From an uncultured Bacteroidota bacterium (lineage in GTDB: Bacteria; Bacteroidota; Bacteroidia; Bacteroidales; GWA2-32-17), in NCBI GenBank assembly GCA_903837285.1, contig CAILUD010000192.1, forward strand, positions 1 to 36,175: a DNA stretch of 36,175 nucleotides, written 5' to 3'. Position numbers and translations under genes: made by a program. The notes below the pieces were generated by a model, which had not been told where the DNA came from, made no database searches, and saw only the letters and a list, made by a program, of their open reading frames with translations. Below are positions 1-36,175 of the stretch, one piece after another (within the stretch, counting starts at the first letter, position 1; each line of letters begins with the position of its first letter).

Positions 1-1
1 A

Positions 2-565
2 TACATTGTATATAATTCTCAAAAAATACCTTTAGTAAGTTATATATTAAGCGAAAGAAAATTAAGAAGCGTAATCGTTTTTTGTTCCACAAAACAAGGT
101 GTAAAAGATTTAACAAGAGAATTAAAAAGAGCAAGATTTTCGGTATCTGAAATTCATTCTGATCTTGAACAACACGAAAGAGAAAAAGTATTATTGAATT
201 TTAAAAACAGAACTCTAAATATTCTTGTTGCAACAGATATCCTTTCTCGCGGAATTGATATTGAAGATATTGATTTGGTAATAAATTATGATGTACCTAA
301 TGATGGCGAAGATTATGTTCATCGTATTGGTCGTACTGCCCGTGCAGAAAATGATGGATTGGCAATGACATTAGTTAGCGAGAAAGAACAAGGCAAATTT
401 TCTGAAATAGAAGATTTGTTAGGTAATGAAGTTCCAAAAATGGAAGTGCCTGAAAGATTTGGAAAAACACCAGAATATAACCCTAAAAAAAATACACAAA
501 ACGATAGTCGTAGAAGTTTCGGAAAATCAGGTTTTGGACATAAAAGAAATTTTAGAAGACAGTAA
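2..565 (+). CDS. DEAD-box RNA helicase, C-terminal part (5' end outside window)
   Basis: The reading frame is open from base 2 to the stop at 565, so the gene begins upstream of the window. What is visible is the second RecA-like domain of a superfamily 2 RNA helicase. It shows motif IV (VIVFCST), motif V (ATDILSRGIDIEDID) and motif VI (HRIGRTARA), whose arginines contact ATP and RNA in this family. A short basic tail of about 35 residues, rich in Asn, Arg, Gly and Phe, follows; such tails commonly help RNA binding. The layout fits the RhlE/CshA type, with probable roles in ribosome assembly or RNA turnover at low temperature, but the subfamily cannot be fixed without the N-terminal half. The first ATG in the frame, at 194, lies inside the domain and is not the true start. 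Confidence 0.95.
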   Translation, partial: YIVYNSQKIPLVSYILSERKLRSVIVFCSTKQGVKDLTRELKRARFSVSEIHSDLEQHEREKVLLNFKNRTLNILVATDILSRGIDIEDIDLVINYDVPNDGEDYVHRIGRTARAENDGLAMTLVSEKEQGKFSEIEDLLGNEVPKMEVPERFGKTPEYNPKKNTQNDSRRSFGKSGFGHKRNFRRQ

Positions 566-570
566 TTTTT

Positions 571-599
571 TTTGACTTTCATTTTTTTTAATATCTTTG
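571..599 (+). promoter_or_regulatory. Bacteroidota-type promoter for the first small membrane protein
   Basis: TTTG at 571-574 and TATCTTTG at 592-599, 17 bases apart, match the -33 (TTG) and -7 (TAnnTTTG) elements recognised by the Bacteroidota primary sigma factor. The start codon at 649 lies about 45 bases past the expected transcription start. Confidence 0.6.
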
Positions 600-648
600 A
601 TTTATATATGACATATTAATTAATCACTTACAATTTAAAAAAATAATT

Positions 649-933
649 ATGGAAGAACAAAAAAAGAAAATGGTACCAGGTGCAATTTCTGCAATGATCT
701 GGGGTATAATGTCTTTAGCTGCAATGGCTGCTTTTGGATGGATTGCTGCAATTGTAGCATTTGGAAAACGTAAAAAAGCTTTAAATCTTTATGAAAGTAA
801 TCCAACTGAGTATAGCCCAAAATCATTAAGTATTTTAAAAATGGCTAAAACTTTTAGCATAATTGGACTAATTGTATCCGCTTTATTTACCTTATATTAT
901 TTAGTAATTATAGTTTTAGTTGCAGGATTATAA
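649..933 (+). CDS. Small two-to-three-helix membrane protein, CCC-motif/DUF4190-like, paralogue 1
   Basis: A 94-residue protein with two clear hydrophobic segments (about residues 13-36 and 66-92) joined by a basic, polar loop containing GKRKKALNLYESNP. The layout, and the loop pattern KxALxLYxxNPxxYxxKSLxxLxxAKT shared by all three local copies, resemble the Bacteroidota 'CCC motif membrane protein'/DUF4190 families. In those families the first helix carries three consecutive cysteines; here that place reads MAAFGW, with no cysteine. No function is established for the family. It is the first of three tandem paralogues (next at 1215 and 1565), has its own promoter and is followed by a strong terminator, so it is probably transcribed alone. 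Confidence 0.8.
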   Translation: MEEQKKKMVPGAISAMIWGIMSLAAMAAFGWIAAIVAFGKRKKALNLYESNPTEYSPKSLSILKMAKTFSIIGLIVSALFTLYYLVIIVLVAGL

Positions 934-954
934 TTAAAGATTAAATTTATTGTG

Positions 955-994
955 ATGAGAGTTAAAGCTTAAGGCCTTAACTCTCATTTTTTTT
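955..994 (+). terminator. Rho-independent terminator after paralogue 1
   Basis: An 11-bp perfect stem (ATGAGAGTTAA at 955-965 with TTAACTCTCAT at 977-987) is followed by a run of eight T residues. It lies 22 bases after the stop of the preceding gene. Confidence 0.85.
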
Positions 995-1029
995 ATGTTT
1001 TATAATAATATAATTTAACAGTTCATTTT

Positions 1030-1060
1030 TTGATTTTCAATATTTAATTAAATAACTTTG
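1030..1060 (+). promoter_or_regulatory. Bacteroidota-type promoter for paralogues 2 and 3
   Basis: TTG at 1030-1032 and TAACTTTG at 1053-1060, separated by 20 bases, fit the -33/-7 consensus. The start codon of the next gene is at 1215, so the leader would be about 145 bases long and would contain the large palindrome at 1095-1168. Confidence 0.6.
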
Positions 1061-1094
1061 ACTTGTAAATTAGCTATTAATACCAATTTTGATA

Positions 1095-1168
1095 ATAAAA
1101 TAGCCCACCAATTGTCCCTCTTTTTTGAAGAGGGTAGGGAGAAGAATAAAAAAATTGGGCTATTTTAT
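1095..1168. repeat. Nested palindrome in the leader of paralogue 2
   Basis: The outer arms ATAAAATAGCCCA (1095-1107) and TGGGCTATTTTAT (1156-1168) are perfectly complementary over 13 bp. Inside them, CCCTCTT (1116-1122) pairs with AAGAGGG (1128-1134). The 74-base unit would fold into a long hairpin in DNA or RNA. It could be a miniature mobile element or a leader structure. Confidence 0.7.
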
Positions 1169-1214
1169 AATCAGCTGCGGCGCATAAATGGCATAACAAA
1201 TTAATTACATTATT

Positions 1215-1550
1215 ATGGAAGAACAAAATTCAAATTTTGGTGGAACGGTTGGAAAAAAACAAATTGTTCCTGAAGCTATGTCTGCAATGATTTGGGGAAT
1301 AGTTTCTTTGGCCACAATGGCTATGTTTGGTTTTATCGCTTCTTTTGTAGCTTTTTCAAAAAGACGAAGAGCATTTGCACTTTATAACGAAAATCCGGCT
1401 AATTATAATGAAAAGTCGCTTAATATTTTGCGAACAGCAAAAACATGCGGAACAATTGGGCTAATTGCTTCAATAATTTTTACATTTATATGGATAGCTT
1501 ATATTGTACTTATTGTTTATTTAATCTCAATGTCTAATAGTTATTATTAA
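1215..1550 (+). CDS. Small membrane protein, CCC-motif/DUF4190-like, paralogue 2
   Basis: A 111-residue paralogue of the protein at 649. The hydrophilic N-terminus (about 18 residues, with NSNFGGTVGKK inserted relative to the other copies) is followed by PEAMSAMIWG, a first membrane segment at about residues 22-44, the basic loop FSKRRRAFALYNENP and a second long membrane segment at about 75-105. The cysteine triplet of the CCC-motif family is again absent (MAMFGF), although a single cysteine precedes the second helix (AKTCGTIG). It ends 14 bases before the next paralogue and the two are almost certainly co-transcribed. Function unknown. Confidence 0.8.
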   Translation: MEEQNSNFGGTVGKKQIVPEAMSAMIWGIVSLATMAMFGFIASFVAFSKRRRAFALYNENPANYNEKSLNILRTAKTCGTIGLIASIIFTFIWIAYIVLIVYLISMSNSYY

Positions 1551-1564
1551 AAAATTAATATAAT

Positions 1565-1888
1565 ATGGAAGAACAAAAAGTAAAAAAGCAAATAGTACCT
1601 GGAGCATTTTCTGCAATGTTTTGGGGCATCTCATCAATTATGGCAATGTATATGTTTGGATGGGTAGCTTCAATTGTCGGATTTTCAAAACGTTCTGCTG
1701 CATTAAAATTATATGAAGAAAACCCTTCAATGTATAGCGAAAAATCGTTAAGCATTTTACGTACCGCAAAAACATGTAGTATGATAGGTTTATTTGTTTC
1801 AATTTTTTCTACAATAATATTAGTGTTGTATATTGTTTTTATGGTTTGGATGGCAACGCGTAATTATTATTCGCCATATTATTACTAA
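1565..1888 (+). CDS. Small membrane protein, CCC-motif/DUF4190-like, paralogue 3
   Basis: A 107-residue third copy, beginning MEEQKVKKQIVPGAFSAM and closely matching paralogue 2 in the segment around AKTCSMIGL. Two membrane segments are expected at about residues 16-38 and 68-95, and the tail is rich in tyrosine and asparagine. The first helix reads MYMFGW where the CCC-motif family has its cysteines. The last 58 bases of this gene plus 37 bases beyond the stop are duplicated at 2076-2170. Tandem expansion suggests a dosage or specialisation role at the membrane, but nothing in the sequence identifies it. Confidence 0.8.
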   Translation: MEEQKVKKQIVPGAFSAMFWGISSIMAMYMFGWVASIVGFSKRSAALKLYEENPSMYSEKSLSILRTAKTCSMIGLFVSIFSTIILVLYIVFMVWMATRNYYSPYYY

Positions 1889-1928
1889 TAATATCATTTC
1901 TCAGCTTAGTTTTTAACAAAGCAAAGAT

Positions 1929-1962
1929 TTAAATATCCTCGTCCTCGTTTTCAACGAGGATG
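1929..1962. repeat. 34-base palindromic unit, copy 1
   Basis: Contains the stem TCCTCGTT/AACGAGGA (1942-1949 with 1953-1960), preceded by AAATATCCTCG. The same 34 bases recur without change at 2295-2328. It may also act as a weak transcription stop for the operon ending at 1888. Confidence 0.8.
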
Positions 1963-1987
1963 TTCTTATCACGTTTCTTGCAGTCAT

Positions 1988-2068
1988 GGTCTTTCGACCT
2001 GACTGCCACTAATAAAGTACAAAATCTCAATTTTGTTGTTTTAACAATGTCAGGTCGAAAGACCTGAC
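1988..2068. repeat. 16-bp inverted repeat with a self-complementary second arm
   Basis: GGTCTTTCGACCTGAC (1988-2003) is the exact reverse complement of GTCAGGTCGAAAGACC (2049-2064). The second arm extends into a perfect hairpin, GTCAGGTC-GAAA-GACCTGAC (2049-2068), with a GNRA-type loop if transcribed. Confidence 0.75.
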
Positions 2069-2075
2069 ATCAAAG

Positions 2076-2170
2076 TATTGTTTTTATGGTTTGGCTGGCA
2101 ACGCGTAACTATTATTCGCCATATTATTACTAATAATATCATTTCTCGGCATAGTTTTTTACCAAGCAAA
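2076..2170 (+). pseudogene. Duplicated 3' end of paralogue 3 (gene fragment)
   Basis: These 95 bases align without gaps to 1831-1925, with six mismatches by eye. The copy includes the last 19 codons of the gene at 1565, its stop codon and 37 bases of downstream sequence. There is no start or upstream coding part, so it is a non-functional fragment. It could be a remnant of a fourth paralogue or of a local duplication. Confidence 0.85.
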
Positions 2171-2183
2171 ATCTATTCTTGTA

Positions 2184-2260
2184 TAGATTTTGCTGCGCAA
2201 GAAAATAGTTACCTTCGGTGAAAAAGTACTTCGCGATGCTCAGAATAACAAAATCATTCC
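2184..2260. repeat. Dispersed intergenic repeat, copy A
   Basis: The 27 bases at 2184-2210 match 28294-28320 with one mismatch (core GATTTTGC, then CGCAAGAAAATAGTT), and both are followed by a CAGAATNACAAA segment. Such repeats recur between genes elsewhere in the window. Confidence 0.7.
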
Positions 2261-2294
2261 GCCATTGCAGTAATAATCTCCTGCAATTTGTATA

Positions 2295-2328
2295 TTAAAT
2301 ATCCTCGTCCTCGTTTTCAACGAGGATG
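2295..2328. repeat. 34-base palindromic unit, copy 2
   Basis: Identical to 1929-1962. It is bracketed by a 16-base direct repeat, ATCTCCTGCAATTTGT, at 2276-2291 and 2349-2364. The second copy of that direct repeat abuts the 3' end of the lipase-like gene. Confidence 0.8.
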
Positions 2329-2367
2329 CTTTCGCTTCTGCACGGCTTATCTCCTGCAATTTGTTTA

Positions 2368-3555
2368 TTACAAATTTTCTGGAAGAAATTTAACTTTTAA
2401 TAATTTATACTCTTCAGGGAAATACCCTTTTAAAATAGAATTGTAATAATTATATGGCCTATGCTGGAAAACCAGCGGCTCTTTTTTATATAATTCTTTA
2501 TTTATAAAACTACCATCAGGTGCTTTTTTATAAACTTTCATTAGCGAATCGTTTTTTAATATTTCTGGATTTCTTAAAATTTTAGGATATATTACTGGCG
2601 TAACTTCAATTGTATTTCCTAATTTGCTGTAATTTATATCTGTTGAGTATTTTGGAAATTCAATTTTCCCTAAATTATTTGCAATTTGTTTAGAAGTCGA
2701 TTCGCCAAATATTTTTATGTATTCGGATAAATTATTTTCAAAAACATTTAAAATTCCATCCGAAACTGCATTTCTAATATTTATACTTTCATTCTCTGAA
2801 ATTAATCCAGCAAAATTCTTCTTAAAGTAATTTGTATCATTATAACTTAAAGGAAGTAATGGAACTTTATCTAATGGATTAACAATGTTAAATGAAGTAT
2901 TATTTGTGCAGAATTTTAAATTATATTCTTTCGAAAACTCTTTATTTCCAACCATTGGTGCTCCAAAAGAATACGTTTTAAATATGTTATCTTTTGAAAT
3001 TTCGCTGTTACTAAGATTTTCAAGATATGCCCGTAACAAATTAGCTAATGCACCTCCCTGACTATGTCCGGTAATTATAAATTTATAAATACCTTTTTTG
3101 TTAAATGTATTAATTATTTGTAATATTTCTTTATGTAGATAACCTATTGCCAGTGCATATCCGGCATGGACAGCAGCAGCAGTATCTTTTGCAAAACAAT
3201 AGTCAAAATTAATTTCAGAAATTTTTATTTTTCCTTTTGCCGGAATCATGGCAGAATGAATATTTTCCATCCAGCTTAATATGTTTTCTGTTGAACCACG
3301 TAAATTAATTACTGCCGTTTTACTGCTATTTACATATATCTGGTATTTGTTATCCATACCTATCGTGCCCGAAGTAAATACCTTTTTATAATTAGCTGGA
3401 ATTATAACTGTATCTGTTTTGTAAAAATCTAAAAATGTAAAACTGCAGCATAAAGCTATCATATCTCTAGCTTCATCTTTTTTAAACCCTTCTTTTGTTT
3501 GAGAAAAAGAGTTCAACGAAAAAAGTAAAATCAATATTAAAGCTGACAGTTTCAT
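2368..3555 (-). CDS. Secreted class 3 lipase-like alpha/beta hydrolase
   Basis: A 395-residue protein with an N-terminal signal peptide (MKLSALILILLFSLNSFSQ), so it is exported. The nucleophile elbow GHSQGGA places the catalytic serine near residue 163. The acidic residue is probably the Asp of NPLDKVPLLP near residue 229, a typical position in the fungal-lipase-like Lipase_3 family. A histidine in the C-terminal QHRPYNYY (about residue 364) could complete the triad. There is no T9SS sorting domain, so the protein is predicted to be periplasmic or secreted by another route. The substrate (acylglycerol or another ester) cannot be told from the sequence. It is separated from the upstream cytochrome gene by a terminator and so forms its own unit. 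Confidence 0.8.
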   Translation of the reverse strand: MKLSALILILLFSLNSFSQTKEGFKKDEARDMIALCCSFTFLDFYKTDTVIIPANYKKVFTSGTIGMDNKYQIYVNSSKTAVINLRGSTENILSWMENIHSAMIPAKGKIKISEINFDYCFAKDTAAAVHAGYALAIGYLHKEILQIINTFNKKGIYKFIITGHSQGGALANLLRAYLENLSNSEISKDNIFKTYSFGAPMVGNKEFSKEYNLKFCTNNTSFNIVNPLDKVPLLPLSYNDTNYFKKNFAGLISENESINIRNAVSDGILNVFENNLSEYIKIFGESTSKQIANNLGKIEFPKYSTDINYSKLGNTIEVTPVIYPKILRNPEILKNDSLMKVYKKAPDGSFINKELYKKEPLVFQHRPYNYYNSILKGYFPEEYKLLKVKFLPENL

Positions 3556-3629
3556 TTTAATAAAATTGCTTTTTTTACAAAGTTCTAATTTCTAAATCAA
3601 TTATCAAAATCCTTAATTGTGAAAATAAT

Positions 3630-3662
3630 AAAATAAAGAAGCTGCCCTTTTGAGGCAGCTTC
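3630..3662 (-). terminator. Rho-independent terminator after the cytochrome gene
   Basis: On the minus strand GAAGCTGCC (3662-3654) pairs with GGCAGCTTC (3646-3638), nine perfect pairs, followed by a T-rich tract. It lies 26 bases past the stop codon of the cytochrome gene. Confidence 0.85.
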
Positions 3663-3688
3663 CATATAGAAGTATTAATTCTTATAAA

Positions 3689-5566
3689 TTAAGGAACCAA
3701 AGAATTATATGTTTTTCCTTCATTTATTAATTCCTGAATTGAACATCTTAAAAGAGCTCTTACATATTCAGGATTATGCATACCGCAACTGTAATCTTTA
3801 ACTGCTAAAACAAAGTTAAAATATGCACCCATTTCACCCTTAGTTAATGATGGGAATTTTGGTAATGCATTGTTTGTTGCAATCTGTGCTGGTGTCCATG
3901 TTCCGCCTGGAGCTATATTTCTGAACTGACCTGTTAAGTTAACTCCGCTTGTATTGTAAATATTAAAACTACCATTATAACCTGAAGTTGTAGTTGCAAA
4001 ATATCTTTTGTTTGTAGTGTAATCATTATCTTTTTTCAATAATGAAACATTATTTCTTTGTAACATACGATACAATGAATCTAATTTTGCATTAATTTCT
4101 GCTTTAAATGCAACTAAAGTTGCATTTGCATTTGCCATTGGAGTACTATGGCAACCAGCAACATTACATCCTTTGTAGTTAATAATTTTTGAATAAGAAG
4201 TACCTCCTGCTGAAGTGTCATACATTGCAACTGCAAATGAGTGACCGCCTACAAATTCAGTTGGAGCAGCCATATGACAGCTTTTACATGTTGCATCTAC
4301 AGCATGTGCAGAAACCTGTGACATAGTTGCAGTATATCCGAACTGAACACCACCTTGGCCAGAAAATATAGCACCTGCAGGACCATAATGGAAAGGAGAA
4401 GATGTTGAAGGAATATATTTATTTGGATATGCATTACCAACTGTACTATCATAATATATCTGAGTTGGATTAGCTGCTAAGTCATAATAATCAACAGAGA
4501 ATCCGTTGTTTTTGTTTGGTAAAGTACCTAAAGTATTAGTTGCTAAAGGACGTGGTTGATGACATTTGATACAAAGATTACTTGAACCGCCATCCTGAGC
4601 TGCGTTAATTGTTTTAGGAACCCATAATGCTGGAGGAGTTCCACTAGTTACAGCTGGATATAATGCCATTGGAACTGGAGCAACTGTATATAAATGCATT
4701 GAATCTGAAGCAGCGCCTTTATGGCATGTGAAACATGAAATTTTACCAGGAATATCTTGCATGCCTGATGAAGCAGCAGCACTTGCAGCATATGCATATG
4801 TAAATGTTCCTGAAGTAGCGCTGTATGTATATGATGGAACAACAGCAGCGTCAACTACTGAGTGGAAACCTTCGTTTGAGTGACAACCTGCACAACCTGT
4901 AGAAAAACCTTCTCCAGCAGCTAGTTCAGCGCCTTCAGCATGTTTTGAAAATTCAATTGAATATTGAGCAGAAGCAACTGAATTACCTAATGCAGAACCA
5001 GATGTAGCTGAATTATGATCATGACATTCTAAACAGTTTACTGATAAAACACCTGCTGGACCTTGTGGGCCTACTGCACCGTCAGCACCTGCAGGACCTA
5101 CTGGACCTGCTGGACCTACTGCACCGTCAGCACCTGCTGGACCAGCTGGGCCAACTGCGCTATTTGCAGCAAATAAAGCATAAGGAACACTTGAAAGTAA
5201 TCCTGTTGATGTAATTGTATAAGCTGTTCCACCTAAAGGATCAGTTTCTGTTTTAATTGAATAAAGACCTGTTCCCCATGTAATAGCAGCCATTGTACCA
5301 GAAACTGGTGTTCCTGCACCAATCTGCATTGTTACTAATCCGTTAATGTCTGTTGTTAAAGTTTGAGTTTCAACATAAACTGGAGTAGCGCCATCAAGAA
5401 TACTAATTTGCATTCCTACTGTTGTGTTTGTAATAAGTGCATTACTAGTGTTACGAATTACACCCTGATATCCAATTTTTTGAGGAGCTTGTCCGAATGC
5501 TGTTGAAAACATGCAGGACAAAAATAGCGTTGCAGCTATACTTAAATTACGTACTGTTTTTTTCAT
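3689..5566 (-). CDS. Six-haem c-type cytochrome with collagen-like segment
   Basis: A 625-residue exported protein. A signal peptide (residues 1-26, ending AFGQ) is followed by a beta-rich N-terminal domain (about 27-136, containing KIGYQGVIRN) that Bacteroidota often attach to collagen-like or surface proteins. Residues about 139-172 are Gly-Pro-Ala/Gly-Ala-Asp collagen-type triplets. The rest carries five CXXCH haem sites near residues 177 (CLECH), 224 (CAGCH), 277 (CFTCH), 331 (CIKCH) and 426 (CKSCH), plus CNVAGCH near 467, a CX4CH variant. The C-terminal region has the HNPEYVRALL motif (about 595), a pattern common at the end of multihaem cytochromes. There is no T9SS sorting tail. It starts six bases after the upstream T9SS gene and belongs to that operon. 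Role inferred: extracytoplasmic electron transfer; partner and reaction unknown. Confidence 0.85.
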   Translation of the reverse strand: MKKTVRNLSIAATLFLSCMFSTAFGQAPQKIGYQGVIRNTSNALITNTTVGMQISILDGATPVYVETQTLTTDINGLVTMQIGAGTPVSGTMAAITWGTGLYSIKTETDPLGGTAYTITSTGLLSSVPYALFAANSAVGPAGPAGADGAVGPAGPVGPAGADGAVGPQGPAGVLSVNCLECHDHNSATSGSALGNSVASAQYSIEFSKHAEGAELAAGEGFSTGCAGCHSNEGFHSVVDAAVVPSYTYSATSGTFTYAYAASAAASSGMQDIPGKISCFTCHKGAASDSMHLYTVAPVPMALYPAVTSGTPPALWVPKTINAAQDGGSSNLCIKCHQPRPLATNTLGTLPNKNNGFSVDYYDLAANPTQIYYDSTVGNAYPNKYIPSTSSPFHYGPAGAIFSGQGGVQFGYTATMSQVSAHAVDATCKSCHMAAPTEFVGGHSFAVAMYDTSAGGTSYSKIINYKGCNVAGCHSTPMANANATLVAFKAEINAKLDSLYRMLQRNNVSLLKKDNDYTTNKRYFATTTSGYNGSFNIYNTSGVNLTGQFRNIAPGGTWTPAQIATNNALPKFPSLTKGEMGAYFNFVLAVKDYSCGMHNPEYVRALLRCSIQELINEGKTYNSLVP

Positions 5567-5572
5567 TGTTTA

Positions 5573-6043
5573 TTAGTTTTTGTTGATTTTAAAATTTTTA
5601 GATTCATTTTTTTCGTTAATTACTTTAACGAAATAAGTGGCACTTGCTAAGTCTCTCATTAAAATACTGGTTTCGTTCGACTCCATTTTACTTGTAGCCA
5701 AAAGCCTACCGTCAATGTCATAAAGCTCATACCTTAAATTTTCAACACTACTACCCTCAACTCTAATTACAACATTCTCGGTTGTTGGATTTGGGTAAAG
5801 AGATAAGTTAACGTTCAACTCATTTGCTGTTGCAATGATTGTGAAAATTTCATAAGGTTGTTGAAGCCCTTGAGTAACCTGGCCTGCGCCAGTAGCAGTA
5901 ATGTAGTTAGTTTCACCAATGGTATAAGTAACCGAGCCTCCGGCTCCGGTTGCAGTTCCACCAGTACTAACCGTGCCTTTTTGGGCAAAGAGAACAGTTC
6001 CCAATCCCAGCAGACAACAAATCACGAAAATTGTTTTTGTCAT
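5573..6043 (-). CDS. Small secreted protein with T9SS type A sorting domain
   Basis: A 156-residue protein. Residues 1-21 form a signal peptide (ending LFAQ). A glycine- and threonine-rich stretch (about 22-65, containing GGSVTYTIGE and QGLQQPYEIF) is a type often seen directly before T9SS tails. From about residue 80, LYPNPTTENVVI begins a type A sorting domain of about 75 residues, with the expected YDIDGRLL and final YFVKV segments. The protein is expected to pass the outer membrane through the T9SS. Apart from the tail there is little globular domain, so it may be a small surface or anchor protein. The multihaem cytochrome gene follows after six bases. Confidence 0.85.
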   Translation of the reverse strand: MTKTIFVICCLLGLGTVLFAQKGTVSTGGTATGAGGSVTYTIGETNYITATGAGQVTQGLQQPYEIFTIIATANELNVNLSLYPNPTTENVVIRVEGSSVENLRYELYDIDGRLLATSKMESNETSILMRDLASATYFVKVINEKNESKNFKINKN

Positions 6044-6103
6044 AGTTAAAAGGTTTGTTTTATTAAGGTTTAAAAAATTGAAAAGTTTAAAAATTCTTTT
6101 AAT

Positions 6104-7615
6104 TTATTTTACAAGTACTATTTTATGTTTCTGATTATTTATTTTGATAAAATAAACACCATTTGAATAGTTACTTAAATCAATTGTTTTTACCGAGCCA
6201 TTTTTCTGATTTAAATTTTCATTATAAATAACTTTTCCGGTAAAATCTTCAATTGATAAATTATCATTAATAGAATTCTCAAATGAAATATTTACTACTC
6301 CCTTTGTTGGATTTGGGTATACTTTAATTGCAGAGTTTGCAGAAATTTCATTTACACCTATATATATATACGATAAAGTATTTGAAGTAGAAGTACAGCC
6401 ATTGGCATCTGTAACTATTGAATAGTAATTTCCATTTGTTGTTGGAGCATAAGTGGCAGCTGTTGCCGATGCAATAATTCCAGATGATTGCTCATACCAT
6501 TGATTGCCTAATGTAGCTGTTGAGCTTAAAGTTCCCGTTGTTTCAGTAATGGTAACTGGAGCAACTGTATAAACGCCTGTATTAAAAGTAGAAGAAGTTG
6601 CTGAGGTTGGGTTTGCGCAAGCTGCATTTGATGTCATGGTACAAACAACTGCTTGTCCGTTTGTGAAAACAGAAGAATATGTGCTATTTGTTCCAACAAT
6701 ATTTCCATCAACTGTCCACGAATAAACAGGAGTTCCACCGTTAGTAGGAGTTGCAGTAAGTAATACTGAAGTTCCTGGGCAAACAGTTGTTGCGCTTGGA
6801 GAAATTACAACAGAAGGCACAACTGCAGGATTAACTGTTATGTAATTAGTCATAGTAGAAGTATTTGGTCCACCAGCATTTGATGCTGTTAAGGCAACGG
6901 TGTGGGTTCCGGCAGTTGCAAAAGTTACAACTGGATTTTGTAATGTTGACGTAGCTGGAGTTCCGCCTGCAAATGTCCATGACCATGAAGTTGGAGTGTT
7001 AGTACTTTGATCAGTAAATGTTGTGCTGCCATTTGGACAAATAGAAGTATTGTTAGCGCTAAAACTAGCAACCGGTGCAGCAACTGAAGGAACCCAATCG
7101 AGAACCATACCTGTAAATAATCCAGCCACATCGGCAGGTGTTAAATGAACAGCAGAGGTTCCTTTATTGAACGAAACAGTTGTGTTAGCTGTATTGGTTG
7201 TTGTTCCCCAGGTAAATTCAATGCGTACATTATATATTCCGTCTGCTACTACTGCTGATGATACATCGGTTGCGTTCCATGTAATTGCAGAAGGTGTTCC
7301 GTAACTTGTTAAGGAAGCTCCTGTTGTTGCATCAACTACGTTTAAAGCAGAGCTTGCTTTCCATAAAGGAAGGTGATTGTGTGATCCTGTAGCATGCGAG
7401 TCGGCACGTTTAAGTTTTGTTTTAACAAAAACATTAGAACTGTTTTCAATCCAGATTACAAGATAATGATCCAATCCGTAGCTTGCGCTATGTGAAGTTG
7501 GAGTTACTGTAAATGTTAAAGTGCCAGGTGTTTGGGCGCAAACACTTGAAGTAAATAAAGCGCTTGAAAAAAACGCTATAGCTGCAAATAAGTTTTTCAG
7601 TAAAAATGTTTTCAT
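6104..7615 (-). CDS. DUF2271-like, PKD and T9SS type A sorting domain protein
   Basis: A 503-residue exported protein with a signal peptide (residues 1-28, ending SVCAQ). The N-terminal part (about 30-165) resembles DUF2271, a predicted extracytoplasmic domain: HYLVIWIENSSNVFVKTKL, then LPLWKASSALNVVDATTGAS and a closing GIYNVRIEFTW. A PKD domain follows (about 185-265, with WSWTFAGGTP), then an Ig-like unit (about 265-345) and a spacer. The C-terminus, from VYPNPTKGVVNI at about 430, is a T9SS type A sorting domain. The protein should be displayed on or released from the cell surface. It is the promoter-proximal gene of the run leading to the multihaem cytochrome, with 60 bases to the next gene. 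The DUF2271 call rests on pattern recognition and needs a profile search. Confidence 0.75.
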   Translation of the reverse strand: MKTFLLKNLFAAIAFFSSALFTSSVCAQTPGTLTFTVTPTSHSASYGLDHYLVIWIENSSNVFVKTKLKRADSHATGSHNHLPLWKASSALNVVDATTGASLTSYGTPSAITWNATDVSSAVVADGIYNVRIEFTWGTTTNTANTTVSFNKGTSAVHLTPADVAGLFTGMVLDWVPSVAAPVASFSANNTSICPNGSTTFTDQSTNTPTSWSWTFAGGTPATSTLQNPVVTFATAGTHTVALTASNAGGPNTSTMTNYITVNPAVVPSVVISPSATTVCPGTSVLLTATPTNGGTPVYSWTVDGNIVGTNSTYSSVFTNGQAVVCTMTSNAACANPTSATSSTFNTGVYTVAPVTITETTGTLSSTATLGNQWYEQSSGIIASATAATYAPTTNGNYYSIVTDANGCTSTSNTLSYIYIGVNEISANSAIKVYPNPTKGVVNISFENSINDNLSIEDFTGKVIYNENLNQKNGSVKTIDLSNYSNGVYFIKINNQKHKIVLVK

Positions 7616-8245
7616 ACTAATATTTCTGTTTTAAAATTTTAATATGTAAAAGTAAGCCAATATAAATATATGATTTAAAACATGAAGTATCATAACTCCT
7701 AACCGCGTAATTATATGGTAATAAGTGTAATGCGAAGCTATTTTTAATCGAAATAACAGTGTTTTTTCGAATGATTAGTTGTATTAAAATGCTAAATAAC
7801 AGTAAAATATATGTTCGCGTATTTGATATTGTGTTTTGCAACAGAAAAAATACTGTTGTTCAACATGTTATTACAAGGTTATTTGCTTTTAATTAATAAA
7901 TACAAATGTGTAATAAAAAATAATTTAACATGTAATCAATAGAATAATAAATTATTATGAATTTCAAACAGCGTTTTTAAAGAAAAAATAAATGATAATA
8001 TATATCAACACATATCAATATCTATATATATTGTGTGTTCAATATCAAGGTAAAAAAGTAGAAGTTAATTTAAAAAAGCTTAAAAGTGTTTTTATAAAAA
8101 TACTAAGTGCAGCTCGATAATTAAATGGCAGAAATTATATAACCACAAAAAAATAAAGTAATAATTTTGTCGATAGTTATAATTGCTTTTAAACATATTA
8201 ATTTAAATATTCATAAATTGCACTTCGATTTTAAAATTCATTTTT
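7616..8245. other. Gene-free divergent intergenic region
   Basis: This AT-rich stretch separates the minus-strand secreted-protein run from the plus-strand TPR genes and should hold both promoters. A short minus-strand frame at 7617-7841 has no coding character. I see no convincing -33/-7 pair. TAATTTTG at 8162-8169 matches the -7 element alone. No RNA gene or long repeat is apparent. Confidence 0.5.
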
Positions 8246-8953
8246 ATGAAGAATATTTTCTTTTTTTTTATATTTTCTTTTTCATTTTTAATTACCCTTT
8301 CGCAGGTTGATCAAAGTATGTATTATAGCATTCACTCAAAAGCATTGCCTTCATCGAAAGCTGGTACTATGCAGGATTTTAACAAAGCAATAGAACAAAA
8401 CCCAAATGATGATATTGCCTATTTAAATAGAGGTAATGCTAAATTTCAACTTGAGGATTACAGAGGTGCAATACAAGATTATAATAAGGTAATTGAATTA
8501 AAACCCGATTCTGCAAATGGATATTATAACCGTGGTATTGCAAAAGAAAACCTAAATGATTATAAAGGAGCAATTCCTGATTTTGATAAAGCTATTAAAA
8601 TTGATAAAAATAGTGCAAGTGCATATTATAATCGTGGCTTAGCTAAGCATAAAATGCAGGATTATAATGCTGCAATTCTTGATTATGACAATGCTATTAA
8701 ATTAGATTCAAAATATTCTGATGCATATACAAATAGAGGATCTGTTAAAACACAAATTAAAAGTTATTCAGAAGCAATTACTGATTTAAATAAAGCAATA
8801 GAACTGAATCCCAAAAACTCAAATGCGTATTATAACAGAGGACTTGTTTATTATTATTTAAACGACAAAGAAGGTTGTTGTATAGATTTAAGTAAGGCTG
8901 GTGAGTTAGGATTTATGAAAGCATATGATTTAATAAAACAATATTGCAACTAA
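8246..8953 (+). CDS. Secreted TPR-repeat protein 1
   Basis: A 235-residue protein with an N-terminal hydrophobic export signal (MKNIFFFFIFSFSFLITLSQ), predicted to lie in the periplasm or be secreted. From about residue 43 it is built of five tetratricopeptide repeats of 34 residues with the usual pattern, for example YYNRGIAKENLNDYKGAIPD. Such repeats are protein-binding scaffolds. The C-terminus ends in a cap shared with the next two genes: EGCCIDLSKAGELG, then helical residues, then a cysteine two residues from the end. It heads a three-gene operon (gaps of 53 and 36 bases). The binding partner is unknown. Confidence 0.85.
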   Translation: MKNIFFFFIFSFSFLITLSQVDQSMYYSIHSKALPSSKAGTMQDFNKAIEQNPNDDIAYLNRGNAKFQLEDYRGAIQDYNKVIELKPDSANGYYNRGIAKENLNDYKGAIPDFDKAIKIDKNSASAYYNRGLAKHKMQDYNAAILDYDNAIKLDSKYSDAYTNRGSVKTQIKSYSEAITDLNKAIELNPKNSNAYYNRGLVYYYLNDKEGCCIDLSKAGELGFMKAYDLIKQYCN

Positions 8954-9006
8954 TCTGAATATTGTTAGTAACAAAAAATACATTAAATGAAATAAATATT
9001 TTTTAA

Positions 9007-9915
9007 ATGAAAACTACATTTTTTTATTTGTTTCTTGCTTTATTTTTATTTTCGTGTCAATCTAACGGCGATAAAAATGTTATTTCAGGAAAAGAAAAAT
9101 ATGAGAAAGGCGATTTGCAAGGTGCAATTCTTGAATATAGTCAGGCTATAAAAGATAATCCCGATAATGTTGATGCATACTATGAAAGAGGCCTGACAAA
9201 AGATGATTTGGGCGATTATAAAGGAGCCATTGAAGATTATACTAAGGCTATTGAACTCGATCCCAAATTAGTGGAAGCATATAACAACAGAGGTTTTGCA
9301 ATGAATTCGTTGAATGAATTTGAAAGTGCAATTGCAGATTACAATAAGGCAATTGAAATAGATCCTTTGTTTGCAACTGCATTTAATAATCGAGGATTGG
9401 CAAAAAATAATCTGGGTGATAATAAAGAAGCTATTGCCGATTATACTAAAGCAATAGAGATTAACCCCGATTATGCACTTGCATACTATAATCGTGGAAG
9501 TGTGAAAGATGAATTAAATGATATACAAGGTGCAATAGAAGATTATAACAAATCAATTAAACTCGATCCTAAGAGTGCATTAACATATAATAATCGTGGA
9601 TTTGCAAAGAGTGAACTTGAAGATTATAAAGGGGCTATCGAGGATTATAATATTGCCATTAAATTAGATCCTTCTTCCTATCAGGCATACAATAACAGAG
9701 GTTTAGCTTTTGATTATTTAGAAGCATACCAAAGTGCAATTGAAGATTATAACAAATCACTTGAAATTAAACCCGATTATTCTATTGCATTTGCAAATAG
9801 AGGATATGCAAAATATTTAATTGAAGATATAGAGGGTGCCTGTGCCGACTGGACTAAAGCAAGCGAATTAGGAATTACAGATGTTAATGAATCTCTTCAA
9901 AAGTATTGCAAATAA
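9007..9915 (+). CDS. TPR-repeat lipoprotein 2
   Basis: A 302-residue protein. The signal sequence MKTTFFYLFLALFLFSC ends in a plausible lipobox (LFSC), so the mature protein is probably lipid-anchored at Cys17. Seven or eight TPR units of 34 residues follow, almost without interruption (repeated core AIEDYNKAIELDPK and YNNRGFAK). Acidic residues dominate the helix surfaces. The C-terminal cap is EGACADWTKASELG, with a final cysteine one residue from the end, as in its two neighbours. The long, regular repeat array suggests a scaffold in the envelope. The function is not identifiable. Confidence 0.85.
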   Translation: MKTTFFYLFLALFLFSCQSNGDKNVISGKEKYEKGDLQGAILEYSQAIKDNPDNVDAYYERGLTKDDLGDYKGAIEDYTKAIELDPKLVEAYNNRGFAMNSLNEFESAIADYNKAIEIDPLFATAFNNRGLAKNNLGDNKEAIADYTKAIEINPDYALAYYNRGSVKDELNDIQGAIEDYNKSIKLDPKSALTYNNRGFAKSELEDYKGAIEDYNIAIKLDPSSYQAYNNRGLAFDYLEAYQSAIEDYNKSLEIKPDYSIAFANRGYAKYLIEDIEGACADWTKASELGITDVNESLQKYCK

Positions 9916-9951
9916 AAAGTACCTAAACTAAATGTAAATAATAAATTTAAC

Positions 9952-10353
9952 ATGAAATGCATTTTAATTTTACTATTTGTTAATATTTTATTTATAAATT
10001 GTTATTCCCAAACAGGTGAAGATTTCTTTAATAAAGGATTTGAAAAATATAATCTTAAAGATTATAAAGGTGCAATAGCTGATTATAGTAAAGCAATTGA
10101 AATTAATCCTAACATTATAGATGTATATAAAAACCGAGGGCTTGCAGAAATTAGACAACTAGACTACAAAAGCGCAGTTGATGACTTTAGTAAACATATT
10201 GAAAAAAACTCTAAAGATGCCGATGCATTTTATAATAGAGGACTTGCTAAAGTTCTTTTAAAACAAAAGGAAAGTGGTTGTCTGGATTTAAACAAATCTG
10301 GTGAGTTAGGTCATGAAAAGGCTGAGTTAGCAATTAAAAGAAATTGTAATTAA
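9952..10353 (+). CDS. Short secreted TPR-repeat protein 3
   Basis: A 133-residue protein, the shortest of the three paralogues. The signal peptide ends near NCYSQ, so signal peptidase I cleavage is more likely than lipidation because the residues before the cysteine do not fit a lipobox well. Two to three TPR units follow (EKYNLKDYKGAIADYSKAIE and a second near FYNRGLAK). The C-terminal cap SGCLDLNKSGELG and the penultimate cysteine match the other two proteins. It lies 36 bases after the TPR lipoprotein gene and is probably the last gene of the operon. Confidence 0.85.
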   Translation: MKCILILLFVNILFINCYSQTGEDFFNKGFEKYNLKDYKGAIADYSKAIEINPNIIDVYKNRGLAEIRQLDYKSAVDDFSKHIEKNSKDADAFYNRGLAKVLLKQKESGCLDLNKSGELGHEKAELAIKRNCN

Positions 10354-10550
10354 TTTTTTGAATTTTGATAGCTAACAATTGATTTAAACTGTTTCGATCC
10401 AATTGTAATTTCAAATCTTCAATTTTTTAAACTTATTTAATTTTCACTGGTTGGTATAATCATTTTTTGAACTTTTATTTCGATTATTTTGCTTTAGGAA
10501 ATTAAACTCGATTCTAAAAAGTATACTGAAATTCCAATAAGTCTCTAAAT

Positions 10551-10587
10551 AAAAAAGAGACAAGTTTTTCAACTTATCTCTTTTTTT
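10551..10587. terminator. Bidirectional terminator between the TPR operon and tRNA-Met
   Basis: GAGACAAGTT (10557-10566) and AACTTATCTC (10571-10580) form a stem with one mismatch or wobble. It has six A residues before it and seven T residues after it, so it can stop transcription from both directions. Confidence 0.85.
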
Positions 10588-10588
10588 G

Positions 10589-10660
<72 letters not shown>

Positions 10661-10669
10661 ATGTGGGTG

Positions 10670-10700
10670 CAAAAGTAGTTTTAATAATTAACAATATCAA
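10670..10700 (-). promoter_or_regulatory. Promoter of tRNA-Met
   Basis: On the minus strand TTG (10700-10698) and TACTTTTG (10677-10670) are separated by 20 bases and match the Bacteroidota -33/-7 elements. The tRNA begins ten bases after the -7 element. Confidence 0.7.
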
Positions 10701-10900
10701 ACAAAAATTTCATTAATCTTTAAGTTGTTTATTTATTGACGAATAAAATTATTTTGTCTAATTCCCAAATAAATAAACTGTTTATTTGAAAGCAATTATA
10801 AAATAGTGAAATATTAAACCAACATATTAGTATTATGCAATCTCATTCATAAAATGTAATTTTACAATTAAATTAATCTTGAATTTAATTATGTAAAATC

Positions 10901-12034
10901 ATGAGATTTTTAACTTTAATATTGTTATTTTTTTTTTCTTTTTCTGCTTCTTCTCAGGTTATACCGGCGGCAGAATTAACTTTCGATTATTTTAGTTTAC
11001 TGAAAAATAAAAATATTGGAGTAGTAGCAAATCAGACCTCATTAATAGGGAATACGCATTTAATTGATTCTCTGTTATCATCTGGGATTTGCGTAAAAAG
11101 AATATTTTGTCCAGAGCATGGTTTTAGAGGTAATGCCGATGCTGGTGAGAATGTTCAAACCTCTAAAGATTCTAAAACAGGATTACCTGTTATATCTTTA
11201 TATGGAAAAAATAAAAAACCATATCCCGCAGATTTACAGGGGCTAGATGTTGTGGTTTTTGACATTCAGGATGTTGGGGTAAGGTTCTATACTTATATTT
11301 CAACTTTGCATTATGTAATGGAAGCCTGTGCAGAGAATAATATACTGCTTTTAATTCTTGATCGTCCAAATCCTAATGCAAATTATATCGATGGTCCGGT
11401 TTTAAAAAAGGATTTTCATTCATTTGTTGGCATGCATAAAGTTCCATTAGTATATGGAATGACAATTGCCGAATATGCCCAAATGATTAATGGAGAAGGG
11501 TGGCTTTCAAAAAAAATAAAATGCAACATGCAAATTGTTAAATGTAGAAATTACTCACATTCAAAAAAATACAATTTGCTTGTAAAGCCCTCTCCAAATT
11601 TGCCGAATATGCAATCAGTTTATTTGTATCCTAGTCTTGGATTATTTGAAGGAACCAATGTAAGTGTTGGAAGAGGAACGCCATTTCCTTTTCAGGTAAT
11701 AGGAAATCCTTTCATTGATTCTACACTTTTTTATTTTATTCCTAAATCAACAATTGGAGCAAAAAATCCAATCTATCAAAACAAAAAATGTTATGGCTTT
11801 GATCTAAGAAATTCTTCAGATACTGTATTTACTTTAAAATACATTATTAAAATGTATAATCTATCATCAAATAAAGAAGCATTTTTTAATCCTTTTTTTC
11901 AAAAACTTATTGGAACCGATGAGGTTATTCCATTGATTAAAGCAGGTAAAACAGAAGAGGAAATAAAAGCTTTATGGCAAACTGATTTGGAAAATTTTAA
12001 GGAAGTTAGAAAGAAATTTTTATTATACGATTAA
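10901..12034 (+). CDS. Exo-beta-N-acetylmuramidase-like protein (DUF1343/NamZ family)
   Basis: A 377-residue exported protein with a signal peptide (residues 1-18, ending ASSQ). The body shows the DUF1343 conserved blocks: GVVANQTSLIG (about 39), FCPEHGFRG (about 69, with the conserved Glu-His), GLPVISLYG (about 95), FDIQDVGVRFYTYISTLHY (about 123), LDRPNPN and VGRGTPFPFQ. The characterised member, Bacillus NamZ, removes MurNAc from the non-reducing ends of peptidoglycan fragments, so a role in cell-wall turnover or muropeptide scavenging in the periplasm is likely. Length is normal for the family. It has no operon partner here, since 424 bases without genes follow. Family assignment is firm; the exact substrate is inferred. 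Confidence 0.88.
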   Translation: MRFLTLILLFFFSFSASSQVIPAAELTFDYFSLLKNKNIGVVANQTSLIGNTHLIDSLLSSGICVKRIFCPEHGFRGNADAGENVQTSKDSKTGLPVISLYGKNKKPYPADLQGLDVVVFDIQDVGVRFYTYISTLHYVMEACAENNILLLILDRPNPNANYIDGPVLKKDFHSFVGMHKVPLVYGMTIAEYAQMINGEGWLSKKIKCNMQIVKCRNYSHSKKYNLLVKPSPNLPNMQSVYLYPSLGLFEGTNVSVGRGTPFPFQVIGNPFIDSTLFYFIPKSTIGAKNPIYQNKKCYGFDLRNSSDTVFTLKYIIKMYNLSSNKEAFFNPFFQKLIGTDEVIPLIKAGKTEEEIKALWQTDLENFKEVRKKFLLYD

Positions 12035-12458
12035 AAAATTAGGCAATCTTCTAATTTCGGCTGATATTAAGAGATTATATTTGTCAAGAGATGTTACTAA
12101 AAATTATGATAACAATATTTGGTGTATTTAATTCGGATTTTTTTAAGATTGCCAAATGTTAAAACTTTATAAGTTTTAGTGTATATTTTAAAGTTTAAAA
12201 ACAGTTTTTTTAATATTGATAATTAATTCATCTTTTCTAAACTGATTGTTACATAACAAGTATAAGTTTTTTTTAATGTTTTTGTAAATCTTGATCTCAG
12301 TTTAAACTTTAATGTTTATTTGTGATTTAGAAAATAATTTTACCTTTGCAGCCTTAACAAGTAAAGGTTCTTTAGTTAATTCAAAGATTATTTTTTAACT
12401 ATTTAATTGCGAATTAAAAAAGGCTTTAATATTAATCAATGCAAAAAACACAATTATC
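12035..12458. other. Gene-free region with promoter
   Basis: The first part holds a spaced inverted repeat (GGCAATCTT at 12042-12050 and AAGATTGCC at 12145-12153) with TATATTTG at 12076-12083 between its arms. The last part contains a good promoter at 12319-12348 and an apparent leader of about 100 bases before the next gene. No coding sequence is supported. Confidence 0.5.
12319..12348 (+). promoter_or_regulatory. Bacteroidota-type promoter of the four-helix-bundle gene
   Basis: TTTG at 12319-12322 and TACCTTTG at 12341-12348, with 18 bases between, fit the -33/-7 consensus closely. The predicted leader up to the start codon at 12459 is about 100 bases. Confidence 0.7.
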
Positions 12459-12851
12459 ATGTTTGATTTCGAAAAGTTGGATGTATATCAGGTAGTGAAG
12501 GAGCAAAACAATAAGGTTATTCAGTTTTTAAGCTCAAATAACGAAATAGATTCTTTGTTAAAAGATTATTGGAAAAAATCTAGTTTAAGTAGCGTTCTTA
12601 ATTTAGCCGAAGGAACCGGAAGAAAAAATACTGATGAGAAAAAAGATTTTCTAACTTCATCAAGAGGAAATATTTTTGAATCTGCAACAATTCTTCAAAC
12701 CGTTAGAGATTTAGGTTGGATAGATGAAATGACTTATATGGATTTTTACGACGGTTACGAGAAGGCTTCAAAAATGCTATTAGGAATGTATCGGAGTTAT
12801 AGTAAAAGAGATCAGCAACTTGTACCACAAGAAGAAAATTTTAATTTATAA
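12459..12851 (+). CDS. Four-helix-bundle protein (S23/IVP-like family)
   Basis: A 130-residue soluble protein with the pattern of the 23S rRNA intervening-sequence protein family: FEKLDVYQ at the N-terminus, SSLSSVLNLAEGTGRKN in the centre (family consensus S...NIAEG.GR), then FLTSSRGNIFESATILQ. The known structure is a four-helix bundle that assembles as a pentamer; its biochemical role is not established. Members are found inside rRNA genes and as free-standing genes; this one is free-standing, with its own strong promoter, and lies just upstream of tRNA-Pro. No signal peptide is present. Confidence 0.85.
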   Translation: MFDFEKLDVYQVVKEQNNKVIQFLSSNNEIDSLLKDYWKKSSLSSVLNLAEGTGRKNTDEKKDFLTSSRGNIFESATILQTVRDLGWIDEMTYMDFYDGYEKASKMLLGMYRSYSKRDQQLVPQEENFNL

Positions 12852-12873
12852 TAAAAAATCTAAAAATCTCTAG

Positions 12874-12881
12874 TATATTTG
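12874..12881 (+). promoter_or_regulatory. -7 element of the tRNA-Pro promoter
   Basis: TATATTTG matches TAnnTTTG and lies about 40 bases before the tRNA. No clear TTG is seen at the -33 position. A small palindrome (CTCTTTAAAAAGAG, 12885-12898) lies in the short leader. Confidence 0.5.
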
Positions 12882-12922
12882 CACCTCTTTAAAAAGAGAT
12901 TTTTAAACGTTCTTTAATTAAT

Positions 12923-12996
12923 CGGGGTATAGCGCAGTTGGCTAGCGTATCTGCTTTGGGAGCAGAGGGTCGCAGGTTCGAGTCCTGCTACCCCGA
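12923..12996 (+). tRNA. tRNA-Pro(TGG)
   Basis: A full cloverleaf is visible: acceptor stem CGGGGTA/TACCCCG, D arm GCGC...GCGT, anticodon arm TCTGC-TTTGGGA-GCAGA with anticodon TGG, and T arm GCAGG-TTCGAGT-CCTGC. The discriminator base is A and CCA is not encoded. A terminator follows 11 bases later. Confidence 0.95.
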
Positions 12997-13006
12997 CTTG
13001 AAAATC

Positions 13007-13043
13007 AAAGGGTTAGAACAGTAAAATGTTCTAACCCTTTTTT
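13007..13043. terminator. Terminator between tRNA-Pro and the convergent adhesin gene
   Basis: AAAGGGTTAGAACA (13007-13020) and TGTTCTAACCCTTT (13027-13040) form a 14-bp perfect stem with a six-base loop, followed by more T residues. The A run on the other side lets it serve the adhesin gene ending at 13065 as well. Confidence 0.9.
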
Positions 13044-13064
13044 ATTATTCAGATATGTTTTTGT

Positions 13065-16000
13065 TTATCTAATTATATTTACAATGCCTGATTTTATATG
13101 TTGAATTTTATCGCCATCATAATATTCAACCATCCAGGTATAAGTTCCAATTGGAGCAGTTGATCTATCTTTTACTGTGCCATTCCAACCATATTTTGCA
13201 GGTTGATCTTCGTCATATTTATCAGTTTTATAAATTACTTCACCCCATCTGTCAAATATGTAAAGTTGAAAATCATTTGCACTAATACCATTTCCAATAA
13301 TATAAAACACATCATTAATATCGTCAAAGTCGGGTGATATTGCATTTGGTGCATAGAATGTATATTCATCACGTATTACAATTACATTATTAGCTGTGTC
13401 TGTGCAATTCTTTTCGGTTATTGCAATCAGGTAAACAATATAGTTTCCTAAACCAGGATACCAATGAACTGGGTTTTCAATACTAGAAGAATCACCATCT
13501 CCAAATGACCAGATATACGAACTTGCAAATTCTGATAAGTTTGTAAAAACAATCTGAGGTTTAATAATACTAGCAGTTGTTGGGTCGGCAATAAACCTTG
13601 CATTAGGTGCTGGCCAAACACTAATCATTTCTGGATGTAGTAAAGAGCTAGTACAGCCTTGAGCAGAGGTAACTGTTAATGAAACATCAAAAATACCATC
13701 CTGGGTAAATTCGTGTATAGGGTTCATATCATACGAAATGGCATTATAACTAGCATCACCAAAATTCCAGAAGTATGTTTGTCCAGGTAATGAGGAACCA
13801 GAGTTAAAAGAAACTGTTAGAGGTTCACAGCCCGATACGGTATCGCTAACAAAGCTTACAGGAGGATTTGGATTAACTGTAATGTAAACTGAATCGTGAG
13901 CAACTGAGTTACAACCATCTTTTACATATAAATATTGAAGTCCAGAAGTTGCAGGTGAAATATAAACAGGTGGAATTAATATATCGCCTTGCGGATTGTA
14001 AACCATATATGGAGGACCGCCTCCCTGACTAATACTAACACTTAGCTGAGCAGTATCTCCGGGGCAAATTGAAGTTGGAGAAGCTATAACATCAACTACA
14101 AGTGGTAGCGAAACCAGAACGCTAACAATAACTGAATTACTTGTACATCCACGGGAATCGGTTACAGATACTGTGTAATTTGTTGTGGTTAATGGGTTCA
14201 CGCCAATTGACGGATTAGATGCAACTCCATCCCAATAATAAGTATAGGCAGGAGTTCCACCTGTTGAGTTAGCTGTTAGGTATGCATATTCGCCAGGGCA
14301 AATAGAATGTGTTGTAATTGCTGAAACTATAATTGCAGATGGTTCAAAAATAGTAGTCGAACCGGTAACTGTACATCCATGGGCATCAGTAACTAAAACT
14401 GTATAAATTCCCCCTGGTAAACCAGTGAAACTCCCCACAGTTTCAATTTGAGAACCCAAAGTATAAAGATATGTTGGAGTCCCGCCATTTGCTTCAACTG
14501 TTAAGGTTCCATTGTTTGCATCATGACAAGTAAGATTAGTTTTAGTTAAACTTGAAATAACTAATTGAGCAGGTTCTCCAATTATTGCTTGGGCAGTAGC
14601 AGTACACCCAAATATGTCAGTTATTGTTACATATTGTGTTCCATTACAAAGTGTATTGTTAATTGCTGCATTAGATGTTCCCGAATTCCATTGATAGCTA
14701 TAAGGAGGTGTTCCGCCTGATGGAACTGCAGTTGCCGATCCGTTACATTCAAAAAAGCAATTTGCGTCAATAATATTTATTGTACTAGCTGTTACTTGTG
14801 TAGGTTGTGATATATTAGCAGTAGTAGTATTTGTACATCCGTTATTATCAGATATGGTAACAATATACGAACCAACACAAAGATTATTAGTTGTTGCTCC
14901 GTTTGCGCCTCCTGGCCATGAATATGAATAAGGTGCAGTTCCATTTGATGCAATTGCAGTGGCACTTCCAGTGCATTGGCCAAAACAGTTAATATTTGTT
15001 GTACTTGAAATTGATGCTGTAACTGGAGTAGGTTGAGTTATTATTACTGTTGTTGTAGATGTACACATATTTGCATCAGAGGTTGTTACGATGTAATTGC
15101 CAGCACATAAACCAATGGCGCTAGCGGTCATTGCTCCACTTGGCCATAAATAGCCATATCCGCCTGGTAAACCTCCATTTGCAGAAACTGTTGCCATTCC
15201 ATCACAAATTCCATTACATGATGTGTTTGTTGTTGAAACAATTTGTAAGTTTACTTGAGCAGGTTGAGTAATAATAAATGGACTAGTAACTGTGCAGCCA
15301 TTAAAGTCGGCTACGGTTACTGTATAATTTCCAGCTGCTAAATTAGAAGCAGACGAAGCGCTACTAACACCTCCGGTCCATGCATAAGTATATGGTGCAG
15401 TTCCACCGCTTACTGTTACTTGTGCTGTTCCTGAACCGTTGTTATAACAAGTTAAATTAGTTTGATTAGGAACTATCGAAATGTTATTTGGAGAAGTTAC
15501 AGTAAAAGAATAGCTTTCTGTACATCCAGGTTGATCGGTTACAGTTCCTGAATAGTTGCCAGCAGTAAATGGTGGTCCGGTAACATTGGACCATGTATAT
15601 GAATATGGTGGTGTTCCACCACCAGGGACTGGGCTTGCTTGTCCGGTAGAACTTGCACAAGGTAAGGTTCCAACATTAATAGTGTAGGTTAAATCAGGAG
15701 GGTTATTAATTTGTACAGTTGTTATAGGACTTAAACAATGGTTGTCGCTAACCTGTAATGTTATAGTTTGTAATCCTGAACTGCCCCAGTTTACTATATA
15801 AGGCCCGGCATCAATTCCAGAAACTATTGTTCCACCACCAAAGTTCCATGTATAAGTTGATCCTGCACCTGTAATGCCTGTATAAGTAATAGTTGAATTT
15901 TGTCCAAAACAATTTATTGGAGTTGCAGTAAATGTTGATGTTGGATTTGCAGTAAATGTTACTGTTGCAATATCTGTACAAGTTGTTCCAGCGGCATTGG

Positions 16001-17309
16001 TAATGCTCCATGTTAAATTATATGTTCCGGAAGTTGTTGCAGTAACTAATGCCGTTGCTGAATTTGTTGGGTTAATTGTTATACCAGCAGGACCAGTCCA
16101 TAATAAATTATAATCGCCAGCTTGAGTTATAGCAGCCATGTTAGTACTTAAGCCGCATGTCGAAATATCTAATCCGGCATTTACAATGCAACCGCAATTT
16201 TGTACAGTAACTGGTACTGTAATAGTAGATGTGCATGTTCCTCTGGATGTTGTTAGGGTTACATTATATGTGCCTGCTGTTGCCCAAGATATATTATATG
16301 GACCAGCACCCGATCCGGAAACAACTGTTCCGCCTCCCCAGTTCCATGTATATGTATCTGTTGCAACTCCGTTGCCGGTATATGTAATTAACGCATTTGA
16401 TCCGGAACATACTGGATTTGGGTTTACTGTAAACGAAGAAGTTGGAGTGTCGTATACTGTTACCAATATGGTTTGTGTTGCATTAAAACCTCCATTTGAA
16501 ATTGTTACTACAATTGAGTGATTGCCAACTGTTGGATAGTACATTCCCGGATCCTCAACACTTGAAAAAAGAGTGCCGTTATCTGTCCATGTATATGCAA
16601 TACCTGGTATTGGACAAGAAATTTCAACGTTATCTAAACCCCAATTATCATAACTATTACCACTTGTTAAATCCTGATACCATCTAAATTGTGTGCTTGC
16701 CCCTGCTGCTGCAGCAGGAACGGATAAACAGTAATTGTTCCATTGAGTCATGCAGTCATCATATCCGCCAGCACCTGGACAATTAGGGTCGTCAGGAGGA
16801 TAATAATGAATGTCAATCCATGATGCACCACCGTTAGTAGAATATTGTACGTGTACACCTTCGTTAGTTAAATCGGGTCCTTCGCATGGAGCGGCATTAC
16901 TCTGAATAGAATATACCATATCAAAGCAAATTTGGCAAGCAGCAGAAACAGAATATGGAACTGTTGTTACTGCTCTCGGGAAATCAACAGCATCACCTAT
17001 CCATAAATATGGTGTGCCGTCATAAACGCTTGTTGCAGATCCTACATATGAACAAGGATTATTGAATTGAGGGTCACAGTTTGAAGCCCAGCCTGTGCCA
17101 ATAGTAGAAGTATTAAAATCATTGTTCATTAGATAATTTGAGCATGAACCTGTTGCTTGTAAATCAACACCAGTTCCTAAGCAAATGGTTAATGGACCTA
17201 CCGGGGTTGCAGAAACTGTACATTGTGCAAGGATATTATTAGTAAATAAAGTTGCAGATAGCAAACTTATTATTACTACTAAAACTTGTTTTTTATAGGT
17301 TGATTTCAT
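13065..17309 (-). CDS. Giant SprB/PKD-repeat adhesin with T9SS type B (gliding-associated) C-terminal domain
   Basis: A 1414-residue exported protein with a signal peptide (residues 1-29, ending ILAQ). Residues about 40-230 form a beta-sandwich-like domain containing VHVQYSTNGGASW and RWYQDLTSGNSYDNWG, a pattern reminiscent of reelin-type repeats. PKD/Ig-like units follow to about 545. About six or seven SprB repeats occupy roughly 550-1010, each with a cysteine start, GxATVxxxGGTPPYxYxW and a closing GCT. Further PKD domains (FWNFGDAS, IWSFGDGDSS) lie at about 1110-1300. The last 92 residues (FYAPNAISPDFDDINDVFYI, then FDRWGEVIYKT) match the type B T9SS tail found on gliding-associated proteins. 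It lies 15 bases behind a small secreted-protein gene. Role inferred: surface adhesion or gliding. Confidence 0.9.
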   Translation of the reverse strand: MKSTYKKQVLVVIISLLSATLFTNNILAQCTVSATPVGPLTICLGTGVDLQATGSCSNYLMNNDFNTSTIGTGWASNCDPQFNNPCSYVGSATSVYDGTPYLWIGDAVDFPRAVTTVPYSVSAACQICFDMVYSIQSNAAPCEGPDLTNEGVHVQYSTNGGASWIDIHYYPPDDPNCPGAGGYDDCMTQWNNYCLSVPAAAAGASTQFRWYQDLTSGNSYDNWGLDNVEISCPIPGIAYTWTDNGTLFSSVEDPGMYYPTVGNHSIVVTISNGGFNATQTILVTVYDTPTSSFTVNPNPVCSGSNALITYTGNGVATDTYTWNWGGGTVVSGSGAGPYNISWATAGTYNVTLTTSRGTCTSTITVPVTVQNCGCIVNAGLDISTCGLSTNMAAITQAGDYNLLWTGPAGITINPTNSATALVTATTSGTYNLTWSITNAAGTTCTDIATVTFTANPTSTFTATPINCFGQNSTITYTGITGAGSTYTWNFGGGTIVSGIDAGPYIVNWGSSGLQTITLQVSDNHCLSPITTVQINNPPDLTYTINVGTLPCASSTGQASPVPGGGTPPYSYTWSNVTGPPFTAGNYSGTVTDQPGCTESYSFTVTSPNNISIVPNQTNLTCYNNGSGTAQVTVSGGTAPYTYAWTGGVSSASSASNLAAGNYTVTVADFNGCTVTSPFIITQPAQVNLQIVSTTNTSCNGICDGMATVSANGGLPGGYGYLWPSGAMTASAIGLCAGNYIVTTSDANMCTSTTTVIITQPTPVTASISSTTNINCFGQCTGSATAIASNGTAPYSYSWPGGANGATTNNLCVGSYIVTISDNNGCTNTTTANISQPTQVTASTINIIDANCFFECNGSATAVPSGGTPPYSYQWNSGTSNAAINNTLCNGTQYVTITDIFGCTATAQAIIGEPAQLVISSLTKTNLTCHDANNGTLTVEANGGTPTYLYTLGSQIETVGSFTGLPGGIYTVLVTDAHGCTVTGSTTIFEPSAIIVSAITTHSICPGEYAYLTANSTGGTPAYTYYWDGVASNPSIGVNPLTTTNYTVSVTDSRGCTSNSVIVSVLVSLPLVVDVIASPTSICPGDTAQLSVSISQGGGPPYMVYNPQGDILIPPVYISPATSGLQYLYVKDGCNSVAHDSVYITVNPNPPVSFVSDTVSGCEPLTVSFNSGSSLPGQTYFWNFGDASYNAISYDMNPIHEFTQDGIFDVSLTVTSAQGCTSSLLHPEMISVWPAPNARFIADPTTASIIKPQIVFTNLSEFASSYIWSFGDGDSSSIENPVHWYPGLGNYIVYLIAITEKNCTDTANNVIVIRDEYTFYAPNAISPDFDDINDVFYIIGNGISANDFQLYIFDRWGEVIYKTDKYDEDQPAKYGWNGTVKDRSTAPIGTYTWMVEYYDGDKIQHIKSGIVNIIR

Positions 17310-17324
17310 AATTAAGCTAGGTTG

Positions 17325-17777
17325 TTAGTTTAATAATGGGTTTACTTCTAAGTCAATTAAATTAAATTTTGTGAGTACAGATTTATCGCTATAGTTTAAA
17401 AATTTTGAAAAAATATTTAAACCTTGTTCTTTGTTTATACAATCTCCTTCTTTTGATTGATCTCCTTCTAAAATCATAGAGAATTGGTATTCTTTGCTTT
17501 TTGAATTGCAGTTCACACAATTGTTATCATACCAAATTTCGTTTTTCCATTTAATTTCAAATTTATATGAAGTTGTATTTGTAGCTTTAATTAATACTAC
17601 TTCTTTATGTATACCATTAACTTCATCGTGACATTTTACAGTTTTAGTGTAAAACTGAACACCGTTTCTTTCAATATATAATTTCCAATCTGAATTATTT
17701 TGATTGGTTTGTGAAAAACCTACACTTGCAAAGAAGATAAGGTTTATTAGCACTAGTAGAATAATCCTTGTTTTCAT
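17325..17777 (-). CDS. Small secreted protein of unknown function upstream of the adhesin
   Basis: A 150-residue protein with a signal peptide (residues 1-22, ending VGFSQ). The mature part begins DWKLYIERNGVQFYTKTVKC and continues as alternating beta-strand-like segments. It contains four cysteines (KCHDE, NNCVNC, GDCINKE), which could form disulfides in the periplasm. I do not recognise the family. It has its own promoter (17831-17860) and is followed after 15 bases by the giant adhesin gene, so the two form an operon. A periplasmic helper or surface partner for the adhesin is possible, but that is a guess from position. Confidence 0.7.
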   Translation of the reverse strand: MKTRIILLVLINLIFFASVGFSQTNQNNSDWKLYIERNGVQFYTKTVKCHDEVNGIHKEVVLIKATNTTSYKFEIKWKNEIWYDNNCVNCNSKSKEYQFSMILEGDQSKEGDCINKEQGLNIFSKFLNYSDKSVLTKFNLIDLEVNPLLN

Positions 17778-17830
17778 AATTTGAAAATTATTGATGCTGG
17801 TGTATTTTTGAATATTTTAACAAATACGTA

Positions 17831-17860
17831 CAAAGTTAAAATTATTTAAATATAAAACAA
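17831..17860 (-). promoter_or_regulatory. Promoter of the adhesin operon
   Basis: On the minus strand TTG (17860-17858) and TAACTTTG (17838-17831) are 19 bases apart, an excellent match to the Bacteroidota -33/-7 promoter. The start codon of the small secreted protein (17777) follows about 45 bases after the expected transcription start. Confidence 0.75.
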
Positions 17861-18004
17861 TTAAATGTAACTAAATTTTTTAGTTTATATATTTATGACG
17901 AATAAATTAAAAATTGGTTGTCTAAAAAAAAGAAATATTTATTAAATATTTTGAACTTTCTTAATTCTTACTGACAATGATAGTTATTTGAATATTAAAA
18001 TAGT

Positions 18005-18020
18005 AGAGGGGTAGCCCTCT
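18005..18020. terminator. Hairpin after the T9SS protein gene
   Basis: AGAGGG (18005-18010) and CCCTCT (18015-18020) form a six-bp stem, about 50 bases beyond the stop of the minus-strand gene ending at 18071. The T-run is on the plus-strand side (GTTTTTGCTTTTTT), so its use as a minus-strand terminator is uncertain. Confidence 0.4.
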
Positions 18021-18070
18021 GTTTTTGCTTTTTTAATTTGAGTGTTGTGTCCGAAAAGCTATATATGCAT

Positions 18071-19429
18071 TTACTCAATAATCAGCTTTTTCCTATATAC
18101 AGTATTGCAATTCGTAATACTTATAAAATAAACTCCCGAAGAGAAATTAATAGAATTAAAGTTTATTCTTTTTGCTGAAATTTTTTCTTGTATTAAAACT
18201 TTCCCGCTTATGTCTGAGATTATTAAATTAGAGTTTTCAAAATAATTCTCAACAAAATCAATTGTGAAAATATTTTTTGCAGGATTGGGGTAAACCAAAA
18301 TGTTTTTATCAGATTCATTATTACTTATATCAGTACAATTTTGAAATGTAACGATTAAAGTATCTGTACTTGAACAATCGCTAGAGTTTGTAACTGTCAC
18401 ATAAATATTTACTGATCCTATACCAATTCCTAATGAATCAAATGTTGTATAATAATTAGTTTGTCCATTAGACCAAATGTAAGAACTGTAAATATTAGGA
18501 ACCGATAAAGTGATTAATTGATCTGCACAGATTATAGTGTCATTTCCTAAATTTATTTCGGGAGCAAGTGCCACATTTAAATAAACAGTATCAAAACTTA
18601 TTGAATTACTGTCGTTATAAGATGCAATTATTTCATGATATCCTGCACTGGGATAGTATAATACTGGGTTTTGATTATGAGAGAATAATACTCCATTATC
18701 ACTCCAGTTATATGTTGCTGAAGAGCTGTTTGTTGTGTCCGCCTGGAAAATAGTAACATTATCTATGCCCCAATTATCATAACTATTGCCACTTGTTAAA
18801 TCTTGATACCATCTAAATTGAGTGTTGTTTCCAACTGCTAAAGTGGGAATTGTTAGGCAATAGTTATTCCATTGTGTCATACATGCATCATATCCTCCGC
18901 CTCCAACGCATAAAGTATCATCTGGTGGGTAATATTTAATGTCAGTCCAAGTTGCACCTCCGTTAGTCGAATATTGAACATGTACGCCTTCATCTGATAA
19001 ATCTGGCCCTTCGCATGGTGCACCATTGCCCTGTATGGAATAAACCATATCAAAACAAATTTGACAAGCAGCAGAAATAGCAAACGGAACTGTAGTTATT
19101 GCTCTTGGAAAACTAACTGAATTGCCAATCCATAAATATGGAGTTCCGTCATATACGCTGGTTGCCGAAGATGTATAAATACAAGGATTATTAAACTGCG
19201 GATTGCAATTAGCCGACCAAATAACCCCAAGGCCACCCGAGTTAAAATCATCATATAAAATATATGGACCACAAGGAATAGAATTAAAGTTAACTGATTC
19301 TCCATTACATATTATAGAATCTGTCGGTGCTATGTTGATTGTACTTTGTGAAATTGAGAGTTTTGTGTTAATGCTTGAAATTAAAGTAAAAGTAACTAAG
19401 GCTATTATAATTCTATTTGATTTGCTCAT
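18071..19429 (-). CDS. T9SS type A protein sharing the adhesin's N-terminal domain
   Basis: About 452 residues, counted from the ATG at 19429, which opens a proper signal peptide (MSKSNRIIIALVTFTLISS); the frame extends 19 codons further upstream but those residues look non-coding. Residues about 50-230 closely match the N-terminal domain of the 1414-residue adhesin, including ICFDMVYSIQGNGAPCEGPD, VHVQYSTNGGATW and RWYQDLTSGNSYDNWG. Ig-like units follow (YNWSDNGVLFSH, YIWSNGQTNYYTTF). The C-terminus, from VYPNPAKNIFTI, is a T9SS type A sorting domain. It is therefore a surface or secreted protein built from the same domain as the adhesin but with a different export tail. A 293-base gap with a separate promoter follows before the adhesin operon. 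Confidence 0.85.
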   Translation of the reverse strand: MSKSNRIIIALVTFTLISSINTKLSISQSTINIAPTDSIICNGESVNFNSIPCGPYILYDDFNSGGLGVIWSANCNPQFNNPCIYTSSATSVYDGTPYLWIGNSVSFPRAITTVPFAISAACQICFDMVYSIQGNGAPCEGPDLSDEGVHVQYSTNGGATWTDIKYYPPDDTLCVGGGGYDACMTQWNNYCLTIPTLAVGNNTQFRWYQDLTSGNSYDNWGIDNVTIFQADTTNSSSATYNWSDNGVLFSHNQNPVLYYPSAGYHEIIASYNDSNSISFDTVYLNVALAPEINLGNDTIICADQLITLSVPNIYSSYIWSNGQTNYYTTFDSLGIGIGSVNIYVTVTNSSDCSSTDTLIVTFQNCTDISNNESDKNILVYPNPAKNIFTIDFVENYFENSNLIISDISGKVLIQEKISAKRINFNSINFSSGVYFISITNCNTVYRKKLIIE

Positions 19430-19625
19430 AATATAGTAGTATATAATCATAGTATCAATTTTACAATTAATTATTTGTCTTTCCAAATTACTCTTATGAT
19501 AATCTTTCTTTTATTAAAAAAAAAAGTGAATAATTTAGGGTAAAAAGACAGGTATTTTTAATTATGTTATTAGAAATGTAAAAATGCAATAGTCAAGTTT
19601 GTAGTTTAATTCTTATTTTTATAAC

Positions 19626-21563
19626 GTGAAATATTTTATTTCTTCATACTTTGATAAACTTAAACAATACAAATTCTTTGTATTAGCTATTGTAATTCTA
19701 TCATTTGTTCTTTATGGTAATTCTTTAAAAAATCAATACAATATTGATGATTACATTGTAACAGGAATTGATACAACAGTTCAAAAAGGGATTAAAGCTA
19801 TTCCTGATATTTTCACTTCGTTATATCATGATAATGGTAAAGTTAAATTTGGATATCGCCCAATTGTAAAATCCTTTTTTGCTGTTGAATACCAGTTTTT
19901 TGGCAATAATCCTTTTGTTAGTCATTTAATTAACTTATTAATTTATTGTTTAACCGGTATCTTTTTATTTTTCCTATTAAGAAAAATTTTATGGAAGTAT
20001 AATGCTTTGTTTTGGTTTACTATAGTTGTTTTATTTATTGCACATCCTATTCATACCGAAGTAGTAAATAGTTTAAAAAATAGAGAAGAATTAATTAGTT
20101 TTTTAGCAGGCTTATTTTCTTTATATACATTTTTTAAATATTCGGAAAATGGTCGTATTAAGTATTTTATTTTTGGTGTAATTTGGTTTGTCTTTGCTTA
20201 TTTAACTAAGCAAAGTATTTTAACTTTTATAGTAATTATTCCTCTAACAATATACTTTTTTACAAATACTTCCTTAAAGAAGACTATAATAATTACGGGA
20301 GTCTTAATTCTTGCAGGATACCTTGTAGCATCTATTCCGTCTTATTTTTTACCTGTAAACACAAGTGATCAGTATTTTTTGGAGAATCCATTGTTTTTTA
20401 CACATGGTAAGTTGCATCGTTTTCCTACAGCAATGGTTTCGTTGTTATATTATTTAAAATTATTGTTTTACCCTCATCCGTTATTATATTACTATGGTTT
20501 TAATATGATTCCTGTTGTTGGATATGCAAATGGGTGGTTTATATTGTCATTTGTTATACATATATCGCTATTGGTTTTTGCGATTTTAAAAATCAGAGAA
20601 AAGAATATTTTATCTTTTGCGATTCTTTATTATTTGATAGCGATATCAATGTTCTCAAATATTTATGTCCCGGTTACTGGTATAATTGCCGAACGACTTG
20701 TTTATTCGGCTTCTTTAGGCTTTTGTATTATTATTGCATGGCTTATTTTTAGGTTGTTAAAAATAGATTCTAAATTAAGTTTAATAACTGCAAAAACAAG
20801 AACTAAATTATTAGTTGTATTAATTGTTATTTTAATTCCATATAGTGTTAAAGTAATAGCAAGAAATACCAGTTGGGAGAATGATACCATACTTGCAGAA
20901 AATGATATGCCATATCTTGAAAATTCTGCAAAAGCAAATGGAGTTTATGCAACAAGATTATTATTTGAATTACTTAAAGTTAAAGATCCACAACAATTAA
21001 AACAAATGCTTGATTTATCTGAAAAACATTATAAAAAATCAATTGAACTTTGTCCTGATTACCCAAGCTCTCAAAATAATCTGGGTTATATTTATTTAAT
21101 GTATCATAATGAATATCAAAAAGCAATTCCTTATTTTCATAAAGCAATTGAATTAAATCCAAATTATCCGGAAGCATATTTTTATAATGGTTTGGCTTTA
21201 GAAAAAATGCAGAAGTTTGAAGAAGCTGTAAAATGTTATAAAAAAACAATTGAAATTTCTCCAAATTATATTGATGCAATTTCAAAACTTGCAAACTGGA
21301 GTTTTAGAAATAATAATTTTGATGAAGCAATTAGAATGAATCAGCAAATTATTAAGATAAATTCAGCAACCGAATTGCCATATATTAATATGGGTAATTA
21401 TTATTTAATGAGAGGTGATACTTCTACTGCAGTTAGTTATTGGGAAATTGCATTTCAAAAAAATCCGGATAATTATCTTATGCAAAATAATTTATCAGGA
21501 TATTATAAAGAGAGAGGAAACTTTCAAAAAGCTGCATATTATAGTTCTAACAATAAACAGTAA
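19626..21563 (+). CDS. TMTC-like membrane protein: GT-C glycosyltransferase fold with C-terminal TPRs
   Basis: A 645-residue protein with about ten membrane helices in the first 430 residues, then about five TPR units (from about residue 460: YKKSIELCPDYPSSQNNLGY, KAIELNPNYPEAYFYNGLAL and so on). The first extracytoplasmic loop carries an acidic NIDDY pair and a GYRP motif, and a later segment reads FIAHPIHTEVVNSLKNREEL. This is the layout of the TMTC/DUF1736 group, whose animal members are O-mannosyltransferases using polyprenyl-phosphate mannose. By analogy it probably moves a sugar from a lipid carrier to an extracytoplasmic acceptor, with TPRs binding the protein substrate. Donor and acceptor are unknown. 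The next gene begins seven bases after its stop. Confidence 0.8.
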   Translation: MKYFISSYFDKLKQYKFFVLAIVILSFVLYGNSLKNQYNIDDYIVTGIDTTVQKGIKAIPDIFTSLYHDNGKVKFGYRPIVKSFFAVEYQFFGNNPFVSHLINLLIYCLTGIFLFFLLRKILWKYNALFWFTIVVLFIAHPIHTEVVNSLKNREELISFLAGLFSLYTFFKYSENGRIKYFIFGVIWFVFAYLTKQSILTFIVIIPLTIYFFTNTSLKKTIIITGVLILAGYLVASIPSYFLPVNTSDQYFLENPLFFTHGKLHRFPTAMVSLLYYLKLLFYPHPLLYYYGFNMIPVVGYANGWFILSFVIHISLLVFAILKIREKNILSFAILYYLIAISMFSNIYVPVTGIIAERLVYSASLGFCIIIAWLIFRLLKIDSKLSLITAKTRTKLLVVLIVILIPYSVKVIARNTSWENDTILAENDMPYLENSAKANGVYATRLLFELLKVKDPQQLKQMLDLSEKHYKKSIELCPDYPSSQNNLGYIYLMYHNEYQKAIPYFHKAIELNPNYPEAYFYNGLALEKMQKFEEAVKCYKKTIEISPNYIDAISKLANWSFRNNNFDEAIRMNQQIIKINSATELPYINMGNYYLMRGDTSTAVSYWEIAFQKNPDNYLMQNNLSGYYKERGNFQKAAYYSSNNKQ

Positions 21564-21570
21564 TTTACAT

Positions 21571-23037
21571 ATGAAAAAGATTAACTACTTTTTATTCATT
21601 GTTTTTTTTATTAGCATCTCAGTATTGTTTTATTCTTGCGAAAAAAGCAATAACAATAATCTTTCAGATTTAAAAATTTCTTCTGGAGAATTAATACCTG
21701 TTTTTAATCCTCTGATTACTGAGTATTCGGTTAGCTCGCTTAATAGTTTACGACCAATAATAATCTCTGCCACTGCAGAAAAAAAAAGAGCTAAAATTAT
21801 AATAAATGATTCAGTTGAAAATGGAAAACCATTTATAGTTAATGCTCTTAATAGAACTGATAAAATAAAAATTCAAGTAACAGCTCCAAATGGTTCTGTT
21901 AAGGAATATACAATAGCTGTTTTACCTAAAGATTTTCCATTTTTAAGTGCAGAAGTTTTCAAAGATGCATTTAAAGCTAATCTTTATTTGTCTAGTTTTT
22001 CGTTTGAGAAACCGGAAGTTCAGCCAAATGGTAGATATATTCTTATATATAACGAGAAAGGTCAGCCTGTTTATTATAAGAAGATGAAAATTGCAGCTAT
22101 GGATTTTAAAAAGCATCCCGATAATACATATTCTTATAATATTGTTGATTCAATATTTGGTGGTATTGCATTTGGACAAGTTGTTATAATGGATTCTGAT
22201 TTTAATGTAACCGGAACATATCGTAGCAATGAAGGTATTACCGAATCTCATGAATTTCAACTTTTAAATAATGGAAATAAACTTTTTCTTGCTTCTGAAA
22301 GAAAATTAATGGATTTAACTCAATTAAGTGGAAATTCAAAAGCTACTGTTTTTGGAGTAGTGCTTGAAGAACAAGATACGAAAGGGAAAGTTGTATTTAC
22401 ATGGAAAAGTTGGAATGAAATTAAGGTTACAGATGTAACACCTGATATAAATATTAAGTCTCTGTTTATTCCAAATCTTCATTCTAATTCAATGGCAGTT
22501 GATAAGGATGGCAATATCTTGCTTTCAAGTAGGCACCTTGATGAGATTACTAAAATCGATAGAAAAACTGGTAAAATTATTTGGCGCATGGGTGGGAAAC
22601 ATTGCAAGAATAATCAATTTAAATTTATTAATGATCCGATGAATGGATTCTCTCATCAGCATTCTATAACAATACTTCCTAATGGAAATATTTTAATGCT
22701 TGATAATGGTAATTTACATAATAATGATAAACCGAAATTTGTAAATATTCCAGGTAAAAAGACTATAATTGACACAAATGAAAAGCCTACGCATATTTCA
22801 AGAGCAGTTGAGTATAAAATTGACGAAATAAATAAAACCGCAGAGTTAGTTTGGGAATATAAGGCAAAATTTGGTACAACAGGTATGGGCTCGGTGCAAC
22901 GCCTGCCAAATGGAAATACTCTTATTTGCTGGGGTTATGCAATTCCTGCTGTAAACGAGATTAATACAAAAGGCGAAGTGGTTTTACAATTGAATCTTCC
23001 TCCAACTTATTTTTCCGATAAAGCATTAAAATATTAA
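21571..23037 (+). CDS. Arylsulfotransferase-like lipoprotein with cadherin-like N-terminal domain
   Basis: 488 residues from the ATG at 21571. I reject the longer upstream frame because it overlaps the preceding gene and this start opens a signal sequence (MKKINYFLFIVFFISISVLF) ending in the lipobox FYSC. An N-terminal beta-sandwich like the cadherin-like domain (about 30-130, with FNPLITEYSV and VTAPNGSVKEYTIAVLP) is followed by an ASST-type beta-propeller: EGITESHEFQLLNNGN, LHSNSMAVDKDGNILLSSRH, KIIWRMGGKH, GFSHQHSITILPNGNILMLD. The family transfers sulfate from phenyl sulfates to phenols without PAPS, through a catalytic histidine; several candidate histidines are present in these motifs. 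It probably works on the periplasmic or outer face of a membrane. It lies between a TMTC-like gene and a sulfotransferase gene (13-base gap). Confidence 0.82.
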   Translation: MKKINYFLFIVFFISISVLFYSCEKSNNNNLSDLKISSGELIPVFNPLITEYSVSSLNSLRPIIISATAEKKRAKIIINDSVENGKPFIVNALNRTDKIKIQVTAPNGSVKEYTIAVLPKDFPFLSAEVFKDAFKANLYLSSFSFEKPEVQPNGRYILIYNEKGQPVYYKKMKIAAMDFKKHPDNTYSYNIVDSIFGGIAFGQVVIMDSDFNVTGTYRSNEGITESHEFQLLNNGNKLFLASERKLMDLTQLSGNSKATVFGVVLEEQDTKGKVVFTWKSWNEIKVTDVTPDINIKSLFIPNLHSNSMAVDKDGNILLSSRHLDEITKIDRKTGKIIWRMGGKHCKNNQFKFINDPMNGFSHQHSITILPNGNILMLDNGNLHNNDKPKFVNIPGKKTIIDTNEKPTHISRAVEYKIDEINKTAELVWEYKAKFGTTGMGSVQRLPNGNTLICWGYAIPAVNEINTKGEVVLQLNLPPTYFSDKALKY

Positions 23038-23050
23038 TCAAAAGTTATTT

Positions 23051-24133
23051 ATGTTTAGAAGTATTGCTGTTTTGTATTTGCTTTTAAAAACTTTTGGTTT
23101 TAAATTCAAGTATTTTGTTATAATATTTTTTCGGTGGTTAGTTGCTGTATTTATTAAAATAACTTTATCGTTTGACTTTCTGTTTTATCCAGGCTTAAGA
23201 AAAAAGAAAATTGTTTCTCCTGTTTTTTTAATTGGACATCCCAGAAGTGGTACTACTTTCACTCATAGGTTTATAATGAAAAACTGTCCTCAGTTTAAAA
23301 GCTTATGCTTATATGATTTTTTGTTTCCGTCTCTAACTGCAAAAAGAATGATGCGCTCTTTTAAGCCAAAAATGGAAAAAGCAAAACTGGATAAATTGTA
23401 TGATCCGAAGATTCATAAAACTGGATTTTTTATGCCAGAAACAGAAGATGTGGCTTTGTTTCTAAGATATTTTGATGGTTTACTTTCGTGGATGTATTTT
23501 TTTACATGGAAAATTTTTAGAAACAAAGAAGATTTTGAAGCAGGATTAAATGAAAGACTAGGTCAGAAAAAATTTATAAGCTACTTGAAAAGAGTTCATT
23601 ATAGAGGTATATATAAGTCAGATAAAACAATGTTTTCTAAATCATTTGCATTGATTTTTAATTATCAGCATATTGTTACTGAATTTCCTGATGCAAAAGT
23701 TTTATTGGTAATTCGTGATCCTTTATATGCAATTCCTTCCTTTATGTCCTTGGTTTCAGGAGTTCAAAGAAAACTCAATAATTTAGATTCCCTAAATGAT
23801 GAATTAAAAAAACGTTTTTATAATAATTTCTATAAAACTTCACTTTATTATTATCATAAATTGCATGAAATTATTTCTAATAATAAAGAGAATAAAAATA
23901 TTCTTGTTATTACCCATAAAGAAATTAGCCTAGATTTTCAAAATACTTTTAATAAGATAATTAATTTTTATAGTATTGTTAGAACTCCTGAACTTGAAGA
24001 AGCAATTGCTTTACAGGTTGAAAAACAGTCTAAATATAAAACCGAACATGAATATTCATTGGAAAAGTTCTGGCTTACTGAAACAGAAATCAAACTGGAC
24101 TTTGATTTTGTATATAAACATTATAATGTTTGA
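23051..24133 (+). CDS. PAPS-dependent sulfotransferase family protein, membrane-associated
   Basis: A 360-residue protein. The sulfate-donor loop FLIGHPRSGTTFTHRF (about residue 60) and the 3'-phosphate site LLVIRDPLYAIPSF (about 220) are the two PAPS-binding signatures of the Sulfotransfer_3 type. Residues 4-50 are strongly hydrophobic and basic, suggesting attachment to the inner membrane with the catalytic domain in the cytoplasm. A conserved HKEISLDF block follows later, as in related enzymes. The acceptor is unknown; lipid, glycan or small phenolic compounds are possible. It is the last gene of the three-gene operon, so a PAPS-type and a PAPS-independent sulfotransferase are probably made together. 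Confidence 0.85.
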   Translation: MFRSIAVLYLLLKTFGFKFKYFVIIFFRWLVAVFIKITLSFDFLFYPGLRKKKIVSPVFLIGHPRSGTTFTHRFIMKNCPQFKSLCLYDFLFPSLTAKRMMRSFKPKMEKAKLDKLYDPKIHKTGFFMPETEDVALFLRYFDGLLSWMYFFTWKIFRNKEDFEAGLNERLGQKKFISYLKRVHYRGIYKSDKTMFSKSFALIFNYQHIVTEFPDAKVLLVIRDPLYAIPSFMSLVSGVQRKLNNLDSLNDELKKRFYNNFYKTSLYYYHKLHEIISNNKENKNILVITHKEISLDFQNTFNKIINFYSIVRTPELEEAIALQVEKQSKYKTEHEYSLEKFWLTETEIKLDFDFVYKHYNV

Positions 24134-24192
24134 TTTTTTAATGTATTTTACAAAAACCTGAATTAATTCATAGGAAATTTCAAAAAAAAATA

Positions 24193-24200
24193 TATATTTG
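24193..24200 (+). promoter_or_regulatory. -7 promoter element of the acyl-CoA dehydrogenase operon
   Basis: TATATTTG matches TAnnTTTG and lies 44 bases before the start codon at 24245. A convincing TTG at -33 is not seen, so the call is partial. Confidence 0.45.
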
Positions 24201-24244
24201 ACATAACAAAAATGTAAATATTAACAAAATACAAAAATACAGTT

Positions 24245-25423
24245 ATGAGCGAAATACAATACAATGCACCCGACTATTATTTAATGGACGATTTGCTTTC
24301 AGAAGAACACAAACTTATTCGTGAATCTGTTAGGGCATGGGTTGACAGAAGAGTAAAGCCAGATATTGAAGAATATTTTGAGAAGTCTAAATTTCCATCA
24401 CATCTTATTAAAGAAATGGGTGAAAATGGAATGTTTGGTCCGTTTATTCCTGTTGAATATGGTGGTGCTGGATTAGATTATATTGCATATGGAATTATTA
24501 TGCAGGAATTAGAGCGTGGAGATTCAGGAATTCGTTCCATGGCTTCGGTTCAGACTTCTTTAGTTATGTATCCAATTTATGCTTTTGGAAGTGAGGAGCA
24601 AAAGAAAAAATATTTGCCAAAATTAGCAACTGGTGAATTAATTGGTTGTTTTGGATTAACAGAGCCTAATCATGGTTCCGATCCTGGGGGTATGATAACA
24701 AACGTTAAAGATAAAGGTGATCATTATATTTTGAATGGTGCAAAAATGTGGATAACAAATTCTACAGTTGCTGATGTTGCTGTTGTTTGGGCAAAAGATG
24801 AAGAAGGTATTGTTCGTGGAATGCTTGTTGAAAAAGGAACAAAAGGTTTTACAGCTCCCGAAACACATGGTAAATTATCTTTACGTGCATCTGTTACTGG
24901 TGAACTTGTTTTTGATGATGTAATTGTTCCAAAAGAAAATGTTTTTCCTAATGTTAAAGGATTAAAAGGTCCAATGTCTTGCCTTAATTCCGCTAGATAT
25001 GGTATTGCTTGGGGAGTTATTGGTGCTGCAATGGATTGTTATGATGCTGCAGTTCGTTATGCTTTGGAAAGAAAACAATTTGGAAAACCAATAGCAGGAT
25101 TTCAATTGCAACAGAAAAAATTTGCGGAAGCATTAACAGAAATTACAAAAGCACAATTATTAGTTTTACGTTTAGGTCAATTAAGAAATGAGGGAAAATC
25201 AACGCCAGGTCAGATTTCAATGGCTAAACGTAATAATGTTGCAATGGCATTAAATATTGCCCGCGAAATGCGTCAGGTATTCGGAGCAATGGGAATTACT
25301 AATGATTTTCCAATTATGCGACATTCTATGAACCTTGAATCTGTAATAACATATGAGGGTACACATGATGTTCATTTACTTATTACCGGGCTAGATATTA
25401 CAGGAATTCCTGCCTTTAAGTAA
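24245..25423 (+). CDS. Acyl-CoA dehydrogenase, glutaryl-CoA dehydrogenase-like
   Basis: A 392-residue flavoenzyme of normal family length. Family signatures include GCFGLTEPNHGSDPGGM, MWITNS, LSLRASVTGELVFDDV and the C-terminal MNLESVITYEGTHDVHLLI, in which the Glu of YEGT is the catalytic base. The segment DSGIRSMASVQTSLVM matches the region around the arginine that binds the glutaryl carboxylate in characterised glutaryl-CoA dehydrogenases. That supports oxidation, and perhaps decarboxylation, of glutaryl-CoA to crotonyl-CoA (lysine, tryptophan or aromatic breakdown) in the cytoplasm, using FAD and passing electrons to ETF. Confirmation that it decarboxylates needs assay or structure-based alignment. 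It is followed after 28 bases by a flavoprotein gene. Confidence 0.85.
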   Translation: MSEIQYNAPDYYLMDDLLSEEHKLIRESVRAWVDRRVKPDIEEYFEKSKFPSHLIKEMGENGMFGPFIPVEYGGAGLDYIAYGIIMQELERGDSGIRSMASVQTSLVMYPIYAFGSEEQKKKYLPKLATGELIGCFGLTEPNHGSDPGGMITNVKDKGDHYILNGAKMWITNSTVADVAVVWAKDEEGIVRGMLVEKGTKGFTAPETHGKLSLRASVTGELVFDDVIVPKENVFPNVKGLKGPMSCLNSARYGIAWGVIGAAMDCYDAAVRYALERKQFGKPIAGFQLQQKKFAEALTEITKAQLLVLRLGQLRNEGKSTPGQISMAKRNNVAMALNIAREMRQVFGAMGITNDFPIMRHSMNLESVITYEGTHDVHLLITGLDITGIPAFK

Positions 25424-25451
25424 TTTGTTATATTTTCTAAAATAATTGTAA

Positions 25452-26726
25452 ATGCCATATTACTATGATGTAATAGTTGTAGGAGCCGGTGCAGCAGGTC
25501 TTTTAGCCGCTGGCAGAGCTGCAGAATGTGGCGCAAAAGTTCTGCTATTGGAAAAAATGAACCGACCTGGTAGAAAGCTTACAATTACTGGTAATGGGAG
25601 ATGTAATGTTACTAATACCGCGCAGCTTGGTGAATTTATAAAACATATTGGTCCTGATAGTAAATTTGTTCGCCCGTCTTTTTCAAAATTCTTTTCTAAA
25701 GATATTGTGAATTTACTCGAAAAGAATGGAGTTCCTACTGTCGTTGAGGATGATGAATTTGTTTTTACTAAATCTTGCAAAGCTATTGACGTAGTAAATG
25801 CATTAGTAAAATGGAATAAAGAATCGGGTGTTGAGATTATTTGTAATTCAAATATTACAGATATTATTAAAAAAGATAATTGTGTTGAGTATGTTGTTAC
25901 TGAAACTAATGTTAAATATTATTCAAAAACTATAATAGTAACTTGCGGTGGTGCATCATATCCAGCTACTGGATCAAGTGGTGATGGATACAAGTGGTTT
26001 AAGTCACTAGGGCATAAAGTAACGCCAATTCGTCCTGCATTAGTGCCTTTAGAAACAAAAGGAAATACTGCTCAACAATTGCAGGGTTTGTCATTATCAA
26101 AAACAAAAATAATTGTTTGGGTTGATGGTAAAAAGAAAATCGAGAGAGTAGGGGATATGCTTTTTACACATTTTGGTATTACTGGTCCACTAGTTCATTC
26201 ATTAAGCAGACATATTATTGAAGACCTACAAAAAGGAAAAAATATAGTTTTTGCATTTGATTTGTTATCAGATATTCCGGAATCTGAAATTGATAGTTAT
26301 TTGTTAAAACAAATAAGTATTCATGGAAAAAAGTTGTTTTCTAATTTTATTTCCTTGTATTTGCCACCAAAATTAATTCCAGTATGCTTTAATGCAACAG
26401 GAATATTGCCCGATAAAATATGCAATCTTATTTCTGCAAACGAAAGAAAAAAATTACGACTCTGGTTAAAAGAATTTAAAATTGAAATTTCTGGTTCAAG
26501 ATCTTTTGCAGAAGCAATGGTTACTTCTGGTGGCGTATCGCTTGATGAGGTTGATTCAAAAACAATGCAATCAAAAATAATTGAGAATCTTTTTATCGCA
26601 GGTGAGATATTAGACTTAGATGCTGATACTGGTGGGTATAATTTGCAAATAGCTTTTTCTACAGGTTATGTTGCTGGAGAAAGTGCTGCGAAATATTCGT
26701 TAGGTAAAAAATATTTGTCACTCTGA
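25452..26726 (+). CDS. HI0933/BaiN-like FAD-dependent oxidoreductase
   Basis: A 424-residue cytoplasmic flavoprotein. The N-terminal dinucleotide fold reads VVGAGAAGLLAAGRAA, followed by the family signature GRKLTITGNGRCNVTN (about residue 40). Further blocks are VTCGGASYPATGSSGDGY, MLFTHFGITGPLVHS and the C-terminal LFIAGEILDLDADTGGYNLQ. Members include YhiN and BaiN; BaiN has been linked to reductive steps on bile-acid intermediates, but most members are uncharacterised. The gene lies 28 bases after the acyl-CoA dehydrogenase gene, so a redox step on an acyl or ring substrate in the same pathway is possible. The stop codon falls inside a dispersed palindromic repeat (26717-26767). Confidence 0.85.
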   Translation: MPYYYDVIVVGAGAAGLLAAGRAAECGAKVLLLEKMNRPGRKLTITGNGRCNVTNTAQLGEFIKHIGPDSKFVRPSFSKFFSKDIVNLLEKNGVPTVVEDDEFVFTKSCKAIDVVNALVKWNKESGVEIICNSNITDIIKKDNCVEYVVTETNVKYYSKTIIVTCGGASYPATGSSGDGYKWFKSLGHKVTPIRPALVPLETKGNTAQQLQGLSLSKTKIIVWVDGKKKIERVGDMLFTHFGITGPLVHSLSRHIIEDLQKGKNIVFAFDLLSDIPESEIDSYLLKQISIHGKKLFSNFISLYLPPKLIPVCFNATGILPDKICNLISANERKKLRLWLKEFKIEISGSRSFAEAMVTSGGVSLDEVDSKTMQSKIIENLFIAGEILDLDADTGGYNLQIAFSTGYVAGESAAKYSLGKKYLSL

Positions 26727-26767
26727 GGTACTCGAAGAGTGACAATGTCATACTTCGAGTGCCTCAG
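26717..26767. repeat. Dispersed palindromic repeat, copy B, overlapping a stop codon
   Basis: CTGAGGTACTCGAAG (26723-26737) and CTTCGAGTGCCTCAG (26753-26767) pair over 15 positions with one mismatch. An overlapping inner pair, GTCACTC (26717-26723) with GAGTGAC (26737-26743), makes a second hairpin. It lies between convergent genes and probably also ends transcription. The TGA of the flavoprotein gene is within it. Confidence 0.8.
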
Positions 26768-26778
26768 TATGACTGAGG

Positions 26779-28188
26779 CTAGCTGTTAATAAATTTCGGA
26801 TTTATTAGATTTTCAATAGAATAAATCTCATCCCATTTATCCTGTGTTATGAGTTTTCGTTCTATAACAACAATCTGATGAATACTTTTTCCAGTTTTTA
26901 ATGCTTCTCCAGCAACGCTTGAACTTTCTTCGTATCCCAAAATCGGACTTAATTGTGTCACAATTCCAATACTATTCATTACCATATTGTATGTTGCATC
27001 TGCGTTTGCAGTAATGCCATTTATACATTTTTCAATTAAAGTAATTATTGCATTTTTTAAATACTGAATAGAAGTAAACATTGCAAATGCAATTACCGGT
27101 TCCATAACATTTAACTGTAATTGCCCTGCTTCTGCTGCCATAGTTACAGTTAAATCCTGACCAATTACATAAAAACAGGTTTGATTTACTACTTCAGGGA
27201 TTACTGGATTTACCTTACCTGGCATAATTGAAGATCCGGGTTGGCGAGGAGGGAGGTTTATTTCATGAAATCCTGTTCGTGGCCCGGAACTTAATAATCT
27301 CAAATCATTACAGATTTTTGAAATTTTTATTGCAGAACGTTTTAATGTTCCCATTATTTGAACGTATGCTCCTGTGTCACCGGTAGCTTCAATTAAATCT
27401 GGTGCAAGTTTAACCGGAACTCCACTTTCTTTTGCAAGGTACTTAACGCAAATTTCTCCGTAGCCTTTTGGTGCATTAACCATTGTACCAATAGCTGTTG
27501 CACCCATATTAACTTCAAGAATTAAATGTTGTGCTTCTCTAAGTCTGTGAATATCTTCTCCAATTGTAGTTGCATAAGCGTGGAATTCCTGACCTAAAGT
27601 CATTGGAACTGCATCCTGTAATTGAGTTCTACCCATTTTCAATACTTTTTTAAATTCTTTCCCTTTCTTTCTGAAAGCATCTTCAAGCAATGAAAGAACT
27701 TCAATATATCTGTTAAGTTTGAAATAAAGTGCAATTCTAAATGCTGTTGGATAAGCATCATTAGTAGATTGCGAGCAATTTACATGATTGTTGGGATGCA
27801 AAAATTGATAATCACCTTTTTTATGACCTAGAAATTCTAAACCGAGGTTTGCAATAACTTCATTAGCATTCATGTTACAAGATGTTCCTGCGCCGCCTTG
27901 GATTAAATCTGTAACAAATTGTTCGTGATAATTTCCTGCAATTAATTGATCGCAGCCATAACAAATTGCTTTAGTAGTTTTTTCGTCTAAAACTCCACAG
28001 TCTTTATTTGCAAGAGCAGCGGCTTTTTTGACATAACCTAATGCCTTTATAAAAGTTGGTTGTTTAGATAATTGTATGCCTGTTATATTGAAATTCTCAA
28101 GAGCTCTAAATGTCTGAATTCCATAATATACATCTTCAGGAATATCTAATTCTCCTAAAAAATCATGTTCTTTTCTTGTTGTATGCAT
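26779..28188 (-). CDS. aspA: Aspartate ammonia-lyase (aspartase)
   Basis: A 469-residue enzyme of usual length that deaminates L-aspartate to fumarate and ammonia in the cytoplasm as a homotetramer. The superfamily signature GSSIMPGKVNP (about residue 318, with the catalytic serine loop) is intact. The N-terminal EHDFLGELDIPEDVYYGIQT and the blocks GGAGTSCNMNANEVIAN and NHVNCSQSTNDAYPTAFRIA favour aspartase over fumarase. No Shine-Dalgarno sequence precedes the start. It is convergent with the flavoprotein gene and preceded by an intergenic repeat (28223-28348). In anaerobic Bacteroidota this enzyme can supply fumarate for respiration; that role here is inferred. Confidence 0.93.
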   Translation of the reverse strand: MHTTRKEHDFLGELDIPEDVYYGIQTFRALENFNITGIQLSKQPTFIKALGYVKKAAALANKDCGVLDEKTTKAICYGCDQLIAGNYHEQFVTDLIQGGAGTSCNMNANEVIANLGLEFLGHKKGDYQFLHPNNHVNCSQSTNDAYPTAFRIALYFKLNRYIEVLSLLEDAFRKKGKEFKKVLKMGRTQLQDAVPMTLGQEFHAYATTIGEDIHRLREAQHLILEVNMGATAIGTMVNAPKGYGEICVKYLAKESGVPVKLAPDLIEATGDTGAYVQIMGTLKRSAIKISKICNDLRLLSSGPRTGFHEINLPPRQPGSSIMPGKVNPVIPEVVNQTCFYVIGQDLTVTMAAEAGQLQLNVMEPVIAFAMFTSIQYLKNAIITLIEKCINGITANADATYNMVMNSIGIVTQLSPILGYEESSSVAGEALKTGKSIHQIVVIERKLITQDKWDEIYSIENLINPKFINS

Positions 28189-28222
28189 TATAATAATTAT
28201 GTTTAATGTATGAAAAAATGAT

Positions 28223-28348
28223 TGTCATGCTGAGCGTCCGCCGCGGCGGATCGAAGCATCTATTTTTACTAGCAAATTAATTTGTTAGGGGTTTAGATTT
28301 TGCTTCGCAAGAAAATAGTTCTTCACTTTGTTCAGAATGACAAAGTGA
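28223..28348. repeat. Dispersed intergenic repeat, copy C
   Basis: The unit starts GTCATGCTGAGCG, contains the GC-rich palindrome TCCGCCGCGGCGGA (28237-28250), continues TCGAAGCATCTATTTT and includes 27 bases (28294-28320) nearly identical to 2184-2210. It ends with TTCACTTTGTTCAGAATGAC. The base composition is clearly unlike the surrounding AT-rich DNA. Confidence 0.75.
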
Positions 28349-28355
28349 AGTATAT

Positions 28356-28976
28356 CTAATTTGCAGTTTCTGCTTTAACTTTTCCCTCAGCTTCTTTTTC
28401 TTTAATTCGGTTACCTTTCTTTTGTGGATATGTTCCCGGAAGTATAACATCAATTAATTTCTTGCCCCATAATCCTAATCTGATTGCACATGCCAAAGAA
28501 GCTAAACTTAACAGTATAGTTATAATTCCATAATTGTCATGTTTTGCATAAAACAACATTCCAAATGCAAGCACAATGATTATAGCAGAAAAAATTATTT
28601 TAATTTTTAATAATGGTGGGGATAATGACTTAAATCTTGTTAATCCATCTACTACTCCTGTTAAAATTGCAATTACCAATGTAAAGGGAAAAACAATAAT
28701 TGAGAATTGTAACACATTAGAAAACATTTCGAAATAAAAGTTGGGAAAGACTTTTGTGAAAAATATTAATACAGGAATTAATATTACAAATGTTTGTGAT
28801 AAATGAATTGCAATTGGATGCATGTCTATACCCAAAAGCATTAACCTGTTTCTTGAAACTTTTTCTCTGTAAGGTTCAAAAACTTTCCTTGGTAAACCAC
28901 AGGCGGGACAAACATCGCCAAGCTTATCGGCTTCGATTACAAAGCCGCAGGGCCTACATCTAACAAGTTCTTTCAT
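28356..28976 (-). CDS. Rubredoxin-like domain fused to a four-helix membrane domain
   Basis: A 206-residue protein. The first 35 residues contain two metal-binding knuckles, CRPCGFVIE and CPACGLPRKVFEPY, spaced as in rubredoxin-type iron or zinc ribbons. Four membrane helices follow (about residues 57-75, 85-110, 125-145 and 148-170), with HPIAIHLSQ before the first, as in DUF2231-like membrane domains. The tail is basic and charged. The family probably takes part in membrane-linked redox chemistry, but no reaction is assigned. A small unknown gene ends two bases upstream of its start codon, and the pair forms an operon. The metal type cannot be told from the sequence. Confidence 0.8.
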   Translation of the reverse strand: MKELVRCRPCGFVIEADKLGDVCPACGLPRKVFEPYREKVSRNRLMLLGIDMHPIAIHLSQTFVILIPVLIFFTKVFPNFYFEMFSNVLQFSIIVFPFTLVIAILTGVVDGLTRFKSLSPPLLKIKIIFSAIIIVLAFGMLFYAKHDNYGIITILLSLASLACAIRLGLWGKKLIDVILPGTYPQKKGNRIKEKEAEGKVKAETAN

Positions 28977-28978
28977 AC

Positions 28979-29245
28979 TTATTTTTGGGTAGATAAATAT
29001 AATTCAACTATTTTAAACTTTAAATCAACTTTTTCTTTCCATTTGTCTGAATTAGTTAATTCAAATTCTGATTTCATTATAAATTCTTTAAAAATTGACA
29101 TTATCTCAGCACGCTTTTCATGTTTAAAAACTCTTCTAAAAACTTCTCCGGAAATTAGAGTTGGTTCTTTTTCCATGCAAATATCGAAACATGCTTCAAT
29201 AATTTTTTCAGCTAATTCGTTTAATTCTTTTTCTGTTAGGTTCAT
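28979..29245 (-). CDS. Small helical protein of unknown function
   Basis: An 88-residue, charged, mostly alpha-helical cytoplasmic protein (MNLTEKELNELAEKIIEACF at the start) with two cysteines at about residues 19 and 23 (ACFDIC). No signal peptide or membrane helix is seen and I do not recognise the family. It ends two bases before the rubredoxin-membrane gene, so they are almost certainly co-transcribed and may act together. A possible -7 element (TATTTTTG on the minus strand, 29283-29276) lies 30 bases upstream. Confidence 0.65.
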   Translation of the reverse strand: MNLTEKELNELAEKIIEACFDICMEKEPTLISGEVFRRVFKHEKRAEIMSIFKEFIMKSEFELTNSDKWKEKVDLKFKIVELYLSTQK

Positions 29246-29592
29246 AAGAATTTATTTTTTGGTTTTATTCGTTTTCAAAAATAAGATTTTTTTATTGATT
29301 TTAAATAAATTTTTGAGCATGTTAAAAGCGGCCTCTTATGAGTCGCTTTTTATAATTTTAAAAGCTAATCGGGATTTGAAATCCCGATTAATTTAATTGC
29401 GGATTTTAGCTATTCCCAGTGCATCTAAATCCGCAATAGCAAGAATTTCTATACTTTTTTGCCGATGTTGGAGTTATCCCCAACATCTATTGAATAGTAA
29501 TTTTTAAAGTTCACTAAATTTAATAAATGTTGTTTGTAAGTGTCAAAAGATACAAAAAAACGTTGTATACAGCCAACAATAATAATGTGCAG
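29246..29592. other. Intergenic region with three palindromes
   Basis: Contains a 25-base palindrome (29366-29390, arms TAATCGGGATT), a stem with 11-bp arms ATTGCGGATTT/AAATCCGCAAT (29396-29406 with 29427-29437) and GATGTTGG/CCAACATC (29464-29471 with 29480-29487). No gene is supported. They may be terminators for the ATPase gene or debris of insertion. Confidence 0.6.
29366..29487. repeat. Cluster of three hairpin-forming palindromes
   Basis: Three separate perfect inverted repeats (11, 11 and 8 bp arms) occur within 122 bases, just past the 3' end of the ATPase gene. Their sequences are unrelated to one another and to the other repeat family in the window. Confidence 0.75.
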
Positions 29593-30780
29593 TTAATATA
29601 AAAATCCAAACAACCATAACGGAATATGATTGCCGTAACCAGTTTCAATGTTGTCTGATACTACAAACGAATTTTTAGAGCCTTTAATTTGTTTATTTGT
29701 TTTGTTTGCTCCACCTACTTCGAATAGAAACTTCCGGTCGACAAGAAAATCAGCTTTTCCCGAATAATGCAACAAATGCTGGTTAGCAACCTGATTCATA
29801 AAAAATGTTTCTCTTAAAGCTCCAATTTCAGGTGTTTTTTCACTAAGAGCATAAAATAATGAAGAGTTGTTTAAGTAAATTTTTTCGGGCTTGGTAAGAT
29901 ATCCTGAAGGAAGCGTATTTTGTCTGAGGAGTTGTAATAGTCCAGCATTGTTAAGTAGCCATAGAAATTTCAGAAGCTGATCCCTGCTAGTGCCAATTTT
30001 CTGACTTAAATCGGTAATGTTTGGTTTAAAAGGAACGCTCGCACCTATTACCATAAGCAACTTTTTTAGTTTAATTACCGTTTCGTAGGTCATTTTTTCA
30101 ATGGCAGGCAAATCGGTTTCAACAGTATGGCTTGCACTCCAGCGTATTTTATTCAGATAATTATTCTTGCCTTCCTGAATAAAAGGGTAACAGCCAAACT
30201 GGAGATATTCATGAAAAAGTTTAACAGGAACAATCTTTCTAGCTATTGTTGATGCAATATTGTTATGATTTTCAAGAATATTTTTTAGCGTCAGAACATC
30301 AAAATCTGTTTTGTTTGTCAACGCCAGGTATTCACGAAAAGAAAGCTCTTGAAGGGTATATTTTACTGATCTGCGACTCAGGTCTGCTTCTCCTTTGTCA
30401 ATCTGCAAAGCCGAAGAGGAAGAAAAGACAATAGAAAGATCAGGATATGAATCATACAGATTTTTAATTTCTTTTGACCAACCCGGATATTTGTGTACTT
30501 CATCAAGATATAAATGTTGCCCACCCATTAATACAAAATGATCGGCAAGTTCGGTTAAAGTGTGATTAGTAAAATACAAATCGTCGAGACTGACATACAA
30601 GGTATTTTTTATTTTATTTTTCTTTATATGTTGAAGCATCATCGTCGTTTTTCCAGTGCCTCTTGCCCCACGAATAGCTATCAGTCGCTCGTTCCAATCA
30701 ATAATGTCAAGCAGGTAACGGCAAAAAGTAAGGTTTACCGATCTAAGAATACGTTCCGATTTATCAATTAATTTTTCCAT
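29593..30780 (-). CDS. AAA ATPase with DUF4143 C-terminal domain
   Basis: 395 residues from the ATG at 30780; the frame runs 16 codons further upstream, but the codon at 30780 begins MEKLIDKSERIL, the normal start for this group, and sits closer to the promoter. The AAA_14 domain has Walker A GARGTGKTT (about residue 38) and Walker B HLYLDEVHK. The C-terminal DUF4143 part ends with a nuclease-like LVDRKFLFEVGG segment and a WLFGFLY tail. These ATPases are common and variable in Bacteroidota and archaea; their role is unknown, with suggestions of DNA or mobile-element functions. It stands alone, with its own promoter (30801-30828) and palindromes at its 3' side, consistent with horizontal movement. 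Confidence 0.85.
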   Translation of the reverse strand: MEKLIDKSERILRSVNLTFCRYLLDIIDWNERLIAIRGARGTGKTTMMLQHIKKNKIKNTLYVSLDDLYFTNHTLTELADHFVLMGGQHLYLDEVHKYPGWSKEIKNLYDSYPDLSIVFSSSSALQIDKGEADLSRRSVKYTLQELSFREYLALTNKTDFDVLTLKNILENHNNIASTIARKIVPVKLFHEYLQFGCYPFIQEGKNNYLNKIRWSASHTVETDLPAIEKMTYETVIKLKKLLMVIGASVPFKPNITDLSQKIGTSRDQLLKFLWLLNNAGLLQLLRQNTLPSGYLTKPEKIYLNNSSLFYALSEKTPEIGALRETFFMNQVANQHLLHYSGKADFLVDRKFLFEVGGANKTNKQIKGSKNSFVVSDNIETGYGNHIPLWLFGFLY

Positions 30781-30800
30781 AAAATGTAAAATATAATCTA

Positions 30801-30828
30801 CAAATATATTAAAAAATGTTGATTGCAA
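30801..30828 (-). promoter_or_regulatory. Promoter of the ATPase gene
   Basis: On the minus strand TTG (30828-30826) and TATATTTG (30808-30801), 17 bases apart, match the Bacteroidota promoter. The start codon is 20 bases further on. Confidence 0.65.
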
Positions 30829-30994
30829 CCAACAAAAAAATAATAAATATAATTTAACTCCGCCAAATCGGAATAAAATATGCCAATCGGAATTTACTCT
30901 TTTGGACGTGAAAATAGCTTGAATCCTGATTTAAATAATTGCTGATGTAGCTTAACTGAAATAGTTAAAATCAATAATAATTATAACTAAAAAA

Positions 30995-31105
30995 ATAGTC
31001 ACCCTGAGGTATTCGAAGGGCGACTATTTTTATGTCTAATTTCATAAAAACAACATCATCCTTCGAGTCCTTCGTCGAGCTCAGGACAATCCCTCAGGAT
31101 GACTA
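30995..31105. repeat. Dispersed palindromic repeat, copy D
   Basis: ATAGTC-a-CCCT at the left pairs with AGGG-c-GACTAT (31017-31026), followed by T residues, giving a terminator-like hairpin. The outer part repeats the theme with CCTTCGAG and CCCTCAGGATGAC (31060-31103). The CCTGAGG and TTCGAAGG words are the same as in the copy at 26717. Confidence 0.75.
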
Positions 31106-31115
31106 AGTTTTTATT

Positions 31116-33206
31116 TTACACTTTCCATGTCTTTGTATAAGCAGAGCCAACTACACCTTTTTTACAAAGTTTTGTTGTCATAAAATCACCTGAATGTTTT
31201 GCTTGTACTGAAATCGCATCAACTAAAGTTGCTTTACAAGAATTTTGAATACATGCCATTATAGCTTTACGTGCTTCAGTAATTGTTTCATCTTCAGTAT
31301 TAGCAAGTCCGGAAACTTCAGTTGGAATATCAGAAATACTCTTTTCGTTTAGTTCACGTTTTTTCAATCCATGATCAGCATTTGAAGCTAATTTCCAAGC
31401 CATTTTTATTGAATTTTCCATGTTACCAGCATAGTCAATTAACCAACCAACAGAATCTTTAGATTTTACTGATTTTCCTGACAAAATAAAATGTAGGAAA
31501 TCTTTATAGTTAGTAGAATTCATTTTCCTTAATGGCCAGTGACAACCTTCCATTCCAGGTATTACAGGAAGTGTAACTTCTGGCATTCCAAGTGAAGCGT
31601 TTTCTTCAGCAACTATGTAATGGCAATGTACCATTAGTTCTAAGAATCCACCCAAACAACGTTTGCCATTAATAAAACCTACAGAAGTTTTAAAATCAGA
31701 ATTTAAACGGCGTGCTGTAACCGACCATGCTTTACTAAGTTCAATTCCAATATTTGCATCTTCAATTGCTGGGAAAAATTCAGTTGTATCGGCACCAACC
31801 ATTTGTGTTGAAATATGGAAATCGCCTGTAACTATTATATTTTCTATTTTGTTAGATTTTAACCAATCAATAGCTCTGTTAAGTTCTGCATTTACATCAT
31901 GGTTGTAACTTTCGCGATTAATTGAAATAACACCAACTTTTCCATCATGTTCTGCATTTACATATAATTGTTGCCATTCAGGCGAATCAATTTTATCAAA
32001 TACTTCAGGATACCATGCTTGTTTTGCAGCTTCTGGATGAAGTTTATGATAATCACCAACAATCTTTTTTACTTCCTTAGCACCCAAATTACGTGTAACT
32101 GCAAGAACTCCTTTGCTGAATTGTGCACATAATTCACCAATCAAATTCATTTGTGAAAGATGTGAACGATTTTCATGTAACATCATACTTGTCATTTGGA
32201 AAAGTGGACCAAGTATCCATGCGTTAAATTCAGCAGTTTCTTCTTCGTTCATTGACCAGTCAACCATTGGTCTGAAATGATCTAATGGATACCAGTTCAT
32301 TCCACTATCTTTCTTTTCATTTAAAATATCTGTTGGTGTAAATAATTCACCGTAATGCTGACTTAAATGATGTAAACAAGACCATGTTAGGAAATTTGCA
32401 CCAGCTGCACCGATTGCATCATGTGCTCTGAATGGATTTGGTCCGTAATATTTTCGAATATATTTATCTGCTTTCCAGAAAGGCATATTGGTAGCCTCAT
32501 TAAATCTTGATCCAGCTAAAGTTAATCCGCAGAATAAAACATCGAGCACAAATGCCCAGTTATCGCTAACCTGCATAGGAATTAAACCTAATGCCCAAAG
32601 CAGTTTTGAACTAGCTGAAGGAGTTGGTTCAACAATTTCCCAAATTTTATTTACTTCGTGAGGAAATGCTGGATGGGCAATTCCTACACCTAATTGAGAA
32701 CTTGGAAATCCAGATGTAACAGACCAGATATCAATATCCGGAAAATTTTCTCTGAAAGTTTTATAATGTTCTTTTTTAATGTCAAGTATTTCTGGAATTG
32801 CTTCGAGTAAGAATTTTGGGTTGTGAGCTGCCAATCCTTTAGGGAGAGTTTTCCCATCATAAGAATATTTTATAATGTTACCCATAACTTTATTTGCATT
32901 TCCTTTTCCAAATGCTTTTACAAGTCCTGGATACTGTTTTGCAATACCATCTGGAACACCAGGAAAATCAAGGGCAACAATAGGAATGCCGAATGGCTCA
33001 AGTCTTGAACCAAGTTGCATTGTTTTTCCTGCTCCAACTATTCCATTTGCTCCGGAAATTACCAATGCTCCTCTGTTATCAGCTTTTCCAAAAATTTGTT
33101 CTACTAATTCTTCTGCTGTTACAGGTAATTTTCCATTCTGAAATATTTCAAATACAGAGCCTAATCCTAAGGTCTGTAATGTTGACGATCTCATTTGATT
33201 TATCAT
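31116..33206 (-). CDS. Bifunctional 3-hydroxyacyl-CoA dehydrogenase (N-terminal) / enoyl-CoA hydratase (C-terminal)
   Basis: A 696-residue cytoplasmic fusion. The N-terminal part has a divergent NAD fold (SGANGIVGAGK, about residue 51), FLLEAIPEILDIKK, and GIAHPAFPHEVNKIWEIV, in which His and Glu are 12 residues apart, as in the catalytic dyad of hydroxyacyl-CoA dehydrogenases. The C-terminal crotonase part has FINGKRCLGGFLELMVHC and ASLGMPEVTLPVIPGMEG, with both catalytic glutamates of hydratases in place. The order is opposite to FadB and like archaeal crotonyl-CoA hydratase/3-hydroxybutyryl-CoA dehydrogenases. A strong GGAGG lies seven bases before the start, which supports this ATG. It follows the thiolase gene by 21 bases. 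Together they would carry an enoyl-CoA through hydration, oxidation and thiolysis. Confidence 0.85.
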   Translation of the reverse strand: MINQMRSSTLQTLGLGSVFEIFQNGKLPVTAEELVEQIFGKADNRGALVISGANGIVGAGKTMQLGSRLEPFGIPIVALDFPGVPDGIAKQYPGLVKAFGKGNANKVMGNIIKYSYDGKTLPKGLAAHNPKFLLEAIPEILDIKKEHYKTFRENFPDIDIWSVTSGFPSSQLGVGIAHPAFPHEVNKIWEIVEPTPSASSKLLWALGLIPMQVSDNWAFVLDVLFCGLTLAGSRFNEATNMPFWKADKYIRKYYGPNPFRAHDAIGAAGANFLTWSCLHHLSQHYGELFTPTDILNEKKDSGMNWYPLDHFRPMVDWSMNEEETAEFNAWILGPLFQMTSMMLHENRSHLSQMNLIGELCAQFSKGVLAVTRNLGAKEVKKIVGDYHKLHPEAAKQAWYPEVFDKIDSPEWQQLYVNAEHDGKVGVISINRESYNHDVNAELNRAIDWLKSNKIENIIVTGDFHISTQMVGADTTEFFPAIEDANIGIELSKAWSVTARRLNSDFKTSVGFINGKRCLGGFLELMVHCHYIVAEENASLGMPEVTLPVIPGMEGCHWPLRKMNSTNYKDFLHFILSGKSVKSKDSVGWLIDYAGNMENSIKMAWKLASNADHGLKKRELNEKSISDIPTEVSGLANTEDETITEARKAIMACIQNSCKATLVDAISVQAKHSGDFMTTKLCKKGVVGSAYTKTWKV

Positions 33207-33213
33207 AATTTTT

Positions 33214-33218
33214 CCTCC
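33214..33218 (-). promoter_or_regulatory. Canonical Shine-Dalgarno site (dehydrogenase/hydratase gene)
   Basis: GGAGG on the minus strand, seven bases before the ATG at 33206. Such sites are rare in this window, and it fixes the start codon. Confidence 0.8.
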
Positions 33219-33227
33219 GATTCTTTG

Positions 33228-34424
33228 TTATGAAACTCTAAAAATACCTGCAGTACCAACATCGCCAGCAGCACAACCAAAAACTAATACATAACCACCA
33301 CCCAAATCAACAGCTTCTTCTAATGCTTCGATTATAATTCTTGTTAAGGTTGGGGCTTGTGGATGTCCCCAGACTAAGGAACAACCAGTATTATTCATTT
33401 TGGCCCAATCGTAATTCATTGTTTTTGCAAAAATAGCATCGTTTACAGCAAAAGGATTATGGTTTTTAACAACTTTCATATCATTCATTGTTAATCCTGT
33501 GCGTTGAAGTAATTTTTGAACTGCCATACCTGGTGCTTCTGGCATTAATCCTGGCAATGTACGAACATCAACCTTAGCAATAAATTCAATATTTATTTCT
33601 GGTCTAGAGCTTAATTCTTTTGATTTTGCAGGGGAAGCAACAAGCAATGTAGCCATTCCATCAGCAGCGTGAGTTTGTGTGCCTGATGTTACACAAGTGT
33701 CTAATTCTCTTTGATCGTTTAGTGATTGTAATGAAATTTCACGTACTCCAACATCTTCGCTGATTATACCAAGAGATTTTCCCTGAACATTTAATACATC
33801 GAATGAGAATAATACTTTGTCAAGAAAACCAGAATTCTTTGCATTAAAATACTGTTTGTATCTGAGATATGTTAACTCGTCAACTTCTTTTTTGTCTATT
33901 TTATATTTTCGTGCAGCAAGACCTGCAGTAGCCATCATTGTTCCGCCAGTTGAAGGATCAAAATTAAAATTATCCCAGACATCAGCAAGAACTTCTGTTC
34001 TTCTGTATGAACGACGTTCTGGAAAAACTCCAACAGGTGAGTCACTTGTTCTGTCAAATGTTAAAACACCCGCAACATCATATGATTTTGAGTTTACTTC
34101 TGAACCAGCAAGAATTACTGAACTTAATCCGGTAGCACATGCTTGTTCCATTTGAAATCCAGGTATTCTTTGTCCCATGCAGCTTGCAACAGCTGGTCCG
34201 TTCCAAAATTTCCAGTGCCAAGGAATTGTTGAACCAATAACAAGATACTCAAGTTCTTTACGAGAAACTTTTCTTTTCCCTAAAATATTAGCCATTGCTT
34301 CACCTGCAAACTGACCTATATTTACTTCTGCCAATGGTGATGCCTGCCATGCTGGAAAGTAACTACTTCCCCATGTTCCGTATGGAATTCTGGCGTTTGG
34401 AAACATTGATTCAACTACTTTCAT
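33228..34424 (-). CDS. Thiolase (acetyl-CoA acyltransferase family)
   Basis: A 398-residue thiolase of normal length. The acyl-accepting cysteine is in QACATGLSS (about residue 91). The second-half motifs are changed but complete: NHNPFAVND replaces the usual NEAFA, the catalytic histidine is in LVWGHPQAP, and the second catalytic cysteine is in FGCAAGDVGTAG, where most thiolases have CGGG. It should cleave a 3-oxoacyl-CoA, or run in the condensing direction, in the cytoplasm. The unusual motifs suggest a distinct substrate. A strong AGGAGG precedes the start. The gene stands between the dehydratase activase gene (49-base gap to its revised end at 34474) and the dehydrogenase/hydratase fusion. 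Confidence 0.85.
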   Translation of the reverse strand: MKVVESMFPNARIPYGTWGSSYFPAWQASPLAEVNIGQFAGEAMANILGKRKVSRKELEYLVIGSTIPWHWKFWNGPAVASCMGQRIPGFQMEQACATGLSSVILAGSEVNSKSYDVAGVLTFDRTSDSPVGVFPERRSYRRTEVLADVWDNFNFDPSTGGTMMATAGLAARKYKIDKKEVDELTYLRYKQYFNAKNSGFLDKVLFSFDVLNVQGKSLGIISEDVGVREISLQSLNDQRELDTCVTSGTQTHAADGMATLLVASPAKSKELSSRPEINIEFIAKVDVRTLPGLMPEAPGMAVQKLLQRTGLTMNDMKVVKNHNPFAVNDAIFAKTMNYDWAKMNNTGCSLVWGHPQAPTLTRIIIEALEEAVDLGGGYVLVFGCAAGDVGTAGIFRVS

Positions 34425-34430
34425 TTTGTG

Positions 34431-34436
34431 CCTCCT
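34431..34436 (-). promoter_or_regulatory. Canonical Shine-Dalgarno site (thiolase gene)
   Basis: AGGAGG on the minus strand, six bases before the ATG at 34424. It supports the chosen start and contrasts with the neighbouring genes. Confidence 0.8.
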
Positions 34437-34473
34437 ATTGTTATTTGTTTATTATTCTTGATTGTTGTTAAAT

Positions 34474-35223
34474 TTAATTATCTTGATTAAGTAGTATGCA
34501 TCCATATGCTGCCATGAACTGAGATTTTTCAGGACTTTCACAATTTGGAAATCTTTTTTTGAATAAATCCACTATTAATGGATGATTATCTGGAATTCCA
34601 CCAGTAATTATTAAAAAATCTTCTACTGGAGATAATTCTACACTTCTGTCTATTACAGAATTGTATATGCCAAGTATTATATTTGGCATTGTAGAGCCCT
34701 TTTTAATCATTCCAACAATTTCTGAAACTGCAAACACTGTGCAGTAACTATTTATTTTTGTTTCTTCTGTAGCTTGTTTAGCTAATGAAGTAAATTCTTC
34801 TGCAGAGATATCTAATCTGAATGCAATTTCTTCAATAAAAGAGCCTGTACCAGCAGCACATTTGCGATTCATTTTAAATTTGTCAACTTGACCTGTTTTG
34901 CTAACTGTAACATATTTAGTGTCTTGTCCGCCAATGTCAATGATTGAACATTTTTTATTGTAATGTTTGAAAACTGATTTTGCTAAAGCAATAATTTCTG
35001 AGTTTGAAACAAAAGGAATTTTTAATTCTTCACGTCCATATCCACAAGTATAAACCGGATATTGAATTTCATGATTAACCGAAAATTTGTCAATTATTTT
35101 TTGCGCTGCTTTATTGAAATCGAATCCAGTACGTGTTAAATGATAATCAATAATTTTATTGTTTTCATCAACCAAAACGCCTTTGGTGAATGAAGAGCCA
35201 AGATCGATGCCTATTTTATACAT
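34474..35223 (-). CDS. 2-hydroxyacyl-CoA dehydratase activase (BcrA/BadF/HgdC-type ATPase)
   Basis: 249 residues from the ATG at 35223, which begins MYKIGIDLGSSFTKGVLVD; nine extra upstream codons come from a repeat and are not family-like. The ASKHA ATPase fold is clear: the phosphate loop GIDLGSSFTKG, IIDIGGQDTKYV and ITGGIPDN. The two cysteines that hold the [4Fe-4S] cluster between the two subunits of HgdC-type dimers are present in NRKCAAGTGSF and INSYCTVFAVSE. Such proteins use ATP to push one low-potential electron into their partner dehydratase or ring reductase. The partner subunit gene lies just upstream (35807-36175). Oxygen sensitivity is typical of the family, which fits an anaerobic lifestyle. 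Confidence 0.92.
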   Translation of the reverse strand: MYKIGIDLGSSFTKGVLVDENNKIIDYHLTRTGFDFNKAAQKIIDKFSVNHEIQYPVYTCGYGREELKIPFVSNSEIIALAKSVFKHYNKKCSIIDIGGQDTKYVTVSKTGQVDKFKMNRKCAAGTGSFIEEIAFRLDISAEEFTSLAKQATEETKINSYCTVFAVSEIVGMIKKGSTMPNIILGIYNSVIDRSVELSPVEDFLIITGGIPDNHPLIVDLFKKRFPNCESPEKSQFMAAYGCILLNQDN

Positions 35224-35235
35224 AAAAACATTTTT

Positions 35236-35314
35236 AACACAGAGACACAAAATTTAAAGAGTTCACAAAGTTTTTTTTTAACACAGAGATATAAAGTTTA
35301 AAGAGAACGCAGAG
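35236..35314. repeat. Two 35-base imperfect direct repeats
   Basis: 35236-35270 and 35280-35314 both read AACACAGAGAYAYAAA, then a TTTAAAGAG word; about seven of 35 positions differ. They lie between the activase start and the 63-base repeat at 35318. Confidence 0.7.
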
Positions 35315-35317
35315 ATT

Positions 35318-35380
35318 ATTATTGTAATATTCTTCTGTGGCCACTTTGGCTTCGTGTCTTTGTGTTGAAATAATCATTTT
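35318..35380. repeat. 63-base direct repeat, left copy
   Basis: Matches 35751-35813 without gaps, six mismatches by eye. Read on the minus strand it would encode a close relative of the first 20 residues of the GxxExxY protein (TQRHEA and TEEYYNN shared), so it looks like a cut-off copy of that gene's start. The 3' end of the intact gene lies at the edge of this repeat. Confidence 0.8.
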
Positions 35381-35810
35381 AAGAGTTTAAATTTCCATTT
35401 ATTCTTCTTCTTATGCCTTCTTTTAATAATTTTACATTAAAGTTAATTAATAGTCCTAATTTTTTATTTGATAATTTAAGATATGATACAAGTTGTGCTT
35501 CATGAACTGGCAATAAAGTTTCAACAGTTTTAAATTCTAAAACAATCAAATCTTCAACTAACATATCAATGATAAATTCTTTATCTAAAATTTCTTTTTT
35601 ATAAAATACAGGAAGTGAAACTTGACGTTGTACTTTTAACCCTGCATTTTTCATTTCTTTTTCAACACACGCTTCATAAACTGATTCCAGTAGTCCAGGT
35701 CCCAATTCGTTGTGAACTTCAATACAGCACTCAATAATTTTATGCGACAAATTATTGTAATATTCCTCTGTGACCATTGTGGCTTCGTGTCTTTGTGTTG
35801 AAAGATTCAT
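35379..35810 (-). CDS. GxxExxY protein (PD-(D/E)XK nuclease-like fold)
   Basis: Up to 143 residues. The family motif is GPGLLESVYEACVEKEM (about residues 37-53). A possible nuclease core follows in EFIIDMLVEDLIVLEFKTVE, with the Asp and the Glu-x-Lys expected of PD-(D/E)XK folds. Function of the family is unknown. The first ATG (35810) overlaps the stop of the dehydratase gene as ATGA. The first 19-20 residues lie in a repeat, and residue 12 (MVTEEYYNN, ATG at 35777) is an equally good start. The gene interrupts an otherwise metabolic operon, and its flanks suggest that it arrived as a mobile cassette. Confidence 0.85.
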   Translation of the reverse strand: MNLSTQRHEATMVTEEYYNNLSHKIIECCIEVHNELGPGLLESVYEACVEKEMKNAGLKVQRQVSLPVFYKKEILDKEFIIDMLVEDLIVLEFKTVETLLPVHEAQLVSYLKLSNKKLGLLINFNVKLLKEGIRRRINGNLNS

Positions 35811-35813
35811 TTT
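35751..35813. repeat. 63-base direct repeat, right copy
   Basis: About 90 per cent identical to 35318-35380. It includes the last bases and stop of the dehydratase gene and the first 19-20 codons of the GxxExxY gene. Confidence 0.8.
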
Positions 35814-36175
35814 CTAATAGATAATTGTTTAATAAATGTTTCGATAGCAATTAAACTTTGTTCCTCGCTATAGCAACGCGAATCACATAAATCACCATTG
35901 ATTTCCAAGTATGGAATTTTATTTTTGTCATTTAATCTGTTTTGCAAACCAAAGCGATTATTTGAATTTCGTCCACAGGTTTTAGCGTCATGATAAATAA
36001 TACCATCAATTGAAAACTCAGTCATTAATTTTTCCAGAACGTTTTGTTTTGCGTCATCAGATCTTACAATAAATAATTTGCAATAAGCAATTGCAGAAGA
36101 TTCAAAAGGATCTTTTGGATCTAAGTCGTCAAATACCCAGCTATTGCAATATGTTGAAGCAACAATGCAAGTGTC
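35807..36175 (-). CDS. 2-hydroxyacyl-CoA dehydratase / benzoyl-CoA reductase-type subunit, C-terminal part
   Basis: The frame is open from the window edge (36175) to the stop at 35807, 122 codons, so the 5' part is missing; the ATG at 36025 is internal. The visible part contains CNSWVFDDLDPKDPFESSA, YCKLFIVRSDDAKQNVLEKL, GIIYHDAKTCGRNSNN and the C-terminal IPYLEINGDLCDSRCYSEEQ, followed by IETFIKQL. This matches the C-terminal domain of the HgdB/BcrB-type (HGD-D) family, whose cysteines bind a [4Fe-4S] cluster. With the activase downstream, it would dehydrate a 2-hydroxyacyl-CoA or reduce an activated ring. Which one cannot be decided from this fragment. Its end overlaps the GxxExxY start. 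Confidence 0.85.
   Translation of the reverse strand, partial: DTCIVASTYCNSWVFDDLDPKDPFESSAIAYCKLFIVRSDDAKQNVLEKLMTEFSIDGIIYHDAKTCGRNSNNRFGLQNRLNDKNKIPYLEINGDLCDSRCYSEEQSLIAIETFIKQLSIRK

Follow-up and report, generated by a model that had tools for sequence, protein, structure and literature searches.

The closest described counterpart to the base of the protein reported here is found among the mosaic adhesive trimer (MAT) fibre proteins of Bdellovibrio, all 21 of which carry a beta-rich domain of ~130 amino acids after the signal peptide; their trimerisation is called invariant on the basis of six structures and models, a swapping of tips is described, and S74 fibres are given as trimeric (PMC10769870). 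For its haem-bearing part, the nearest systems are surface cytochromes. OcwA of Thermincola potens is described as a dimeric surface terminal reductase (PMC6703420), with two open haems and the capacity to reduce iron oxide, nitrite and hydroxylamine (PMC6703420, PMC7096707), and OmhA of C. ferrireducens, with 11 haems, has been recovered from the cell surface and from biogenic magnetite (PMC7829351). Most NrfA proteins are reported to carry a CXXCK catalytic haem (PMC6703420). Within the Bacteroidota, a metagenome-assembled genome (MAG) from an anode community holds a cluster named Bacteroidetes_1, in which six genes for multihaem proteins accompany a barrel gene, for which extracellular electron transfer is proposed and which is described as uncharacterised (PMC8258643).

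The gene described here, P0001, lies in a window (the whole stretch of DNA that was analysed) of 36,175 nucleotides from an uncultured Bacteroidota bacterium. It occupies positions 3689..5566 of the minus strand, is read as a single open frame with zero internal stops, and encodes 625 amino acids in which a MAT-like base, a collagen-like segment and a hexahaem core follow one another. All parts lie on the minus strand. The signal peptide (residues 1-26; 5489..5566) was recognised by eye and by alignment, with a likely cleavage near AFG/Q, and no cysteine at the lipobox position is conserved in the alignment of the fibre clade defined below. It is followed by a beta-rich N-terminal domain of ~110 amino acids resembling the MAT N-domain of profile NF053851 (residues 27-135; 5162..5488) and by a collagen-like tract of 11 Gly-X-Y triplets and a final Gly (residues 139-172; 5051..5152), which reads GPAGPAGADGAVGPAGPVGPAGADGAVGPQGPAG (34 residues). 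The remainder, residues 175-625 (3692..5044), comprises the hexahaem core and C-terminal helices, with a predicted NrfA-superfamily fold. Five of its haem motifs are of the CXXCH form and the sixth is CX4CH, and all end in CH: CLECH at residue 178 (5021..5035), CAGCH at 225 (4880..4894), CFTCH at 278 (4721..4735), CIKCH at 332 (4559..4573), CKSCH at 427 (4274..4288) and CNVAGCH, the CX4CH motif, at 467 (4148..4168). Among 5,000 shuffled versions of the sequence, none had more than two haem motifs, and the longest Gly-X-Y run was six triplets. The initial annotation, made from the DNA alone, had described a 625-residue reading frame with about 34 residues of collagen triplets and six haem motifs, and every one of these features is borne out, on the minus strand, which it had left unstated.

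Comparison with other genomes establishes both the architecture and its conservation. Genes with the same order of parts are found in G004, G001 and G048 (haem-part identity to P0001 of 82%, 60% and 50%, respectively) and in a fifth genome, at locus L047; together with the one open frame, this rules out an assembly join or a frameshift, the first of two outcomes that the initial annotation had named as fatal to its case. The second, that homologues would all lack the collagen segment, is likewise contradicted, as the tract is present in the fibre-type homologues. The whole architecture occurs in five intact genes, namely those of the window, of G004 (L032), L044, L045 and L047, and a sixth, L046, is cut by a contig end and so begins within the collagen part; L044 to L047 were equated by sequence or coordinates with genes of G001, G048, G203 and G234, and each was counted once. 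The arrangement, for which the initial annotation knew of no described equivalent, is thus not unique to this genome, since six members, hereafter the fibre-type genes, carry it.

The core itself is considerably more widespread. A core query at E ≤ 1e-8 found a match in 8/149 relatives, in 23/393 genomes of the order and in 5/395 genomes of the phylum (own genome included each time), with only part of the core matched in four of the 23 (G166, G268, G303 and G336) and in three of the five (G451, G645 and G688). A further genome scan (108 relatives, 80 loci retained), in which all sources are MAGs or uncultured and belong to the Bacteroidota or have no stated phylum, yielded four fibre-type loci (L044, L045 and L047 intact, L046 contig-cut) and 76 lipoprotein-type loci (L048-L123). 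A core tree was built from 82 sequences: 78 of these loci (the 5′-incomplete L085 and L109 were left out here and in the triplet counts), P0001, L032, and one lipoprotein paralogue each from G004 and the own genome. In it the six fibre-type cores form a single clade with support of 100/100, and a strict lipobox pattern is present in 66 of the 76 lipoprotein-type rows (74 loci and the two paralogues). Judged by sequence, the haem core is a member of a Bacteroidota hexahaem lipoprotein family, whose cores are 36-44% identical to that of P0001 and in which a Gly-X-Y tract likewise precedes the first haem. The lipoproteins differ in having a lipid anchor where P0001 has its fibre base, in keeping a sixth distal histidine and in lying mostly beside a DUF5777 barrel cluster. 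The unusual trait of P0001 is this substitution of a fibre base for the lipid anchor.

The likeness of that base to MATs comes from sequence comparison. Profile NF053851, the N-domain of Bdellovibrio MATs, matched 22/22 related N-domains at E ≤ 0.01 (best 8.5e-13), and the P0001 domain scores 30.3 bits over the full length and 34.9 bits over residues 1-135, below the curated cut-off of 60. As in MATs, the related N-domain of P0001 directly follows the signal peptide. The base is accordingly called MAT-like here, and the protein is not filed as a MAT member. What the two systems share is a signal peptide, a beta-rich base to which NF053851 aligns, C-terminal tips that can be exchanged and sister proteins ending in S74; what separates them is the sub-cut-off score, a collagen tract in the position of the beta-helix shaft, and a cytochrome tip, a kind absent from the main text of the MAT paper, where neither 'cytochrome' nor 'heme' occurs (PMC10769870). 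Strands are predicted in the N-domain by the structure model, and its fold gave middling matches only, to Ig-like and pilin-type domains at Z about 5. A search of the own genome returned 20 matches: two were P0001 and a haem paralogue, 17 were N-domains of other proteins, and the last, an antisense match to the repeat, was dropped. Two of the 17 proteins are cut by contig ends; scanning of the other 15 gave overlapping matches to the S74 chaperone in ten (nine above cut-off), the YadA head in three, Lcl_C in two (one above cut-off), collagen in two, a glycine-rich domain in one and an H-type lectin in one (below cut-off). YadA heads and Lcl_C are trimeric modules, and the same N-domain therefore heads proteins with trimer-type modules in this genome. 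If the base behaves in P0001 as it would in these sister proteins, the fibre is probably trimeric, and the figure of 18 haems per assembly follows from that putative trimer. The trimer put forward by the initial annotation thereby gains indirect support beyond what that annotation could draw on.

Base and tip have separate histories. The P0001 base (residues 27-135) is 93% identical to that of L044 and 61% to that of L032, whereas its core is 62% (residues 176-480) and 53% (481-625) identical to L044 but 79% and 88% identical to L032 over the same intervals; the next gene downstream of P0001 shares 88.5% DNA identity with the gene after L044. The best recombination breakpoint by the maximum chi-square method falls between residues 140 and 141 (5146..5147, minus strand), where the collagen tract begins; the base is nearest L044 and the tip nearest L032, and none of 2,000 permutations scored as high in this test, which ignores linkage and uneven rates. 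Residues 151-210 are about equally near L044 and L032, so the break may fall anywhere up to residue 210. Identity alone was rejected as proof of exchange, three taxa being too few, and trees with further taxa were therefore built. The base tree joins P0001 to L044 and the core tree joins it to L032, each with support of 100/100, and it is this conflict that carries the claim of exchanged modules. The base tree also groups the five haem-tipped bases together, with support of only 88/76.

The collagen-like tract between the two modules is not a speciality of P0001. At least three triplets precede the first haem in all 76 lipoprotein-type rows counted (74 loci and two paralogues) and at least five in 63 of them, with a range of 3-13; among other predicted lipoproteins of the same loci, at least three triplets occur in 2/79. 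Both exceptions sit at further hexahaem copies, L117_7644 (six motifs) and L090_11904 (by coordinates), five other such copies having been removed before the count. The tract is therefore a trait of the hexahaem family rather than a habit of neighbouring lipoproteins. In the six fibre-clade members it runs to 8-22 triplets with 3-9 prolines in the X position, lengths that overlap those of the relatives (proline was counted in five of the 76). The 11 triplets of P0001 are uninterrupted, the feature by which collagen-like proteins are recognised; against the collagen profile PF01391 the protein scores 22.3 bits, below the cut-off of 27.2, and its homologue L047 reaches 32.8 bits, above it. The resemblance to the collagen-like adhesins Scl and Lcl lies in a Gly-X-Y tract linked to other surface domains and is confined to the repeat; those adhesins are not known to carry haem. 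In the structure model, residues 117-176, which hold the position of the shaft in MATs, are largely collagen-like and have a pLDDT below 50, in a single-chain prediction that cannot show an intertwined shaft.

These counts bear on whether the tract is a stalk of a trimer at all. The N-domain could be a protein anchor that replaces the lipid, with the Gly-X-Y residues as a flexible polar spacer beneath an ordinary surface reductase of six haems per unit. The 3-13 triplets of the relatives suit such a spacer, as does the scarcity or lack of X-position proline in some tracts (GTN, GKD), which by their length or strength probably could not hold a stable triple helix unaided, and OcwA is a dimer (PMC6703420). 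The trimer-type modules borne on the same N-domain in this genome speak against a monomer, as do the 8-22 triplets and 3-9 prolines of the fibre clade, overlap in length notwithstanding, and we regard the spacer as rather unlikely.

The class to which the core belongs was approached through its predicted fold. The full-length model has a mean pLDDT of 74 and a pTM of 0.71, with most of the core at 80-96, and the core modelled alone reaches 79.5 and 0.85, respectively. The S-layer undecahaem cytochrome of PDB entry 6qvm, which we take to be OmhA of Carboxydothermus ferrireducens, aligned to the full-length model with Z 11.1 (242 residues, 4.2 Å) in second-look alignments, followed by OcwA (6i5b) with Z 10.3 (231 residues, 4.5 Å), by NrfA and octahaem nitrite reductases at Z 9.0 down to 7.3, and by the next unrelated row at 5.3; for the core alone, the values are 10.8, 10.1 and up to 8.5. 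Foldseek returned zero matches at E ≤ 0.001 (best E 0.017 for the full-length model, 0.0044 for the core alone), and nitrite reductases head both lists, the first 23 of the 29 core-alone matches being of the NrfA family. Neither 6qvm nor OcwA is among the Foldseek matches listed (the best 50 of 470 for the full-length model, 29/29 for the core), so the likeness to these two was seen in the second-look alignments only. A family profile matched OcwA at E 3.1e-5 spread over pieces, the best piece at 0.0039, and photosynthetic cytochromes came next at 0.0053; haem motifs alone may therefore produce part of this match. A C-terminal G(V/I)HN motif is aligned between the family profile and OcwA at low score. 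With profile PF02335 of the NrfA family, the relative L105 scores 35.5 bits, above the cut-off of 24.1, and P0001, L032 and L045 fall below it. Membership of the MtrC/OmcA decahaem group was rejected, P0001 scoring 26.9 bits with PF22113 (cut-off 30); it also falls below the cut-off of PF14522, and no MtrC- or OmcA-titled chain is among the fold matches listed, which by itself excludes nothing.

On this predicted fold we place the core in the NrfA superfamily with fair confidence, and with less confidence in an OcwA-like position within it. NrfA-family nitrite reductases, which are periplasmic enzymes, share the predicted core fold (Z 6.6-9.0) but are pentahaem or octahaem proteins mostly with CXXCK, whereas P0001 is hexahaem and its sequence lacks a CXXCK catalytic haem motif. 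OcwA and 6qvm share the predicted core fold and a proposed role as surface terminal reductases, but have nine and 11 haems against the six of P0001 and sit on Gram-positive cell walls; OcwA is a dimer and P0001 a putative trimer, and the published descriptions of OcwA and OmhA, as far as we draw on them, include neither a fibre base nor a collagen-like tract. HAO and MccA are trimeric and might serve as precedents for a trimer with such a fold, though they were not counted as evidence. The core is most likely, as modelled, a surface terminal reductase. The initial annotation had left the choice between an electron conduit and a surface redox enzyme; since the predicted fold comes closest to that of NrfA-superfamily surface cytochromes, a terminal reductase at the tip of a fibre is a better fit than a conduit, for which candidate parts lie elsewhere in the genome.

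What such a reductase would act on may be reflected in its axial ligands. Across the 69 rows of one alignment (A3), all six haem motifs and five non-motif histidines (209, 393, 421, 442 and 597 in P0001) are invariant. A sixth histidine, four residues past motif 3, is present in 64/64 lipoprotein rows and 0/5 fibre rows, and a second alignment (A1) shows a five-column gap at this site in the fibre rows, L032 included. By this count the lipoproteins could all be bis-His, and the fibre clade, with the sixth histidine missing, must leave one haem open or recruit another residue, for which H291 or M290 could serve in P0001. A histidine count alone is no proof of an open haem, as histidines near an open haem of OcwA are not ligands (PMC6703420). 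An enzyme for a soluble substrate such as nitrite, hydroxylamine or a sulfur oxyanion, instead of a mineral, would make sense of a haem opened by this loss, which L032 shares; it would also accord with the NrfA-type predicted fold and with the reduction of nitrite and hydroxylamine by OcwA, a protein with two open haems (PMC6703420, PMC7096707). We nevertheless consider it quite improbable, given the lack of CXXCK, the chance that H291 or M290 replaces the lost ligand and the oddity of a surface fibre as the site of a nitrite reductase.

The gene neighbourhoods of the lipoproteins indicate how electrons might reach such a core. Flanks of 5 kb on both sides are available for 43 of the 76 lipoprotein-type loci, a total that here takes in L085 and L109, and in these 43 we found a DUF5777 outer-membrane barrel in 38, a Crp/Fnr-type regulator in 39, cytochrome b561 in 37, a heptahaem protein whose C-terminal part has a hydrophobic stretch in 36 and a monohaem protein in 35, the barrel, heptahaem protein and b561 occurring together in 36/43; Pfam names were assigned on example loci. 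From its gene content, the cluster looks like an outer-membrane route ending in the hexahaem lipoprotein, with a presumed direction and function, and as such it is a candidate electron route of a kind little described for Bacteroidota in the literature found. It resembles Bacteroidetes_1 by description, both being Bacteroidota sets of multihaem proteins and a barrel, and that the two are the same is a guess (PMC8258643). On another contig of the own genome, a DUF5777 barrel is accompanied by proteins of 19, 16, 7 and 5 haems, and one may guess that this cluster feeds electrons to the surface.

Taken with the base and the fold, these neighbourhoods are the main grounds on which we weighed the readings of P0001. 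The one we favour, at slightly better than even credence, is a trimeric surface fibre in which a hexahaem terminal reductase has taken the place of the adhesive tip. The surface location, the trimer, the electron transfer and its acceptor are what we infer in this scheme. The signal peptide would direct export via Sec, and the periplasm would be the site at which six c-type haems are attached; the MAT-like N-domain would anchor the protein at the outer membrane and set up the trimer; the collagen-like tract would form a short stalk, near which modules are exchanged; and the NrfA/OcwA-type core of each chain, held at the outer end, would pass electrons from outer-membrane cytochromes to an extracellular acceptor, be it a mineral, a humic or soluble compound or a partner cell. 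Against the fibre reductase stand the NF053851 score of 30-35 bits against a curated 60, a beta-helix shaft that is not seen and a collagen tract that is short, the dimeric state of OcwA (PMC6703420), the weak Foldseek E-values and an OcwA profile match in pieces, and the flanks examined beside fibre-type genes, in which no conduit genes (barrel, periplasmic cytochrome) were found. Several other proteins on the same base look adhesin-like, and P0001 might on that account be mainly an adhesin, or a binder of a neighbour's redox protein, with the haem core as a binding surface or haem store and electron transfer secondary; six motifs and five histidines invariant in 69 rows are what electron transfer would lead one to expect, and we hold this alternative to be very improbable.

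Both halves of P0001 are of known kinds, and their union is not found in the literature searched, nor is a family of hexahaem lipoproteins that bear a collagen-like tract. The search, which covered titles and abstract openings and for which subscription journals were largely outside reach, found among the papers listed no collagen-like or trimeric multihaem cytochrome and no report of DUF5777 together with a cytochrome. The protein connects the study of trimeric adhesive fibres with that of extracellular electron transfer, two fields previously separate; it suggests that Bacteroidota can equip a fibre that ordinarily serves adhesion with a redox module, and that a redox centre may be placed at a chosen distance from the cell surface through domain exchange.

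The genes immediately upstream of P0001 add a further candidate component. Directly upstream, a small protein with a type IX secretion tail is encoded at 5573..6043 on the minus strand, and a similar small gene is directly upstream in L032/L124, L045 and L047 (scoring of the tail covered the window and L045 copies). Adjoining it, in the window and in G004, is a DUF2271-like protein, which in the window (6104..7615, minus strand) also has a PKD domain, a TGAS motif and a tail for type IX secretion; its DUF2271 score of 23.8 or 26.6 bits lies below the cut-off of 27.3, and the G004 counterpart scores 28.0 bits. A protein downstream of L045 resembles it by eye, Pfam giving no DUF2271 there at E ≤ 0.001. 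The flavinylation-type motif is TGAS in the window and G004 proteins and TGST at the same place in the L045 protein; DUF2271 is reported to be flavinylated by ApbE at [S/T]GA[S/T] (PMC8238504), and the own genome has one ApbE match. These genes allow a more elaborate picture, speculative and on balance unlikely, of an electrically active trimer with 18 haems and swappable tips that would both grip and reduce one target, be it a mineral grain or a partner cell, one haem having been opened by the histidine loss and a flavin-carrying DUF2271-like neighbour relaying electrons. Near L045 and L047 there are also genes of the CcsBA type for cytochrome assembly.

The genome from which the window derives carries MAT-like fibre genes, whose products share a P0001-like N-terminal domain, in clusters at three loci (L025, L027 and L029); their parts include S74, YadA-head and collagen segments, the longest product reaches 2277 aa, and together the clusters are a large repertoire of MAT-like fibres for one Bacteroidota genome.

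Multihaem proteins are also encoded elsewhere in this genome. Those surrounding a DUF5777 outer-membrane barrel (L161 2643-12919, contig C85), with 7, 16, 19 and 5 haem motifs, form a candidate outer-membrane electron route. A hexahaem lipoprotein paralogue with three Gly-X-Y triplets (L021 11147-12394, contig C11) is preceded by genes that, judged by eye, resemble those for haem biosynthesis and a Crp-type regulator. A second DUF2271-like protein of the genome (L163 6223-8766, contig C1), which scores 24.6 bits, below the cut-off, has the motif TGAT and adjoins two small proteins that appear cupredoxin-like by eye.

Within the window, a tandem trio of genes (649-1888, +) encodes membrane proteins that resemble one another and are all small (94, 111 and 107 aa), and three TPR-like proteins of differing lengths lie side by side at 8246-10353 (+). 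Two secreted-looking proteins, at 13065-17309 (-) and 18071-19486 (-), have in common an almost repeated N-terminal stretch, PQFNNPC ... SATSVYDGTPYLWIG.
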